Source: Klenkia soli (lineage in GTDB: Bacteria > Actinomycetota > Actinomycetes > Mycobacteriales > Geodermatophilaceae). Taken from it: 64,000 nt of DNA. Positions 1 through 64,000 of this stretch are shown here, piece after piece (position 1 is the stretch's first letter; each line of letters begins with the position of its first letter). A program made the position numbers and the translations under genes. A model generated the notes under the pieces. The model saw only the letters and a list, made by a program, of their open reading frames with translations. It was not told the origin of the DNA and searched no databases. The stretch is from NCBI RefSeq assembly GCF_900103975.1, contig NZ_FNIR01000006.1:124001-188000 (forward strand), given 5' to 3'.

Positions 1-858
1 GTCGACCGGCTCGTAGTCCGGGCCCATGGCGAACTGGTCGCTGGCCCCGAACCAGCCCTGGATCGGCTGCCGCAGCTCGGCCTGCAGCTCGCGCCGCACG
101 TAGAGGAAGGCCGGCGCGCCCGGACCACCGTTGAGGTGCTTGTAGGTGCACCCCACGGCCAGGTCGGCGGCCGACAGGTCCACCTCGACCGACCCGGCGG
201 CGTGGCTGAGGTCCCACAGCACCAGCGCGCCGTGCTCCCTGGCCAGCGCGGTGACCGCGACGAGGTCGGCCAGCGCCCCGGAGCGGTAGGCGACCAGCGA
301 GAGGACGACGACGGCGACCCGGTCGTCCAGCACGGCGGCGAGGTCGTCGAGCACCAGGCCCTGGTCGACGTCGACGGGCACCTCGCGCACCGTCATCCCG
401 CGCCGGCGGGCCACCCCGGCGACGACGTACCGGTCGGTGGGGAACTCGTCGGCGCTGCACACCACGACGTCGCGGCCCGGTCGGGCGTCGACGCCGGCCT
501 CCAGCAGCTTGAACAGGTTCACCGACGTGGAGTCCGAGACGAGGACCTCCCCGGGCCGGGCGCCGAGCACCCCGGCGGCCAGGGCATCGCCGGCCCGACC
601 GGCCTGGCCGACCCAGTCCGACCACGAGCCGACGAGCCCGCGCCCCCACTCCTGCTCGACCACGCGGGCCACGGCCGCCGGCGTCGCGCGGGGGAGCCGG
701 CCCAGCGAGTTGCCGTCCAGGTAGATCCGGCGGCCGGGGCCGTCGTCCCACGTCCCGTCGGGGCCGTCACCGGTGAAGCGCTCGCGGAACCCGGCGAGGG
801 GGTCGGCGGCGTCGAGCTGCTGGGCGTCGGATCGGGTGCGCACGGGACCATGCTGCAC
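1..858 (-). CDS. kynU: kynureninase, 3' end cut off by the window edge
   Basis: PLP-dependent fold-type I enzyme of tryptophan catabolism that cleaves L-kynurenine to anthranilate and alanine in the cytosol. About 286 codons are visible out of roughly 410-420 in the family, so the C-terminal third lies outside. Read on the minus strand it shows the family signatures YLDGNSLG near the N-terminus, SVNLFKL, WDLSHAAG, and the PLP-lysine region CTYKHLNGGPGAP. I chose the GTG at 858; an in-frame GTG at 843 is an alternative, while the ATG at 851 is in another frame. The gene diverges from the amidase with only 17 bp between starts, so the two share a promoter region. Family assignment is firm; the substrate is inferred from the family. 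Confidence 0.9.
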   Translation of the reverse strand, partial: MQHGPVRTRSDAQQLDAADPLAGFRERFTGDGPDGTWDDGPGRRIYLDGNSLGRLPRATPAAVARVVEQEWGRGLVGSWSDWVGQAGRAGDALAAGVLGARPGEVLVSDSTSVNLFKLLEAGVDARPGRDVVVCSADEFPTDRYVVAGVARRRGMTVREVPVDVDQGLVLDDLAAVLDDRVAVVVLSLVAYRSGALADLVAVTALAREHGALVLWDLSHAAGSVEVDLSAADLAVGCTYKHLNGGPGAPAFLYVRRELQAELRQPIQGWFGASDQFAMGPDYEPVD

Positions 859-861
859 CGC

Positions 862-867
862 TAGCGT
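862..867 (+). promoter_or_regulatory. candidate -10 box for a leaderless amidase transcript
   Basis: TAGCGT lies 8 bases before the GTG start of the amidase. This TAnnnT hexamer at 6-8 bases recurs before several genes here and suggests that transcription begins at or near the start codon. No convincing -35 box is visible. Confidence 0.4.
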
Positions 868-875
868 CCGGCGGT

Positions 876-2288
876 GTGACCGCGCTGCACGAGCTGACCG
901 CGACGGGGATGGCCGACGCCGTCCGGGCCCGGCAGGTGAGCCCCACCGAGCTGGTCGAGCACCACCTGGCGCGCATCGAGGCGCTGGACCCCGGCATCGG
1001 CGCCTTCATCACCGTGACCCCCGAGCGGGCCCGGGCCGCGGCGCGGGACGCCGAGCGCCGCCTGGCCGCCGGCGACCCGGCGCCGCTGCTGGGCGTGCCG
1101 ACCGCGATCAAGGACCTCAACCTCACGGCCGGGGTCCGGACGACGTTCGGCTCCGCCGCGATGGCCGACCACGTGCCCGCCGTCGACGACCACGTGGTCA
1201 CGGCGCTGGCCACCGCCGGGACGATCAGCCTGGGCAAGACCAGCACGCCGGAGTTCGGCTTCCCCTGCTACACCGACAACGACCTGGTCGGCCCCACCCG
1301 CTGCCCCTGGGACACCACCCGGCTGGCAGGCGGCTCCAGCGGCGGGGCGGCCGCGGCGGTGGCGCTGGGCATGCTGCCGTTCGCGCAGGGCTCGGACGGC
1401 GGCGGGTCGATCCGCATCCCGGCCGGCATCAACGGCCTGGTCGGCATCAAACCGGCCCGCGGGCGGGTCAGCAGCGCCCCGCTGGGGGCCGAGATCACCG
1501 GCCTGGGCGTGCAGGGCCCGCTGGCCCGCACCGTGCGGGACGCAGCCGCGATGCTGGACGCGATGGCCGGCCCGGTCGTCGGCGACCCCACCTGGGCCCC
1601 GCCGCCGGCGACCAGCTTCCTGGCCGCGGCCGACCGCCCGGCGGGCCCGCTGCGGATCGCGCGCTACCGGGACAGCGGCATGCCCGGGGCGCAGCTCTCG
1701 ACCGAGGTCGGGACGGCGTTCGAGGAGGCCTCGGCCCTGCTGGTCGACCTCGGCCACGAGGTGGTCGACCTGCCGAGCGCTCCCCTCACCGAGGAGGTGC
1801 TGGCGGCCTTCGAGGTGGTGTGGTCGCTGACCGGCGCCACGCTCCCGGTGCCCGAGGACCAGGTGCACCTGCTGCGGCCGCTGACCCGCTACCTGCGCGA
1901 CCGGGGGCTGGCGCTGTCGGCCGGGCAGGCGATGGAGGCGCTCACCGCCCTCCGGGTGTTCAGCCGTCGGTTCCTGCAGGCCACCGCGCCCTACGACGTC
2001 CTGCTGGCGCCGGTCTGCACGGACACCCCCAGGCCCCTGGGCTGGTTCGACCACGACGGGGACGGCGCCGCGGACTTCGAGCGGCAGAAGCGGTACGCGG
2101 CGTTCACCGCCCTGTACAACGTCACCGGTCAGCCGGCGGTCAGCGTCCCGCTGCACTGGACCGCCGACGGGCTGCCGGTCGGCACGATGCTGGTGGGCCG
2201 CCCGGCCGACGAGCTCACCCTGGTGGCGCTGGCCGCGCAGCTCGAGGTGGCCCGCCCGTGGGCGCACCGGCACCCCCCGGGCTGGTGA
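876..2288 (+). CDS. amidase, amidase-signature family
   Basis: Cytosolic amidohydrolase of 470 aa, the usual length for the amidase-signature family. The Ser-cisSer-Lys triad is visible: Lys79 in AIKDL, cis-Ser154 in AGGSSGG, and nucleophile Ser178 in SDGGGSIRIP. The start is a GTG 8 bases after a TAGCGT box. It is transcribed divergently from kynureninase with a 17 bp gap, so shared control is likely. A role in handling an amide linked to tryptophan breakdown, for example formyl-kynurenine or anthranilamide, can be proposed only from that position. The family covers many unrelated amides, including indoleacetamide and aryl amides, so the substrate is unknown. It is not GatA: no gatC or gatB is adjacent. 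Confidence 0.88.
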   Translation: MTALHELTATGMADAVRARQVSPTELVEHHLARIEALDPGIGAFITVTPERARAAARDAERRLAAGDPAPLLGVPTAIKDLNLTAGVRTTFGSAAMADHVPAVDDHVVTALATAGTISLGKTSTPEFGFPCYTDNDLVGPTRCPWDTTRLAGGSSGGAAAAVALGMLPFAQGSDGGGSIRIPAGINGLVGIKPARGRVSSAPLGAEITGLGVQGPLARTVRDAAAMLDAMAGPVVGDPTWAPPPATSFLAAADRPAGPLRIARYRDSGMPGAQLSTEVGTAFEEASALLVDLGHEVVDLPSAPLTEEVLAAFEVVWSLTGATLPVPEDQVHLLRPLTRYLRDRGLALSAGQAMEALTALRVFSRRFLQATAPYDVLLAPVCTDTPRPLGWFDHDGDGAADFERQKRYAAFTALYNVTGQPAVSVPLHWTADGLPVGTMLVGRPADELTLVALAAQLEVARPWAHRHPPGW

Positions 2289-2309
2289 GCTGGGCGGCGC
2301 CGGCCCCGG

Positions 2310-2315
2310 TAGATT
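2310..2315 (+). promoter_or_regulatory. candidate -10 box for the leaderless CtaJ-like gene
   Basis: TAGATT sits 7 bases before the GTG start at 2323, matching the recurrent leaderless pattern of this window. Confidence 0.4.
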
Positions 2316-2322
2316 CCTGCCC

Positions 2323-2625
2323 GTGACCGTCGTCGAGACCCTGCTCGTCTTCGTGGTGGCCCCGCTGGCCGTCGTGCTCCTGGCCTACGCGCTGGTGCTG
2401 CTGCCCGCGCTCAAGGACCGCGCCCGCTACAAGCCCGGCACGGCGTGGGGCCACGCCGCCGTCTGGTACGAGCCGCACCCCGAGGGCGGGGCGCACGGCG
2501 CCGAGCACGATGCCGATCACGGGGTCGAGCACACCACCGGCGAGCAGGCCGCCGCGCTGACCATCGGCGAGACCGCGGGCCACCCCCGCCGGACCGCCTC
2601 CGGCGGAGCCCGCGGCACCTGGTGA
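2323..2625 (+). CDS. small single-span membrane protein, CtaJ-like cytochrome oxidase accessory subunit
   Basis: This 100-residue protein has one strong N-terminal membrane segment at about residues 6-29 (LLVFVVAPLAVVLLAYALVL), followed by RYKPGTAWGHAAVWYEPHP and a His/Glu-rich soluble tail. A short protein with a membrane anchor and an R-Y-x-P-G-x-x-W-x-x-x-x-V-W-like motif, placed just before a DUF5130 gene and pepN, matches the mycobacterial gene for CtaJ, a small subunit of the aa3 oxidase supercomplex. I infer the name from synteny plus this motif. The tail has nine His and many Glu residues and is variable, low-complexity sequence. The start is a GTG 7 bases after TAGATT. Confidence 0.55.
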   Translation: MTVVETLLVFVVAPLAVVLLAYALVLLPALKDRARYKPGTAWGHAAVWYEPHPEGGAHGAEHDADHGVEHTTGEQAAALTIGETAGHPRRTASGGARGTW

Positions 2626-2683
2626 TCGACGTCCCCGCACCCGTCCCCAGCACCACCAGCGCAGCGCAGAGAGGCACCCACTG

Positions 2684-3124
2684 ATGGCCACCGAGCTCGA
2701 GGGCACCCGCGAGCCGATCGTCGACGACCAGCAGGGACCGGAGGCGTCGCCGTTCAGCCCGGCCGAGCTGGCCCGCCTGGACGAGGCGCTCACCATGTCC
2801 TCCCGCGAGACCGGGCTGCGGTTCACCCTCTACATCGGTGAGCTGCCCACCGACACGCGCGCCGGCGCCGAGGACCTCCACGCCCGCTCCGGCGGACACC
2901 CCGCCGACTCCGTGCTGGTGGCCGTCGCGCCCGACCAGCGCGTGCTCGAGATCGTCACCGGCTCGGCGGCCGCCCGCCGGTTGCCCGACCGCGCCTGCGC
3001 GCTGGCGGTGCTCACCATGACCGGCCGCTTCGGCGCCGGCGACCTGGTGGGCGGCATCGTCAACGGTCTGCGCCAGCTCTCCGACCAGGCCGGCCACCCC
3101 GCCGCCAACCGGAGAAGGACCTGA
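2684..3124 (+). CDS. DUF5130 (TPM-like) family protein
   Basis: Protein of 146 aa starting at ATG 2684, without an obvious signal peptide or membrane span. The middle reads RETGLRFTLYIGELPTDTR, followed by an A-P-D-Q-R-V-L-E-I-V-T-G segment typical of DUF5130, a family with the TPM fold. It is the likely equivalent of Rv2468c. Homologues of this gene and its upstream neighbour have been found with the mycobacterial respiratory supercomplex, so a role beside the aa3 oxidase is plausible but inferred. It lies 58 bp after the CtaJ-like gene on the same strand and is followed by a strong bidirectional terminator before pepN. Confidence 0.7.
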   Translation: MATELEGTREPIVDDQQGPEASPFSPAELARLDEALTMSSRETGLRFTLYIGELPTDTRAGAEDLHARSGGHPADSVLVAVAPDQRVLEIVTGSAAARRLPDRACALAVLTMTGRFGAGDLVGGIVNGLRQLSDQAGHPAANRRRT

Positions 3125-3191
3125 GGAAGGACCCCCTCGCCCCCCGACCCACGCTCCGCGCGGGCCGGGACCCTGCGAGGGGGCCGAACGG

Positions 3192-3225
3192 CGAGGGCCC
3201 ACCCGGTGAACCGGGTGGGCCCTCG
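3192..3225. terminator. bidirectional intrinsic terminator hairpin
   Basis: A perfect 15-bp stem (3192-3206 with 3211-3225) is closed by a TGAA tetraloop between the convergent DUF5130 gene and pepN. There is no clear T-tract, as is common for actinobacterial terminators. Confidence 0.8.
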
Positions 3226-3230
3226 TCGTG

Positions 3231-5789
<2,559 letters not shown>

Positions 5790-5934
5790 GCCGGGGAGCT
5801 TCCCACGCCGGTACGACACGGTCGGCCGGGCGGGGGAGTGCGGGTGTACCGCTGGGCCTGGTGGGAATGACGGGACGGAGCCGGCCCTTGACGGCGGCAG
5901 CGAACGCAGCACACCCCAACCCGAAGGAGATCGC

Positions 5935-6600
5935 ATGACCGAGGCCGTGCAGAGCGCCCCCACCGCCGCGAAGGTCGACGTCTGGGTCGACCCGCTGTGC
6001 CCCTGGGCCTGGTTGACCAGCCGCTGGGTGATCGAGGCGTCGAAGGTGCGCGACCTCGACGTCCACTGGCACGTGATGAGCCTGGCCGTGCTCAACGAGG
6101 GCCGGGACCTCCCGGAGCAGTACGTCGAGATGATGAAGCAGGCCTGGGGGCCCGTGCGCGTGCTGATCGCCGCGCAGCAGCAGCACGGCGACGAGGTCGT
6201 GGGCGACCTCTACACGGCGATGGGCACGCTGCGGCACCAGGAGGGCCAGGAGCTGGCCGACGTCATCGCCCCGGCGCTGGCGAAGGTGGGTCTTCCGGCG
6301 TCCCTGGCCGAGGCCGCGGAGTCCACCGAGTACGACGAGGCGCTGAAGAAGAGCCACCACGAGGGCATGGACCCGGTCGGCGAGGACGTCGGCACCCCGG
6401 TCCTGCACGTGGACGGCGTCGCCTTCTTCGGGCCCGTCATCAGCCGTGTGCCCACCGGCGAGGAGGCCGGCAAGGCCTTCGACGGCGCCGTCCTGCTGGC
6501 CAACCTGCCCGGCTTCTGGGAGCTCAAGCGCACCCGCACCGAGGAGCCGGACTTCTCCACGGTGCCGGCCTCCGCGCTGGAGATCACGAAGCACGCGTGA
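5935..6600 (+). CDS. DsbA-fold protein, mycothiol-dependent nitroreductase (Rv2466c) family, with a CPWA active site
   Basis: Protein of 221 aa that resembles M. tuberculosis Rv2466c along its full length, for example FWDPLCPW-type N-terminus, [42 protein letters not shown] and FELKRTRTE-like end. Rv2466c is a thioredoxin-fold reductase that uses mycothiol and reduces nitro compounds. Its active site is CPWC; here it reads Cys22-Pro-Trp-Ala25, read from TGC CCC TGG GCC. Loss of the second cysteine leaves a monothiol centre, which would favour a mycothiol-mixed-disulfide mechanism. A cis-Pro is visible in GTPVLH. The start is supported by AAGGAG 5 bases upstream of ATG 5935. Neighbours pepN and rpiB are those of Rv2466c. 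Confidence 0.85.
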
Positions 6601-6626
6601 GCTCCGGGTGCGGCATGCTCGCGGGC

Positions 6627-7388
6627 ATGCCGCACCCCCGCCGCCAGCGCATCCTCATCACCGGCGCGAGCTCCGGCCTCGGCGAGGGCATGGCCCGCCG
6701 CTGGGCCGCCGCCGGCCACGACCTCGCCCTGGTGGCCCGCCGCACCGACCGGCTGGAGCGGCTGCGCGACGAGCTCGCCGGGCACGGCCGGACCGTCCTG
6801 GTGGACACGCTGGACGTCGACGACCCCGACGCGGTGGCGGAGGTCGTGCCCCGGCTGGCCCGCGAGCTGGGCGGGCTGGACCGCTTCGTGGCCAACGCCG
6901 GGCTGGGCAAGGGCGTGCCGGTGGGCACCGGCGGCGCCCGGCCCAACCGCGCCGTCCTCACCACGAACGTGCTCGGCACGCACGCCTGCTGCGAGGCCGC
7001 GGTGGCGGTGTTCCGCGCCCAGGGCCACGGCCACCTCGTGGTGATCAGCTCCGTCGCCGGGGTCCGGGGCATGGGCGGCACCCGCACGGCCTACGCGACG
7101 TCGAAGGCGGCCGACGCCGTCCTGGCCGAGGGCATCCGGGCCGACCTGCTCGGGTCGCGGGCCACCCGCGGCATCCGGGTCAGCACCATCCACCCCGGTT
7201 TCATCGAGACCGACATCAACACCGGCCGGCGGGGACCGTTCACCGTCGGCCTGGACGCCGGCGTCGACGCCCTGGTGGCCGCGGTCGACCGGGAGCCGGT
7301 GCGCGCCTACGTGCCCGAGTGGCCGTGGCGCGCCGTCGCGGGTCTGCTGCGCGTGCTCCCGCTGCCGGTCGCCGCCCGCCTGTCCTGA
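6627..7388 (+). CDS. short-chain dehydrogenase/reductase
   Basis: Classical SDR of 253 aa with a Rossmann fold. The cofactor motif TGASSGLG is near residue 11, an NAG motif follows at about 90, the catalytic Ser is in VISSVAG and the Tyr-Lys pair in YATSK. An Arg shortly after the glycine motif (RRTDRLERL) suggests NADP(H) preference. The C-terminus is hydrophobic (LLRVLPLPVAARL), which may contact the membrane. The start ATG 6627 gives MPHPRRQR; ATG 6615 in the same frame is possible. It follows the DsbA-fold gene by 26 bp and precedes rpiB by 12 bp. The substrate cannot be predicted. Confidence 0.85.
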   Translation: MPHPRRQRILITGASSGLGEGMARRWAAAGHDLALVARRTDRLERLRDELAGHGRTVLVDTLDVDDPDAVAEVVPRLARELGGLDRFVANAGLGKGVPVGTGGARPNRAVLTTNVLGTHACCEAAVAVFRAQGHGHLVVISSVAGVRGMGGTRTAYATSKAADAVLAEGIRADLLGSRATRGIRVSTIHPGFIETDINTGRRGPFTVGLDAGVDALVAAVDREPVRAYVPEWPWRAVAGLLRVLPLPVAARLS

Positions 7389-7400
7389 CAAACTGGGGCC

Positions 7401-7868
7401 ATGCGCGTCTTCCTCGGCACCGACCACGCCGGACTCGAGCTCAAGGCCCACCTGATGGGCGCCGTCGCCGACGCCGGGTACGAGCCCGTCGACTGCGGGG
7501 CGTTCGAGTACGACCCCCTCGACGACTACCCGCCGTTCTGCATCGAGGTGGGCGAGCGCGTCGTCGTCGAGCCGGGGTCCCTGGGCATCGTCATCGGCGG
7601 CTCGGGCAACGGCGAGCAGATCGCGGCGAACAAGGTGCCCGGCGTCCGCGCCGCGCTGGTCTGGAACACCTCGACCGCCGAGCTCGCCCGCCAGCACAAC
7701 GACGCCAACGTGGTCGCGGTCGGTGGCCGTCAGCACACCGTCGAGGAGGCCACCGAGCTGGTGCTGACCTTCCTGCGCACCCCGTTCAGCCACGACGAGC
7801 GGCACGTGCGGCGGATCGGCCTGGTCGCGGAGTACGAGCAGGAGCGTCATCACCCCGCCGGTGGCTGA
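7401..7868 (+). CDS. rpiB: ribose-5-phosphate isomerase B
   Basis: Cytosolic isomerase of the pentose phosphate pathway that interconverts ribose 5-phosphate and ribulose 5-phosphate. The 155-aa protein starts GTDHAGLELK, contains GGSGNGEQIAANK (the actinobacterial form of the RpiB phosphate-binding and catalytic loop) and R-A-A-L-V-W-N-T. Sequence and position match Rv2465c. The actinobacterial type uses a Glu as the catalytic base in GNGE in place of the Cys of E. coli RpiB. An AAACT element lies 7 bases before the ATG. The 3' end overlaps the next gene by 8 bp, so translation of the two is probably coupled. Confidence 0.9.
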   Translation: MRVFLGTDHAGLELKAHLMGAVADAGYEPVDCGAFEYDPLDDYPPFCIEVGERVVVEPGSLGIVIGGSGNGEQIAANKVPGVRAALVWNTSTAELARQHNDANVVAVGGRQHTVEEATELVLTFLRTPFSHDERHVRRIGLVAEYEQERHHPAGG

Positions 7869-8430
7869 CGTGGGCGGGGACGACGTCCGCCGGTGCGTCG
7901 ACGAGGCCGTCGCCGTCCTGGCCCGCGCTCCCGACCCCACCGCCGAGGTCCCGCTGATGGGCACCGACGTCGCCGGCGTCGTCTGGCACGTCGGCGAGTG
8001 CCTGCACTGGTACGGCCACGACCTGCTGCTGGGCCCGGTCGACCTGACCGCGGGCCGCTACGAGCGCGACCCCGCCGCCGGCTACGGCCGGTTGATCACC
8101 GGGTTGACCACCTGGGGCGAGGTGCTGGCCCGCGTGCTGGACGCCGCCGACCCCGCCGAGCGGGGCTTCCACCCATGGGGGTCGCCCGACCCGGCCGGCT
8201 TCGCGGCGATGGCCTGCGCCGAGGTGCTGCTGCACACCGGGGACGTCGTCGAGGCGGTCGGGCTGCGGTGGGCGCCGCCGGCGGACGTCGCGGCCCGCGT
8301 GCTGGCCCGGCTGTTCCCGCACGCCCCCGCCGACACCGACCCGGCGACGACCCTGCGCTGGGCCACCGGCCGCGCCGACCTCCCCGGCCGGCCGCGGCCG
8401 GGTTCCTGGGCCTACGCCGCAGCCGGCTGA
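7861..8430 (+). CDS. maleylpyruvate isomerase-like mycothiol-dependent DinB-fold protein
   Basis: Protein of 189 aa starting at GTG 7861 inside the end of rpiB. The segment VVWHVGECLHWYGHDLL places His residues on a helix, and AEVLLHTGDVV supplies another; these fit the metal site of the DinB/MDMPI fold, in which mycothiol is the usual cofactor in actinobacteria. The family includes maleylpyruvate isomerase but most members have no assigned substrate. The C-terminal part (ATTLRWATGRADLPGRPR) resembles the short MDMPI C-terminal strand region. The 8-bp overlap with rpiB means co-expression; the functional tie is unknown. Confidence 0.7.
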   Translation: MADVGGDDVRRCVDEAVAVLARAPDPTAEVPLMGTDVAGVVWHVGECLHWYGHDLLLGPVDLTAGRYERDPAAGYGRLITGLTTWGEVLARVLDAADPAERGFHPWGSPDPAGFAAMACAEVLLHTGDVVEAVGLRWAPPADVAARVLARLFPHAPADTDPATTLRWATGRADLPGRPRPGSWAYAAAG

Positions 8431-8437
8431 GCGGCGG

Positions 8438-9706
8438 TCAGAAGGAGTCCGGGCTCTGCGGGGCGACCGGCCAGGAGAACGACGTCGAGGCCAGGGCCAC
8501 GGCGCCGGGGCTGACCTCGGTGATCCGGCCGGCCCGGTGCAGCGTGCCCAGCGACACGCCACCGAGGTAGGCCGCGCCCAGCTCCTCGATGCCCAGGACC
8601 AGGTCGGGGTCGCGGTCGGTGCGGGCGCAGTGCCCGCCGGCCGGGTGCCCGGTGAGCCGCCAGCGGCCGTCGTTCCAGGGGCAGAAGGCGTCGCGGACCT
8701 CGAGCACCAGGTCGATCGGCGCGGGGTAGCGGCGGGCAGCCAGGGCCCGGTCGACGTCGACGAGGCGGACCCAGAGGGCATCGGAGGGCGACGTGGTCAC
8801 CGAGCGCGGGTCGGCCACCATCGAGCGCAGCGGGTCCTCGGCAGCCAGCGCCCATGAGGTGAGCTCCCGCACCAGGTCGTGGCCGAGCAGGAAGCGCCAG
8901 AGGGCGACGCGGGTGGCCGGGTCGGCCGCCACCAGGTCCGTCACGTGCAGCTTGCCCTCCGGCTCGTCGCGGGGCGACCAGCTCTCCTTCTGGCGGTAGC
9001 TCGCGTACCCGGTGACCTGGCCGTCCGCGCCGGTGTGCAGCGCGTAGCGGCGCTCGGTGAAGCCGTTCCGGTCGTCCTTGTCGTCGCGCAGCCGGCGGTC
9101 CCACCAGCGGTCGTCGCGGGCCAGGTGCCCGGGGACGTCGCGGCGCAGCCGGTCGTACAGGGGGACGGCGGCCGCGCGGTAGGCGTCCAGGTCGACGATC
9201 GTCGTGCGGCCGGTCGACTCCGGCAGGTCGGCGCGCAGCCGCACGCGGGACGGATCCAGGGTGATGCCGCCGCGCCAGACCGCCGGGGCGTACCCGAAGC
9301 GGCCGTAGATGCCGCCCTCTGCGGCCCACAGGGCGGCCACCGGTTCGCGGCCGGCGGCGTGCACCTCGTCGAGCTGCCGCCGCATGATCGCCGTCAGCAC
9401 GCCACGACGGCGGTGCGTCGGCGAGACGGTGATCCAGGTGATGCCCGCCGCCGGGACCACGCCGCCGGGCACGGTCAGCTGGTGGCTGTAGATGCCGGCG
9501 GTGGCCGCGACGAAGCCGTCCTCGACCAGGGCGAGCGACCGGCCCAGCTCGGACGTGGGGCGGGGCTGCTCGATGAACGGCCCGGTCGGGTCCTCGCCGA
9601 ACACGCGGTACATGGCTCGGGCGAAGGCCGGCCACTCCGGCTCCGCGACGGGGCGGAGGGCGGCGACCAGGTCGGGGTCGGCGGGTGGGGTCGCAACGGT
9701 GCTCAC
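8438..9706 (-). CDS. eis: Eis-family GNAT N-acetyltransferase
   Basis: Protein of 422 aa with two GNAT-like domains and an SCP2-like C-terminal domain, as in Eis, which uses acetyl-CoA to acetylate amines including aminoglycosides at several positions. The acetyl-CoA loop is seen as VSPTHRRRGVLTAIM at about residue 93. GGIYGRFGYAPA follows, as in the family. The last residue is Phe (SPDSF), matching Mycobacterium Eis, whose C-terminal carboxylate takes part in catalysis. The start GTG 9706 gives MSTVATPP. The gene converges with the MDMPI-like gene with a 7 bp gap and diverges from the lipoprotein gene. In M. tuberculosis eis lies beside degV, so its position here differs. Confidence 0.85.
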   Translation of the reverse strand: MSTVATPPADPDLVAALRPVAEPEWPAFARAMYRVFGEDPTGPFIEQPRPTSELGRSLALVEDGFVAATAGIYSHQLTVPGGVVPAAGITWITVSPTHRRRGVLTAIMRRQLDEVHAAGREPVAALWAAEGGIYGRFGYAPAVWRGGITLDPSRVRLRADLPESTGRTTIVDLDAYRAAAVPLYDRLRRDVPGHLARDDRWWDRRLRDDKDDRNGFTERRYALHTGADGQVTGYASYRQKESWSPRDEPEGKLHVTDLVAADPATRVALWRFLLGHDLVRELTSWALAAEDPLRSMVADPRSVTTSPSDALWVRLVDVDRALAARRYPAPIDLVLEVRDAFCPWNDGRWRLTGHPAGGHCARTDRDPDLVLGIEELGAAYLGGVSLGTLHRAGRITEVSPGAVALASTSFSWPVAPQSPDSF

Positions 9707-9867
9707 CCGTCCTCTCTACCGGTCGCCGGCCGTCGGGGCGACCGGGTTCGTGCACCCGGGGACGTCACCGGACGGTGACCTCCGGAGCGCGCGGAAGCCG
9801 TTAGCCTCGACAACGGCCTGCGAGCCGGTCCACGCCCGGGCCGGTGGCCCGTCCCGAGAGAAGGCCC

Positions 9868-11361
9868 ATGCGCTCCACCCCCGTCCCCGTCGTCCTCGCC
9901 GCGCTGCTCCTGCTGTCGGCGTGCTCCTCGTCGTCCTCCGACGGGGCCGCCGACCCGACCACCGCCCCCGCGGCGGTCGGGCCGGTGACGACGACCCCCG
10001 GGTCCGCGGTGACGCTGGTGGCCGACACCGACCCGGTGGCGGCGGCCATCTCCACCAGCCGGGCGCTGTTCGCGTCCTCGCCGGTGGTCGTGGTGGCGCC
10101 CGAGGGGCAGGAGCTCCCCGACGACGCGGCGGAGGCCGCGGAGGAGCTCGGGGTGCCGCTGCTCCTCGTGGGGGACGACCCCGGCGTCGTCCGGGACGAG
10201 CTGGACCGGCTGGACGCCACGTCGGTGGTGCTGGCCGGCGGCGCGGAGCTCGCCGACGGCGCGCTGGGCGACCGGGACGTCGTCCCGGCCGACGACGACC
10301 TCCCCGAGGTCGGGGCCGCCGACGAGCTCGCCGACGTCGTCGTGCTCGACAGCGGGTCGGCGGAGACCGCGGCCGGCGCGGTGACCGCCCGTGCGGCCGG
10401 TGCCACCGTCGTGGACACCGCGGGCCAGACCGACCCCCGGGCCTCCGCGGACGTCGTGGACGCCCTCGCCGGCACCACCCCCGCTGCCGTCGTGGCCCTG
10501 GGCACGGCGTTCGACGGGGTCGAGGGGCTGGACTGGAAGACCGCGACGGCGGCCTCGGGCACCCAGCTGCCCGGAGGTGGTCAGCTGCTGTTCCCCGAGC
10601 ACTTCCTGGTCGCGATGTACGGGTCGACGCAGGGCCCGGCCCTCGGCGTCCTGGGGGAGCAGGGGCTGGATGCCTCGATCGCCCGGGCCGGGGAGTTCGC
10701 CGCCCCCTACGCCGACCTGCTGCCGGACCGGACCGTCGTCCCGACCTTCGAGATCATCGTGACGGTGGCCTCGGGGTCGGCCGGCCCCGACGGCAACTAC
10801 TCCACGGAGCTCGACCCGACCGAGCTGCAGCCCTACGTGGAGGCCGCGGGTGCTGCCGGGCTCTACGTCGTCCTGGACCTGCAGCCGGGGCGCACGGACT
10901 TCCTCACCCAGGCCCAGCAGTACCGGTCGCTGCTCGAGCTGCCCTACGTGGGTCTGGCGCTGGACCCCGAGTGGCGGCTGCAGCCCGACCAGGTCCACCT
11001 GCAGCAGATCGGGTCGGTGGGCGTGGACGAGGTCAACTCCGTGGTGACCTGGCTGGCCGACCTCACCCGTGAGAACGCCCTGCCGCAGAAGCTCCTCGTC
11101 CTGCACCAGTTCCAGCTCCGCATGATCACCGACCGCGAGCGGCTGGACACCTCGCGCGAGGAACTGGCGATCCTGGTGCACGTCGACGGCCAGGGCAGCC
11201 AACCTGCCAAGCAGGGCACGTGGAACACCCTTCACCAGGGGGCCCCTTCTCCGGTCTACTGGGGCTGGAAGAACTTCATCGACGAGGACGAACCGATGCT
11301 GACCCCGGCCGAGACCGTGGCGCAGGCGCTCCCGTTGCCGGAGCTCGTCACCTACCAGTGA
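9868..11361 (+). CDS. secreted lipoprotein of unknown function
   Basis: I do not recognise this protein. It is 497 aa from ATG 9868, which follows GAGAAGG by 6 bases; the open frame extends to 9844 without need. Residues 1-19 are a lipoprotein signal ending in the lipobox LLSAC, followed by Ser-rich and Thr/Pro-rich linker. Residues of about 45-230 contain Ala-rich alternating segments with two VVLAGGAEL/VVALGTAF-type repeats that resemble the putative cell-wall-binding repeat 2 fold. Residues of about 240-490 (LYVVLDLQPGR, YVGLALDPEWRL, LLVLHQFQL) look like alternating strands and helices of a barrel. It sits 7 bp before the sigma factor gene, so the two are probably one operon. Confidence 0.7.
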   Translation: MRSTPVPVVLAALLLLSACSSSSSDGAADPTTAPAAVGPVTTTPGSAVTLVADTDPVAAAISTSRALFASSPVVVVAPEGQELPDDAAEAAEELGVPLLLVGDDPGVVRDELDRLDATSVVLAGGAELADGALGDRDVVPADDDLPEVGAADELADVVVLDSGSAETAAGAVTARAAGATVVDTAGQTDPRASADVVDALAGTTPAAVVALGTAFDGVEGLDWKTATAASGTQLPGGGQLLFPEHFLVAMYGSTQGPALGVLGEQGLDASIARAGEFAAPYADLLPDRTVVPTFEIIVTVASGSAGPDGNYSTELDPTELQPYVEAAGAAGLYVVLDLQPGRTDFLTQAQQYRSLLELPYVGLALDPEWRLQPDQVHLQQIGSVGVDEVNSVVTWLADLTRENALPQKLLVLHQFQLRMITDRERLDTSREELAILVHVDGQGSQPAKQGTWNTLHQGAPSPVYWGWKNFIDEDEPMLTPAETVAQALPLPELVTYQ

Positions 11362-11368
11362 GGACCCC

Positions 11369-12367
11369 ATGACCGAGCTGCTGGAATCCCCGGTCGTCGA
11401 CCGCGACGAGCTCGAGGCCCGGATGGCGACGCACCGGCGCGAGCTGACCGGCTACTGCTACCGGATGCTGGGCTCCTCGTTCGACGCCGAGGACGCCGTG
11501 CAGGACACGATGGTCCGGGCGTGGCGGTCGCTGGACAAGCTGCAGGGCCCCGGCGCGTTGCGGTCCTGGCTCTACCGCATCGCCACCAACGTCTGCCTGG
11601 ATCTCCTCGACGGCCGCAAGCGCCGGGCCCTGCCGGTCGACATGTCCGACGAGCCCTTCGCCCCGGTCGAGGCCTCGCTGTCGGAGACGCTGCCCGACGG
11701 GGCCTGGGTCGAGCCCGCGCTGACCGGGTCGGTGCTGGGCGGCGACCCGGCCGACATCGCCGCCCAGCGGGACTCCGTCCGGCTCGCCTTCGTCGCGGCG
11801 CTGCAGGTGCTGCCGCCGCGGCAGCGCGCCGTCCTGGTGCTGCGCGAGGTGCTCCGCTGGAAGGCCGACGAGGTGGCCGGCCTGCTGGACACCAGCGTGG
11901 CCGCGGTCAACAGCGCCCTGCAGCGCGCCCGGGCCACGCTGGCCGGCCACGACGGCAAGGCCCGCCCCGGCGAGGTGGACGCCGACCAGGCCGAGCTGCT
12001 GGCCGCCTACGTCGACGCCTTCCAGCGCTACGACATGGCCGCGTTCGTCCGGCTGCTGCACGACGACGCCGTGCAGGACATGCCGCCCTTCGCCATGTGG
12101 CTGCGCTCGGCCGACGACGTCGTCGCCTGGATGGAGGGTCCGGGGTCGGGGTGCCGCGGCTCGGTGCTCGCGCCGGTCGAGCTCAACGGGTCGACGGCGT
12201 TCGCCCAGTGGAAGCCCGACGGCGCCGGCGGCTGGGCCCCGTTCGCCATCCAGGCGCTCGAGGTGCACGACGGACGGATCAGTCGCATCACGTCGTTCCT
12301 GGACACCGGTCTGTTCGACCTGTTCGGCTTGCCGTCGACCCCGCCGGAGAGCCTGCTGCCCGGGTAG
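11369..12367 (+). CDS. sigG: ECF sigma factor with C-terminal SnoaL-like domain (SigG type)
   Basis: Extracytoplasmic-function sigma factor of 332 aa. Region 2 reads GYCYRMLGSSFDAEDAVQDTMVRAW, region 4 reads LQVLPPRQRAVLVLREVLRWKADEVAGLLDTSVAAVNSALQRAR (quoted in part), and a C-terminal NTF2/SnoaL-like domain from about residue 210 (LLAAYVDAFQRYDMAAFVRLL) follows. ECF factors with a fused SnoaL domain usually lack a partner anti-sigma factor, the extra domain taking that role; none is seen here. The gene starts 7 bp after the lipoprotein gene and ends in TAG. The nearest named relative I can suggest is SigG; the regulon is unknown. Confidence 0.85.
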   Translation: MTELLESPVVDRDELEARMATHRRELTGYCYRMLGSSFDAEDAVQDTMVRAWRSLDKLQGPGALRSWLYRIATNVCLDLLDGRKRRALPVDMSDEPFAPVEASLSETLPDGAWVEPALTGSVLGGDPADIAAQRDSVRLAFVAALQVLPPRQRAVLVLREVLRWKADEVAGLLDTSVAAVNSALQRARATLAGHDGKARPGEVDADQAELLAAYVDAFQRYDMAAFVRLLHDDAVQDMPPFAMWLRSADDVVAWMEGPGSGCRGSVLAPVELNGSTAFAQWKPDGAGGWAPFAIQALEVHDGRISRITSFLDTGLFDLFGLPSTPPESLLPG

Positions 12368-12391
12368 CAGGACGTCGGCTCCGCTTTCGGG

Positions 12392-14014
12392 ATGATTCCG
12401 GCCGAGTTCGTGCCGAAGGTGGTGGAGCCGGGTCACCGGCACCGGATCCGGACGCTGGGGGAGCTCGTGGTGGAACGACGGTGGGGACGATCCGTGGCGC
12501 AGGTCCCGGCGGCCGAGATGCCTCGGGACGTCGAGGCCGTCGAGGCCGTCATCACCGCGCTGGACCGCGGCATCGCCGACGACCTGGAGGCCCACCGGGT
12601 GATGACCGGCACCCTGGTCTCCGAGCTGGGGCTGGACTACGGCGCGGTCTGGCTCCCCGCCGGGGGCGGGTCCTTCCGGCTCGCGGGGGAGTGGGGCTCC
12701 CTGGTGCCCGCTCTGCAGGCCACGCGCGTCGAGACCCTCACGCAGTCCTCGGGCCTGGGCGGCCGGGCGCTCTCCACCCGCGAGGCGGTGATCTGCGACT
12801 CCGCCGCGGGCGCCGCGGCCTGCACCCGCTGGACCGCGGCGACGGCGGCCGGTGCCACGAGCGGCGCGCAGCTCCCGGTGGTCGAGGACGGCGTGGTGGT
12901 CGCGGTCAAGGAGTTCTACAAGCGCGGCGACCTGCCGGTGTTCCGGCAGGCCAAGTGGCACTCCCTGGAGCGGCTGCTCAACAACGCCCGCAAGGCGGCC
13001 GTGAGCAAGGCGGCGCTCCAGGAGACCCTCGAGGACCGCCAGGCGGTCACGACGGTCGTCGGGCAGATCGCGGATGCCACGACCGAGGAGCGCGCCCTGC
13101 GGGTCGCGCTGGACACCGTGCGCACCGCCTTCGGCTGGGCCTACGGCTCCTTCTGGGGGCTCGACGAGCGGGACCACCTGCTCCGGTTCGCCCAGGAGTC
13201 CGGCTCGGCGGGCGAGGAGTTCCGCCAGGTCACCCTGGCCGCCTCCTTCGCGGAGGGGGTCGGCCTGTCCGGTCGTGCCTGGCGCAAGCGGGACCTGGTG
13301 TTCGTCAGCGACATCGGCGAGATGACCGACTGCGTCCGCGCGCCGGCCGCCCAGCGCGCCGGCGTGAAGTCCGGGGTCTGCTTCCCGCTCGTGGTCGGCG
13401 GCAGGGTCATCGGGACGATGGACTTCTTCGTCACCGAGACCATCGAGCTCTCCGAGTCCCGGGCCGCCGCCCTGCGCAACGTGCAGCAGCTGGTGTCGCA
13501 GCGGTTGGACGTCCTGCGCCGCAGCGAGGAGGCCGCCCGCAACGCGCGCGACCTGCTGGAGACCATCGCGCGCCTGCGCCAGGCCTCCGGCGACGCCGGG
13601 CTGGTCGCCGAGCAGGCCGTCGGGCAGGCCACCACGATGACCCGCGAGGTGGAGGAGCTCGGCCAGGCCTCGGCCGCCGTGGACGAGGTCATCCGGATCA
13701 TCTCCGGCATCGCCGACCAGACCAACCTGCTGGCCCTCAACGCCACCATCGAGGCCGCCCGCGCCGGCGAGCTCGGCAAGGGCTTCGCGGTCGTGGCCTC
13801 CGAGGTCAAGGACCTGGCCCGGGAGACGGCCGCCGCGACGAAGAAGGTCTCGGACCAGATCGCGGGGATCCAGGCGTCCAGCCGCACCGTCGCCGACGGC
13901 ATCCACAGCACCGCGGAGACCATCGGCAAGCTGGACGTCGTCCAGACCCGCATCGCGGAGGTGCTCGAGGAGCAGGCGAGGGTGGCCTCGGCGTTCGAGG
14001 ACATCGCGCACTGA
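12392..14014 (+). CDS. soluble double-GAF methyl-accepting chemotaxis-like protein
   Basis: Protein of 540 aa with no membrane segment. Two GAF sensor domains are visible, at about residues 50-190 ([31 protein letters not shown]) and 205-385 ([29 protein letters not shown]). A short MCP signalling segment follows at 390-540, with the conserved tip region [18 protein letters not shown] and [15 protein letters not shown]. The signalling part is shorter than in full chemoreceptors. No cheA, cheW or flagellar gene is in the window, so it may act in another signalling array or a stress pathway. The start ATG 12392 lacks a clear ribosome-binding site and could lie further in. It ends 8 bp before the tRNA-derived repeat. 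Confidence 0.8.
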
Positions 14015-14021
14015 CGCCTGC

Positions 14022-14047
14022 GTGGAGCGGGTGACCGGGATCGAACC
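14022..14047. repeat. left att-like direct repeat, displaced tRNA-Gly 3' end
   Basis: These 26 bp are identical to 16132-16157 and in the same orientation. They correspond to the T loop, 3' half of the T stem, 3' acceptor strand and CCA of tRNA-Gly, plus one base. There is no 5' tRNA half next to it, so it is not a gene. It has the position expected for the distal att site of an element integrated in the tRNA. Confidence 0.85.
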
Positions 14048-14170
14048 AGCCCGTGCGGCAGGCGGCGGCCGGGCCGCTGCGCTTCCTACGTGGGGCCGAG
14101 CTGGGCCGGCAGCCTCGACACGTCCGACGACGGAGACCGGATCGATCAGCATCGGTCTAGGTTGCGGTGC

Positions 14171-16021
14171 ATGACGGGGGTCTTCTCCTCGGCGGTCCTG
14201 CCCGCCGAGGTCGCGAGTCGCTATCCGTACGGCTACGCCCTCGTGGACGTGGAGACCTCGGGTCTGCGCGCGACCAGCGACCGGGTCCTGCAGATCGCCG
14301 TCACCCAGATGGCTGCCGACGGAGCGATCGAGTCCACCTGGTCGACACTGCTGGATCCCGGCTGCGACCCGGGGCCGACCCACATCCACGGGCTCACCCG
14401 GGCGAAGCTGCGGGGAGCACCCCAGTACTGCGATGTGGCTGACGACGTCGGCCGCCGGGTCGGCGGGCGCGTCATCGTGGCCCACAACGTCGACTTCGAC
14501 CACCGTTTCCTCGCCGCCGAGGCCACCCGCGCCGGCCGTCGGTTGCTGGTGGACCAGCGGCTGTGCACCCTGGCGCTGACCCGCCGGCTCGACGTCCCGG
14601 TGCTCGACTTCAAGCTTGGATCCGTCGCGGCCTACTGGGGGGTGCGGGCCGTCCGCGCCCACGACGCCGCCGACGACGTCCGCGTGCTGACCGAGATCCT
14701 CCGGCACTCGCTCGTGACAGCGGCACGCCTCGACATGGACCTACCATTGGCGGCCTGCATCGATGCCGTACCGGCGCCGTATCCGCCGAAGGCCCCGCGC
14801 ACGCCATGTCCGTGGCGCGCACCGCATCGCTGGGTCCCGGGTGCACCGCTGGTGCAGGGGATGAAGGTGGTCATCTCCGGCGCGACCAGCGCTCCGCGGG
14901 AGCTGCTGGCACGACGGGCTGCCGCCGCCGGGCTCGACGTCATGAACACCGTCAGCGGTCGCACGCACCTCTTGATGTGCAACCGCCCCGACCTGGACAC
15001 CAACAAGGCCGCCAAGGCTCGCGAACACGGCACACCGGTCATCACCGAAGCCGAGTTCACCGCGCTGCTCGGTTCGGTCACGCCCGGGCAACCGAAGCTC
15101 GTGGACGCCCCGCAGGCAACCGGCGCTGACCCGGTTGTTCCTGCACCTCGCGCGACTGCACCCAGTGGCCTGCTCAGCGGCCGACGCGTCGTCGTCCTCG
15201 GCGGCAGCCATGGTGGTGCAGCCGAGATCCGAGCGCGCCTCCTCGAGGCCGGCGCCAGCGTCGCCGTCAACCTGACCGGCTCCGTCACCGATGTCGTCCT
15301 CGCACCCTCCGCAGAACTCGATGGCCGGCTGGACCGCGCGCGGGCGCTCGGCATCCAGCCGCTCGACCCAGCGACCCTCGCGCCACGCCCGTGGCCGGAC
15401 GGTGTCGACACGGCAGATCTGCCGGAGTCCTCGGGTGCCCCTCCGGCCGCTGCAGCAGATGCCACGACTGCGATCGCCGACCAGCGGATCCTCGTCCGGG
15501 GCGAGGTGATGCAGCTCCCGGCCAAGGACGAATGGCTGGTCGAGGTGCGCTGGGCAGCGCCCGGCCGCCACGCGGCCGAGCAGTACGACGTGGACGTGGT
15601 GGCTCTCGTCGTGGACGACGACGAACAGGTCGCCGTCGACGAGGACTTCGTCTTCTACAACGCCCCCGAGCACCCTTCCGGAGCCGTCCTCCTCTCGAGC
15701 GGGATCGCCGGTGAAGCTCTGGTGTCGATCCGCCCCGAGGACCTGCCTGCCGCCCGGCAGCGCGTGTTGCTTGCCGCAGCCATCGACGGCGCGGTCACCT
15801 TCGGCGACGTCGGCGCGGTCGAACTGATCCTTCGCGACGCCGACGGTGCGCCCGTCGCCCGAGCCACCCTGGACGCAGCCACCCAGGAGCGCAGCCTCAT
15901 CCTCGGCACCTTGTACCGACGCAACGGAGCGTGGCGCTGGCGTGCAGTCGGTCAGGGCTATCAGGACGACCTCGCCGATCTCGCCATCCGGCACGGCGTG
16001 GACATCGACGAGGCGGGCTGA
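14171..16021 (+). CDS. DEDDh exonuclease - BRCT - BRCT-like - TerD fusion protein
   Basis: Multidomain protein of 616 aa. Residues 20-180 are a DnaQ-type 3'-5' exonuclease with all five DEDDh residues visible: Asp26 and Glu28 in DVETS, Asp108 in HNVDFD, His164 and Asp169 in HDAADD. Residues 230-300 form a BRCT domain (VVISGATSAPRELLARRAAAAG). Residues 335-400 look like a second BRCT (VVVLGGSHGGAAEIRARLLEAGA). Residues 472-612 are a TerD domain (YDVDVVALVVDD, DFVFYN, GYQDDLADLAIRHGVDI), a calcium-binding fold of tellurite and phage-stress systems. I chose ATG 14171 because the conserved exonuclease begins just after it; the frame is open from 14090. TAGGTT lies 8 bases upstream. It is the sole cargo of the tRNA-Gly island, which points to a DNA-damage or anti-phage role, by inference only. 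Confidence 0.88.
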   Translation: MTGVFSSAVLPAEVASRYPYGYALVDVETSGLRATSDRVLQIAVTQMAADGAIESTWSTLLDPGCDPGPTHIHGLTRAKLRGAPQYCDVADDVGRRVGGRVIVAHNVDFDHRFLAAEATRAGRRLLVDQRLCTLALTRRLDVPVLDFKLGSVAAYWGVRAVRAHDAADDVRVLTEILRHSLVTAARLDMDLPLAACIDAVPAPYPPKAPRTPCPWRAPHRWVPGAPLVQGMKVVISGATSAPRELLARRAAAAGLDVMNTVSGRTHLLMCNRPDLDTNKAAKAREHGTPVITEAEFTALLGSVTPGQPKLVDAPQATGADPVVPAPRATAPSGLLSGRRVVVLGGSHGGAAEIRARLLEAGASVAVNLTGSVTDVVLAPSAELDGRLDRARALGIQPLDPATLAPRPWPDGVDTADLPESSGAPPAAAADATTAIADQRILVRGEVMQLPAKDEWLVEVRWAAPGRHAAEQYDVDVVALVVDDDEQVAVDEDFVFYNAPEHPSGAVLLSSGIAGEALVSIRPEDLPAARQRVLLAAAIDGAVTFGDVGAVELILRDADGAPVARATLDAATQERSLILGTLYRRNGAWRWRAVGQGYQDDLADLAIRHGVDIDEAG

Positions 16022-16131
16022 GGGCCGAAGCGCCGGTCTAGCCGACGGGCGCACCGCTCCGCTCTGCCGGGGACGCCATGACCGGCGCAGGCCAGACCTG
16101 GCGCCCCCTCGACAACCCGTCTGATCTCGTG

Positions 16132-16157
16132 GTGGAGCGGGTGACCGGGATCGAACC
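16132..16157. repeat. right att-like direct repeat inside tRNA-Gly
   Basis: Identical to 14022-14047. It covers the T loop to CCA end of the intact tRNA-Gly and one base beyond. Identity ends at 16158 (G here, A in the left copy). Confidence 0.85.
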
Positions 16158-16206
16158 GGCATGGCCAGCTTGGAAGGCTGGGGCTCTACCATTGAGCTAC
16201 ACCCGC
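16133..16206 (-). tRNA. tRNA-Gly (TCC)
   Basis: Minus-strand cloverleaf of 74 nt including an encoded CCA. The acceptor stem pairs GCGGGTG with CACCCGC, the discriminator is T, the anticodon stem CCAGC/GCTGG encloses loop CTTCCAA with anticodon TCC, and the T arm has GGTTCGATCC. Its 3' end faces the exonuclease-TerD island and provides the right att repeat. Confidence 0.95.
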
Positions 16207-16263
16207 GAGATGTCGCCCGCCCAGGGTACCGGTAGCGCTCGGGCCTAGACTCGGCCCTCGCCA

Positions 16264-16337
16264 CGGGGTGTGGCGCAGCTTGGTAGCGCACCTGCTTTGG
16301 GAGCAGGGGGCCGCAGGTTCAAATCCTGTCACCCCGA
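16264..16337 (+). tRNA. tRNA-Pro (TGG)
   Basis: Cloverleaf of 74 nt: acceptor CGGGGTG/CACCCCG, discriminator A, anticodon stem CCTGC/GCAGG around TTTGGGA with anticodon TGG, and T arm with GGTTCAAATCC. CCA is not encoded; the next bases are CAC. It lies about 100 bp before trigger factor and about 60 bp from the divergent tRNA-Gly. Confidence 0.95.
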
Positions 16338-16435
16338 CACGACGTCCGCGCGGTCTCTGGGAGACTGGCGGGCATCCCGGCGTGACCCGTGGTCTCGCCG
16401 TACCCCCTGATGTCTGCACCGAGGAGCGCTGCACT

Positions 16436-17989
16436 GTGAAGAGCACCATCGAGAACCTGGGCCCGACCCGGGTCCGGCTCGCCATCGAGGTGCCGTGGGG
16501 CGACCTGGACCACGCCTTCGGCGAGGTCTACAAGGAGCTCGGCCGTCAGGTCCGGGTCCCCGGCTTCCGGCCGGGCAAGGTCCCCAACCGCATACTCGAC
16601 CAGCGCATCGGGCGGGCCGCCGTCCTGGAGCAGGTCGTGCAGCACGCCGTCCCCGAGGTCTACTCCGAGGCGATCCGCGAGAACCAGGTCCGGGTCCTGA
16701 CCCAGCCCGACGTCGAGGTCACCCGCATCGACGACGGCGACACCCTGGCCTTCACCGCCGAGGTCGACGTCGCCCCCGAGCTCGAGCTGCCCGAGCTCGA
16801 CTCCCTGGCCGTGACCGTCGACGACGTCGAGGTCACCGACGAGGAGGTCGAGACCCAGGTCTCGACCATGCGCGAGCGCTTCGCGATGCTCACCGGTGTC
16901 GAGCGGGCCGCGCGGGACGGCGACTACGTCTCCATCGACCTGGAGGCCAAGCTCGACGGCGAGGTCCTCGAGGACGGCACCACCAGCGGCATGTCCTACG
17001 AGGTCGGCACCGGCACCCTCATGGACGGCCTGGACGAGGCCGTGCGCGGTCTGTCGGTCGACGAGTCGGCCACCTTCTCCTCCGCCCTGCTCTCCGGCGA
17101 CGCCGCGGGTCAGGACGCCGAGGTCACCGTCACGGTGCGGTCGGTCAAGGCCAAGGAGCTCCCCGAGCTCGACGACGACTTCGCCTCCACCGCGAGCGAG
17201 TTCGACACCCTCGCCGAGCTGCACGACGACGTCCGCACCCGGCTGGGCCGCGTGAAGGTCATGCAGCAGGGCAGCCAGGCGCGCGACAAGCTGGTCGAGC
17301 ACCTGCTCGAGGTCATCGAGGTCCCCGTGCCCGAGAAGCTGGTCGAGCGCGAGCTCGAGTGGCGCACGCAGGCCATGGAGGGCGAGCTCCAGCAGGCCGG
17401 CATGGACTGGGACGCCTACTTCACCGCCGCCGGCATCGACGGTCGCGAGGCCTACGACGCCGACATGCGCTCGAACGTGGAGAACGCCGTCCGCACCCAG
17501 TTCGTGCTCGACGCGATCGCCGACGCCCGTGAGGTCACCGTCGACAACGACGACCTCTCGGCGCAGATCATGGCCCAGGCCCAGCGCAACCGGGTGAGCC
17601 CCGAGCAGTACGCCCAGCAGCTGCAGCAGGGCAACAACATCGCCGACTTCGTGGCCGACGTCCGGCGCACCAAGGCCCTGGCCCAGCTGCTGGAGTCCAC
17701 GACCATCACCGACGCCTCCGGCAACGAGGTCGACCTCGAGGGCCTGCGCCCGAAGACCGTCCGGGCCGACGGCGAGGACGGCGGGGAGGCCCCGAAGAAG
17801 AAGGCCGCCGCCAAGAAGACCGCGGCCAAGAAGGCGCCGGCCAAGAAGGCCGCCAAGGCCGACGCCGACGCGGACGCACCGGCCGAGGACGGCGAGGCCG
17901 CCCCGAAGAAGAAGGCCGCCGCCAAGAAGGCCCCGGCCAAGAAGGCCGCCGCCGCGAAGGCCGAGGACGAGGCCCCCGCCGAGTCCTGA
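16436..17989 (+). CDS. tig: trigger factor with a lysine/alanine-rich tail
   Basis: Ribosome-bound chaperone and prolyl isomerase of 517 aa. The ribosome-docking motif GFRPGKVP is at residues 43-50, the FKBP-type domain at about 155-245 ([11 protein letters not shown]), and the helical arms at 260-430. The start GTG 16436 gives [13 protein letters not shown], as in other actinobacteria, with GAGGAG 9 bases upstream. Residues of about 444-517 are an added tail of KKKAAAKK and KAPAKK blocks split by an acidic stretch ([12 protein letters not shown]), like the histone H1-like tails of actinobacterial DNA-binding proteins. It precedes clpP1 as in M. tuberculosis. Confidence 0.95.
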
Positions 17990-18004
17990 CCCACCCCGCC
18001 CCGC

Positions 18005-18053
18005 CGACGACGCCCGTCCCGCCGCCCACCCGCGGCCGGGGCGGGCGTCGTCG
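18005..18053 (+). terminator. intrinsic terminator after tig
   Basis: A stem of about 17 bp (18005-18021 with 18037-18053, one G-T pair) encloses a 15-nt loop, starting 16 bp after the tig stop. It separates tig from the clpP1 control region. There is no T-tract. Confidence 0.7.
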
Positions 18054-18070
18054 TCCCGGGGGACGGTCCT

Positions 18071-18087
18071 GTGCGCCCTCGGCGAAC
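18071..18087 (+). promoter_or_regulatory. ClgR-like operator upstream of clpP1P2
   Basis: GTGCGC-N5-GCGAAC is a near-perfect inverted repeat and matches the GTTCGC-N5-GCG motif known for ClgR, the actinobacterial activator of clp genes, with one change. A possible -10 box (TAGGGT, 18126-18131) lies 38 bp downstream with no good -35 box, as expected for an activated promoter. The clpP1 start is at 18256. No clgR gene is in the window. Confidence 0.6.
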
Positions 18088-18255
18088 ACCGGCCGTCGCG
18101 GGAGTGGCCTGTCGGACGTGCGCGTTAGGGTCGACGTGACACCGAGAAGGGCCCGCCCCGACCAGGGAACGGCCCGTCCCCGGCGGCCCACCTGCTCCAC
18201 CGCACCACAGCCCAGAGACCGCCTGCTCGACAGTCCTACGGAGGTCACCGCACTC

Positions 18256-18888
18256 GTGAGCACCCCATACCCGACCGCGCCGGTGATGCGCGGCGCCGGG
18301 AACATGATGAACCTCGGCGACTCGGTCTACGAGCGCCTCCTGCGCGAGCGGATCATCTTCCTCGGCAGCCAGGTCGACGACCAGATCGCCAACCAGCTCG
18401 CCGCCCAGATGCTGCTGCTGTCCGCCGAGGACCCCAAGCGCGACATCCACCTCTACATCAACTCGCCCGGTGGCTCGGTCACCGCGGGCATGGCCATCTA
18501 CGACACGATGCAGTTCATCGACTGCGACGTCGCCACCTACGGCATGGGTCTGGCCGCCTCGATGGGCCAGTTCCTGCTGACCGCCGGCACCGCGGGCAAG
18601 CGCTACGCCCTGCCGCACGCGCGGATCATGATGCACCAGCCGTCGGCCGGCGTCGGGGGCACCGCCTCGGACATCGCGATCCAGGCCGACCTGTTCCGCC
18701 GCACCAAGAAGGAGCTCAACGAGCTCCAGTCCCAGCACACCGGCCAGACCGTCGAGCAGATCGAGGTCGACTCCGACCGCGACCGCTGGTTCACCGCGGC
18801 CGAGGCGCTGGAGTACGGCTTCGTCGACCACGTGGTCACGAAGGCCTCCGCGACGACCGAGACCGACAACCCGGTCACCGAGAACTGA
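18256..18888 (+). CDS. clpP1: ATP-dependent Clp protease proteolytic subunit 1
   Basis: Serine protease subunit of 210 aa that forms a mixed tetradecamer with ClpP2 and is fed by ClpX or ClpC. The catalytic Ser is in GLAASMGQF and the His in [28 protein letters not shown] is the family core. I chose GTG 18256, which follows ACGGAGG by about 11 bases; ATG 18286 is an alternative giving a shorter propeptide. The frame is open further upstream but without conservation. It is followed by clpP2 after 17 bp, so the two are one operon under the ClgR-like site. Confidence 0.93.
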
Positions 18889-18905
18889 CGGTCGGAGGAC
18901 CTGAC

Positions 18906-19532
18906 ATGAGCTTCCAGATGCCGCAGAGCCGGTACATCCTGCCCTCCTTCACCGAGCGCACCAGCTACGGCATGAAGGAGTCCAACCCCTACAACAAGCT
19001 CTTCGAGGAGCGCATCATCTTCCTCGGGGTGCAGGTCGACGACGCCAGCGCCAACGACGTCATGGCCCAGCTGCTGACGCTGGAGTCCACCGACCCCGAC
19101 CGCGACATCACGATGTACATCAACTCGCCCGGTGGCTCCTTCACCGCGCTGATGGCCATCTACGACACGATGATGTTCGTCCGGCCCGACATCCAGACCG
19201 TCTGCATGGGCCAGGCCGCCTCCGCGGCCGCCGTGCTGCTGGCGGCCGGGACCAAGGGCAAGCGGCTCTCGCTGCCCTACTCCCGGGTGCTCATCCACCA
19301 GCCCTCGGGCGAGGCGGGCGGCCAGGTCACCGACCTGGAGATCCACGCGAACGAGATCGAGCGCGTGCGCACGCAGATGGAGCAGATCCTGGCCCGGCAC
19401 ACCGGCCGGTCCCAGGAGCAGGTCCGCAAGGACATCGACCGCGACAAGATCCTCACGGCCCAGGAGGCCAAGGAGTACGGGATCGTCGACGAGGTCGTCC
19501 AGAGCCGGAAGCTCAACGCGCTCCTGGCCTGA
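18906..19532 (+). CDS. clpP2: ATP-dependent Clp protease proteolytic subunit 2
   Basis: Second ClpP paralogue, 208 aa, partner ring of ClpP1 in the actinobacterial heteromeric protease. The nucleophile Ser is in [14 protein letters not shown] and the His in [13 protein letters not shown]. The N-terminus carries the longer propeptide-like region ([18 protein letters not shown]). The ATG at 18906 follows CGGAGG by 8 bases. A strong terminator lies 20 bp after the stop, so clpX is a separate unit. Confidence 0.94.
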
Positions 19533-19551
19533 CCGCACGACCCCGGTCCGC

Positions 19552-19586
19552 CGGCTCCGGAGCCCCGCGGTGGGGCTCCGGAGCCG
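19552..19586 (+). terminator. intrinsic terminator after clpP2
   Basis: A perfect 15-bp stem (19552-19566 with 19572-19586) has the 5-nt loop GCGGT. No T-tract follows. Confidence 0.8.
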
Positions 19587-19825
19587 CACGGTCCTCCCCG
19601 TGCCCCGGGGTCACCCGGGGCCGGTGTGAGGCGGGGGAAGGACTCGCAGACACCCGGGTGCGTCACTGCCCGGGAACGTCGGAGAGGGCCGGTACGGTCG
19701 GCGGACGCCCGATCCCCGGTACTCACCGGCTCGTGCACGAGGCCCGCCGCCGGCGGGGTGATCAGGGGAATGATCGAGGGTCCTGCTCTTCCCAGCAGGC
19801 CCGCTGTGACACGGAGGTCAGCCAG

Positions 19826-21100
19826 GTGGCACGTATCGGTGAGAGCGGCGACCTGCTCAAGTGCTCGTTCTGCGGGAAGAGCCAGAAGCAGGTCAAGAAG
19901 CTCATCGCTGGCCCCGGGGTCTACATCTGCGACGAGTGCATCGAGCTCTGCAACGAGATCATCGAGGAGGAGCTCAGCGAGTCCTCGGACCTCAAGTTCG
20001 ACGAGCTGCCGAAGCCCAAGGAGATCCACGACTTCCTCGAGCAGTACGTGATCGGCCAGGACAAGGCCAAGCGCACGCTCGCGGTCGCCGTCTACAACCA
20101 CTACAAGCGGATCCAGGCCGGCGGTGAGCGCGGCTCCCGCGACGACGCCGTCGAGCTGGCCAAGTCCAACATCCTGCTGATGGGCCCCACCGGGTGCGGC
20201 AAGACCCACCTGGCGCAGACCCTCGCGCGCATGCTCAACGTGCCCTTCGCCATCGCCGACGCCACCGCGCTGACCGAGGCCGGCTACGTGGGCGAGGACG
20301 TCGAGAACATCCTGCTGAAGCTGATCCAGGCTGCCGACTACGACGTCAAGCGCGCCGAGACCGGCATCATCTACATCGACGAGGTCGACAAGATCGCCCG
20401 CAAGAGCGAGAACCCGTCGATCACCCGCGACGTGTCCGGCGAGGGCGTGCAGCAGGCGCTGCTGAAGATCCTCGAGGGCACCACCGCCTCGGTCCCGCCG
20501 CAGGGTGGTCGCAAGCACCCGCACCAGGAGTTCATCCAGATCGACACCACCAACGTGCTGTTCATCGTGGGCGGTGCGTTCGCCGGTCTCGAGGAGGTCA
20601 TCGAGGCCCGTACCGGGAAGCAGGGCATGGGCTTCGGCGCGGCCGTGCGCGGCAAGGCCGAGATCGAGCAGGCCAACGCCATCGCGCAGGTGCTGCCCGA
20701 GGACCTGCTGAAGTTCGGCATGATCCCCGAGTTCATCGGGCGGTTGCCGGTCATCACCACGGTGCAGAAGCTCGACCGCACGGCGCTGATCAACATCCTC
20801 ACCGAGCCCAAGAACGCCCTGGTGCGCCAGTACCGCCGGCTGTTCGAGCTCGACGGGGTGGAGCTGGAGTTCACCGACGACGCCCTCGAGGCCATCGCCG
20901 ACCAGGCGCTGCTGCGCGGCACCGGTGCCCGTGGCCTGCGCGCGATCCTCGAGGAGGTGCTGCAGTCGGTCATGTACGACATCCCGAGCCGGGAGGACGT
21001 CGCGACCGTCGTCATCACCGGCGAGGTCGTGCTCGAGCACGTCGCCCCGACCATCGTGCCCCGCAAGCCCTCCCGCGAGCGCCGCGAGAAGTCGGCCTAG
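19826..21100 (+). CDS. clpX: ClpX, ATPase subunit of the Clp protease
   Basis: AAA+ unfoldase of 424 aa that selects substrates and threads them into ClpP1P2. The N-terminal zinc finger has Cys13, Cys16, Cys35 and Cys38. The Walker A motif is GPTGCGKT, the pore loop GYVG, Walker [10 protein letters not shown], and sensor 2 GARGLR. The start GTG 19826 ([17 protein letters not shown]) follows ACGGAGG by 8 bases. The gene ends in TAG, one of the few here that do. The 293 bp between clpP2 and clpX holds the clpP2 terminator and no gene I can support. Confidence 0.96.
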
Positions 21101-21120
21101 CCAGCACCGCGCTCGTACCC

Positions 21121-21155
21121 GAGAGGCCCAGAACCTCACCGGTTCTGGGCCTCTC
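21121..21155 (+). terminator. intrinsic terminator after clpX
   Basis: A perfect 15-bp stem (21121-21135 with 21141-21155) with loop TCACC begins 20 bp after the clpX stop. Confidence 0.85.
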
Positions 21156-21174
21156 GCGTTCATCGGTCCGGGTG

Positions 21175-21590
21175 TCAGGCCGCGAGGGCGGTGTCGCGGC
21201 GCATGTCCCGCTCCCGGTCGACGCGGCTGCTGTGGAAACGATGGCCGTCGAGCTCCACGGCCACGCGCAGGTCGGGCCAGGCAGCGTCCAGGCGCACCCT
21301 GCGGCCGGACAGCCCCACCTCGTCCTGCTGGGTGCACGCGGGGATGCCCGAGGTGCACCAGGGCCGACGCATGGCTGAGCGGACCGCGGGTCCACAGCGT
21401 CGCAGCCAGCGCTCGGACGTCCCACTCGCGCACCCGGTCCGGCAACGCGAGGACGCCGGGGTGGAGGAGGACGACGTCGCCGTCGGTCAGCCAGCGGGTG
21501 ACGCTGCTGGAGCTGGGGCTCCGTGCGCGGAGTCCCCTGTGGGCGACCACAGCTGCGAACCCCGGCGGCCCGAGGCCCCTGTGGACAGCC
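21175..21590 (-). pseudogene. decayed DUF559-type protein, frameshifted and internally deleted
   Basis: Two pieces of one protein family are seen in different minus-strand frames. From about 21560 to 21380 the frame reads RWLTDGDVVLLHPGVLALP and ALAATLWTRGPLSHASAL, the N-terminal antitoxin-like part common in actinobacterial DUF559 proteins. From 21372 the other frame reads RRVRLDAAWPDLRVAVELDG, followed by HRFHSSRVDRERD, the start of the endonuclease-like DUF559 part, then a stop at 21175-21177. The intact proteins are about 290 aa, so most of the middle and the end are missing. I see no intact start. It lies between the clpX and valS terminators. Confidence 0.6.
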
Positions 21591-21622
21591 TCGCCGCACC
21601 GCCCAACCCGCCGTGCGAAGCC

Positions 21623-21676
21623 CTCTGCACCTCGGTGGCCCGGACGTGGGCAGTTCCGGGCCACCGGCGTGCAGAG
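21623..21676 (-). terminator. hairpin terminator after valS
   Basis: Arms 21623-21643 and 21656-21676 match at 19 of 21 positions and enclose a 12-nt loop. It lies 10 bp beyond the valS stop and would also serve as a border to the decayed DUF559 gene. Confidence 0.7.
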
Positions 21677-21686
21677 GTCGGCCGGC

Positions 21687-24257
21687 CTACTCGGTCGGGG
21701 CCAGGACGACGTCCACCGACAGCGGGCCCTGGGTGGGCTCGACGGTGAGCGTGGTGATGATGCCGGCGGCGACCAGGTCGCGGCGCACGGCCTCGACCAG
21801 GGCCACCTCGGTCTGCGGCGCGTGCACCACCGCGGACTCCACCGGCGCCCGCATCGACACCTTGGCCTCGCTCTTGGCCTTGCGGATCGCCGCCAGCGCC
21901 TCGGCGGCGACGCCGACCAGTGCCGGGTCACCGCCGGTGGGCAGCTCGGCGGCGGTCGGCCAGGCGGCGCGGTGCACCGAGCCGGTCTGCCACCAGGACC
22001 AGACCTCCTCGGCGGCGAAGGGCAGCACCGGCGCCAGCAGGCGGGTGAGCACCGACAGCGTGGTCGCGAGCCCCGCCTTGGCGGAGGTGGCGCCCTCGGC
22101 GGGGCCGCCGTCCTCGCCGTAGGCGCGGGTCTTGACCAGCTCGACGTGGTCGTCGCAGAACTGCCAGAAGAAGGTCTCGGTGACCTCCAGCGCCCGGGTG
22201 TAGTTGTAGGCCTCCATCGCGGTGGTGGCCTCGTCGACCACCGTGCGCAGCCGGGCCAGCAGGGCGGCGTCCACCGGCTCGGTGACCGGCGCGCCCACCA
22301 GCTCGGCGGTGGCGCCCAGGCTGCCGAGCACGAACTTGCCGACGTTGAGCAGCTTGATGGCCAGCCGGCGGCCGACCTTCATCTGCACCTCGTCGAAGGG
22401 GGAGTCGGCACCCGGCCGGGCGCCGGCGGCGCGCCAGCGGACGGCGTCGGTGCCGTACTTCTCCAGCACGTCGATCGGCGTGGTGGCGTTGCCCTTGGAC
22501 TTGCTCATCTTCTTGCGGTCGGGGTCGACGACGAAGCCGGAGATCGCCGCGTGCGTCCACGGCACCTGGCCCTGCTCGTAGTGCGCGCGCACGACGGTGG
22601 AGAACAGCCAGGTGCGGATGATGTCGTGCGCCTGGGGCCGCAGGTCCATCGGGAACACGTGGGCGAACAGCTCGGGGTCGGTGTCCCAGCCCGAGGCCAC
22701 CTGCGGCGACAGCGAGGACGTCGCCCAGGTGTCCATGACGTCGGGATCGGCCATGAACCCGCCGGGCACGCCGCGCTGGTCCTCGGTCCAGCCCGCCGGC
22801 ACGTCGGAGGACGGGTCGACCGGCAGCGACTCCTCGGGGGCGGTGATGGGCTCGTCGAGCACCGGCTCGCCGGCCTCGTCGAGGCGGTACCAGACCGGGA
22901 ACGGGACACCGAAGAAGCGCTGCCGGCTGATCAGCCAGTCACCGTTCAGGCCCTCGACCCAGTTCTCGTAGCGGTGCCGCATGTGCTCGGGGACCCATCG
23001 GATCTCCTTGCCGCGGGCCACCAGCGCGGTGCGCAGGTCGGCGTCGCGGCCGCCGTTGCGGATGTACCACTGGCGGGTGGTGACGATCTCGAGGGGCCGC
23101 TCGCCCTTCTCGAAGAACTTCACCGGGTGGTTGATCGGCCGCGGGTCGCCCTCGAGGTCGCCGGACTCGCGCAGCAGCTCCACGACCCGTTGCTGGGCGC
23201 TGAAGACCGTCTTGCCGGCCAGCTCGGCGTAGACCTCGGCCGGCACGCCGTCGGGGGCGTCGGGCAGCAGCCGGCCGTCCCAGCCGATGATCGCCCGGGT
23301 GGGCAGCTGCAGCTCGCGCCACCAGATCACGTCGGTGAGGTCGCCGAACGTGCAGATCATCGCGATGCCCGAGCCCTTGTCCTTCTCGGCCAGGCGGTGC
23401 GCCACCACGGGGACCTCGACGCCGAACAGCGGGGTGCGCACCGTCTGCCCGAACAGCGGCTGGTAGCGCTCGTCGTCGGGATGGGCGACCAGGGCCACGC
23501 AGGCCGGCAGCAGCTCGGGGCGGGTGGTCTCGATGTGCACCGGGCCGTCGGGGCCGGCGAAGGCGACCCGGTGGTAGGCGCCGGGGCGCTCGCGGTCCTC
23601 GAGCTCGGCCTGGGCCACGGCGGTGCGGAAGGTGACGTCCCAGAGGGTGGGTGCCTCCTGGGCGTAGGCCTCGCCGCGGGCCAGGTTGTGCAGGAACGCC
23701 CGCTGCGCGGTGGCCCGGGAGGACTCGGAGATCGTGCGGTAGACGTTGCCCCAGTCGACCGACAGCCCGACCTGGCGCCACAGCTTCTCGAACTCGGCCT
23801 CGTCGACGGCGGTGAGCTGCTCGCACAGCTCGACGAAGTTGCGGCGGCTGATCGGCAGCTGGTCCTTGCCCGGCTTCTCGGGCGGGGTGAACGACTCGTC
23901 GTAGGGGAGCGAGGGGTCGCAGCGCACGCCGTAGTAGTTCTGCACCCGGCGCTCGGTGGGCAGGCCGTTGTCGTCCCAGCCCATCGGGTAGAACACGTGC
24001 TTGCCGGTCATGCGGTGGTAGCGGGCCACGATGTCGGTGTGGGTGTAGCTGAACACGTGGCCGACGTGCAGCGAGCCGCTCGCGGTCGGCGGCGGGGTGT
24101 CGATGGCGAAGGTCTGCGAGCGCGGTGCGGCCAGCGCGGCGGCCCGGTCGAAGCCGTAGACGTCGTCCCGCGCCCACGCGGCTACCCACTTGGCCTCGAG
24201 GCCGTCGAGGGTGGGCTTGTCGGGCACGGTGCCCGGGGCGGTGACGTCTGTGGACAT
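21687..24257 (-). CDS. valS: valyl-tRNA synthetase
   Basis: Class I aminoacyl-tRNA synthetase of 856 aa that charges tRNA-Val and edits mischarged Thr. The HIGH-type motif is HVGH in GSLHVGHVFSYTHTD, the editing domain follows at about residues 200-370, and the KMSKS motif is KKMSKSKGN. WDDNGLPTERRVQNYYGVRCDP is typical of the shorter actinobacterial enzyme. The ATG at 24257 is 6 bases after TAGGAT (minus strand). It diverges from folC with a 42 bp gap and ends in TAG. It corresponds to Rv2448c. Confidence 0.95.
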   Translation of the reverse strand: MSTDVTAPGTVPDKPTLDGLEAKWVAAWARDDVYGFDRAAALAAPRSQTFAIDTPPPTASGSLHVGHVFSYTHTDIVARYHRMTGKHVFYPMGWDDNGLPTERRVQNYYGVRCDPSLPYDESFTPPEKPGKDQLPISRRNFVELCEQLTAVDEAEFEKLWRQVGLSVDWGNVYRTISESSRATAQRAFLHNLARGEAYAQEAPTLWDVTFRTAVAQAELEDRERPGAYHRVAFAGPDGPVHIETTRPELLPACVALVAHPDDERYQPLFGQTVRTPLFGVEVPVVAHRLAEKDKGSGIAMICTFGDLTDVIWWRELQLPTRAIIGWDGRLLPDAPDGVPAEVYAELAGKTVFSAQQRVVELLRESGDLEGDPRPINHPVKFFEKGERPLEIVTTRQWYIRNGGRDADLRTALVARGKEIRWVPEHMRHRYENWVEGLNGDWLISRQRFFGVPFPVWYRLDEAGEPVLDEPITAPEESLPVDPSSDVPAGWTEDQRGVPGGFMADPDVMDTWATSSLSPQVASGWDTDPELFAHVFPMDLRPQAHDIIRTWLFSTVVRAHYEQGQVPWTHAAISGFVVDPDRKKMSKSKGNATTPIDVLEKYGTDAVRWRAAGARPGADSPFDEVQMKVGRRLAIKLLNVGKFVLGSLGATAELVGAPVTEPVDAALLARLRTVVDEATTAMEAYNYTRALEVTETFFWQFCDDHVELVKTRAYGEDGGPAEGATSAKAGLATTLSVLTRLLAPVLPFAAEEVWSWWQTGSVHRAAWPTAAELPTGGDPALVGVAAEALAAIRKAKSEAKVSMRAPVESAVVHAPQTEVALVEAVRRDLVAAGIITTLTVEPTQGPLSVDVVLAPTE

Positions 24258-24299
24258 GCGCTCATCCTAGGAAGGCCCGCGACTGGCATCCTGGGCGGA
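24258..24299. promoter_or_regulatory. divergent promoter region of valS and folC
   Basis: In 42 bp, TAGGAT on the minus strand (24264-24269) lies 6 bases before the valS ATG and CATCCT on the plus strand (24287-24292) lies 7 bases before the folC GTG. Both fit leaderless starts. Confidence 0.45.
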
Positions 24300-25682
24300 G
24301 TGACCACCTCCCGTGACGAGGCCCGGGTCGAGGCCGAGCTGCTCGCCCGCTGGCCCGAGAGCCGGCTCGAGCCCAGCCTCACCCGCATCTCGGCCGTGCT
24401 CGACCTCCTCGGCTCCCCGCAGAAGGCCTTCCCGGTCATCCAGGTCACCGGCACCAACGGCAAGACCTCGACCGCGCGGATGGTCGACGAGCTGCTGCGC
24501 GGCTTCGGGCTGCGCGTGGGCCGGTTCACCAGCCCGCACCTGGAGTCCATCCGCGAGCGCATCGTCGTCGACGGGCGACCGATCCACGCCGACCGGTTCG
24601 TCGAGGTCCACGACGACATCGCGCCCTACGTGCAGATGGTTGACGGGTCCTCCGACGTCCCGATGTCCTTCTTCGAGGTCATGGTGGCGATGGCCTACGC
24701 GGCGTTCGCCGAGACCCCGGTCGACGTCGCCGTCGTCGAGGTCGGCATGGGCGGCACCTGGGACGCCACGAACGTCGCCGACGCCCGGATCGCCGTCGTC
24801 ACCCCCGTGTCGATGGACCACGCCGAGTACCTCGGGCCCGACGTCGCGACGATCGCGACCGAGAAGGCCGGGATCATCAAGCCTGCGCCGCCCACCGAGG
24901 ACGGCGTCCCGGGGCCCGACGTCGTCGCCGTGCTGGCCCACCAGCCGGCGGGTGCGCTGGAGGCCCTGGTCCGGCGGGCCGTCGAGGTCGACGCCACCGT
25001 CGCCCGCGAGGGCACCGAGTTCGGCCTGCTCGAGCGCACCGTCGCCGTCGGCGGCCAGCAAGTCCGCATCCAGGGCCTCGGCGGTGAGTACCCCGAGGTC
25101 TACCTGCCGCTGTTCGGCGCCCACCAGGCGCAGAACGCCGCCGTCGCGCTCGCGGCCGTCGAGGCGTTCCTGGGCGCGGGCTCGGCCAGCGGGCCGGTCG
25201 ACCCCGAGGTCGTGCGCGCGGCGTTCGCCGCCGTCCGCTCGCCGGGGCGGCTGGAGCGGGTGCGCAGCTCGCCGTCCGTGCTGGTCGACGCCGCGCACAA
25301 CCCGGCCGGCATGGCCGCCACCGTCGCCGCGGTCCGGGAGTCCTTCGACTTCACCCGGCTGGTCGGGGTCGTGGGCTGCGTCGCCGGCAAGGACGTCGCC
25401 GGGATGCTCGCCGAGCTCGAGCCGCTGTGCGCCGAGCTGGTGGTCACCCAGAACAGCTCCCCGCGGGCGATGCCGGCCGACGAGCTCGGTGCCCTGGCCG
25501 TCGACGTGTTCGGCGCCGACCGGGTCAGCGTGCACCCGCGGCTCCTCGACGCCCTCGAGTCGGCCATCGAGCTGGCCGAGGCCGGCACCGACCACGCCCT
25601 GGGCGGCTCGGGTGTGCTGGTGACCGGCAGCGTGATCACCGCGGGGGAGGCCCGCACGCTGATGGGCGGGAAGAGGAAGTGA
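24300..25682 (+). CDS. folC: folylpolyglutamate synthase / dihydrofolate synthase
   Basis: Mur-ligase-type enzyme of 460 aa that adds glutamate to dihydropteroate and to folates. The P-loop is GTNGKTST, the Mur-type motif is VEVGMGGTWDATN (residues around 145), and VDAAHNPAGM marks the C-terminal domain. The GTG at 24300 gives VTTSRDEARVEAEL. The gene overlaps the DUF4233 gene by 4 bp (GTGA), so they are translationally coupled, as in Rv2447c-Rv2446c. Confidence 0.94.
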   Translation: MTTSRDEARVEAELLARWPESRLEPSLTRISAVLDLLGSPQKAFPVIQVTGTNGKTSTARMVDELLRGFGLRVGRFTSPHLESIRERIVVDGRPIHADRFVEVHDDIAPYVQMVDGSSDVPMSFFEVMVAMAYAAFAETPVDVAVVEVGMGGTWDATNVADARIAVVTPVSMDHAEYLGPDVATIATEKAGIIKPAPPTEDGVPGPDVVAVLAHQPAGALEALVRRAVEVDATVAREGTEFGLLERTVAVGGQQVRIQGLGGEYPEVYLPLFGAHQAQNAAVALAAVEAFLGAGSASGPVDPEVVRAAFAAVRSPGRLERVRSSPSVLVDAAHNPAGMAATVAAVRESFDFTRLVGVVGCVAGKDVAGMLAELEPLCAELVVTQNSSPRAMPADELGALAVDVFGADRVSVHPRLLDALESAIELAEAGTDHALGGSGVLVTGSVITAGEARTLMGGKRK

Positions 25683-26065
25683 CCGCACCGCGGGCGGCCG
25701 ACCCGGCCCGCGCGGCCAAGGCGCTCTCGGGTGCGGCCGCGGCCGTGCTGCTGCTCGAGGGCATCGCGGTGCTGTTCGTCCCGCGGGGGATCGTGCAGTC
25801 CGACGGGCTCGGGTGGGTGCGGCTCACCGTGCTGCTGGTGCTCGCGGTCGTCCTGATCCTGTCCAGCGGCATCCAGCGTCGTCCTCGTGGCCTGCTGATC
25901 GGCACCGTGCTGCAGGTCCCGCTGCTGCTCACCGGGCTGTACTCCAACGCCATGTGGTTCGTCGGCGGGGTCTTCCTGCTGGTCTGGCTGTACCTGCTGC
26001 AGATCCGCAAGGACCTCGTGGGGTCGCCGTTCGGCCCGGTGCCCGACCCGCCGGCCCAGCCCTGA
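25679..26065 (+). CDS. DUF4233 family membrane protein
   Basis: Small integral membrane protein of 128 aa from GTG 25679, which overlaps the folC stop by 4 bp. Four hydrophobic segments are visible: AAAAVLLLEGIAVLFVP, LTVLLVLAVVLILSS, GLLIGTVLQVPLLL and WFVGGVFLLVWLYLLQ. Actinobacterial DUF4233 proteins sit between folC and ndk, as here (Rv2446c). The longer open frame that starts inside folC is not used. The function is unknown. Confidence 0.85.
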   Translation: MTAPRAADPARAAKALSGAAAAVLLLEGIAVLFVPRGIVQSDGLGWVRLTVLLVLAVVLILSSGIQRRPRGLLIGTVLQVPLLLTGLYSNAMWFVGGVFLLVWLYLLQIRKDLVGSPFGPVPDPPAQP

Positions 26066-26164
26066 GCCGAGGCGGCACGGCGTCCGGTCGGCCGGGCCCG
26101 GACCACGGCCGGGTCGGACTGCCGATGGAGTGGGGGGACGTCCTGTCCCGGAGGAGCGTGCGGG

Positions 26165-27238
26165 ATGCGGGGAGCTGTGCGAGGACGTCGACGGGGTGCC
26201 GTGCTGGTGCTGGCGGCGGTGGTGCTGGCCGGGTGCGGTGGTGAGGCCCCCGTGCCGGTGGCGGCCCCGACCGGGACCACCACCGCCGCGCCGACGACGG
26301 CCGCCCCGGTGACCACCGCGGCGCCCCAGCCGGTGGCGCCGCTCACCGGGCTGCCGGTCTCGGCGGTCGAGGCCCGCGCGGCGCTGGCGGTGAAGATCGA
26401 GAACCCGGCGGTGGCCCGCCCCCAGGCCGGGCTGACCGAGGCCGACGTCGTGTGGGAGCAGGTCGTCGAGGGCGGCATCAGCCGGTTCGTGGCCGTCTAC
26501 CAGTCGCGGCTGCCGGCCTCGATCGGGCCCGTGCGCTCCACCCGCCCGATGGACCCGGCGATCGCCGCCCCGCTGCACGGGCTGTTCGCCACCTCCGGCG
26601 GGCAGGGGCAGTACCTGTCGGCCGTGTCGGCCTCGGGTCTGCAGCTGTTCAGCTTCGACGCCGGGGACGACGGCTTCGCCCGCCAGGGCCCCCGACCGGC
26701 CCCGCACAACGTCTACCTGGACCCCGCCGCGCTCTACGCCGCTGCCGACGCGGACCACCGGACGCCGCCGGCCCCCCAGTTCGGCTACGCCCCGACCGCG
26801 GGTACCCAGACCACCGTGGCGCAGGGGACCGCCGCGAGCGGGGTGGACCTGCAGCTCTCACCCGTCGCCGCGCCGTCCTGGCGGTGGGACCCGGTGGCCC
26901 GCACCTGGGCGCGGTCCGAGGCCGGCACCCCGGCCACCGCCGCGGACGGTGTGCCGGTGACGGCGACCGACGTCGTCGTCCTCCGGGTCGAGGTGGTGGC
27001 CACCGACGCCGTGGACCCGGCCGGCAACCCGGTGCCCGAGACGTTGCTGGCCGGACGCTCCGGCGAGGGCCTCGTGGCCACCGCCGGCCGGACCGTGCCG
27101 ATCACCTGGACGAAGGGCGCCGAGGGCGACCCGATCGCCCTGGTCGCACCGGACGGCAGCCCGGTGCTGCTCGCGCCGGGCACCACCTGGGTGGAGCTGG
27201 TGCCCACCGGCAGCGGATCGGTCACCGTCGTTCCGTAG
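26165..27238 (+). CDS. DUF3048 (YerB-like) lipoprotein
   Basis: Exported lipoprotein of 357 aa. The signal peptide ends at the lipobox VLAGC (Cys about residue 23), then a Thr/Pro/Ala linker. The DUF3048 domain is recognised by [47 protein letters not shown] and the C-terminal [11 protein letters not shown] and [12 protein letters not shown]. The exact role is unknown; it acts outside the membrane. It lies between the DUF4233 gene and ndk and ends in TAG, 11 bp before the ndk start, so the two are probably co-transcribed. Confidence 0.85.
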
Positions 27239-27249
27239 GCTGCGGCCTC

Positions 27250-27657
27250 GTGACTGAGCGCACCCTGATCCTGGTCAAGCCCGACGGCGTCGCCCGCGGC
27301 CTCGTCGGCGAGGTCGTCGGCCGGCTGGAGGCCAAGGGCCTGCGGCTGGTGGCCGCCGAGCTGCGCACCCTGCCGCGGGAGACCGCCGAGCAGCACTACG
27401 CCGAGCACAGCGAGAAGCCGTTCTTCGGCTCGCTGGTCGACTTCATCACCGGCGGCCCGCTGCTGGCCCTGGTCGCCGAGGGCCCGCGGGCCATCGAGGC
27501 CTTCCGCGCGCTGGCCGGCGCCACCGACCCGGTGAAGGCGGCGCCGGGCACCATCCGCGGCGACTTCGCCCTCGAGGTGCAGAACAACATCGTGCACGGC
27601 TCGGACTCTCCCGAGTCCGCCACCCGCGAGATCGGCCTGTTCTTCCCCGCTCTGTGA
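27250..27657 (+). CDS. ndk: nucleoside diphosphate kinase
   Basis: Enzyme of 135 aa that balances NTP pools by a phospho-histidine ping-pong. The active-site His is in NIVHGSDS, with [14 protein letters not shown] at the N-terminus and GTIRGDFA before the His. The start GTG 27250 is 11 bp after the lipoprotein stop. It corresponds to Rv2445c. Confidence 0.96.
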
Positions 27658-27660
27658 CCC

Positions 27661-27693
27661 GACGGGGTCCCGGGGACACCCTGGGGCCCCGTC
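27661..27693 (+). terminator. intrinsic terminator after ndk
   Basis: An 11-bp stem (27661-27671 with 27683-27693, one T-G pair) encloses an 11-nt loop, 3 bp after the ndk stop. Confidence 0.7.
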
Positions 27694-27718
27694 GCGGGCG
27701 ACTACCCTCGGGCGCGCT

Positions 27719-29734
27719 ATGACTGTCGAGAGCCTGTACCCCCGTCTCGAGCCGCTTCTCGCCCAGGTGCAGAAGCCGATCCAGTACGTCGGTGGCGAGC
27801 TCAACGCCCAGACCAAGCCGTGGGACGCCGTCCGCGTGCACTGGGCGCTCATGTACCCCGACGCGTACGAGGTCGGGCTGCCCAACCAGGGTCTGATGAT
27901 CCTGTACGAGGTGCTCAACGAGCGCGCCGACGCCCTGGCCGAGCGCACCTACGCGGTGTGGCCCGACCTGGCCGGCCTCATGCGCGAGCACGGCGTCGGC
28001 CAGTTCACGCTCGAGAACCACCGGCCGGTCCGCGACTTCGACTTCCTCGGCGTCAGCTTCGCCACCGAGCTGGGCTACACCAACCTGCTCGACGCCCTCG
28101 ACCTCGCCGGGGTCCCGCTGCACGCGGTCGACCGCGACGAGACCCACCCGGTCGTCGTCGCCGGTGGGCACGCCGCCTTCAACCCCGAGCCGGTGGCCGA
28201 CTTCGTCGACTGCGCGGTGCTCGGCGACGGCGAGCAGGTCGTCGGCGACATGACCGACGTGCACAGCGCCTGGACGGCGGAGGGTCGGCCCGGTGGCCGC
28301 ACCGAGCTGCTGGCCCGGCTGTCCCGCGTCGAGGGCGTCTACGTCCCGCAGTTCTACGCCGTGAGCTACGCCGCCGACGGCACCATCGCGTCCTTCACCC
28401 CCAACCGGGACGACGTCCCCACGCGGGTCGCCAAGCGCACCGTGATGGACCTCGACGAGTGGCCCTACCCGAAGCAGCCGCTGGTGCCGCTCGCCGAGAG
28501 CGTGCACGAGCGCATGAGCGTCGAGATCTTCCGCGGCTGCACCCGGGGTTGCCGGTTCTGCCAGGCCGGGATGATCACCCGCCCGGTGCGCGAGCGGACC
28601 ATCACCGGCATCGGCTCGATGGTCGACGCCGGCCTGCGCGCCACCGGCTACGAGGAGGTGGGCCTGCTCTCGCTCAGCAGCGCCGACCACTCCGAGATCG
28701 GGCAGGTCGCCAAGGAGCTCGCCGACCGCTACGAGGGCACCAACACCGGGCTGTCGCTGCCCTCCACGCGGGTGGACGCCTTCAACGTCACGCTGGCCAA
28801 CGAGCTGTCCCGCAACGGGCGCCGCTCCGGTCTGACCTTCGCCCCCGAGGGCGGCAGCGAGCGCATCCGGCGGGTGATCAACAAGACCGTGTCCAAGGAG
28901 GACCTGGTCCGCACCGTCACCACCGCCTACGCCAACGGCTGGCGGCAGGTGAAGCTGTACTTCATGTGCGGTCTGCCGACCGAGACCGACGAGGACGTCC
29001 TGGAGATCGCCGAGCTGGCGGTCGAGGTCATCCGCGCGGGCCGCGAGGCCGCGGGCAGCAAGGACATCCGCTGCACCGTCTCCATCGGCGGGTTCGTGCC
29101 CAAGCCGCACACCCCGTTCCAGTGGGCGGCGCAGGCCTCGGCCGAGACCATCGACCACCGGCTGCGGGTGCTGCGCGACGCGATCAACGCCGACCGCCGC
29201 ATCGGCCGCTCCATCGGGCTGCGGTACCACGACGGCAAGCCCGGGGTGATCGAGGGGCTGCTGTCCCGCGGCGACCGCCGGGTGGGCCGGGTCATCGAGC
29301 GGGTCTGGCGCGACGGCGGGCACTTCGACGGCTGGAGCGAGCACTTCTCCTACGACCGGTGGGCAACGGCCGCCGCCGAGGAGCTCGCCCCGTTCGGCGT
29401 GGACCTGGCCTGGTACACCACCCGCGAGCGCGGTGAGCACGAGCAGCTGCCCTGGGACCACCTCGAGTCCGGCCTGGACAAGGAGTGGCTCTGGGACGAC
29501 TGGCAGGAGGCGCTGAACGAGGACGAGGTCGCCGACTGCCGGTGGACCCCGTGCTACGACTGCGGCGTCTGCCCGACGATGGGCACCGAGATCCAGATCG
29601 GCCCCACCGGCCGCTCGCTGATCCCGCTGGCCGTCGTCGGCGCAGGGCGCCCGCAGGACCCGGCGGTGGGTGGTGGCCCCCAGGTGGACGTCGCCGTCGA
29701 CGCCGCGGTGGCCGACCCCGTGCACACGCACTGA
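27719..29734 (+). CDS. B12-binding radical SAM protein, TIGR03960 family
   Basis: Protein of 671 aa. An N-terminal cobalamin-binding-like fold (ALMYPDAYEVGLPNQGLMIL) precedes a radical SAM domain whose 4Fe-4S motif is CTRGCRFC at about residues 273-280. Later segments (TFAPEGGSERIRRVINK, FMCGLPTETDEDV, CYDCGVC near the C-terminus) fit the TIGR03960 family, which in many bacteria is paired or fused with the DUF2344 protein that follows here. Its substrate is not known; proximity to rne and ribosomal protein genes suggests RNA or ribosome modification. It overlaps the next gene by 1 bp (TGATG). Confidence 0.87.
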   Translation: MTVESLYPRLEPLLAQVQKPIQYVGGELNAQTKPWDAVRVHWALMYPDAYEVGLPNQGLMILYEVLNERADALAERTYAVWPDLAGLMREHGVGQFTLENHRPVRDFDFLGVSFATELGYTNLLDALDLAGVPLHAVDRDETHPVVVAGGHAAFNPEPVADFVDCAVLGDGEQVVGDMTDVHSAWTAEGRPGGRTELLARLSRVEGVYVPQFYAVSYAADGTIASFTPNRDDVPTRVAKRTVMDLDEWPYPKQPLVPLAESVHERMSVEIFRGCTRGCRFCQAGMITRPVRERTITGIGSMVDAGLRATGYEEVGLLSLSSADHSEIGQVAKELADRYEGTNTGLSLPSTRVDAFNVTLANELSRNGRRSGLTFAPEGGSERIRRVINKTVSKEDLVRTVTTAYANGWRQVKLYFMCGLPTETDEDVLEIAELAVEVIRAGREAAGSKDIRCTVSIGGFVPKPHTPFQWAAQASAETIDHRLRVLRDAINADRRIGRSIGLRYHDGKPGVIEGLLSRGDRRVGRVIERVWRDGGHFDGWSEHFSYDRWATAAAEELAPFGVDLAWYTTRERGEHEQLPWDHLESGLDKEWLWDDWQEALNEDEVADCRWTPCYDCGVCPTMGTEIQIGPTGRSLIPLAVVGAGRPQDPAVGGGPQVDVAVDAAVADPVHTH

Positions 29735-30501
29735 TGGCCCGCCAGCCCGACGGCCCCCCGCCGCCGCCCACCGTCCAGCGGCTCCGGCTGCGCTACACCA
29801 AGCGCGGCCCGCTCCGGTTCGCCTCGCACCGCGACCTCGCGCGTGCCCTCGAGCGGGCGCTGCGCCGGGCCCAGGTGCCCATGGCGTTCTCGGCCGGCTT
29901 CAGCCCGCACCCGAAGATCAGCTACATGGGTGCGGCGCCGACCGGGGCCGCCTCGGAGGCCGAGTACGTCGAGATCGGGCTGGCCGAACGGCGCGACCCC
30001 GAGGCCGTGCGGGTGGCCCTGGATGCCTCGCTGCCCCCGGGCATCGACGTGCTCGAGTGCGTCGAGGCCTCGGCCGGGGGCGGCGCGCTGGCCGACCGGC
30101 TGGACAGCACCCGCTGGCGGATCGACCTGGCCGGTGTCGAGGTCGACGAGCTCGACGCGGCCGTGCGGGCGCTGCTCGCCGCCGAGACCGTGGTCGTGGC
30201 CAAGCGCACCAAGAACGGCCCGCGCGACATCGACGCCCGGGCCGCCGTCGTCTCCGCTGCGGCGTCGGGGGAGGCAGGACGTGCCATACTGCACGTGGTC
30301 GTCCGGCAGGTAACACCTACCGTTCGACCGGACGACGTGTTGGCCGCACTGGCTGCCGTCGCCGACCTGCACCCGCCGTTGCCCCCCCGGGCCGTGCGTG
30401 AGGCGCAGGGCCGGCTCGACGACACCGGTGAGGTGGCCGACCCGCTCGGACCGGACCGCGAGGCCGGCTCCCGCTGCCAGGGGGAGCCCCAGCCGGTCTG
30501 A
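29734..30501 (+). CDS. TIGR03936 (DUF2344) family radical-SAM-associated protein
   Basis: Protein of 255 aa, start ATG 29734 overlapping the stop of the radical SAM gene. RLRYTKRGPLRFASHRDL, AFSAGFSPHPKISY and EAEYVEIGL are diagnostic for DUF2344. The family always accompanies TIGR03960 proteins, so the two very likely form one enzyme system. The C-terminus (PLGPDREAGSRCQGEPQPV) is non-conserved. The 291 bp that follow, up to rne, hold no gene I can support and are probably the rne leader. Confidence 0.87.
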   Translation: MARQPDGPPPPPTVQRLRLRYTKRGPLRFASHRDLARALERALRRAQVPMAFSAGFSPHPKISYMGAAPTGAASEAEYVEIGLAERRDPEAVRVALDASLPPGIDVLECVEASAGGGALADRLDSTRWRIDLAGVEVDELDAAVRALLAAETVVVAKRTKNGPRDIDARAAVVSAAASGEAGRAILHVVVRQVTPTVRPDDVLAALAAVADLHPPLPPRAVREAQGRLDDTGEVADPLGPDREAGSRCQGEPQPV

Positions 30502-30792
30502 CCCGGTGGGGCCGGCCGCCCGGGCCGACGCAGGACGTCGCCCCGCACCGCGAACTGCCAGCCGCGGCGCACACCAGCCTTCGCACCACCGCTCCACCCA
30601 GCGAGCCAGCACCACCGAGAACCTGCACCAGCACCACCGGGACCCGATCACGTGGCCGGGTTCTGGCACCAGACTTCAGCGGGCCCCGGTACGCCATCTC
30701 GGCGGACCGACCCGCCCGACCCGTACCCCTGTGCGGCCGCCGACCGTCGACGACGACCGGCGCCCGGGGGTGCACCAGGAGGCGAGCCCTTC

Positions 30793-33700
30793 GTGGCCGA
30801 CACCGACGACAACACCACAGCAGAGCCCACCACCGACGGGGTGGGCGAGCAGCAGGACACCACCCCGCCCGACATCCCCGCGGGCGAGCCGGCTCCCGAG
30901 CCGACCGACGAGGAGCCCGCCGTCGAGGACTCGGCGGTCGACGAGACGGTCGTCGCGGAGCCGACCGAGCTGCGCCTGCAGGCCGACGCCGAGACCCTCG
31001 AGGCCGCGGCGATCCCGCCGACCAGGGCGCAGGACGCCCCCGACGAGGCGCCGCGGTTCGGCGCCCAGTTCAGCTCGCCCGAGCCCACCACCGTCACCGC
31101 CCGGCCGCGTCGCCGCGCCACCCGGCCGGCGCTGGCCGCCGACCCGGGCTCGGTCGAGCCAGCTCCGGCCGCCCCGCCGACCGCACCGGCCTTCATCGCG
31201 TTCGTCGCGGCCCCGGCCGACGCCGAGCCCGCCGCCCCGGCCACCCGCCGGCGCAGCCGCCGCACCCAGGCCGAGACCCCGGCCGAGCCGACGGAGGTCT
31301 CCGAGGTCGCCCCGGAGGCCACCGAGGAGCAGGACGAGTCGGCCGGCCGTCCCCGCCGCAGCCGCTCGCGGCGCAAGCCCGCCACCGAGGTCGACCGCCC
31401 CGCCGACGACGAGTCCGTCGTCCTGCCGGCGCCGGACGCCGAGGACGAGAACACCGACGACGCCGACACCGACACCGACGCCGACGACGCCGAGGACCGC
31501 GGTGGTGACGGGGCCGGCAGCCGTCGTCGTCGTCGCGGCCGCCGTGGCCGTGGCCGTGGCCGCACCGGCGAGGACGACGACGGTGCCGACGACACCGACG
31601 CCGCGCAGGACGACGCAGCCGCCGAGGGCGAGGACGCCGAGTCCACCGACGACGACGGCGACACCGACGACGGGGCCGACGCGTCGGGCTCGGGCACGCG
31701 TCGGCGCCGCCGGCGTCGTCGCCGCGGTGGCGAGTCCACCGGGTCCGACACCAGCGACAGCACGGACGACGACCGCCCCGAGCGCGCCGGCCGCAACGGC
31801 CGCGACTCCAGCGACGACGCCGTCAAGGGCGTGGCCGGCTCCACCCGGCTCGAGGCCAAGCGCCAGCGTCGGCGGGACGGCCGGGACACCGGTCGCCGTC
31901 GCGCGCCGATCCTCAGCGAGTCCGAGTTCCTGGCCCGTCGCGAGGCCGTCGACCGCTCGATGGTCATCCGCCAGCAGGGCGAGCGCACCCAGATCGCCGT
32001 CCTCGAGGACGACGTCCTGGTCGAGCACTACGTGACCCAGGCGCAGTCGGCGTCCTTCGCCGGCAACGTCTACCTGGGCCGGGTGCAGAACGTGCTGCCC
32101 TCGATGGAGGCCGCGTTCGTCGACGTCGGCAAGGGCCGCAACGCCGTGCTCTACGCCGGTGAGGTCAACTGGGAGACCGCGGGGCTCTCGGGCAAGTCGC
32201 GCTCCATCGAGCAGGCGCTGAAGTCCGGCGACAAGGTCCTGGTGCAGGTCACGAAGGACCCGATCGGGCACAAGGGCGCCCGGCTGACCCAGCAGATCAA
32301 CCTGCCCGGCCGCTTCCTGGTCTACGTGCCCGGCGGCTCGATGACCGGGATCAGCCGCAAGCTGCCCGACAACGAGCGTCAGCGGCTCAAGGACATCCTC
32401 AAGAAGATCGTCCCCGAGGACGCCGGCGTCATCATCCGCACGGCCGCCGAGGGGGCCTCCGAGGAGGAGCTCACCCGCGACGTCGCCCGGCTGCAGGCGC
32501 AGTGGGAGGTCATCCAGACGAAGGCCGCCTCGGCCTCCTCTGCCCCGACGCTGCTGTACGGCGAGCCCGACCTGGCGATCCGGGTCATCCGCGACGTGTT
32601 CAACGAGGACTTCAAGCGGCTGGTCGTGCAGGGCGACGACGCGTGGGACACCGTCGAGGCATACGTCGCGCACGTCTCCCCGGAGCTGTCGCAGCGATTG
32701 GAGCGGTTCATCGGCAACGGTGACGTGTTCCGCGACCTGCGCATCGACGAGCAGCTGCTCAAGGCCCTGGACCGCAAGGTCTGGCTGCCCTCGGGCGGGT
32801 CGCTGGTCATCGACCGCACCGAGGCGATGACCGTCGTCGACGTCAACACCGGCAAGTTCACCGGCTCGGGCGGCAACCTCGAGCAGACGGTCACCCGGAA
32901 CAACATCGAGGCCGCCGAGGAGATCGTCCGCCAGCTCCGGCTGCGCGACATCGGCGGCATGATCGTGATCGACTTCATCGACATGGTGCTCGAGAGCAAC
33001 CGCGACCTGGTGCTGCGCCGGCTCACCGAGTGCCTGGGCCGCGACCGCACCAAGCACCAGGTCGCCGAGGTCACCTCGTTGGGCCTGGTGCAGATGACCC
33101 GCAAGCGCGTCGGGCAGGGCCTGCTCGAGGTGTTCAGCGAGAACTGCGAGCACTGCCGCGGCCGCGGCGTGGTCGTGCACCTGGATCCGGTGGACGAGAA
33201 GAAGCGCTCCGGCGGCCAGAACGGCAACGGCAACGGCAACCACGGTGGCCACGGCACGCCGGGGAACGGCGGCCAGGGGAACGGCGGGCACGGCAACGGC
33301 AACCAGGGCGGCGGCCGCGGCCGGGGCGACGACCGGCCCACCGAGGCCGTGCAGGCCGCGCCGGCCGAGGACGACGCACCGGCCACCGGCCCCGAGGGGG
33401 ACACCCCGCAGGAGTCCACCGGCCGGTCCGGTCGGCGCAACCGCGGACGCCGCAACCGTGGCCGCAGCGGTGACGACCAGGTGGCCGAGGACGCCGCCGT
33501 GCTCGCCGCGAGCCACGGGGACGACGCCCAGGTGGACGACGCCGACGACACGGTTCCTGACCTGCAGGACGGCGGCCAGGGCGAGAAGGCCGGTGCCGTC
33601 GAGCCCGACGAGGTCGTGCAGGCGGTCGCCGAGGTGACGCAGGACGAGGTCGAGCCGACCACCGCCGAGCCGGCCAGCACCGAGCCGGCCAGCACCGAGC

Positions 33701-33945
33701 CGGCCAGCACCGAGCCGGCCAGCACCGAGCCGGCCGCCGAGGAGCCGACCGCCGTCGACGACTCCGGCCCGCTCGTGGTCGACGGCGTGCCGCCCCAGGT
33801 GCAGGTGCAGGACGCGCCGGTAGCCGTGGAGCAGCCCGCCGAGCAGCCCGAGCCTCCGGTGGTCGACGAGGCCCCGGCGGCGCCGGTCGCCCGTCCGCGC
33901 CGTCGCCGGGCGGCCAGCCGCCCGGCCGGACCGCCCGTCGAGTGA
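30793..33945 (+). CDS. rne: ribonuclease E/G
   Basis: Endoribonuclease of 1050 aa that starts mRNA decay and processes rRNA. The first 380 residues are low complexity: acidic Glu/Asp stretches alternating with Arg blocks ([14 protein letters not shown]). The catalytic core starts at about residue 385 with an S1 domain (NVYLGRVQNVLPSMEAAFVD). The metal-binding Asp residues are in VVDVNTGKF and MIVIDFIDM (about 680 and 727) and the Zn-link is CEHCRGRG (about 785). The tail has GNGNGNHGGHG runs and four TEPAS repeats. The start GTG 30793 follows AGGAGG by 10 bases; the frame is open from 30652. Long tails at both ends are typical of actinobacterial RNase E. Confidence 0.93.
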   Translation: MADTDDNTTAEPTTDGVGEQQDTTPPDIPAGEPAPEPTDEEPAVEDSAVDETVVAEPTELRLQADAETLEAAAIPPTRAQDAPDEAPRFGAQFSSPEPTTVTARPRRRATRPALAADPGSVEPAPAAPPTAPAFIAFVAAPADAEPAAPATRRRSRRTQAETPAEPTEVSEVAPEATEEQDESAGRPRRSRSRRKPATEVDRPADDESVVLPAPDAEDENTDDADTDTDADDAEDRGGDGAGSRRRRRGRRGRGRGRTGEDDDGADDTDAAQDDAAAEGEDAESTDDDGDTDDGADASGSGTRRRRRRRRRGGESTGSDTSDSTDDDRPERAGRNGRDSSDDAVKGVAGSTRLEAKRQRRRDGRDTGRRRAPILSESEFLARREAVDRSMVIRQQGERTQIAVLEDDVLVEHYVTQAQSASFAGNVYLGRVQNVLPSMEAAFVDVGKGRNAVLYAGEVNWETAGLSGKSRSIEQALKSGDKVLVQVTKDPIGHKGARLTQQINLPGRFLVYVPGGSMTGISRKLPDNERQRLKDILKKIVPEDAGVIIRTAAEGASEEELTRDVARLQAQWEVIQTKAASASSAPTLLYGEPDLAIRVIRDVFNEDFKRLVVQGDDAWDTVEAYVAHVSPELSQRLERFIGNGDVFRDLRIDEQLLKALDRKVWLPSGGSLVIDRTEAMTVVDVNTGKFTGSGGNLEQTVTRNNIEAAEEIVRQLRLRDIGGMIVIDFIDMVLESNRDLVLRRLTECLGRDRTKHQVAEVTSLGLVQMTRKRVGQGLLEVFSENCEHCRGRGVVVHLDPVDEKKRSGGQNGNGNGNHGGHGTPGNGGQGNGGHGNGNQGGGRGRGDDRPTEAVQAAPAEDDAPATGPEGDTPQESTGRSGRRNRGRRNRGRSGDDQVAEDAAVLAASHGDDAQVDDADDTVPDLQDGGQGEKAGAVEPDEVVQAVAEVTQDEVEPTTAEPASTEPASTEPASTEPASTEPAAEEPTAVDDSGPLVVDGVPPQVQVQDAPVAVEQPAEQPEPPVVDEAPAAPVARPRRRRAASRPAGPPVE
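33667..33735 (+). repeat. tandem 15-bp repeat in the rne tail
   Basis: Four perfect 15-bp units (GAGCCGGCCAGCACC) and a 9-bp partial copy encode repeated Glu-Pro-Ala-Ser-Thr. Perfect identity implies recent expansion by slippage. Confidence 0.9.
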
Positions 33946-33951
33946 CCCGTT

Positions 33952-33988
33952 CCGGTGCCGGTGACGACCTGCTCGTCGCCGGCACCGG
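33952..33988 (+). terminator. intrinsic terminator after rne
   Basis: A 16-bp stem with one T-G pair (33952-33967 with 33973-33988) and loop CCTGC lies 6 bp after the rne stop. Confidence 0.85.
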
Positions 33989-34028
33989 GCCGCGGACGCC
34001 GGACCCGACGAGAGGTCCGGCACAGGGG

Positions 34029-34059
34029 TTCGACCCGGCCCGCACCGCTCGGGTACGCT
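34029..34059 (+). promoter_or_regulatory. candidate promoter of rplU-rpmA
   Basis: TTCGAC (34029-34034) and TACGCT (34054-34059) are spaced by 19 bp. Transcription from here would give a leader of about 140 nt before rplU. No known L21 leader structure was recognised. Confidence 0.45.
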
Positions 34060-34204
34060 AGCCGGGTTGCTCCGTCCGGAGTGGCTGCTGCCCTGCGCCT
34101 CGTGCGCGGAGACGGCGGGCCCCGGGTGATCGAGCAGCCCGTCCCGCACACCGGTTCGCGCCGGGGTGCGCCCAGGACAACGAAGACCTATCGAGGAGTC
34201 AGTG

Positions 34205-34525
34205 GTGTACGCAGTCGTCAAGGCCGGTGGGAAGCAGCACAAGGTGGCTGTCGGTGACCGGTTCACCGTCAACCGTCTCGCGGGCGCAGCCGGCGACACC
34301 GTCGCGCTGCCCGTGGTGCTCCTGGTCGACGGCGACACCGTCACCAGCGACGCCGACGCGCTGGCGAAGGTCACCGCCACCGGCGAGATCGTCGAGCACG
34401 GCAAGGGCCCGAAGATCAAGATCCACAAGTTCAAGAACAAGACCGGCTACCACAAGCGCCAGGGGCACCGTCAGCCGCTGAGCGAGGTCGTGGTCACCGC
34501 CATCGGTTCCGAGAAGAAGGGCTGA
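34205..34525 (+). CDS. rplU: 50S ribosomal protein L21
   Basis: Large-subunit ribosomal protein of 106 aa. [13 protein letters not shown] at the N-terminus and [16 protein letters not shown] near the C-terminus are diagnostic. Two GTG codons are adjacent (34202 and 34205); I chose 34205 because it gives the conserved M-Y-A-V-V-K start and sits 6 bases after AGGAG. rpmA follows after 7 bp. Confidence 0.95.
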
Positions 34526-34532
34526 CGCCGCC

Positions 34533-34808
34533 ATGGCTCACAAGAAGGGCGCATCGTCGTCCCGCAACGGTCGCGACTCGAACGCCCAGCGCCTCGGCGT
34601 GAAGCGCTTCGGCGGCCAGGTCGTCAAGGCCGGCGAGATCATCGTCCGCCAGCGCGGCACCCACTTCCACCCCGGCCTCGGCGTCGGCCGCGGCAAGGAC
34701 GACACGCTGTTCGCCCTCACCCCGGGTGCGGTCGAGTTCGGCCGTCGCGGCGGCCGTCGGGTCGTCAACGTGCAGCTCGTCGAGCCCGCCCTCGAGCCGG
34801 CTGTCTGA
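34533..34808 (+). CDS. rpmA: 50S ribosomal protein L27
   Basis: Large-subunit protein of 91 aa placed near the peptidyl transferase centre. [16 protein letters not shown] is the conserved N-terminus and the protein continues [21 protein letters not shown] (quoted in part). It is the second gene of the rplU-rpmA operon. Confidence 0.96.
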
Positions 34809-34837
34809 ACCTGCTCCACCAGCACCACCTGTTCCAT

Positions 34838-34869
34838 CCGGGCCCGGCGGGAGATCCTGCCGGGCCCGG
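34838..34869 (+). terminator. hairpin between rpmA and obg
   Basis: A perfect 11-bp GC stem (34838-34848 with 34859-34869) with a 10-nt loop. It could terminate rplU-rpmA or attenuate read-through to obg, which starts 41 bp later. Confidence 0.65.
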
Positions 34870-34909
34870 TCCCATCCGTACGGCCGTTTGACGTGGAGAG
34901 GCGGCGATC

Positions 34910-36388
34910 ATGGCCGCTTTCATCGACCGGGTGACCGTGCACGTGTCCGCAGGCAACGGTGGCCACGGGGTCAGCTCCGTGCACCGCGAGAAGTTCAAGC
35001 CCCTCGGTGGCCCCGACGGCGGCAACGGCGGCGACGGCGGCGACGTCGTCCTCGAGGTCGACGCCAGCGTGCACACGCTGCTGGACTTCCACCACCACCC
35101 GCACCAGAAGGCCCCCAACGGCAAGCCCGGCGCGGGCAGCAACCGCAACGGCGCCCGCGGCGAGGACGCCGTGCTGCGTGTGCCCGAGGGCACCGTGGTC
35201 ACCACCGCCGACGGCGAGGTGCTCGCCGACCTCATGGGCGTGGGCACCCGCATGGTGCTGGCCGCCGGTGGCCGGGGCGGGCTGGGCAACGCCGCGCTGG
35301 CCAACGCCCGTCGCAAGGCCCCCGGCTTCGCCCTGCTGGGCGAGCCCGGCGAGGCGGTCGACGCGGTGCTGGAGCTCAAGAGCGTCGCCGACGTCGGCCT
35401 GGTCGGGTTCCCCTCGGCCGGCAAGTCCTCGCTGGTCGCCGCGATGAGCGCCGCCAAGCCCAAGATCGCCGACTACCCGTTCACCACGCTCGTCCCGAAC
35501 CTGGGCGTGATCCGCTCCGGCGACGTCACCTACACGATGGCCGACGTCCCCGGGCTCATCCCCGGCGCCTCGACCGGGCGTGGGCTGGGCCTGCAGTTCC
35601 TCCGGCACGTCGAGCGCTGCGCCGTCCTGGTGCACGTGGTCGACATGGCGACGATGGAGCCCGGCCGCGACCCCGAGAACGACATCGCCGCGCTCGAGCA
35701 CGAGCTCCGCGAGTACGACGACGAGCTCGACCTGGTCGGCCGACTCCGCATCGCCGTGCTGAACAAGATCGACGTGCCCGACGGCCGCGAGCTGGTCGAC
35801 CTGGTCCGCGGCACGCTCGAGGCCCGTGGCCTCGAGGTCCACCCGATCAGTGCCGTCACCGGCGAGGGCCTGGCCGAGTTCGGGTACGCGCTGGCCCGTG
35901 CGGTCGAGGCGCACCGGGCCTCGCTGCCGGCCCCCGAGGCGCTGCGCATCACCCTCACGCCCAAGGCGGTCGACGACGGCGGCTTCGTCGTGCAGCCCGA
36001 CCCCCGCACCGACGGCTGGATGGTCGTGGGTGTGCGCCCCGAGCGCTGGGTGCGGCAGACCGACTTCAGCAACGACGAGGCCGTGGGCTACCTGGCCGAC
36101 CGGCTGAACCGGCTCGGTGTCGAGATCGAGCTGGCCAAGGCCGGTGCCCGCCCCGGCGACGCGATCACCGTCGGCGACGTCACCTTCGACTGGGAGCCGA
36201 CGCTGCCCGCCGGCACGCTCACCGTCGAGGAGACCGCGGGCCTGGGTGGCCGCGGCACCGACGTGCGGCTCGAGACCAACGCCCGCCCGCGGGCCGACGA
36301 GCGCCTGGCCGCCAAGCGTCGTCGGCGCACCCCCTACGAGCTGCTCGAGCCGGAGGACGACGACCCCAGCTGGGACGACGCCCCGTGA
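34910..36388 (+). CDS. obg: GTPase Obg/CgtA
   Basis: Essential GTPase of 492 aa in ribosome assembly and stress signalling. The Gly-rich Obg domain spans about residues 1-158 ([13 protein letters not shown]), the G domain 159-335 with P-loop [18 protein letters not shown] and NKID, and an OCT domain ([20 protein letters not shown]) follows from about 355. ATG 34910 follows GGAGAGG. The stop overlaps proB by 4 bp. Confidence 0.96.
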
Positions 36389-37503
36389 CCCGGGAGGCCG
36401 TGGCCGCCGCCCACCGCGTGGTGGTCAAGGTCGGGTCCTCCAGCCTGACCTCCCTCGAGGCCGGCCTGGACGAGGGCCGGCTGCGGGCGCTGGTCGACGT
36501 CCTCGCCGCGCTGCGCGCCGCCGGCCGGGACGTCGTGCTGGTCTCCTCCGGCGCCATCGGCACCGGGTTGGCCCCGCTGGGCGTCACCGGCCGCCCGCGG
36601 GACCTCGCCACCGCGCAGGCCGCGGCCAGCGTCGGCCAGCTGCGGCTGATGCGCGCCTACGCCGATGCCTTCGCCGAGCACGGCATCACCGTCGGCCAGG
36701 TGCTGCTCACCGCCGACGACCTCACCCGCCGCGGGCACTACCGCAACGCCCGGCAGACCGTCGACCGGCTGCTGGCCCTGGGTGTGCTGCCGGTGGTGAA
36801 CGAGAACGACACCGTGGCCACCGAGGAGATCCGGTTCGGCGACAACGACCGGCTGGCCGCGCTGGTGGCGCACCTGGCGGTGGCCGACGCGCTGGTCCTG
36901 CTGAGCGACATCGACGCGGTCTACGACGGCGACCCGCGAGTGGGTCCGGCCTCCCGCATCGACACCGTCACCGGCCCCGACGACCTCGCCGCGGTGGTGC
37001 TCGGCTCGGCTGCGCGCAACGGCGTGGGCACCGGGGGGATGGCCACCAAGGTCGAGGCCGCGTTCATCGCCGCGCAGGCCGGGGTGCCCGTCGTCGTCAC
37101 CTCGACCGCGCAGGCCGCCGCCGCGCTGGCCGGCGAGCCGGTCGGCACGCTGTTCGCTGCCCACGGTCGTCGTCCCTCCGCCCGGCAGTTCTGGCTGCGG
37201 TACGCCTCCCGGCCGCGCGGCCGGGTGCTGCTGGACGCCGGAGCCGTGGCCGCCGTGCGCGAGCGCGGTGCCTCGCTGCTGGCTGCCGGGGTCACCGGGG
37301 TCACCGGCGAGTTCCTCGCCGACGACCCGGTCGAGCTGGTCGGACCCGACGGGGTCGTGGTCGCCCGCGGGCTGGTCTCCTACGACGCCCGCGAGATGCC
37401 CGGCCTGGTCGGGCGGTCCACCGGTGACCTGGAACCCGACCACCGGCGCCCGGTCGTGCACCGCGACGAGATGGTGCTGGTCCGGGCCTCCGTCGGCGCC
37501 TGA
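36385..37503 (+). CDS. proB: glutamate 5-kinase
   Basis: First enzyme of proline synthesis, 372 aa, phosphorylating glutamate. The amino acid kinase domain shows [31 protein letters not shown] and FGDNDRLAA; a C-terminal PUA domain starts at about residue 275. The GTG at 36385 overlaps the obg stop by 4 bp. Its product is the substrate of proA, which here lies 2.2 kb downstream behind four other genes. Confidence 0.95.
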
Positions 37504-37516
37504 GAGGATCCTCGGC

Positions 37517-37996
37517 GTGGCTCTGCGTCCCATCCGTGAACTCGGCGACCCGGTGCTGCGCACCCCCTGCGACCCGGTGCGCGCCTTCGACGCCGCGCTG
37601 GCCGGGCTGGTGCGCGACCTCGAGGAGACCGTCGACCACCCCGGCCGGGCAGGCCTGGCGGCCAACCAGATCGGCGTCTCGCTGCGGGTCTTCAGCTTCC
37701 ACATCGACGGCGAGATCGGTCACCTCGTCAACCCGGTGATCGTCGAGCGCTCCGAGGAGACCCAGGACGGCGACGAGGGCTGCCTGTCGGTGCCCGGCCT
37801 CTACGCCCCCACCGTGCGGGCGATGTGGTGCGCGGCCGAGGGGTTCGACGTCGAGGGCAAACCGCTGCGCCTCGAGGGCGAGGGCCTGATGGCCCGCTGC
37901 CTGCAGCACGAGGTCGACCACCTCGACGGCATGGTGTTCCTCCAGCGGCTGACCGGCGAGGCCAAGAAGGCCGCCTTCCGCGCCCTGCGCGGCTGA
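37517..37996 (+). CDS. def: peptide deformylase
   Basis: Metallo-enzyme of 159 aa that removes the formyl group from nascent proteins. The three motifs are present: GLAANQIG (motif 1, preceded by A rather than the usual G-x-G), EGCLSVP with the metal Cys, and QHEVDHLDG with two metal His and the catalytic Glu. Start GTG 37517. It is convergent with the rhodanese gene, 12 bp apart. Confidence 0.93.
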   Translation: MALRPIRELGDPVLRTPCDPVRAFDAALAGLVRDLEETVDHPGRAGLAANQIGVSLRVFSFHIDGEIGHLVNPVIVERSEETQDGDEGCLSVPGLYAPTVRAMWCAAEGFDVEGKPLRLEGEGLMARCLQHEVDHLDGMVFLQRLTGEAKKAAFRALRG

Positions 37997-38008
37997 TCCA
38001 CCCCACGA

Positions 38009-38413
38009 TCAATCCGGGACGGGTGCGGTGAGCGGGTCGGGGGACCGGCGCACGCGGCCCTCCGGCGTCACGACGGCGAAGCCCTCGCGGACCCAGTACT
38101 CGTAGCCGCCGATCAGCTCGCGCACCCGCGTGTACCCCTGCTCGACAAGTGCGAGGGCGGCCTTGGTGCTGCCGTTGCAGCCCGGGCCCCAGCAGTGGAC
38201 GACGAGGTCGGCGTCGCGGTCGGGCAGCACCTCGGCGGCCCGGGCGACGTCGGGGAGGTGGACGGCGGCGGGCAGGTGGCCCTGGTCCCAGGCCTGAGGC
38301 GACCGGACGTCGACCACGACCGGGCCGGCGCCGGCGGCTCGGGCAGCAGCCAGGTCGGCGGGGTCGGTCTCGTGGGCGAGCTTGGCGGCGAAGAAGTCGG
38401 CGGCGCTGGTCAT
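38009..38413 (-). CDS. rhodanese-like domain protein
   Basis: Single-domain rhodanese of 134 aa. VVDVRSPQAWDQGHLPAAVHLP is the substrate-binding part and VHCWGPGCNGSTKAA holds the active-site Cys in the loop C-N-G-S-T-K. IGGYEYWVREGF is the usual end. The ATG at 38413 is the conserved start; the frame runs much further upstream without similarity. It diverges from the Lrp-type regulator with a 93 bp gap, which makes it a possible target of that regulator. Sulfur transfer is the expected activity; the acceptor is unknown. Confidence 0.88.
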   Translation of the reverse strand: MTSAADFFAAKLAHETDPADLAAARAAGAGPVVVDVRSPQAWDQGHLPAAVHLPDVARAAEVLPDRDADLVVHCWGPGCNGSTKAALALVEQGYTRVRELIGGYEYWVREGFAVVTPEGRVRRSPDPLTAPVPD

Positions 38414-38506
38414 GGATCGATCCCACCGTGGACGGCGCCCCCAGGACAGGGGTGATCCATGGCAGGACTGCCGTCCAGCCGGTGGATCCGCGGTACTTTT
38501 GGCCAT

Positions 38507-38959
38507 GTGCCCGCGAACCCACGGCTGGACGACACCGACCGTCGCATCGTCGCCGCCCTGCAGCGCGACGGCCGGCTGACCACCGCCGACCTCGGCCGCG
38601 AGGTCAACCTGTCCGCCAGCGCGACAGCCGACCGGGTGCGACGGCTCACCGACGTCGGGGTCATCACCGGGTACTCGGCGACCGTCGACCCCGAGGCGCT
38701 GGGCTACGCGGTGAGCGCGTTCGTGCGGCTGGCGTACCCGTCGGGGAACTACAAGCCCTTCCACGACCTCGTCGAGGTCACACCCGAGATCGTCGAGGCC
38801 CACCACGTCACCGGCGACGACTGCTTCGTCATCCGGGTCGTGGCTCGATCGATGCGCGACCTGGAGCGGATCACCGGCCGGCTCGCCACGCTGGGCGGCA
38901 TCACCACCAGCGTCGTCTACTCCAGCCCGGTGCCGCGCCGCCACCTCGCCCCGGCCTGA
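38507..38959 (+). CDS. Lrp/AsnC family transcriptional regulator
   Basis: Protein of 150 aa. An N-terminal winged helix-turn-helix (LDDTDRRIVAALQRDGRLT, VNLSASATADRVRRL) is followed by the RAM ligand-binding domain (VVEAHHVTGDDCFVIRVVARSM). I chose GTG 38507 because conserved sequence begins there; the frame is open from 38459. Members bind amino acids and often control a divergent gene, here the rhodanese. The effector cannot be read from sequence. Confidence 0.9.
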   Translation: MPANPRLDDTDRRIVAALQRDGRLTTADLGREVNLSASATADRVRRLTDVGVITGYSATVDPEALGYAVSAFVRLAYPSGNYKPFHDLVEVTPEIVEAHHVTGDDCFVIRVVARSMRDLERITGRLATLGGITTSVVYSSPVPRRHLAPA

Positions 38960-38972
38960 GCCGAAGCCGGCA

Positions 38973-39048
38973 CGGGGTGTCCGGGGTCTGCTGCAGGTGG
39001 GCGGCCATCGCGATGACCGGACACCCTCAGGAATCCGCGGACACCCCG
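38973..39048. repeat. 11-bp inverted repeat between convergent genes
   Basis: CGGGGTGTCCG at 38973-38983 is matched by its perfect complement at 39038-39048, with a further CCGGACACCC at about 39017-39026. The right arm lies in the 3' end of the acetyltransferase gene. It may act as a terminator between the convergent regulator and acetyltransferase genes or be an incidental repeat. Confidence 0.4.
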
Positions 39049-39587
39049 CGCCCGGCCCGCCACTCGGTGGCCAGCAGGCTGCCGATCCAGGCGTCGTGCC
39101 GTACCCCGCGGGCCACGCTGAGACCCCGGGCCGTGCCCTCGACCAGGAACCCGCACTTCTCGGCCACACGGCGCGACGCGTGGTTGCCGACGAGCGCCTC
39201 CCACCGGACGCCGACCAGCCCGCGCTCGACGAAACCCCAGTCCAGGGCCAGACGCACCGCGGCCGTCATCACCCCGCGACCACGCGCCCACGGCGCCAGG
39301 CCGTAGCCGATCGACGCCCAGTCCTCGCCGAAGCGCAGGTCGACGGTGCCGGCGAAGCGGTGCGCGACCTCGATGGCCCACGCTGCGCCGGTGCCGCTGG
39401 CCCACATCCCGGCGACGTGCTCGAGGAACCCGGCGGCGTCCTCCGGTCCGTAGGGCACCGGGATCGTGGTGAACCGCTGCATGTCCGGGTCCTGGCTCTG
39501 CTCCTCGACGGCGGGGGCGTCCGATCCGCGGTGGGCGCGGAGCAGGACCTGCCCGTCGGGGCTGCGCAGCACGGGGACGTCGGTCAT
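39027..39587 (-). CDS. GNAT family N-acetyltransferase, RimJ/RimL type
   Basis: Protein of 186 aa with the GNAT fold. GYGLAPWARGRGVMTAAVRLALDW contains the acetyl-CoA loop, and VGNHASRRVAEKCGFLVEGT is the usual C-terminal helix of the RimL-like group. The ATG at 39587 gives MTDVPVLRS; the frame continues 12 residues further. Substrate unknown, possibly a protein N-terminus or small amine. It diverges from proA with 83 bp between starts. Confidence 0.87.
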   Translation of the reverse strand: MTDVPVLRSPDGQVLLRAHRGSDAPAVEEQSQDPDMQRFTTIPVPYGPEDAAGFLEHVAGMWASGTGAAWAIEVAHRFAGTVDLRFGEDWASIGYGLAPWARGRGVMTAAVRLALDWGFVERGLVGVRWEALVGNHASRRVAEKCGFLVEGTARGLSVARGVRHDAWIGSLLATEWRAGRGVSADS

Positions 39588-39657
39588 CCCGGAACCGTAG
39601 GGGCTGGGTCCCGACGGGCTCACCCGGTTTCCCGGACAGTCAGCGCTGACGGCTGGG

Positions 39658-39663
39658 TACTCT
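39658..39663 (+). promoter_or_regulatory. candidate -10 box for leaderless proA
   Basis: TACTCT lies 7 bases before the GTG at 39671. A weak -35 (CGGACA, 39633-39638) is 19 bp upstream of it. Confidence 0.45.
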
Positions 39664-39670
39664 CGTCGTC

Positions 39671-40921
39671 GTGCCCGAGGTCGACCTGCCGCTGATCGGC
39701 GACGCCGCGCGTCGCGCCCGCGCCGCCGTCCGCGTGCTGCGCACCCTGCCGTCGGCCACCAAGGACACCGCGCTGCTGGCCATGGCCGACGCGCTGGTCG
39801 CGCACACCGCCGACGTGCTCGCCGCCAACACCGAGGACGTCGAGGCCGCGCGGGCGTCCGGCACCCCCGACGCCATGCTCGACCGGCTGCGGCTGGACGC
39901 CGACCGGGTGGCCGGTGTGGCCGAGGCGCTGCGCCAGCTGGTCGCGCTGCCCGACCCGGTGGGTGACGTCGTCCGTGGCTCGACGCTGGAGAACGGGCTG
40001 CAGCTGCGCCAGGTCCGCGTGCCCCTCGGGGTGATCGGCATCGTCTACGAGGCGCGCCCGAACGTCACCGTCGACGCGGCCGGGCTGTGCCTGAAGAGCG
40101 GCAACGCGGCGCTCCTGCGCGGGTCCGCCTCGGCCTACCGCACCAACGTAATCCTGGTGCAGGTGCTCGCCGAGGCCGCGGCCGAGGCCGGGCTGCCGGC
40201 CGACAGCGTGCAGCTGCTGCCGGCCGAGCGCGCCAGCGTCGGCGAGCTGCTGAACGCCCGCGGTCTGGTGGACGTCGTCATCCCGCGCGGGGGCGCCGAG
40301 CTCATCCAGCGGGTGGTGCGCGAGTCGACCGTGCCGGTGATCGAGACCGGCGTCGGCAACTGCCACGTCTACGTCGACCCCTCCGCCGACGGCGCGATGG
40401 CCGAGGCGATCGTGCTCAACGCCAAGACCCACCGGGTGAGCGTGTGCAACTCCGCGGAGACGCTGCTGGTGCACCGCGACTCGCCCCACCTGGGCCGACT
40501 GCTCACCGCTCTGGTCGACGCGGGGGTGACCCTGCACGGCGACGAGGCGGCCCGGGCCGCGCACGAGGCCGTCGTCCCGGCGACCGACGAGGACTGGGCG
40601 ACCGAGTACCTGTCGATGGACATGGCCGTGCGCGTGGTCGACGACCTGCCCGCCGCCCTCGACCACATCGCGGAGTGGGGGAGCGGGCACAGCGAGGCCG
40701 TCGTGGCCGACTCCGCCACCGCGATCGCCGCCTTCGTCGCCGGCGTGGACGCCGCGGCCGTCCTGGTCAACGCCTCGACCCGGTTCACCGACGGCGGCGA
40801 GTTCGGGTTCGGCGCGGAGATCGGCATCTCCACCCAGAAGCTGCACGCCCGCGGCCCGCTCGGCCTGCCCGAGCTGACCTCCACCACCTACGTCGTGACC
40901 GGCAACGGCCACACCCGATAG
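39671..40921 (+). CDS. proA: gamma-glutamyl phosphate reductase
   Basis: Second enzyme of proline synthesis, 416 aa, reducing glutamyl phosphate to the semialdehyde with [32 protein letters not shown] and the catalytic Cys in [13 protein letters not shown] are visible. [16 protein letters not shown] is the conserved C-terminal stretch. Start GTG 39671 with the -10 box 7 bases upstream. It ends in TAG and is followed 7 bp later by the MoxR gene, as in Rv2427c-Rv2426c. Confidence 0.95.
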
Positions 40922-40928
40922 GAGCCCC

Positions 40929-41812
<884 letters not shown>

Positions 41813-41813
<1 letters not shown>

Positions 41814-43213
41814 TGGTCGACGGCGGCCTCCCGGCCCACCTGGACGGCTTCGTGCGCGCGGTGCGCGAGGCCGGCATCCCGGTGGGCATCTCGGCCGCCG
41901 TCGACGCGGCCCAGGTGCTCACCGTCGTCGACCTGCTCGACCGCGAGCAGCTGCGGCACGGGTTGGCGGCCGTCCTGCTGCAGCGGGCCGCCCAGCGGCA
42001 GACCTACGACGTGCTGTTCGACCTGTGGTGGCCGCTGTCGGACCGGCCCGCGGTCCCCGCGGAGGTCGACGAGGACGCCCCCGCACCCGAGGACGGCATC
42101 CCCGACGCCGACCGGCAGGCGGCGTTGGCCGCCGAGCTGCGCGCCGAGCTGCTGCGCCGGCTGCTCGACGGCGACGAGGAGGCCCTGCGCCGCTTCGCCC
42201 GCATGGCCGTCGACCAGCTCGGCCAGGGCCAGCCCTCGCCGTCCGGGCAGTCGTTCTTCTCCTACCGGGTGCTGCGGGCGCTGAGCCCGGACACCCTGGT
42301 CTCGCAGCTGCTGGACGGCCTGCTCGGCGGCGCCGACCGGGGTGGGTTGGCCGAGCAGGTCGCCCGGCAGACCGTGCGCGAACGGCTGGCCGCGTTCCGG
42401 GCCGCCGTGGAGGCCGAGGTGCGGCGGCGGTCGGCCGCCGAGCGCGGCCGCGACCGGGTCGCCCGGACGGCGGTCAAGCCGCTGGCCGACCAGGTGGACT
42501 TCCTGCGGGCGCAGTCCGCCGACCTGGCCGAGCTGCGGCGGTCGGTGGCGCCGCTGGCCCGACGGTTGGCCGCCCGGCTCTCGGCCAAGCGCCGGCTGGG
42601 GCGGGAGGGCCGGTTGGACTTCCGCAAGACCGTGCGGGCCTCGTTGGCCACCGGCGGCGTGCCGGTGGTGACCCACCACAAGCCGCGCGCGGTGCACAAG
42701 CCCGAGCTGGTGGTGCTCTGCGACATCAGCGGGTCGGTGGCCGGGTTCAGCCACTTCACGCTGATGCTCACCCAGGCGTTGCGCGAGCACTTCTCCGGCG
42801 TCCGGGCGTTCGCGTTCGTGGACTCGACCGACGAGGTGACGCGGTTCTTCTCCCCGGGTGCCGACGTCGCCGACGCCGTGCAGCGGATCGGCCGGGAGGC
42901 CGAGGTGGTCACCTTCGACGGGCACAGCGACTACGGCAACGCGTTCGGGGTGTTCGCCGAGAAGTGGGCGACCGCGGTGGGTCCCAAGACCTCGTTGCTG
43001 GTGCTCGGCGACGGGCGCACCAACTACCGGCAGCCCGGCCTGCCGGTGCTGGCCGACCTGGTGCGCCGGTCGCGCTCGGCCTACTGGCTCAACCCCGAGC
43101 CCGCGCGGCTGTGGGGGAGCGGGGACTCCGCCGCGGACAAGTACGGGCAGGTCATCCCGATGATCGAGGTCCGCAACGCGGCCCAGTTGGCGGAGTTCGT
43201 CACCACGCTGTGA
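41813..43213 (+). CDS. VWA domain protein, CoxE-like
   Basis: Protein of 466 aa, start ATG overlapping the MoxR gene stop (TGATG). The MIDAS motif D-I-S-G-S is in VVLCDISGSVAGFSHF at about residue 302, and LVLGDGRTNYR lies near the C-terminus. No membrane span is seen. It works with the preceding MoxR ATPase; in coxDE-type pairs this maturation role is shown for CO dehydrogenase, but no such gene is nearby. Counterpart: Rv2425c. Confidence 0.88.
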
Positions 43214-43516
43214 GCCGGTCGTGCCTCCGGCACGAATTCCTGTGAGTCGCCGTAACCCAACCCCCCGTGCCCGCGTTGGTCCACGGTGGAGGCAGCCGCA
43301 CCGCCTCCGCGCGCCGACCGGTCACCCCGGTCGGGGGCCGGCGACACGGGGGCGCCGGTCGAGCAGGCCGGACCGGGTCCGCCGTCGCGAGACGGGGACC
43401 GGCCGGCCTGCTCGTGCGCCGCTGCCGCGGTCCAGCGGCGGTCCCGGGGAGCCCGCGGGGCCCGGGCCTGCACGATCTCGACGGTGACCGGCCGTGGACC
43501 GGGCTACGCTCCTCAG
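43214..43516 (+). other. 303-bp intergenic region with a long GNRA-capped hairpin
   Basis: No gene is supported here. The notable feature is at 43361-43413: an 11-bp stem, then 4, 3 and 5 bp interrupted by bulges (A72, G77, G81 in local numbering 433xx, with no matching base opposite), capped by the tetraloop GCGA at 43387-43390. The structure lies about 150 bp after the VWA stop and about 100 bp before nadD. It could be a terminator or a structured leader RNA. The strand is assumed from the flanking genes. Confidence 0.6.
43505..43510 (+). promoter_or_regulatory. candidate -10 box for leaderless nadD
   Basis: TACGCT ends 6 bases before the GTG at 43517. Confidence 0.45.
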
Positions 43517-44242
43517 GTGGCGGGCAGTCGACTGGGCGTGATGGGCGGGACGTTCGACCCGGTCCACCACGGTCACCTGGTCGCCGCCAGCGAGGTCGCC
43601 AGCCTGTTCGACCTCGACGAGGTGGTCTTCGTGCCCACCGGCGAGCCCTGGCAGAAGGCCGACCGCGAGGTCAGCCCCGCCGAGGACCGCTACCTCATGA
43701 CCGTCATCGCGACGGCCTCCAACCCCCGCTTCTCGGTGAGCCGGGTCGACGTCGACCGCGGCACCACCACCTACACGATCGACACCCTCACCGACCTGCG
43801 CCGGCAGCGGCCCGACGCCGAGCTGTTCTTCATCACCGGCGCCGACGCCCTGGCCCAGATCGTCGGCTGGCGGGACACCGCCCACCTGTTCGACCTGGCG
43901 CACTTCGTCGGGGTCACCCGCCCCGGCTACCAGCTGGTCGACGCCGACCTGCCGGCCGGCGCGGTGAGCCTGGTCGAGATCCCGGCGCTGGCGATCAGCT
44001 CCACCGACTGCCGCGAGCGGGTCCGCCGCGGCAAGCCGGTCTGGTACCTCGTGCCCGACGGCGTCGTGCAGTACATCGAGAAGCGCGGCCTCTACCGCGA
44101 CGGCCTGCCGCCCAGCCCGCCCGGGCAGCTGCTGCCCGGCACGGCGGTGCGCCACCTCGGCGCGCCGACCGGCACCACTGCCACCCCGCCGGGGCCGACC
44201 CACGGTCCCGGCACCCCCGAGTTCCAGGAGATTCCCCGATGA
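43517..44242 (+). CDS. nadD: nicotinate-nucleotide adenylyltransferase
   Basis: Enzyme of NAD synthesis, 241 aa, joining nicotinate mononucleotide and [19 protein letters not shown] holds the HxGH nucleotidyltransferase motif, and [21 protein letters not shown] holds the ISST-x-x-R motif. The GTG at 43517 ([11 protein letters not shown]) is 6 bases after TACGCT. A C-terminal tail of about 40 residues, Pro/Gly/Thr-rich, is not conserved. It overlaps rsfS by 4 bp. Counterpart: Rv2421c. Confidence 0.94.
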
Positions 44243-44757
44243 CCGCCTCGACAGAGGCCCGCGAGACCGCGCTGTGGGCCGCCCAGGCCGCGGCCGACAA
44301 GCTCGCCACCGACGTGTCCATCGTCGACGTCAGCGACCGGCTGGCCATCACCGACGCCTTCGTGCTGGCCTCGGCTCCCAACGAGCGCCAGGTGCAGTCC
44401 ATCGTGGACGAGGTCGAGGACCGGCTCCGCGAGCACGGCATCAAGGCCGTCCGCCGCGAGGGCGTGGCCGAGTCCCGCTGGGTGCTGCTGGACTTCGTGG
44501 ACGTCGTCGTGCACGTCCAGCACGCCGAGGAGCGGGCCTACTACTCGCTGGAGCGGCTCTGGAAGGACTGCCCGACCATCCCGTTCACCGACAGCGCGCT
44601 GCCGGCGCCCGCGCCCGCTGCGGGTGGGAGTGCCGCGGTGCCGGCCGCGCAGGACGCCGACGCGGTGCCCGGCGGCATCTCCGGCGACGGCGAAGCTGCC
44701 CCGCAGGCGCTCGACCCGGCCACGTCCGACGCCCCGCAGGCCGACACCACCCGGTGA
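44239..44757 (+). CDS. rsfS: ribosome silencing factor RsfS
   Basis: Protein of 172 aa that binds L14 and blocks subunit joining when cells starve. The core at residues 1-118 shows [33 protein letters not shown] and [14 protein letters not shown]. The last 50 residues are an Ala/Pro-rich extension not found in most homologues. It starts with ATG 44239 overlapping nadD and overlaps the phosphatase gene by 4 bp, so three genes form a coupled operon. Confidence 0.93.
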
Positions 44758-45551
44758 GCGCCGCTGCGGGGGAGCACGCCCCGCCGTCGGTCGAGCGCGT
44801 GCTCGTCTGGCGGCACGGGCGGACCGAGTGGAACGCCAGCGGCCGGTTCCAGGGCCAGCTCGACCCGCCGCTGGACGCCACCGGCCGCGCCCAGGCCGCG
44901 CGGGCGGCGCAGGCGCTGGGCCGGGAGCTGCCGGCCGGCACGCTGGTGGTCACCAGCGACCTCGTCCGGGCCCGGGACACCGCGCAGACCCTCGCCGACG
45001 TCCTCGGCACCACCCTGCGGGTCGAGCCGCGCCTGCGCGAGCACGGCCTGGGCAGCTGGGAGGGCCTGACCCGCGACGACGTCGCCCGCGACCTCCCCGA
45101 GCAGTACGCCGACTGGGTCGAGGGCCGGCCCGTGCGGGGCCGCGGCGGCGAGGACCCGGCCGAGGTGGCCCGGCGGGCGCTGGCCGCGCTGGCCGACCTG
45201 CCGACCGCGCCGGTCGCGGTGCTCGTCACCCACGGCGGCACCGGCGGCCGGCTGGTCGAGGCGCTGCTGGGGCTCGGCCCCGAGCACCGGCGCATCTTCG
45301 GTCCGCTGGGCAACTGCCACTGGACCGAGCTGGCCCACCAGGGCACCCGCTGGCGCGTGCTCCGGCACAACGCCTCGGCGACCGGGGGTGCCCCGGGTCT
45401 GCCGCGGCGGTCCGGGTCCGAGACCGGGCCCGACGTCGCCGAGGCCGCGGGGGTGTCCGACGTCGCGGTCGCCGGGTCGGCGCCGCTCCCCGCGGGGGCC
45501 ACGCCGGACGACGCAGCGCCCACACCGACCGACGCCGACGCCGCCTCCTGA
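44754..45551 (+). CDS. gpgP: histidine phosphatase, probable glucosyl-3-phosphoglycerate phosphatase
   Basis: Histidine phosphatase of 265 aa with the RHG motif in VWRHGRTEWNASGRFQG, the second Arg in TSDLVRARDTAQTL, and the second His in LVTHGGTGGRL. The order nadD-rsfS-this gene matches Rv2421c-Rv2419c, where the third gene encodes GpgP of methylglucose lipopolysaccharide synthesis, so I infer that function. A less specific phosphoglycerate mutase-like activity cannot be excluded. The last 45 residues are a non-conserved Ala/Pro/Asp-rich tail. The start GTG 44754 overlaps rsfS by 4 bp. Confidence 0.8.
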   Translation: MSAAAGEHAPPSVERVLVWRHGRTEWNASGRFQGQLDPPLDATGRAQAARAAQALGRELPAGTLVVTSDLVRARDTAQTLADVLGTTLRVEPRLREHGLGSWEGLTRDDVARDLPEQYADWVEGRPVRGRGGEDPAEVARRALAALADLPTAPVAVLVTHGGTGGRLVEALLGLGPEHRRIFGPLGNCHWTELAHQGTRWRVLRHNASATGGAPGLPRRSGSETGPDVAEAAGVSDVAVAGSAPLPAGATPDDAAPTPTDADAAS

Positions 45552-45619
45552 CCCGGCTCCGGTGTCCCCCGATCGGGGCTGACCAGGAGGTTCCCGGCCG
45601 GTCGCGCCTCGGCGCCGGT

Positions 45620-45625
45620 TAGCCT
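45620..45625 (+). promoter_or_regulatory. candidate -10 box for leaderless degV gene
   Basis: TAGCCT lies 7 bases before the ATG at 45633. Confidence 0.45.
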
Positions 45626-45632
45626 CGCGCCC

Positions 45633-46499
45633 ATGTCCGTCGCCGTGGTCACCGACTCCACGGCGTACCTGCCCGCAGAGCTGGTCGACGAGCTCGGCAT
45701 CGAGGTCGTGCCGCTGTACGTGGTGCTGACCGGTCGGTCCGGCCGCGAAGGCCTCGACGTGGGGTCGGCCGAGGTGGCCCGCACCCTCGCGGTGCGGGGG
45801 CAGCAGGTCACCACGTCACGTCCGACCCCCGGTGACTTCGTGGCCGCCTACCGGCGGCGGCTGGAGGCCGGTGCCGACCGGATCGTGTCGGTGCACCTGT
45901 CCAGGGAGCTGTCGGGGACCTGGGACGCCGCCCGCACCGCCGCGAACCAGGTGGGCGAGCACATCGTGACCGTGGTGGACGGCCGCACCGCGGCGATGGG
46001 TACGGGCTTCGCCGTCCTGGCCGCGGCCCGGGCCGCGGCGGCGGGCGCCGGGGCCGACGAGGTCGCCGCCCTCGCGCAGGGCACGGCGGACGCGACCAGC
46101 ACCCTGTTCGTCCTGGACACCCTCGACCACCTGCGCCGCGGCGGGCGGATCGGACCGGCGGCCGCCGTCCTGGGCACGGCTCTGGCGGTGCGACCCGTCC
46201 TGCACGTGCAGGACGGGCAGATCGTGGTGCTGGAGAAGGTGCGCACGACCTCGCGGGCCGTCGCCCGGTTGGTCCAGCGGGTCGTGGACCTGTGCGGCGA
46301 CCGGCCGGTCGCCCTGGCCGTGCACCACCTCGCGGCCCCGGCCAGGGCCGAGGCGCTGGCGGACCAGCTGCGCGAGCGCGTCCCGCACCTGCGCGAGCTG
46401 CACGTCAGCGAGCTCGGCGCCGCGCTCGGGGCGCACGTCGGGCCCGGTGCGCTCGGCGTCGTCGTCGCCCCCGGCGTCGACCCCGCGCCCGGGGGCTGA
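45633..46499 (+). CDS. DegV family fatty-acid-binding protein
   Basis: Protein of 288 aa. VAVVTDSTAYLP at the N-terminus, TSRPTPGDFVAAY, VHLSRELSGTWDAAR and LDTLDHLRRGGRIGPAAA are family signatures. DegV proteins bind a fatty acid and, as FakB, present it to the fatty acid kinase FakA; no fakA-like DAK gene is in the window. The gene corresponds to Rv2417c. It converges with the membrane protein gene. Confidence 0.9.
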   Translation: MSVAVVTDSTAYLPAELVDELGIEVVPLYVVLTGRSGREGLDVGSAEVARTLAVRGQQVTTSRPTPGDFVAAYRRRLEAGADRIVSVHLSRELSGTWDAARTAANQVGEHIVTVVDGRTAAMGTGFAVLAAARAAAAGAGADEVAALAQGTADATSTLFVLDTLDHLRRGGRIGPAAAVLGTALAVRPVLHVQDGQIVVLEKVRTTSRAVARLVQRVVDLCGDRPVALAVHHLAAPARAEALADQLRERVPHLRELHVSELGAALGAHVGPGALGVVVAPGVDPAPGG

Positions 46500-46551
46500 G
46501 CCCGGCGCCGGCCCCGGCCGCGGACCCGGTGCTGCCGACCGGGCTGGGGCC

Positions 46552-48153
46552 TCAGCAGTGCCCGGACGGCAGCCAACCGCTGGTCACGGTGTAGGTGCCG
46601 GCCCGCGTGGCCCGCAGGTCGACCGTGCCGGCGGCGTCACCGGGCGCCAGGCAGCCCTCACCCACGAGCGTCAGGCGCTCGTCCCAGTACAGGGACAGCC
46701 GGACGTCGCCGGGCCGGTCGACGGACACGGTCAGCTCCCGCCGGCCGCTGTCCACCACCTGAGCCGGCCCGGCCAGCACCACCCCGGGGCCGTCGACGGC
46801 CCAGAGCGACCAGGTGTCGTCGGACCACACCCGCTCCAGGCCCGGCACGCCCGCACGCACCAGGGCGGCCTCGCCCCGGGCGGCCCAGTCGGGACGCTGC
46901 GTGGACAAGGCGACGTAGGAGACGCCGCGCGCCCGCAACCAGGCCAGGTAGGTGTCGTCGTCCAGCGAGCCGTCGTAGAACAGCCCGTTGCGGGCGACGT
47001 CCAGCTGCCGGGTCCACCCCCGGGCCAGCGGGACCTGCTGACCCATCGCCGCGTCCGAGTGGTCGCCCAGCGGCACCACCTCCACCCGGCCCACCGGGCC
47101 CCGGCGCGCCAGCTCCGCCAGCATCGGTGCGCTCGTCCGGTCCAGGGTCGTCGTGTCCCGGGGGTTCAGGTCCCGCGGCACCAGCGGGGGCAGGAGCCAG
47201 GTCACCAGCACTGCTGCCAGACCCACCAGCAGGGCCGGTCGGCGCGGCACCGCGACCAGCACCGGTACCGCGAACAGCAGCACCATGCGGGTCGAGTTCG
47301 AGCCCACCGGGTCCGGGACCAGCCACGTCGCCAGGAGCAGCACCGCCGTCAGGGCCGCCCCGGTCGCCACCACCGGGGCCCGGCGCGCCGCCACGGCCAG
47401 CACCACCAGCGCGGCCAGGGTCGCGGCCAGCATCTGGTGCGCGCTCCCGGTCATCGGCCCCCCGGCTGCGTCGAGCGCCAGCATCCCCGCCAGCGGCACC
47501 GCTGCCCCGGCCAGCACCGCCAGCACGTCCCACCCGGGCCGTGACCTCCTCCCGGCGGCCACCCACCACGCCACGGCAGCGAGGCCGAGCAGCACGGCGG
47601 TGACCGGGCTCAGCGCCCCCGACAGGGCCGCGAGCACCCCGGCCGTCACCCGCCGGGTCGTGGTGCGGGTGGTCGGTGTCGTCACCGCGACCAGGGCCAG
47701 CAGCCCCACCGCGGTCCCCGTCGCGAACGTCGTCCGGCCCGACAGCTGGTTCGCCAGGAACGCCAGGGCCGCCAGGACCCCCACCACCCGGGTCCGGACC
47801 GCTCCGGCCCGCACCAGCAGGGCCGTCGTCGCCGACGCCCCCACCGTCGTGCTGACCACCCCCGCCACCGCCGGGCCCACCAGGGCCAGCAGCCACGGGG
47901 CCAGCAGGCTGTAGGAGAAGGCCGGCGAGCCGGCGTACCAGCCCAGGTCGACCGGCTGCCCACCGGCGGAGGCGGCCCAGGACTGCCACCAGCGCTGGGC
48001 GACGAGGTCGCCCCCGACCACCGGCAGCAGCTCCACCGCGATCGCGCCGAGCAGGCCGACGACCGCCGCCAGCACGACGGCAGGCGTTCGGTGCAGACGG
48101 CCGGGACACGACCGCACACTGACCTGGGACCGCACGGGCGTGCATGCTGCCAT
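46552..48153 (-). CDS. polytopic membrane protein of unknown function
   Basis: I do not recognise a named family. The protein has 533 aa from ATG 48153 and about ten hydrophobic segments in residues 20-340 (for example AVVLAAVVGLLGAIAVELL, LLAPWLLALVGPAVAGVV, VLVTWLLPPLVP). A C-terminal part of about 190 residues (YLAWLRARGVSYVAL, WSDDTWSLWAVDGPG, a Cys pair near the end) is probably extracellular. The layout resembles GT-C glycosyltransferases or arabinofuranosyl-type transferases, but no catalytic Asp motif is clear. It is convergent with degV and divergent from comEA. Confidence 0.75.
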   Translation of the reverse strand: MAACTPVRSQVSVRSCPGRLHRTPAVVLAAVVGLLGAIAVELLPVVGGDLVAQRWWQSWAASAGGQPVDLGWYAGSPAFSYSLLAPWLLALVGPAVAGVVSTTVGASATTALLVRAGAVRTRVVGVLAALAFLANQLSGRTTFATGTAVGLLALVAVTTPTTRTTTRRVTAGVLAALSGALSPVTAVLLGLAAVAWWVAAGRRSRPGWDVLAVLAGAAVPLAGMLALDAAGGPMTGSAHQMLAATLAALVVLAVAARRAPVVATGAALTAVLLLATWLVPDPVGSNSTRMVLLFAVPVLVAVPRRPALLVGLAAVLVTWLLPPLVPRDLNPRDTTTLDRTSAPMLAELARRGPVGRVEVVPLGDHSDAAMGQQVPLARGWTRQLDVARNGLFYDGSLDDDTYLAWLRARGVSYVALSTQRPDWAARGEAALVRAGVPGLERVWSDDTWSLWAVDGPGVVLAGPAQVVDSGRRELTVSVDRPGDVRLSLYWDERLTLVGEGCLAPGDAAGTVDLRATRAGTYTVTSGWLPSGHC

Positions 48154-48215
48154 CCACAACCGGGAGCCCTGTCCACAGATGTGCCGGAGGCCCTCTCGGG
48201 AGGCCGGCGGGGACC

Positions 48216-48221
48216 TAGCGT
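48216..48221 (+). promoter_or_regulatory. candidate -10 box for leaderless comEA
   Basis: TAGCGT lies 7 bases before the GTG at 48229. Confidence 0.45.
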
Positions 48222-48228
48222 GCCCGCC

Positions 48229-49113
48229 GTGCTGTTCTCCTCCCGCCGGGCCGACGACGCCGACGTGATCCGGGCCCGCCTGCGGGCGCTGCTCGACGAC
48301 GGCGCGGCCGCACGCGGGTGGCTGCCCGACGACGACCCGGTGCCCGGGCCCGGGACCACCCCCGCAGCGGGGGACGCCTGGGCGGACGACGAGGACCCCG
48401 ACAGCTGGTCCACCGACGACGCACCCGCCGAGCCGGACCGGGCGACCGCACGCACGGGGAGCGGCCGGCACCGCGCCTCCGGTCCCTCGGCGAGGATCGA
48501 CCCCGGCCCGCACGGCGCCCGCACGCTGTGGGTGGTGGCCGTGCTGGCCGCGGTGGCCGTGGCGGGGTGGAGCTGGATCGGGCGGCCCGACGTCGAACCG
48601 GTCAGCGGGGACGGCGTGGCCACCGCGGTGCCGGCCGCGAGCACGGGCTCCCCGACGTCCGCCCCCGCAGCCGCCGTCCCCTCCGCCAGCAGCGACCTGG
48701 TGGTCGCCGTCGTGGGGCAGGTCGTGTCCCCGGGCCTGGTCACGCTGCCGGCCGGCTCCCGGGTGGCCGACGCCGTGGCCGCTGCGGGCGGGCTGCTGCC
48801 CGAGGCCGACCCGGCAGCGCTCAACGGGGCGGCCCTGCTGGTCGACGGGCAGCAGGTCGCCGTCGGGGTGCCCGGGGCGGCCGGCGGTGCGGGGGGAGGG
48901 ACGGACGCGGGGACGACGTCCGGCCTGGTCGACCTGAACACCGCCACCGTGGCCGACCTCGACGCCCTGCCCGGCATCGGCCCGGTGCTGGCGCAGCGGA
49001 TCGTGGACCACCGCGCCCAGCACGGACCCTTCGGCACGGTCGAGCAGCTGGACGACGTCAGCGGCATCGGGCCCTCGCTGTACGCCGAGATCTCCCCGCT
49101 GGTCACCGTCTGA
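48229..49113 (+). CDS. comEA: ComEA family DNA-binding protein
   Basis: Membrane-anchored DNA receptor of 294 aa. One membrane segment at about residues 99-115 (TLWVVAVLAAVAVAGWSWI) follows a cytoplasmic, Asp/Ala-rich N-terminus. An SLBB domain (VVAVVGQVVSPGLVTLPAGSRVADAV) spans about 155-220, and a C-terminal helix-hairpin-helix (DLNTATVADLDALPGIGPVLAQRI) ends the protein. GTG 48229 is preferred over the in-frame GTG 48220, which lies in the -10 box. It works with ComEC, here separated from it by bluB. Confidence 0.9.
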   Translation: MLFSSRRADDADVIRARLRALLDDGAAARGWLPDDDPVPGPGTTPAAGDAWADDEDPDSWSTDDAPAEPDRATARTGSGRHRASGPSARIDPGPHGARTLWVVAVLAAVAVAGWSWIGRPDVEPVSGDGVATAVPAASTGSPTSAPAAAVPSASSDLVVAVVGQVVSPGLVTLPAGSRVADAVAAAGGLLPEADPAALNGAALLVDGQQVAVGVPGAAGGAGGGTDAGTTSGLVDLNTATVADLDALPGIGPVLAQRIVDHRAQHGPFGTVEQLDDVSGIGPSLYAEISPLVTV

Positions 49114-49135
49114 CCCCCTCGTGTGGGATGGCGGC

Positions 49136-49768
49136 ATGGACGCTGACCTCTACGACGTCATCCACCGCAGGCGCGACGTCCGGCGTGAGTTCACCGGTGC
49201 GCCGGTCGACGCCGCCGCCCTCGAGCGCGTGCTGGGGGCCGCGCACGCCGCCCCCAGCGTCGGCATGACGCAGCCGTGGGACTTCGTCCTGGTCCGCGAC
49301 ACCGCCCTGCGCACCCGGTTCCAGGCGCACGTCGCGGCCGAGCGCGAGACCTTCGACGCGGAGCTGGACGCCGAGCGGGCCACGGTGTTCTCCCGCATCT
49401 CGGTGGAGGGCGTGCTCGGCGCCAGCCTGGGCGTGGTGGTCACCTACGACCCGACCCGGGGTGCACCCGCCGTGCTGGGCCGGCACGCGATCGCCGACAC
49501 CGGGCTCTACTCCACCTGCCTCGCGGTGCAGAACCTCTGGCTGGCCGCCACCGCCGAGGGGTGGGGCGTGGGCTGGGTGTCCTTCTACCGCGAGCCGTTC
49601 CTCCGCGAGCTGCTCGGCATCCCCGAGCACGTCCGGCCGGTCGCCTGGCTGTGCGTCGGGCCGGTGACCGCGCTGCAGGAGGTGCCCGACCTCGAGCGGC
49701 ACGGCTGGCGTGCCCGCCGTCCCCTCGCCGAGTCCGTCCACGCCGACCGGTGGGGTGTGCGCGCGTAG
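49136..49768 (+). CDS. bluB: 5,6-dimethylbenzimidazole synthase
   Basis: Nitroreductase-fold enzyme of 210 aa that destroys FMN to make the lower ligand of vitamin B12. It has the N-terminal RRRDVRREFTGAPVD, PSVGMTQPWDFVLV, GWVSFYREPFLRELLGIPEH and WRARRPLAESVHADRWG, which match BluB rather than general nitroreductases. The ATG at 49136 is preferred over the GTG at 49121. It ends in TAG. It interrupts comEA-comEC, and no other cobalamin synthesis gene is in the window; the B12-binding radical SAM protein at 27.7 kb would be a cobalamin user. Confidence 0.85.
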   Translation: MDADLYDVIHRRRDVRREFTGAPVDAAALERVLGAAHAAPSVGMTQPWDFVLVRDTALRTRFQAHVAAERETFDAELDAERATVFSRISVEGVLGASLGVVVTYDPTRGAPAVLGRHAIADTGLYSTCLAVQNLWLAATAEGWGVGWVSFYREPFLRELLGIPEHVRPVAWLCVGPVTALQEVPDLERHGWRARRPLAESVHADRWGVRA

Positions 49769-49860
49769 CAGGTCGGGCGCGGGTCGGCTGCTCGTCGTCC
49801 ACACCGGGCCGCGCCGTCCACAGGTGGTCCCGGACGGCGGAGGGGGCCGCGGGAGCTCCC

Positions 49861-49866
49861 TAGCGT
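49861..49866 (+). promoter_or_regulatory. candidate -10 box for leaderless comEC
   Basis: TAGCGT lies 7 bases before the GTG at 49874. Confidence 0.45.
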
Positions 49867-49873
49867 CCCCGGG

Positions 49874-52800
49874 GTGCGGGTGCAGCGGCGACGGCTCGAG
49901 GACCGGTGGTCCTGGACCGACCTGCGGCTCGTGCCGCCTGCGCTGGGTACCTGGGCCACCACCCTGCTGGTCCCGTGGCTCCCGGTGGCGGGCAACGCCG
50001 GGCTGGGCGCAGCCGCGGTCGTGGCCGCGCTCGTGCTGCGGCGGCGACGTCCCGGCGCCGTGCGGTGGACGGTCGTGGCCCTCCTGTCCGGGGTCGCGGT
50101 GGCCGCATCGGCCGGGGCCGTGCGGACCGGTGACCGGACCGCATCCCCGCTCGTCGCGCTGGCCGACCGTGGCGCGACCACGACGGTGCGGCTGACGGTG
50201 GACGACGACCCGCGGGCGCTCGCCGGCGGCCTCGGACCGGCCCGGGTGCTCGTCGACGGGACCGTGACCGCGATCAGCGGTGGACCCGCGGTGCGCCCGG
50301 CCGCCGTGCTCGTCTTCGGCGAGGCGGCGGACTGGGCCGGCACCCTGCCCGGTGCCCAGGTCGACGTCCGCGTCGAGGTCGGCCCCGCCGAGGACGGGGA
50401 CGACGTCGTCGCGGTGCTCACCTCCCGCGGCCCGCCCGAACCGGCGGTCCCGGCCGGTGCGGCGCAGCAGGTCGCGGGCGAGCTGCGCGGTGGGCTGGCC
50501 GACTCGGCGGCCCGGGTGCTGCCGGCCGACGAGGCCGGGCTGCTGCCCGGTCTGGTGGTCGGCGACACCACCGGGATGCAGCCGCAGGTCACCGCCGACT
50601 TCCGACGGGCCGGGCTCGGTCACCTCACGGCCGTGTCGGGCGCGAACGTGGCCATCGTGCTGGCGCTGCTGCTGTGGCCCCTGCGCCGCCGCTGCGTCGA
50701 CCGGCGGTGGCAGGCCGTGGCGGGGATGCTCGGGCTGGTCGGGTTCGTCCTGCTGGCCCGGCCCAGCCCGAGCGTGCTGCGGGCCGCCGCGATGGGGGCG
50801 GTCACGCTGCTGGCACTGGCGTCGGGCCGGTCGCGGGTGGCCGTCCCCGCCCTCGCCGCGTCGGTCTGCGTGCTGCTGCTGGTCGACCCGTCGCTGGCCC
50901 GGGACGGGGGGTTCGCGCTGTCGGTGGCGGCCACCGCCGGGATCGTGCTGCTGGCGCCCGGCTGGTCCCGTGCCTGGCGGCGCCGCGGGATGCCGGGCTG
51001 GTTCGCCGATGCCCTGGCGGTGAGCGCCGCCGCCGGGGTGGTGACCGCGCCGCTGGTGGCCGGGCTCTCGGGCCTGGTCAGCCTGGTGTCGCTGCCCGCC
51101 AACCTCCTGGCCGCGCCGGCGGTCGCACCCGCGACCGTGCTCGGGCTGCTCGCGGTGCTGGCCGGCCCGGTCAGCCCGGCGCTCACCGACGCGCTGGTGT
51201 GGTCGGCCGGGTGGCCGACGCGGTGGCTGGTGCTGGTCGCCGACCGGGCAGCCGCGGTGCCCGACGGCGCGGCCGGCTGGCCGGCGGGGACGGGAGGCGC
51301 GCTGCTGCTGGTCGGGCTGCTGGTGGCCGGGTCCGCCGTCCTGGTCCGGTGGCCGCGCACCCGCCCGCTGGCGCTGGCCGTGGTGGTCGGCGCGGTGGCC
51401 CTGGGCTGGCCGGCCCGCCAGGTCGCCGACGGCTGGCCGGTGACCGGCACGGTGCTGGTCGCCTGCGACGTGGGTCAGGGGGACGCCCTGGTCCTGCCCA
51501 CCGCACCTGGCGAGGCGGTGCTGGTCGACGCCGGCCCGGACCCGTCCCTGGTCGACGACTGCCTGGCCCGCCTCGACGTCGACCGACTGCCGCTGGTGCT
51601 GCTCTCGCACCTGGACGCCGACCACGTCACCGGTCTCCCCGGTGCGTTGGCCGGACGCGAGGTGGGGGAGGTCGCCACGGGTCTGCTGGCGCCGACCGAC
51701 GACCGGCTGGGCGCCGTGGGCCGCGCGGTCGCCGCGGCCGGCGGGCAGCTCACGACGCTGACGGCCGGCACCACCCGCACCGTGGGGACGGCGACGATCG
51801 AGGTGCTCGCCCCGGCCGCCCCCGCCGCGCGGGCCGGGGTGGACCCGAATGCGCTGTCGATGCTGGCCCGGGTGACCCAGCGGGGCATCGGGATCCTGTT
51901 CACCGGTGACCTGGGCGCCGACACCGAGGCGCGGCTGCTGGCTGCCGGGCTGGACCTGCGGGTCGACGTGCTCAAGGTCCCGCACCACGGCAGCGGGGAC
52001 GCCGACCCGGACTTCCTGGCCGCGACCGGGGCGCGGGTGGCGCTCATCTCGGTGGGCGCGGACAACGACTACGGCCACCCGACCGGCCGGTTGCTGGACT
52101 GGCTGGTGGCCGACGGCATGCAGGTGCACCGCACCGACACCGAGGGCGACCTCGCGGTGGTGGGGCAGGCCGGGGACTGGGGGGTGACCGCCCGTGGCGT
52201 GGACGAGGTCCAGCGGGCCGTGGCGGGTCCGGCTCCGGTCCTCCCGGACGGGCCGGGAGGTCGTACCTGCGTGACACGATGGCCCGGTGCCGCCGACCGC
52301 TGCTCCACCGCCCCCGCTGTCCCGGCTGCGCCTGGTCGTGGGCGAGGAGGAGCTGCTGCGCGCCCGGGCGGTGTCGGAGGTCCGCGCCGCGGTCCGCCGG
52401 CTGGACCCCGACTCCGAGGAGCACGAGCTCGCGGCCCTCGGTCTCCCGGTCGGCCAGCTCGCCGACGTCCTGGCGCCCTCGCTGTTCGGCGGCCACCGGC
52501 TCGTCGTGGTCACCGGGGTGCACGAGGCGGCCACGGCGCTGGTCGACTCCCTGCTCAGCTACGCGAAGGACCCCGACCCCGAGCTGACGCTCGTGCTGGT
52601 GCACTCCGGCGGCAAGCGCAACGAGGCCCTGCTCAAGGCGTACCGGCAGGCCGGTGCGGCCGAGGACGAGTGCGCGAAGCTGGTCTCGGCCGGCGACCGG
52701 ATGACGTTCGTGCGCAACGAGGTCCGGCGCGCCGGAGGTCGGATCACCCCCGACGCCGCCACCGCCCTGCTCGAGGCCGTCGGCAACGACCTGCGGTCGC

Positions 52801-53644
52801 TGTCGGCGGCGGCCAGCCAGCTCGTCTCGGACTTCGGCGGCTCCATCGACGCCGACGCGGTGGCCCGCTTCCACCGGGGGCAGGCCGAGGTCACCGGGTT
52901 CACCGTGGCCGAACGGGTGCTGGTGGGCGACCACGCCGGGTCGATCGAGATGCTGCGCTGGGCCCTGGACCGCGGGGTGCCGCACGTGCTGCTGGCCGAC
53001 GCCATCGCCGACGGTGTGCGCACCGCGGCGCGGGTGGCCTCGCTGGGCACGACCAACATCGGCGACCTCGCCCGGCAGCTGAAGATGCCGCCGTGGAAGG
53101 TGAAGAAGGCGCAGGCGCAGGCCCGGGGGTGGACCATCCCGGCGCTGCAGCAGGCGATCGGGGTGGCCGCCGGGCTCAACGCCGACGTCAAGGGTGTGGC
53201 GGCCAGCGCCGACTACGCCCTGGAGCGGGCGGTGCGTCGGATCGTGGCCCTGCGGGCTGCCGCCGGCGGTGGGCGTGGAGCCCGCCCGGCGTCCCGGTAC
53301 TGAGCCGCCCCCCCCGGGACGCGACGAGCCCCCGTCCCCGGTGCGGGGAGGGGGGCTCGTCGAGCGGGCGGGGTGCCTCAGAGCGAGGCGGCCTGCTTGG
53401 CCAGCGCCGACTTGCGGTTGGCGGCCTGGTTCTTGTGGATGACGCCCTTGCTGGCGGCCTTGTCCAGCAGCTTGCTGGCGGCGCGCAGCGTGGTGTCGGC
53501 GGCGTCCTTGTCCCCGGCCGCGGTGGCGGCGTGGAAGCGCCGGACCGAGGTCTTCAGGGCGGACTTGACCGCGACGTTGCGCTGACGCGCCTTCTCGTTG
53601 GTCTTGATCCGCTTGATCTGGGACTTGATGTTCGCCACGCGTGA
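49874..53644 (+). CDS. comEC: ComEC/Rec2 DNA channel protein lacking its expected stop codon
   Basis: Inner-membrane DNA uptake channel. Residues 1-500 hold N-terminal membrane segments, an OB-like part and the Competence domain ([32 protein letters not shown]). Residues of about 530-775 are a metallo-beta-lactamase-like domain with [19 protein letters not shown] and [11 protein letters not shown]. Similarity ends near 52200 (GDWGVTARG), giving the usual length of about 780-800 aa. No stop follows in this frame until 53642-53644, so the frame runs through all of holA and rpsT (which is on the other strand). The extra 450 residues look like a shadow of holA. A single-base insertion before 52271 would restore a TGA at 52272-52274, 12 bp before holA. 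The true 3' end is thus near 52.2-52.3 kb or the gene is frameshifted. Confidence 0.8.
52287..53303 (+). CDS. holA: DNA polymerase III subunit delta
   Basis: Clamp-loader subunit of 338 aa. [20 protein letters not shown] at the N-terminus, [32 protein letters not shown] and [16 protein letters not shown] at the C-terminus match HolA, and the position after comEC matches Rv2413c. The GTG at 52287 follows CACGAT by 6 bases. Codon third positions are consistently G or C in this frame, supporting it over the overlapping comEC frame. Confidence 0.9.
   Translation: MPPTAAPPPPLSRLRLVVGEEELLRARAVSEVRAAVRRLDPDSEEHELAALGLPVGQLADVLAPSLFGGHRLVVVTGVHEAATALVDSLLSYAKDPDPELTLVLVHSGGKRNEALLKAYRQAGAAEDECAKLVSAGDRMTFVRNEVRRAGGRITPDAATALLEAVGNDLRSLSAAASQLVSDFGGSIDADAVARFHRGQAEVTGFTVAERVLVGDHAGSIEMLRWALDRGVPHVLLADAIADGVRTAARVASLGTTNIGDLARQLKMPPWKVKKAQAQARGWTIPALQQAIGVAAGLNADVKGVAASADYALERAVRRIVALRAAAGGGRGARPASRY
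53322..53362. terminator. bidirectional terminator between holA and rpsT
   Basis: A 12-bp outer stem (53322-53333 with 53351-53362) and a nested 5-bp stem with a 3-nt loop (53336-53348) lie between the convergent genes. Confidence 0.85.
53378..53638 (-). CDS. rpsT: 30S ribosomal protein S20
   Basis: Small-subunit protein of 86 aa. [20 protein letters not shown] is the conserved start and [19 protein letters not shown] the conserved end. It lies on the opposite strand between holA and lepA, as in M. tuberculosis (Rv2412). Confidence 0.97.
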
Positions 53645-53855
53645 GCCTCGGGTCTTCTCGGGGAAAGTCTGCCGTCACGTCCGCGGCGCAGGGCGCAACG
53701 CGGACCGGTTCGCCAAGATACCAGCCCGCCCGCATCCCGCACAGGTGCGGGCATGGTGCTCCCGATCGGACGGGCGCCGACGTCCTGGCGTGGACGTCCC
53801 CGTCGTCCGGGCGGTGCGCCCCGTCGTCGTCCCGGCGTGGGACGATGGGGGCACT

Positions 53856-55694
53856 GTGACTGCACCCGCCCGCACCGACCCGGCCCGCATCCGGAACTTC
53901 TGCATCATCGCCCACATCGACCACGGCAAGTCGACGCTGGCCGATCGGATGCTCGAGGTGACCGGCATCGTCGAGGGGCGCAACATGCGCGCCCAGTACC
54001 TCGACCGCATGGACATCGAGCGCGAGCGCGGCATCACCATCAAGAGCCAGAACGTGCGGCTGCCGTGGACCCCGCGCAGCGGTGAGCACGTCGGCACCGA
54101 GTACGTGCTGGACATGATCGACACCCCGGGCCACGTCGACTTCACCTACGAGGTGTCCCGCTCGCTGGCCGCCTGCGAGGGTGCTGTGCTGCTGGTCGAC
54201 GCCGCGCAGGGCATCGAGGCGCAGACGCTGGCCAACCTGTACCTGGCGATCGAGAACGACCTGACGATCATCCCGGTGCTGAACAAGATCGACCTGCCCG
54301 CGGCGCAGCCCGAGAAGTTCGCCGCCGAGATCGCGCACATCATCGGGTGCGACCCCGACGACGTGCTGCGGGTCAGCGGCAAGACCGGCGAGGGCGTGCC
54401 CGAGCTGCTGGACATGATCGTGGAGAAGATCCCGGCCCCGACCGGTGACGCCGACGGCCCCGCCCGCGCGCTGATCTTCGACTCGGTCTACGACATCTAC
54501 CGCGGGGTCATCACCTACGTCCGCGTCGTCGACGGCCGCATCTCCGGCCGTGAGCGGATCAAGATGATGAGCAACAACGTCACCCACGAGCTGCTCGAGA
54601 TCGGCGTCATCAGCCCCGAGCCCAAGCCGGTCGAGAGCCTCGGAGTCGGCGAGGTGGGCTACTTCATCACCGGGGTGAAGGACGTGCGCCAGTCCCGGGT
54701 CGGCGACACCGTGACGCTGCAGCACCGGCCGGCGGCCGAGTCCCTCGGTGGCTACCGCGACCCCAACCCGATGGTCTACTCCGGGCTCTACCCGATCGAC
54801 GGCAGCGAGTACCAGCTGCTGCGCGAGGCGCTGGACAAGCTGCTGCTCAACGACGCCGCGCTGGTCTACGAGCCCGAGACGTCGGCGGCGCTGGGCTTCG
54901 GCTTCCGCGTGGGCTTCCTGGGCCTGCTGCACCTGGAGATCGTCCGCGAGCGCCTCGAGCGCGAGAGCGGCCTGAGTCTGATCTCGACCGCGCCCAACGT
55001 GGTCTACCGGGTGGTCATGGAGGACGGCAGCGAGCACACCGTCACCAACCCGAGCGACTGGCCGCACGGCAAGATGACCGCGATCTTCGAGCCGATCGTC
55101 AACGCCACGGTCATCGCCCCCAGCGACTACACCGGCACGATCATGGAGCTGTGCCAGGGCCGCCGCGGCTCGCTCACCGGCATGGACTACCTGTCGGAGT
55201 CCCGGGTCGAGCTGCGCTACACGCTGCCGCTCGGCGAGATCATCTTCGACTTCTTCGACGCCCTGAAGTCCCGCACCCGCGGCTACGCGAGCCTGGACTA
55301 CGCCGAGGCCGGCGAGCAGGAGGCCGACCTGGTCAAGGTCGACATCCTGCTGCAGGGCGAGGCCGTCGACGCCTTCTCCTCGATCGTGCACAAGGACAAG
55401 GCCTACGGCTACGGCGTGATGATGGCCGGCAAGCTGCGCGAGCTCATCCCGCGCCAGCAGTTCGAGGTGCCGATCCAGGCCGCCGTCGGCGCCCGGGTGA
55501 TCGCCCGGGAGACCGTCCGGGCGATCCGCAAGGACGTCCTCGCCAAGTGCTACGGCGGTGACATCTCGCGCAAGCGCAAGCTGCTGGAGAAGCAGAAGGA
55601 GGGCAAGAAGCGGATGAAGATGGTCGGCCGCGTCGAGGTCCCCCAGGAGGCGTTCGTCGCCGCGCTCTCCAACGCCGAGCCCACCAAGAAGTAG
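53856..55694 (+). CDS. lepA: elongation factor 4 (LepA)
   Basis: Translational GTPase of 612 aa. G1 is [10 protein letters not shown]3 DTPGHVDF and G4 NKID; the LepA-specific C-terminal domain ends [19 protein letters not shown]. The GTG at 53856 ([20 protein letters not shown]) is the conserved start; the frame is open from 53598. It ends in TAG, 2 bp before the MOSC gene. Confidence 0.96.
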
Positions 55695-55696
55695 CC

Positions 55697-56341
55697 GTGG
55701 GGCGCGTCGAGGCGGTCTGCGTCTCCGGGGACGACCTGTACCCGCTGCCGGGCAGGCGACCGAGCACGTCGGGCATCCGCAAGCGGTCGGTCACGGGGCG
55801 GGTCGCGGTGCTGCCCGAGACGCTGGACGGCGACCAGCAGGTCAACCGCAAGCACCACGGCGGCGAGGGCCAGGCCGTCTACGCCTACGCCGCCGAGGAC
55901 GCCGCGTGGTGGGAGTCCGAGCTCGGCCGGGAGCTGCCGGCCGGCGCGTTCGGCGAGAACCTGCGGACGACGGGGCTCGACCTCACCGGCGCGGTGCTCG
56001 GCGAGCAGTGGGCCGTCGGCACCGCGCTGTTCGAGGTCACCGCACCCCGCATCCCCTGCGCGAACTTCGCCCGTTTCTGGGACGTCCCCGACCTGGTCAA
56101 GCGGTTCACCGCGCACGGCGCGAGCGGCGCCTACCTGCGTGTGCTGCAGACCGGCGAGATCGGTGCCGGCGACGAGGTCGAGCTCGTGCACCGGCCCGAC
56201 CACGGGGTCACCGCGGGGCTGCTGTTCCGCGCGCTGACCACCCAGCGGTCCCGACTCGTCGAGGTCGCCCCCGCTCTGGACGCCGTGCCGCAGAAGGACC
56301 GCGCCAAGCTCGAGGGCCGCATCGCCGCGCTGCTGGGCTGA
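55697..56341 (+). CDS. MOSC domain protein
   Basis: Protein of 214 aa. DGDQQVNRKHHGGEGQAVYAY, AGAFGENLRTTG, and the key Cys in APRIPCANFARFW are the MOSC signatures (YiiM-like). The domain binds molybdenum cofactor or sulfur carriers and YiiM-type members act on hydroxylated or N-oxide compounds. It starts at GTG 55697, 2 bp after lepA, so it is probably co-transcribed. Confidence 0.88.
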   Translation: MGRVEAVCVSGDDLYPLPGRRPSTSGIRKRSVTGRVAVLPETLDGDQQVNRKHHGGEGQAVYAYAAEDAAWWESELGRELPAGAFGENLRTTGLDLTGAVLGEQWAVGTALFEVTAPRIPCANFARFWDVPDLVKRFTAHGASGAYLRVLQTGEIGAGDEVELVHRPDHGVTAGLLFRALTTQRSRLVEVAPALDAVPQKDRAKLEGRIAALLG

Positions 56342-56403
56342 ACCGTCGGAGCTGCGCGCTACTGTCCGCGCGGGCCTCACGGGGAGTCCTGCGAGGAGGC
56401 GGC

Positions 56404-57096
56404 ATGCAACTGCGGACGACGGCGGCGGCGTTGGTGCTCGCCGCCCTGACCCTGGCCGGCTGCAGCGGGGGCAGCTCCGACGAGTCCGCCGGTGACCTGC
56501 TGTCCCGGGCCAGGACCACCCTCGACGACGCCAGCAGCGTCCACTTCGTGCTGACCAGCGACGGCGCGCCCGCCGGCGGCAGCGCCCTGCTCGGCGGCGA
56601 GGGCGACATCGCCCGGCCCGCCTCGTTCAGCGGCACCCTGCAGGTGCAGGCCTTCGGCAGCTCGATCGACGCGGAGGTCATCTCGGTCGACGGCACGGTC
56701 TACGCCCAGCTGCCGCTGACCAGCGGCTACAGCGTGGTCGACCCGGCCACCATCGGCGTCGGCGACCCCGGGGCGCTGATCGACCCCGACACCGGCATCA
56801 GCCAGCTGCTGACCGCCGCGCAGTCGCCCGAGCTGGGCGACGAGTCCCGGGTCGACGGCGAGGTGGTGCGCGAGGTGAGCGGCACCCTGCCCGGCGACCT
56901 GGTGGCCGACCTGCTCACCAGCCAGGACCCCGAGCAGGACGTCCAGGCGGTGTTCTCGATCGCCACCGACAGCGGTCAGCTCCGCCAGGTGCAGCTGACC
57001 GGGCCGTTCTTCACCGCCGACGACACCGGCAGCTACACGATCGTCCTGTCCGACTTCGGGGCCGATGTCCAGATCACCGCGCCGCCCACCAGCTGA
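56404..57096 (+). CDS. LppX/LprAFG family lipoprotein (LprG-like)
   Basis: Exported lipoprotein of 230 aa. The signal peptide ends in the lipobox LTLAGC (Cys20). The mature protein has the half-barrel pattern of LprG, which binds triacylated lipids: SVHFVLTSDG, GDIARPASFSGTLQV, DGTVYAQLPLTSGY, GTLPGDLVADL. The following MFS gene overlaps it by 32 bp. In mycobacteria lprG and the MFS transporter P55 form the same pair and together move triacylglyceride to the cell surface, so that function is inferred here. Confidence 0.85.
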   Translation: MQLRTTAAALVLAALTLAGCSGGSSDESAGDLLSRARTTLDDASSVHFVLTSDGAPAGGSALLGGEGDIARPASFSGTLQVQAFGSSIDAEVISVDGTVYAQLPLTSGYSVVDPATIGVGDPGALIDPDTGISQLLTAAQSPELGDESRVDGEVVREVSGTLPGDLVADLLTSQDPEQDVQAVFSIATDSGQLRQVQLTGPFFTADDTGSYTIVLSDFGADVQITAPPTS

Positions 57097-58819
57097 GGTC
57101 GCCGCCGTCCCGGGGCGGGCCACCGTCGTCCTCGCGACGCTGGCGGTCCTGGTCTCGGCGGCCGACACCTACGTCGTCGTCCTCGCCCTGCCCGACATCC
57201 TCACCGGGGTCGGCGTCGGGCTCGACCAGCTGCAGGAGGCGACCCCGATCATCGGGGGCTTCCTGCTCGGCTACACCGCGACGTTGCCGCTGCTGGGCCG
57301 GCTGGCCGACCTCCGGGGCCGGCTCCCGGTGCTTGTCGGCTGCCTGCTGCTGTTCGCCCTCGGGTCGCTGCTGACCGCGACCGCGGTGGCGCTGGGCCCG
57401 GCGGTGCTGGGCCGCGGGCTGCAGGGCATCGGCGCCGGCGGCCTGGTGCCGGCCACGCTCGCCCTGGTCGCCGACCGTTGGCCGCCCGACCGCCGGGCCG
57501 TGCCGCTCGGTGTGGTCGGCGCGGTGCAGGAGGCCGGGGCGGTGCTCGGGCCGCTGGCCGGGGCGGCGATCCTGGCGGTGTGGGACTGGCGGGCGATCTT
57601 CTGGGTGAACCTCGCGCTGGGCGTGGGGCTGGCCGTGGCGCTGCGGGCCTCGGGTCCCCGGCGCCCGGGTCGGGACGTCGTCGGGGTGGCCTTCGCCGTC
57701 GTGGCCGCGAGCGCCCTGGCGCTGCAGCTCGCCGAACCCGAGGCGTTGGTCACCGACGTCACGCTCGGGCTGGCCTGGGTTCCGGTGGCCGGGCCCGGGT
57801 GGACGACGCCGCTGGTGCTCGTCGCGGTGCTCGGCGCCGCCGGCGTGCTGGTCCGGTCGGCCACCGCCGCGCACCCGGTGCTGCCCCTGCGCGGCCTCCC
57901 GGCGCTGGCCCGCGAGGTCGACGTCCTCGGTGCCGTGCTCGTGGTGGTCGCGCTGGGCAGCCTGGTCTGGGCCTTCGCCGCCGCCGACCCGGCCACCCAG
58001 GTCGTCGCCCACGGGCCGGTGCTGCTCCCGGTGGCGGCGGTCGCCGCGGTGGCCTTCGTGCTGCACGAGCGCCGCACGGCGGAGCCGCTGCTGCCGTTGA
58101 CCGAGCTGCGGCCGGTGGGCGCGTGGGGTGCGCTGGTGGTGAACGTGCTGGTCGGGGTCGCGCTGGTGGCGGCGCTGGTCGACGTCCCGCTGTTCGCCCG
58201 TGCGACCACCGAGGCCGACCAGCTGGGTGCGGCCCTGGTGCTGGTCGAGCTGCTGGTCGCCGTGCCGATCGGCGCGGTCGCCGGGGGCTGGCTGTGCCGG
58301 CGGGTGGCCCCGCGCTGGATCGCCGGCGGCGGCATGGCCCTGGCCGCCCTGGCCTTCGTGGCGATGACCCGGTGGGACGCCACCTCGCTGGACAGCTGGA
58401 CCTCCACGGTCGCCCTGGTCGCAGCCGGGCTCGGGTTCGGGCTGGCGGTGGCCCCGGTGAACACGGTGCTGCTGGTCGTCACGCCGTCCCGGGTGCACGG
58501 CAGCGCGAGCTCACTCGTGGTCGTGGCCCGCACCGTGGGCATGCTGGTCGGGCTGTCGCTGCTGACCGCGATCGCGCTGCGCCGGTTCACCGCGGTGGTC
58601 CGCGACATCCCGAGCCCGCTGGTCAGCTGCCCGACCAGCCCGGGCGACTGCGCGGTGTACGACCGTGCGGTGGACGCCGCCGTCCTCACCCAGCTGCACA
58701 CCGTGTTCGCCGGCGCCGCGGTGGCCGCCACTCTGGCGGCGGTCGCGGCCGTGGTCCTGCTCCGCGGCGGTGATCAGCTGGGTTCACCCACGGCCGTCCT
58801 GGCTCACCGGCGCCCGTGA
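57065..58819 (+). CDS. MFS transporter, P55-like, partner of the LprG-like lipoprotein
   Basis: Major facilitator protein of 584 aa with about 14 hydrophobic segments (DHA2 class). Motif A is GRLADLRGRLPVL, and a motif C-like GAVQEAGAVLGPLAG is in the fifth segment; ADTYVVVLALPDI opens the first. The ATG at 57065 overlaps the lipoprotein gene by 32 bp. The extracytoplasmic segment near the end has two Cys (SCPTSPGDC). The last codons lie in a long hairpin. Export of lipid or drugs together with the lipoprotein is the expected role. Confidence 0.88.
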   Translation: MSRSPRRPPAEVAAVPGRATVVLATLAVLVSAADTYVVVLALPDILTGVGVGLDQLQEATPIIGGFLLGYTATLPLLGRLADLRGRLPVLVGCLLLFALGSLLTATAVALGPAVLGRGLQGIGAGGLVPATLALVADRWPPDRRAVPLGVVGAVQEAGAVLGPLAGAAILAVWDWRAIFWVNLALGVGLAVALRASGPRRPGRDVVGVAFAVVAASALALQLAEPEALVTDVTLGLAWVPVAGPGWTTPLVLVAVLGAAGVLVRSATAAHPVLPLRGLPALAREVDVLGAVLVVVALGSLVWAFAAADPATQVVAHGPVLLPVAAVAAVAFVLHERRTAEPLLPLTELRPVGAWGALVVNVLVGVALVAALVDVPLFARATTEADQLGAALVLVELLVAVPIGAVAGGWLCRRVAPRWIAGGGMALAALAFVAMTRWDATSLDSWTSTVALVAAGLGFGLAVAPVNTVLLVVTPSRVHGSASSLVVVARTVGMLVGLSLLTAIALRRFTAVVRDIPSPLVSCPTSPGDCAVYDRAVDAAVLTQLHTVFAGAAVAATLAAVAAVVLLRGGDQLGSPTAVLAHRRP

Positions 58820-58851
58820 GCCAGGACGCGCGGTGCTGAACCCAGCTGATC
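58772..58851. terminator. 80-nt two-part hairpin over the 3' end of the MFS gene
   Basis: The outer arms 58772-58786 and 58837-58851 form a perfect 15-bp stem; the inner arms 58795-58807 and 58816-58828 form a perfect 13-bp stem with an 8-nt loop, and three more pairs lie between. The MFS stop codon (58817-58819) is inside the inner right arm. It lies between convergent genes and probably terminates both. Its size is unusual and it could also be a mobile palindromic repeat. Confidence 0.7.
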
Positions 58852-58869
58852 CACGCCGGGGTGCGCGCG

Positions 58870-59838
58870 TCAGACGGTGAAGACGATCTTGCCGTTGGTG
58901 CGGCCCTCGTGCATGCGCTCGAAGCCCTCGCGGGCGTCGGCCAGCGGCAGCTCCACGTCGATCTGCGGGCGCAGACCGGTGGTGGCGCACAGCTGCACGA
59001 GCTGCTGCAGCTCGGTGCGGGTGCCCATCGTGGAGCCCTCGACCCGCAGCTGGGTGAAGAAGATGCGGTTCAGCTCGGCCGACGGGTCGAAGCCGGTGGT
59101 GGCGCCGGAGGTGACGATGACCCCGCCGGGCTTGAGCGACTTCACGCTGTGCGACCAGGTCGCCTTGCCGACGGTCTCCATGACGGCGTCGACCCGCTCG
59201 GGCAGCCGGGCGCCGGACTCGAAGGCCTGGTCGGCACCCAGGGCGAGGGCGGCCGCCCGCTTCTCCTCGGACCGACCGGTCACCCACATCCGGTACCCCG
59301 CGGCGCGGCCCAGGGCCACCAGCGCGGTGGCCACGCCGCCCGAGGCGCCCTGCACGAGCACGGTCTGGCCCGGCTGCAGCCCGGCCTTGGTGAACAGCAT
59401 CCGGTAGGCGGTCAACCAGGCGGTGGGCAGGCAGGCGGCCTCGGCGAACGACAGCTCGGCCGGCTTGGGCAGCACGTTGCGCGCGGGCACCAGCACCTGC
59501 TCGGCCAGCGTGCCCTGGTGCAGCTCGGACAGCAGCGAGCGCTTGGGGTCCAGCGTCTCGTCGCCCGACCAGCCGGGCGTGCCGGTGATGACCGCGTGCA
59601 CCAGCACCTCGTTGCCGTCGGCGTCGGTGCCCGCGGCGTCGCAGCCCAGCGTCATCGGCATGCGCTCGGCCGGGAGCCCGACCCCGCGCAGGCTGAACAG
59701 GTCGTGGTGGTTCAGCGAGGCCGCCTTCACGTCGACGACCACCCAGCCGTCGCGGGCCTCGGGGGCCGGGCGGTCCCCGACCTCCAGGACCGAGAGCGGG
59801 TCGTCGGGCGAGGGCGAGGAGACGAAGGCTGCGAGCAT
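58870..59838 (-). CDS. zinc-free quinone oxidoreductase-like MDR protein
   Basis: Medium-chain dehydrogenase of 322 aa with a GroES-like N-terminal half (SLNHHDLFSLRGVG, LGCDAAG) and a Rossmann half (VLVQGASGGVATALVALGRAAG). The structural and catalytic zinc ligands of alcohol dehydrogenases are not evident, so an NADPH-dependent quinone or enone reductase is likely. Start ATG 59838. It is on the same strand as selD, 33 bp downstream of it, and may be co-transcribed. Confidence 0.87.
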   Translation of the reverse strand: MLAAFVSSPSPDDPLSVLEVGDRPAPEARDGWVVVDVKAASLNHHDLFSLRGVGLPAERMPMTLGCDAAGTDADGNEVLVHAVITGTPGWSGDETLDPKRSLLSELHQGTLAEQVLVPARNVLPKPAELSFAEAACLPTAWLTAYRMLFTKAGLQPGQTVLVQGASGGVATALVALGRAAGYRMWVTGRSEEKRAAALALGADQAFESGARLPERVDAVMETVGKATWSHSVKSLKPGGVIVTSGATTGFDPSAELNRIFFTQLRVEGSTMGTRTELQQLVQLCATTGLRPQIDVELPLADAREGFERMHEGRTNGKIVFTV

Positions 59839-59871
59839 GCCGGCGACGTTAACGCCGGCTCACCGGGAGCA

Positions 59872-60867
59872 CTACCGGACGACGACGGCGAACTCCCCGG
59901 CGGCCACGAACTCGCCGATCACCGGTGCACCCGGGACCTCGCCGGCCAGCAGCAGGCCGCCGGAGGTCTGGGCGTCGGCGAGCAGCAGCGCGTCGTCGTC
60001 GGTCGCCGCGGTGAGGTCGGTGTGCGGGCGCACCCAGTCCAGGTTCCGGCGGGTGCCCCCGGACACGTAGCCGTCGGCGACGGCCTGGCGGGCGCCGGCC
60101 AGGTAGGGGACGTCGGCGGCGCTGACCACCGCGGTGACCCCGCTGGCCCGGGCCATCTTGTAGAGGTGGCCGAGCAGGCCGAACCCGGTGACGTCGGTGC
60201 CGGCCCGGATGCCCGCCGCGACCGCGGCCACCGAGGCCTCGGCGTTGAGGCGGGTCATGGAGTCGACGGCCTCGGGCGAGGGCTCCCCGGTGGCCTTCAT
60301 CCGGTTGTTGAGCGTGCCGACGCCCAGCGGCTTGGTCAGCGAGATGGCGTCGCCGGCGGCGGCACGGTCGTTGCGGATCAGCCGGTCGAGGTCAACCAGG
60401 CCCGTGACCGCCATGCCGTAGGTGGGCTCGGGGGAGTCGATGCTGTGCCCGCCGCCGACGTGGCAGCCGGCGGCGTGCGCGACCTCGAGCCCGCCACGCA
60501 GCACCTCCGCGGCCAGCTCGGCGGGGAGCACGTCGCGCGGCCAACCGAGCAGGTTCACCGCGACCACGGGTGTGCCGCCCATGGCGTAGACGTCGCTCAG
60601 CGCGTTGGCGGCGGCGATCCGGCCGAAGTCGTAGGCGTCGTCCACGACCGGGGTGAAGAAGTCCGTGGTGAGCACCAGGCCGCGGCCGTCGGGCAGCCGC
60701 ACCACCGCGGCGTCGTCGCCGTCGTCCAGGCCGACGACCAGCTCGGTGGCGGGGTCGCGCGGGCCGGTGTGCGTCAGGCCGGCGACGACGGCCTCCAACT
60801 CGCCGGGCGGGATCTTGCAGGCGCACCCGCCGCCGTGGGCGTAGGTGGTCAGGCGGATGGCAGTCAC
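59872..60867 (-). CDS. selD: selenophosphate synthetase
   Basis: Enzyme of 331 aa that makes selenophosphate, the selenium donor for SelA. The active-site loop HGGGCACKIPPGEL has Cys at the catalytic place (TGC), not a recoded stop, and the catalytic Lys follows. DDAAVV, TTDFFTPVVDD and GHLYKMA are family segments. The GTG at 60867 is 6 bases after TACGGT on the minus strand. It ends in TAG. It diverges from tRNA-Sec with 27 bp between. Confidence 0.93.
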   Translation of the reverse strand: MTAIRLTTYAHGGGCACKIPPGELEAVVAGLTHTGPRDPATELVVGLDDGDDAAVVRLPDGRGLVLTTDFFTPVVDDAYDFGRIAAANALSDVYAMGGTPVVAVNLLGWPRDVLPAELAAEVLRGGLEVAHAAGCHVGGGHSIDSPEPTYGMAVTGLVDLDRLIRNDRAAAGDAISLTKPLGVGTLNNRMKATGEPSPEAVDSMTRLNAEASVAAVAAGIRAGTDVTGFGLLGHLYKMARASGVTAVVSAADVPYLAGARQAVADGYVSGGTRRNLDWVRPHTDLTAATDDDALLLADAQTSGGLLLAGEVPGAPVIGEFVAAGEFAVVVR

Positions 60868-60894
60868 CGCTCGACCGTACGTACCCTCGGCGGC
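60868..60894. promoter_or_regulatory. overlapping divergent promoters of selD and tRNA-Sec/selAB
   Basis: The palindrome GTACGTAC (60877-60884) is overlapped by TACCCT on the plus strand (60882-60887), 7 bases before the tRNA-Sec 5' end, and by TACGGT on the minus strand (60874-60879), 6 bases before the selD start. Both look like -10 boxes. Confidence 0.5.
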
Positions 60895-60987
60895 GGAGGC
60901 GTCAGGGTGTCTGGTGACCCCCGCGGCCTCTAAAGCCGACGTGGCCCGGTATCCGGGTCAGGCGGGTTCGATTCCCGTCCGCCTCCG
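60895..60987 (+). tRNA. selC: tRNA-Sec with anticodon CTA (reads UAG)
   Basis: 93 nt to the discriminator G; the next bases are CCG, so CCA is not encoded. Acceptor GGAGGCG pairs with CGCCTCC, with an eighth position T-C mismatch; the T arm is GCGGG/CCCGT with a G-T pair as in other tRNA-Sec. The long variable arm is an 8-bp stem (60942-60949 with 60953-60960) with a TAT loop, the hallmark of tRNA-Sec. The anticodon loop is CTCTAAA (60928-60934) closed by CGGC/GCCG, giving anticodon CTA at 60930-60932 instead of the normal TCA. The D stem has one mismatch or bulge. It is flanked by selD and selA, which confirms identity. Confidence 0.93.
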
Positions 60988-61006
60988 CCGACCACTCCCG
61001 GGAGCC

Positions 61007-62287
61007 ATGACCACAGACCCCCGCCGGCTGGTGCCGCGCACCGACGTCCTGCTGGCCGACCCGCGGGTCGCGGCGTCCGCCGCCCGACTCGGCCGCGAGC
61101 TGGTCAAGTCGGTCGTGGTGGAGGTGCAGCAGCGGGTCCGGTCCGGCGAGGTCGGGCCGGACGCCGCCGCCGACGCCGTGGTGGCTGCGCTGCCGGTGAG
61201 CGCGTCGTCCCTGCACCGGGTGCTCAACGCGACCGGCGTGCTGGTGCACACCAACCTCGGCCGTGCGCCCTGGTCCGCCGCTGCCGTCGATGCCGTGGTC
61301 GCGGCCAGCGGCACCACCGACGTCGAGCTCGACCTGGCCACCGGCCGGCGCGGTCCCCGCGGCGAGGGCGCGATCGGTGCGCTGCTGGCCGCCGTCCCGG
61401 CCGCGCAGGCCGCGGTCGTGGTCAACAACTGCGCCGCCGCGCTCGCGCTGGTCGCCACCTGCCTCGGCGGCGAGCTGGTGGTCGCCCGCGGCGAGCTCGT
61501 CGAGATCGGCGACGGGTTCCGCATCCCGGACCTGCTCGTCTCCACCGGGGCCCGCCTGCGCGAGGTCGGGACGACGAACCGGGTCGCCCTCGCCGACTAC
61601 ACCGACGCCGTCGGCCCGGACACCGGCGCGGTGCTCAAGATCCACCCGTCGAACTTCGTGGTCCGCGGGTTCACCCGGTCCGTCGAGGTCGCCGAGCTGG
61701 CCGGCGCCGTCGACGTCCCGGTGGTCGCCGACGTCGGCTCCGGCCTGCTGGCCCCGCACCCCGCGCTGCCCGACGAGCCCGACCTGCAGACCACCCTGGC
61801 CGCCGGCGCCGACCTGGTGCTGTGCAGCGGGGACAAGCTGCTCGGCGGCCCGCAGGCCGGCCTCGTGCTGGGCCGCGCCGACCTGGTGCAGCGGCTGCGC
61901 CGCCACCCGCTCTACCGCGCGCTCCGGGTCGACAAGACGACGCTGGCGGCGTTGGAGGCCACGCTCCGCGGACCGCAGCCGCCGGTGCAGCGGATGCTCG
62001 CCGTCCCGGTCGAGGTGCTGCGTGCCCGGGCGGAGGCGGTCGTCGCCGCGCTGGGCGGGGATGCGCACGTCGTGGACGCCGGGGCCCGGGTCGGCGGCGG
62101 GGGAGCGCCCGAGTTCGAGCTGCCGAGCGTCGCCGTCTCGCTGCCGGCCTCCTGCGCCGAGCCGCTGCGGCTCGGCGCGCCGCCGGTCGTCGGGTACCTG
62201 GCCGACGGGCGGACGCTGCTGGACCTGCGCAGCCTGGACCCCGCCGACGACGAGACCCTGGTGCAGGCGGTCCGCGCATGCCGGTGA
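61007..62287 (+). CDS. selA: L-seryl-tRNA(Sec) selenium transferase
   Basis: PLP enzyme of 426 aa that converts Ser-tRNA-Sec to Sec-tRNA-Sec. [28 protein letters not shown] and the PLP lysine in [13 protein letters not shown] (about residue 276) are diagnostic. The ATG at 61007 lies 19 bp after the tRNA-Sec discriminator, so the tRNA is likely excised from a common transcript. selB begins 4 bp after the stop. Confidence 0.95.
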
Positions 62288-62291
62288 CAGC

Positions 62292-64000
62292 GTGCAGGTG
62301 ATCGCCACCGCGGGGCACGTCGACCACGGCAAGTCCTCGCTGGTCACGGCGCTGACCGGCATGCAGCCCGACCGGTGGGAGGAGGAGCGCCGGCGCGGCC
62401 TCACCATCGACCTCGGGTTCGCCTGGACCACCCTGCCCGGCGGTCGCACGGTCGCCGTCGTGGACGTGCCCGGCCACGAGCGCTTCGTCGGGAACATGCT
62501 CGCCGGGGTGGGCTCGGTGCCCGCCGCGCTGGTGGTGGTGGCCGCCGACGACGGGTGGTCGGCGCAGACCGCCGAGCACGTCGCGGTGCTCGACGCCCTC
62601 GGGGTGCGCGACGCGCTGCTGGTGGTCACCAAGTCCGACCTCGCCGACCCCGCGCCGGTGCTCGCCGACGTGCGGGCGCGGCTGGCCGAGACCTCGCTCG
62701 GCGACGTCCCCGGGGTCGCCGCCAGCTCGCGCACCGGTGACGGCGTGCCGGCGGTCGCCGCGGCCCTGGAGGAGCTGCTGGCCGGGCTGCCCGCCCCGGA
62801 CACCACCGCGCCGGTCCGGCTGTGGGTCGACCGCACCTTCACCATCCGCGGCGCCGGCACCGTGGTCACCGGCACCCTGGCGGCGGGCACGGTGCGCACC
62901 GGGGACCGGCTGGCGCTGGCTGGTCGGGACGTCGTCGTCCGCGGGCTGCAGTCCCTCGGCCAACCGGTCGAGGCGGCCCGGGCGACCGCCCGGGTGGCGC
63001 TGAACCTGCGCGGCGTCGCGGTCGAGGACATCTCCCGCGGCGACGCGCTGCTGACCCCCGACGCCTTCCGGTCGACGGGCGAGCTGGACGTCGTCCTCGT
63101 CCACCCGGCGCAGCGGCTGCCGGCCGAGCTCGTGGTGCACGTCGGCTCGGCCACGGTCGCCGCCCGGGTGCGCCCGCTGGACGACGCCACCGTGCGGCTG
63201 CGGCTGGGTGGACCGCTGCCGCTGCGGGTGGGGGACCGGCTGCTGCTGCGCGACCCCGGCACCCGCACGGTGCACGGCGCGGACGTGGCCGACGTCGACC
63301 CGCCCGAGCTGCGCCGGCGCGGGGCGGCGCGGGTGCGGGCCGCGGACCTCACCGCCGGGTGGGACGCCGATGCCGACCTGGCCCGCCGCCAGGTGGTGCT
63401 CCGGTCGGAGTTCGTCGCGATGGGCTGGCCGGTGCCGTCCGGGGCCACCGAGGTGGGTCGCTGGTTGCTGGCGCCCGGCCTGGCCGACGAGCTGGCCGCG
63501 CGGGTGCCGGCCGTCGTCGCCCGCTACCGGCAGCTGCGGCCGTTGGAGCCGGGGCCGCCGACGGCGGTGCTGCGCAGTGCGCTTGAGCTGCCCGACGCCG
63601 AGCTGGTCGCCGGGCTGGTGCGGCCGCCCTTGGCACTGCGCGACGGCCGGGTGGTCGCCACCGACAGCGGACTGCCCGAGCCGGTGCAGCGGGCGGTGAC
63701 CGGCGTCCTGGCCCGGCTCGCCGTAGAGCCGTTCGCCGCCCCGGACACCGAGGCGCTGGCCGCCGCCGGGCTGGGTCCGCGCGAGCTCGCCGCAGCGGTC
63801 CGGGACGGTCAGCTGGTCCGGATCGCCGACGGCGTGGTGCTCGCCCCCGGCGTCGAGGACCGGGCGCGGCGGGCACTGGCCGCGGTGCCCCAGCCGTTCA
63901 CGCTCAGCCAGGCGCGGCAGGCCTGGGGCACCTCGCGTCGCGTCGCCGTCCCGCTGGCGGAGTGGCTGGACGCCCGCGGGGTGACAGAGCGGCTGCCCGA
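62292..64000 (+). CDS. selB: selenocysteine-specific elongation factor SelB, 3' end cut off by the window edge
   Basis: GTPase that carries Sec-tRNA-Sec to the ribosome and binds the SECIS element of the mRNA. 569 complete codons are visible of the usual 580-620. G1 is GHVDHGKS (residues 8-15), [13 protein letters not shown] is the switch region, G3 DVPGHERF, G4 TKSD. EF-Tu-like domains 2 and 3 follow ([17 protein letters not shown]), then winged-helix repeats from about residue 380 that bind SECIS RNA. The start GTG 62292 gives [13 protein letters not shown]. In this system it should work with UAG-SECIS pairs. Confidence 0.95.

Follow-up and report, generated by a model that had tools for sequence, protein, structure and literature searches.

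The canonical bacterial system for selenocysteine (Sec), that of E. coli, comprises selC, selA, selB, selD and fdhF, reads UGA, and has the apical loop GGUCU in its SECIS hairpin. Pyrrolysine, by comparison, is inserted at UAG with a tRNA that carries a CUA anticodon and whose architecture includes a short variable loop. UAG-directed Sec was reportedly described by Mukai et al. in 2016 (Angew Chem) in Geodermatophilus and Blastococcus, with a CUA tRNA-Sec, TAG in the formate dehydrogenase (FDH) gene and 75Se labelling. Santesmasses et al. 2017 (PMC5330540) name three Geodermatophilaceae genomes with a CUA tRNA-Sec found by Secmarker, citing Mukai et al. 2016, and give TAG for the FDH and UGSC selenoproteins of these genomes, with AhpC added. 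Extracts of two further papers give UAG as the Sec codon of some bacteria (PMC8124441; PMC10778597), and in those of PMC7609411, PMC9723677 and PMC9499178 such a use of UAG is not mentioned. UAG-Sec in Geodermatophilaceae has thus been in print since 2016-17, and Klenkia is a well-supported further case.

We analysed 64,000 nucleotides of Klenkia soli DNA (the window; positions 124,001–188,000 of contig C6). Comparison of this DNA with other genomes indicates that the bacterium most probably inserts Sec at UAG by means of a CUA tRNA-Sec, SelA, SelB, SelD and SECIS hairpins, a reading to which we give a probability of about 0.96. Like the system of Mukai et al. 2016, which comes from the same family, it has a CUA tRNA-Sec and carries TAG at the Sec site of FDH; beyond Geodermatophilus and Blastococcus, the CUA tRNA-Sec extends to Klenkia, Modestobacter, Goekera and Trujillonella. 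The same two features link it to the three genomes of PMC5330540, which also bears out the remark in an earlier reading of the window, made from the sequence alone, that the principle was already known in Geodermatophilus and Blastococcus. In the literature searched we found no paper linking Klenkia with selenocysteine and none naming WAxxUGC, the motif of the second selenoprotein described below, which the available text of known UAG-Sec accounts does not name either. Within that search, three points are new: Klenkia itself, TAG in a WAxxUGC client, and the contrast between CUA and UCA genera inside a single family.

The tRNA-Sec gene and its neighbours

The tRNA-Sec gene (selC) lies on the forward strand at positions 60895–60987 of the window and matches the Rfam tRNA-Sec model RF01852 over its full length (model positions 1–91 of 91; 67.3 bits, gathering score 47, E 1.5e-11). 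Read directly, the tRNA body spans 60895–60986, the discriminator is the G at 60987, and the anticodon loop CTCTAAA occupies 60928–60934; CCA is only partly encoded (GCCG). The anticodon, CTA (CUA in the tRNA) at 60930–60932 of the forward strand, position 36 in ARAGORN's numbering, is the complement of UAG. The sequence-only reading, which had called a tRNA-Sec with a CUA anticodon here, is therefore upheld by both the model score and the anticodon. ARAGORN detects the same interval and labels it tRNA-Pyl, because the anticodon is CTA.

Folded alone, the tRNA reaches −53 kcal/mol (z −4.15), a stability equalled by none of 200 shuffled sequences, and forms a 13-bp acceptor plus T stack and an 8-bp variable arm. 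Among 14 distinct Geodermatophilaceae tRNAs (11 with CUA, 3 with UCA) all 462 pair cells hold standard pairs, a count made on the window tRNA's own fold, which favours good pairing. Changes on both sides were seen in 6 of the 33 pairs, a level reached in 1 of 500 shuffles; the count of further pair types in this alignment of 14 lay within the shuffles (445 of 500). Elsewhere in the window, at 33680–33771, ARAGORN also called a tRNA-Arg (tcg), which has no Rfam support at the gathering score and is likely a false call.

The tRNA gene sits between selD and selA-selB, as the sequence-only reading had it. On the reverse strand, selD (selenide water dikinase; 59872–60867) scores 385 bits against TIGR00476 (cut-off 125), and its own stop codon is TAG. 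On the forward strand, selA (L-seryl-tRNA(Sec) selenium transferase, 426 aa; 61007–62287) scores 406.7 bits against TIGR00474 (cut-off 267.9), and its product is 91% identical to SelA of Klenkia terrae and 89–90% identical to those of three other Klenkia. The gene for the Sec-specific elongation factor, selB, follows at 62292–64000, also on the forward strand, and the part of it within the window scores 272.4 bits against TIGR00475 (cut-off 242.25). All four genes had been described as intact within the window; this is accurate for selD, the tRNA gene and selA, whereas selB loses its last 22 nt at the window end and is complete on the contig (to 64022; 576 aa, start codon present). Elsewhere in the window, at 58759–58864, between convergent genes for an MFS transporter and a quinone oxidoreductase, we noted a large imperfect inverted repeat with two 53-nt arms, 81% complementary and without spacer, possibly a two-way terminator.

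The genome that contains the window (4.76 Mb in 25 contigs, 99.98% complete) was searched as a whole with RF01852. Besides the gene described above, four matches were found, one of them barely above the cut-off (47.2 bits), and ARAGORN identifies these as three tRNA-Ser and one tRNA-Arg. In this genome-wide search, then, there was no second tRNA-Sec and none with a UCA anticodon, a finding that would have spoken against UAG as the Sec codon. Stop codon use in the window shows that TAG is also an ordinary stop: among 37 crudely chosen ORFs, 8 (selD included) end in TAG, 29 in TGA and none in TAA. Sec insertion must therefore depend on context.

In-frame TAG codons and the hairpins behind them

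The genome has five matches to the molybdopterin oxidoreductase family PF00384, and one of these, on another contig (C15), contains a stop codon, a single TAG. This gene encodes the actinobacterial formate dehydrogenase FdhA (NF041513, 1899.7 bits, cut-off 1400); it has 1088 codons, with the TAG in frame at codon 187 in the context NQARI-TAG-HSATVPG, the FDH Sec site. The frame 3′ of the TAG remains coding-like over 510 codons, with a GC3 of 0.98. Eleven nucleotides after the TAG begins a hairpin, GGTGCCC-GGTCT-GGGTGCC, whose GGTCT loop and spacing are those of the E. coli fdhF SECIS. The FDH check proposed together with the sequence-only reading, for a TAG-interrupted gene followed by a hairpin, thus gave a positive result, and a second gene has TAG as well.

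This second gene, on contig C10, is the only one with TAG among seven matches to PF00578 (AhpC-TSA). It belongs to NF041054, “ResA-like WAxxUGC motif-containing protein” (WAxxUGC_long; 442.4 bits, cut-off 300), and its TAG, in the context SWAPW-TAG-GCAFDLPGW, stands at the U of the WAxxUGC motif. Among 112 genomes of the family the protein occurs in three others, at 65–70% identity, and each of the four genes has one TAG. Behind the TAG, starting 14 nt downstream, the DNA can form the hairpin CCTGCC-CGGGT-GGCAGG (−9.3 kcal/mol alone), although another fold is preferred in some longer segments. The hairpin is identical in all four loci, and because of this identity the stem offers no covariation signal. 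The ResA-like gene is the weaker of the two SECIS cases, its loop being less canonical.

TAG at the Sec site of both selenoprotein genes found supports the claim that UAG is the codon read by this tRNA-Sec. No TGA at a Sec site, which would have argued against it, was seen in this genome with the PF00384, UGSC and AhpC-TSA families and an AhpD-like query. UGSC itself has no match in any of nine Klenkia genomes, this one included, and the only AhpC-TSA gene with TAG is the ResA-like one, a difference from the UGSC and AhpC clients given in PMC5330540. Elsewhere in the family, 22 of 30 fetched UGSC loci have TAG and the other eight TGC; that is, Cys replaces Sec in the UGSC-family genes of eight Geodermatophilaceae genomes.

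The hairpins behind these codons are conserved as well. At all 30 FdhA loci fetched, TAG stands at the Sec codon with a GGTCT-loop element behind it, and the 22 UGSC loci with TAG have an element at the same distance, with the loop AGTGT in 21 and AGTCT in one. From 52 FdhA and UGSC loci, which hold 27 distinct elements, we aligned 16 distinct 33-nt forms; 96.4% of the stem cells pair and both partners differ in 5 of the 7 pairs, on a stem model drawn from the very sequences tested. Neither the pairing nor the covariation score was reached in any of 500 shuffles, and sliding the strands against each other destroys the pairing; both-side changes (39 of 500 shuffles) and pair types (50 of 500) do not stand out in these 16 forms. 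With FdhA alone (11 forms), 97.4% of the cells pair, both partners differ in 2 of the 7 pairs, and 1 of 500 shuffles reached the observed values for pairing and covariation; again both-side changes (114 of 500) and further pair types (69 of 500) were not exceptional. These comparisons indicate that the fdhA SECIS hairpin is under selection.

A SECIS covariance model scanned over the genome gives 54 bits for FdhA and 41 weaker matches of at most 22.4 bits, having scored 150 of 23,613 first-look candidates, so that other elements may be missed. Thirty of the matches were fetched and judged by eye from their GC at codon positions; among these, FdhA alone has a TAG within a frame that appears coding before and after it. 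The scan does not recover the ResA-like element, and is therefore not exhaustive. This bears on the earlier statement that the window holds no selenoprotein gene: the model's maximum there is 15.5 bits, in agreement with the statement, but, given the missed ResA-like element, such absence is not proven.

In one Klenkia genome (G079) the CUA tRNA is present and both copies of fdhA (contigs C12 and C4) are without the Sec codon and the hairpin, with the same right-hand junction in each. The loss is probably an assembly error in two near-identical copies.

Distribution of the two anticodons and the decoding of UAG

The CUA anticodon arm was found in 101 of 112 genomes of the family, base for base save at one A/G site. 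This makes a sequencing error that turned TCA into CTA in the window very unlikely. The arm is missing in nine genomes of three genera (g6–g8) and in two incomplete assemblies. The nine are MAG-like; seven of them have a UCA tRNA-Sec, and no tRNA-Sec was read for the other two. Leaving g6–g8 aside, 103 family genomes remain, and by hand count 98 of these have a single TAG, no more, in their FdhA stretch; G079 and four incomplete assemblies (67–81%) make up the rest. In two of these assemblies the FdhA fragments do not cover the site, and in the other two even the best match is weak. The nine g6–g8 genomes have no close FdhA (best E 1e-21 or weaker; one without any match). These counts support the UAG-Sec code as a trait of nearly the whole family rather than a peculiarity of a handful of strains.

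Outside the family the same gene carries the other codon. We drew 348 genomes from across the order and counted by hand in the 150 best FdhA rows: the codon is TAG in each of the 36 from the family and TGA in each of the 114 from other families (two of the 114 carry an extra TAG). Inspection of three of the TGA loci confirmed that TGA is the Sec codon there and that a hairpin follows it. In 80 named SelA loci we read CTA in 46 and TCA in 27, and 7 had no tRNA-Sec in the locus DNA examined. The CTA loci are labelled as Klenkia, Geodermatophilus, Blastococcus, Modestobacter, Goekera, Trujillonella, unnamed family members, one “Frankiales” and one unverified “Bacillus”. The last, Bacillus sp. AZ43, has a CUA tRNA-Sec and a SelA that falls among Blastococcus in the tree, and is probably mislabelled.

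A SelA tree of 85 rows unites the 47 CTA rows in one clade (100/100) and requires a single change of anticodon, a number as low as which was obtained in none of 500 label shuffles. Four UCA rows from g7 and g8 are not part of that clade. One switch from UCA to CUA would thus suffice, and the tree allows a single origin without proving it. The genera g6–g8, we infer, branch early in Geodermatophilaceae. Between UCA and CUA tRNA-Sec of the family, the anticodon arm differs by U34C, C35U and a closing pair changed from U-A to C-G. Since two anticodon bases changed, the path would have led via UUA (which would read UAA), via CCA (which would read UGG), or through both changes at once; neither a UUA nor a CCA tRNA-Sec is among the anticodons read in the SelA loci and family genomes. 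A family with CUA beside relatives with UCA, and with TGA in the same gene elsewhere, is a natural experiment on moving a stop codon. Five selA loci that branch beside the CTA clade (lineages there include a MAG of the family, Saccharopolyspora, Halosaccharopolyspora and a Pseudonocardia MAG) showed no tRNA-Sec in the locus DNA; their anticodon could bear on the switch.

What the sequence shows, namely the tRNA, the sel genes around it, TAG at the codons it would read and the hairpins, leads us to propose the following scheme, in which charging, SelB delivery and actual Sec insertion are modelled on the established bacterial Sec pathway. The UCA anticodon of tRNA-Sec would have given way to CUA in a common ancestor of most Geodermatophilaceae. 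The CUA tRNA-Sec would be charged with serine by seryl-tRNA synthetase, SelA would turn the serine into Sec using selenophosphate from SelD, and SelB would bring the Sec-tRNA to a ribosome standing at a UAG that is followed 11–14 nt later by a SECIS hairpin; a UAG without SECIS would remain the end of translation. The predicted clients in this genome are FdhA and the ResA-like WAxxUGC protein. The genes, tRNA architecture, SECIS spacing and GGUCU apical loop are those of the E. coli UGA system; in contrast to it, CUA replaces UCA here, and the competitor of the tRNA would be RF1 rather than RF2.

Two of the explanations that compete with this scheme deny Sec altogether. A pyrrolysine tRNA, with the TAGs encoding pyrrolysine, would account for the CTA anticodon, for UAG as the codon and for the ARAGORN label. 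The similarity ends there, however: the tRNA matches RF01852 over its full length, has the variable arm and the acceptor-T stack described above in place of the tRNA-Pyl architecture, adjoins selD, selA and selB, and has as its clients genes of selenoprotein families with TAG at the Sec site. Structure, neighbourhood and clients being those of a Sec system, we rejected this identity as exceedingly improbable. Slightly less remote, though still very improbable, is a decayed selenium system, in which the tRNA would be dead and the TAGs nonsense mutations. The two damaged fdhA copies of G079 point that way, though an assembly error may explain them, and the idea is hard to reconcile with the FdhA TAG kept in 98 of 103 genomes, the compensatory changes in both tRNA and SECIS stems, the coding-like frame that continues past the TAG of fdhA, and intact selD, selA and selB. 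We rejected it on the strength of the conservation and the compensatory changes.

The other competing explanation keeps Sec and drops the context: UAG would be reassigned to Sec throughout the genome, with no SECIS recoding. According to PMC10778597, a CUA tRNA-Sec in engineered E. coli without RF1 indeed inserts Sec without SECIS. In the genome studied here, in contrast, TAG still ends 8 of the 37 crudely chosen ORFs of the window, selD among them, hairpins with compensatory changes stand behind the Sec TAGs, and SelB is encoded. Because TAG has kept its role as a stop in the window, we consider general reassignment as improbable as the pyrrolysine tRNA, and SECIS-dependent insertion of Sec at UAG the best explanation of the locus.

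Two tRNA-Sec genes in one Geodermatophilus genome

One Geodermatophilus genome (G059) has the CUA tRNA-Sec and FdhA and UGSC matches with TAG, together with a second tRNA-Sec whose anticodon is UCA (81.8 bits; contig C17, 1173–1263). Only 0.3 kb from the latter lies an AhpD-like gene (TIGR01926, 112.6 bits, cut-off 81.8) with an in-frame TGA at its second Cys position, CFY-TGA-MESHAEF, and a 7-bp hairpin behind. Within the family, the nearest relative of this gene is only 40% identical. The stretch C17:1–6000 is low in GC (59–65%), is flanked on both sides by transposase-like frames (recognized by eye) and forms the end of a 69-kb contig. It is conceivable, if somewhat doubtful, that G059 uses two Sec codons at once, a mobile UGA-selenoprotein cassette with its own tRNA having landed in a UAG-Sec host whose SelA and SelB it would use. 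Should such a dual code be real, a lineage that has gone over to UAG could regain UGA-Sec genes, provided that these arrive with a tRNA of their own. A plasmid source for the TGA gene was not found; 333 plasmid records match it, all below 60% identity.

Alternatively, the arrangement may come from contamination or from a false join at an insertion sequence. In tetranucleotide composition, the rest of C17 correlates with two other G059 contigs at r 0.74–0.87 and with unrelated actinobacteria at 0.65–0.76; for the first part of this remainder the contrast is small (0.78 against up to 0.76). One protein of C17 is 78% identical to one in another genome (G054), but only 4 of the 26 genomes of the genus have a match to it. 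One 20-kb part of the contig, in turn, has frames that resemble heme-synthesis and other chromosomal genes, as named by eye.
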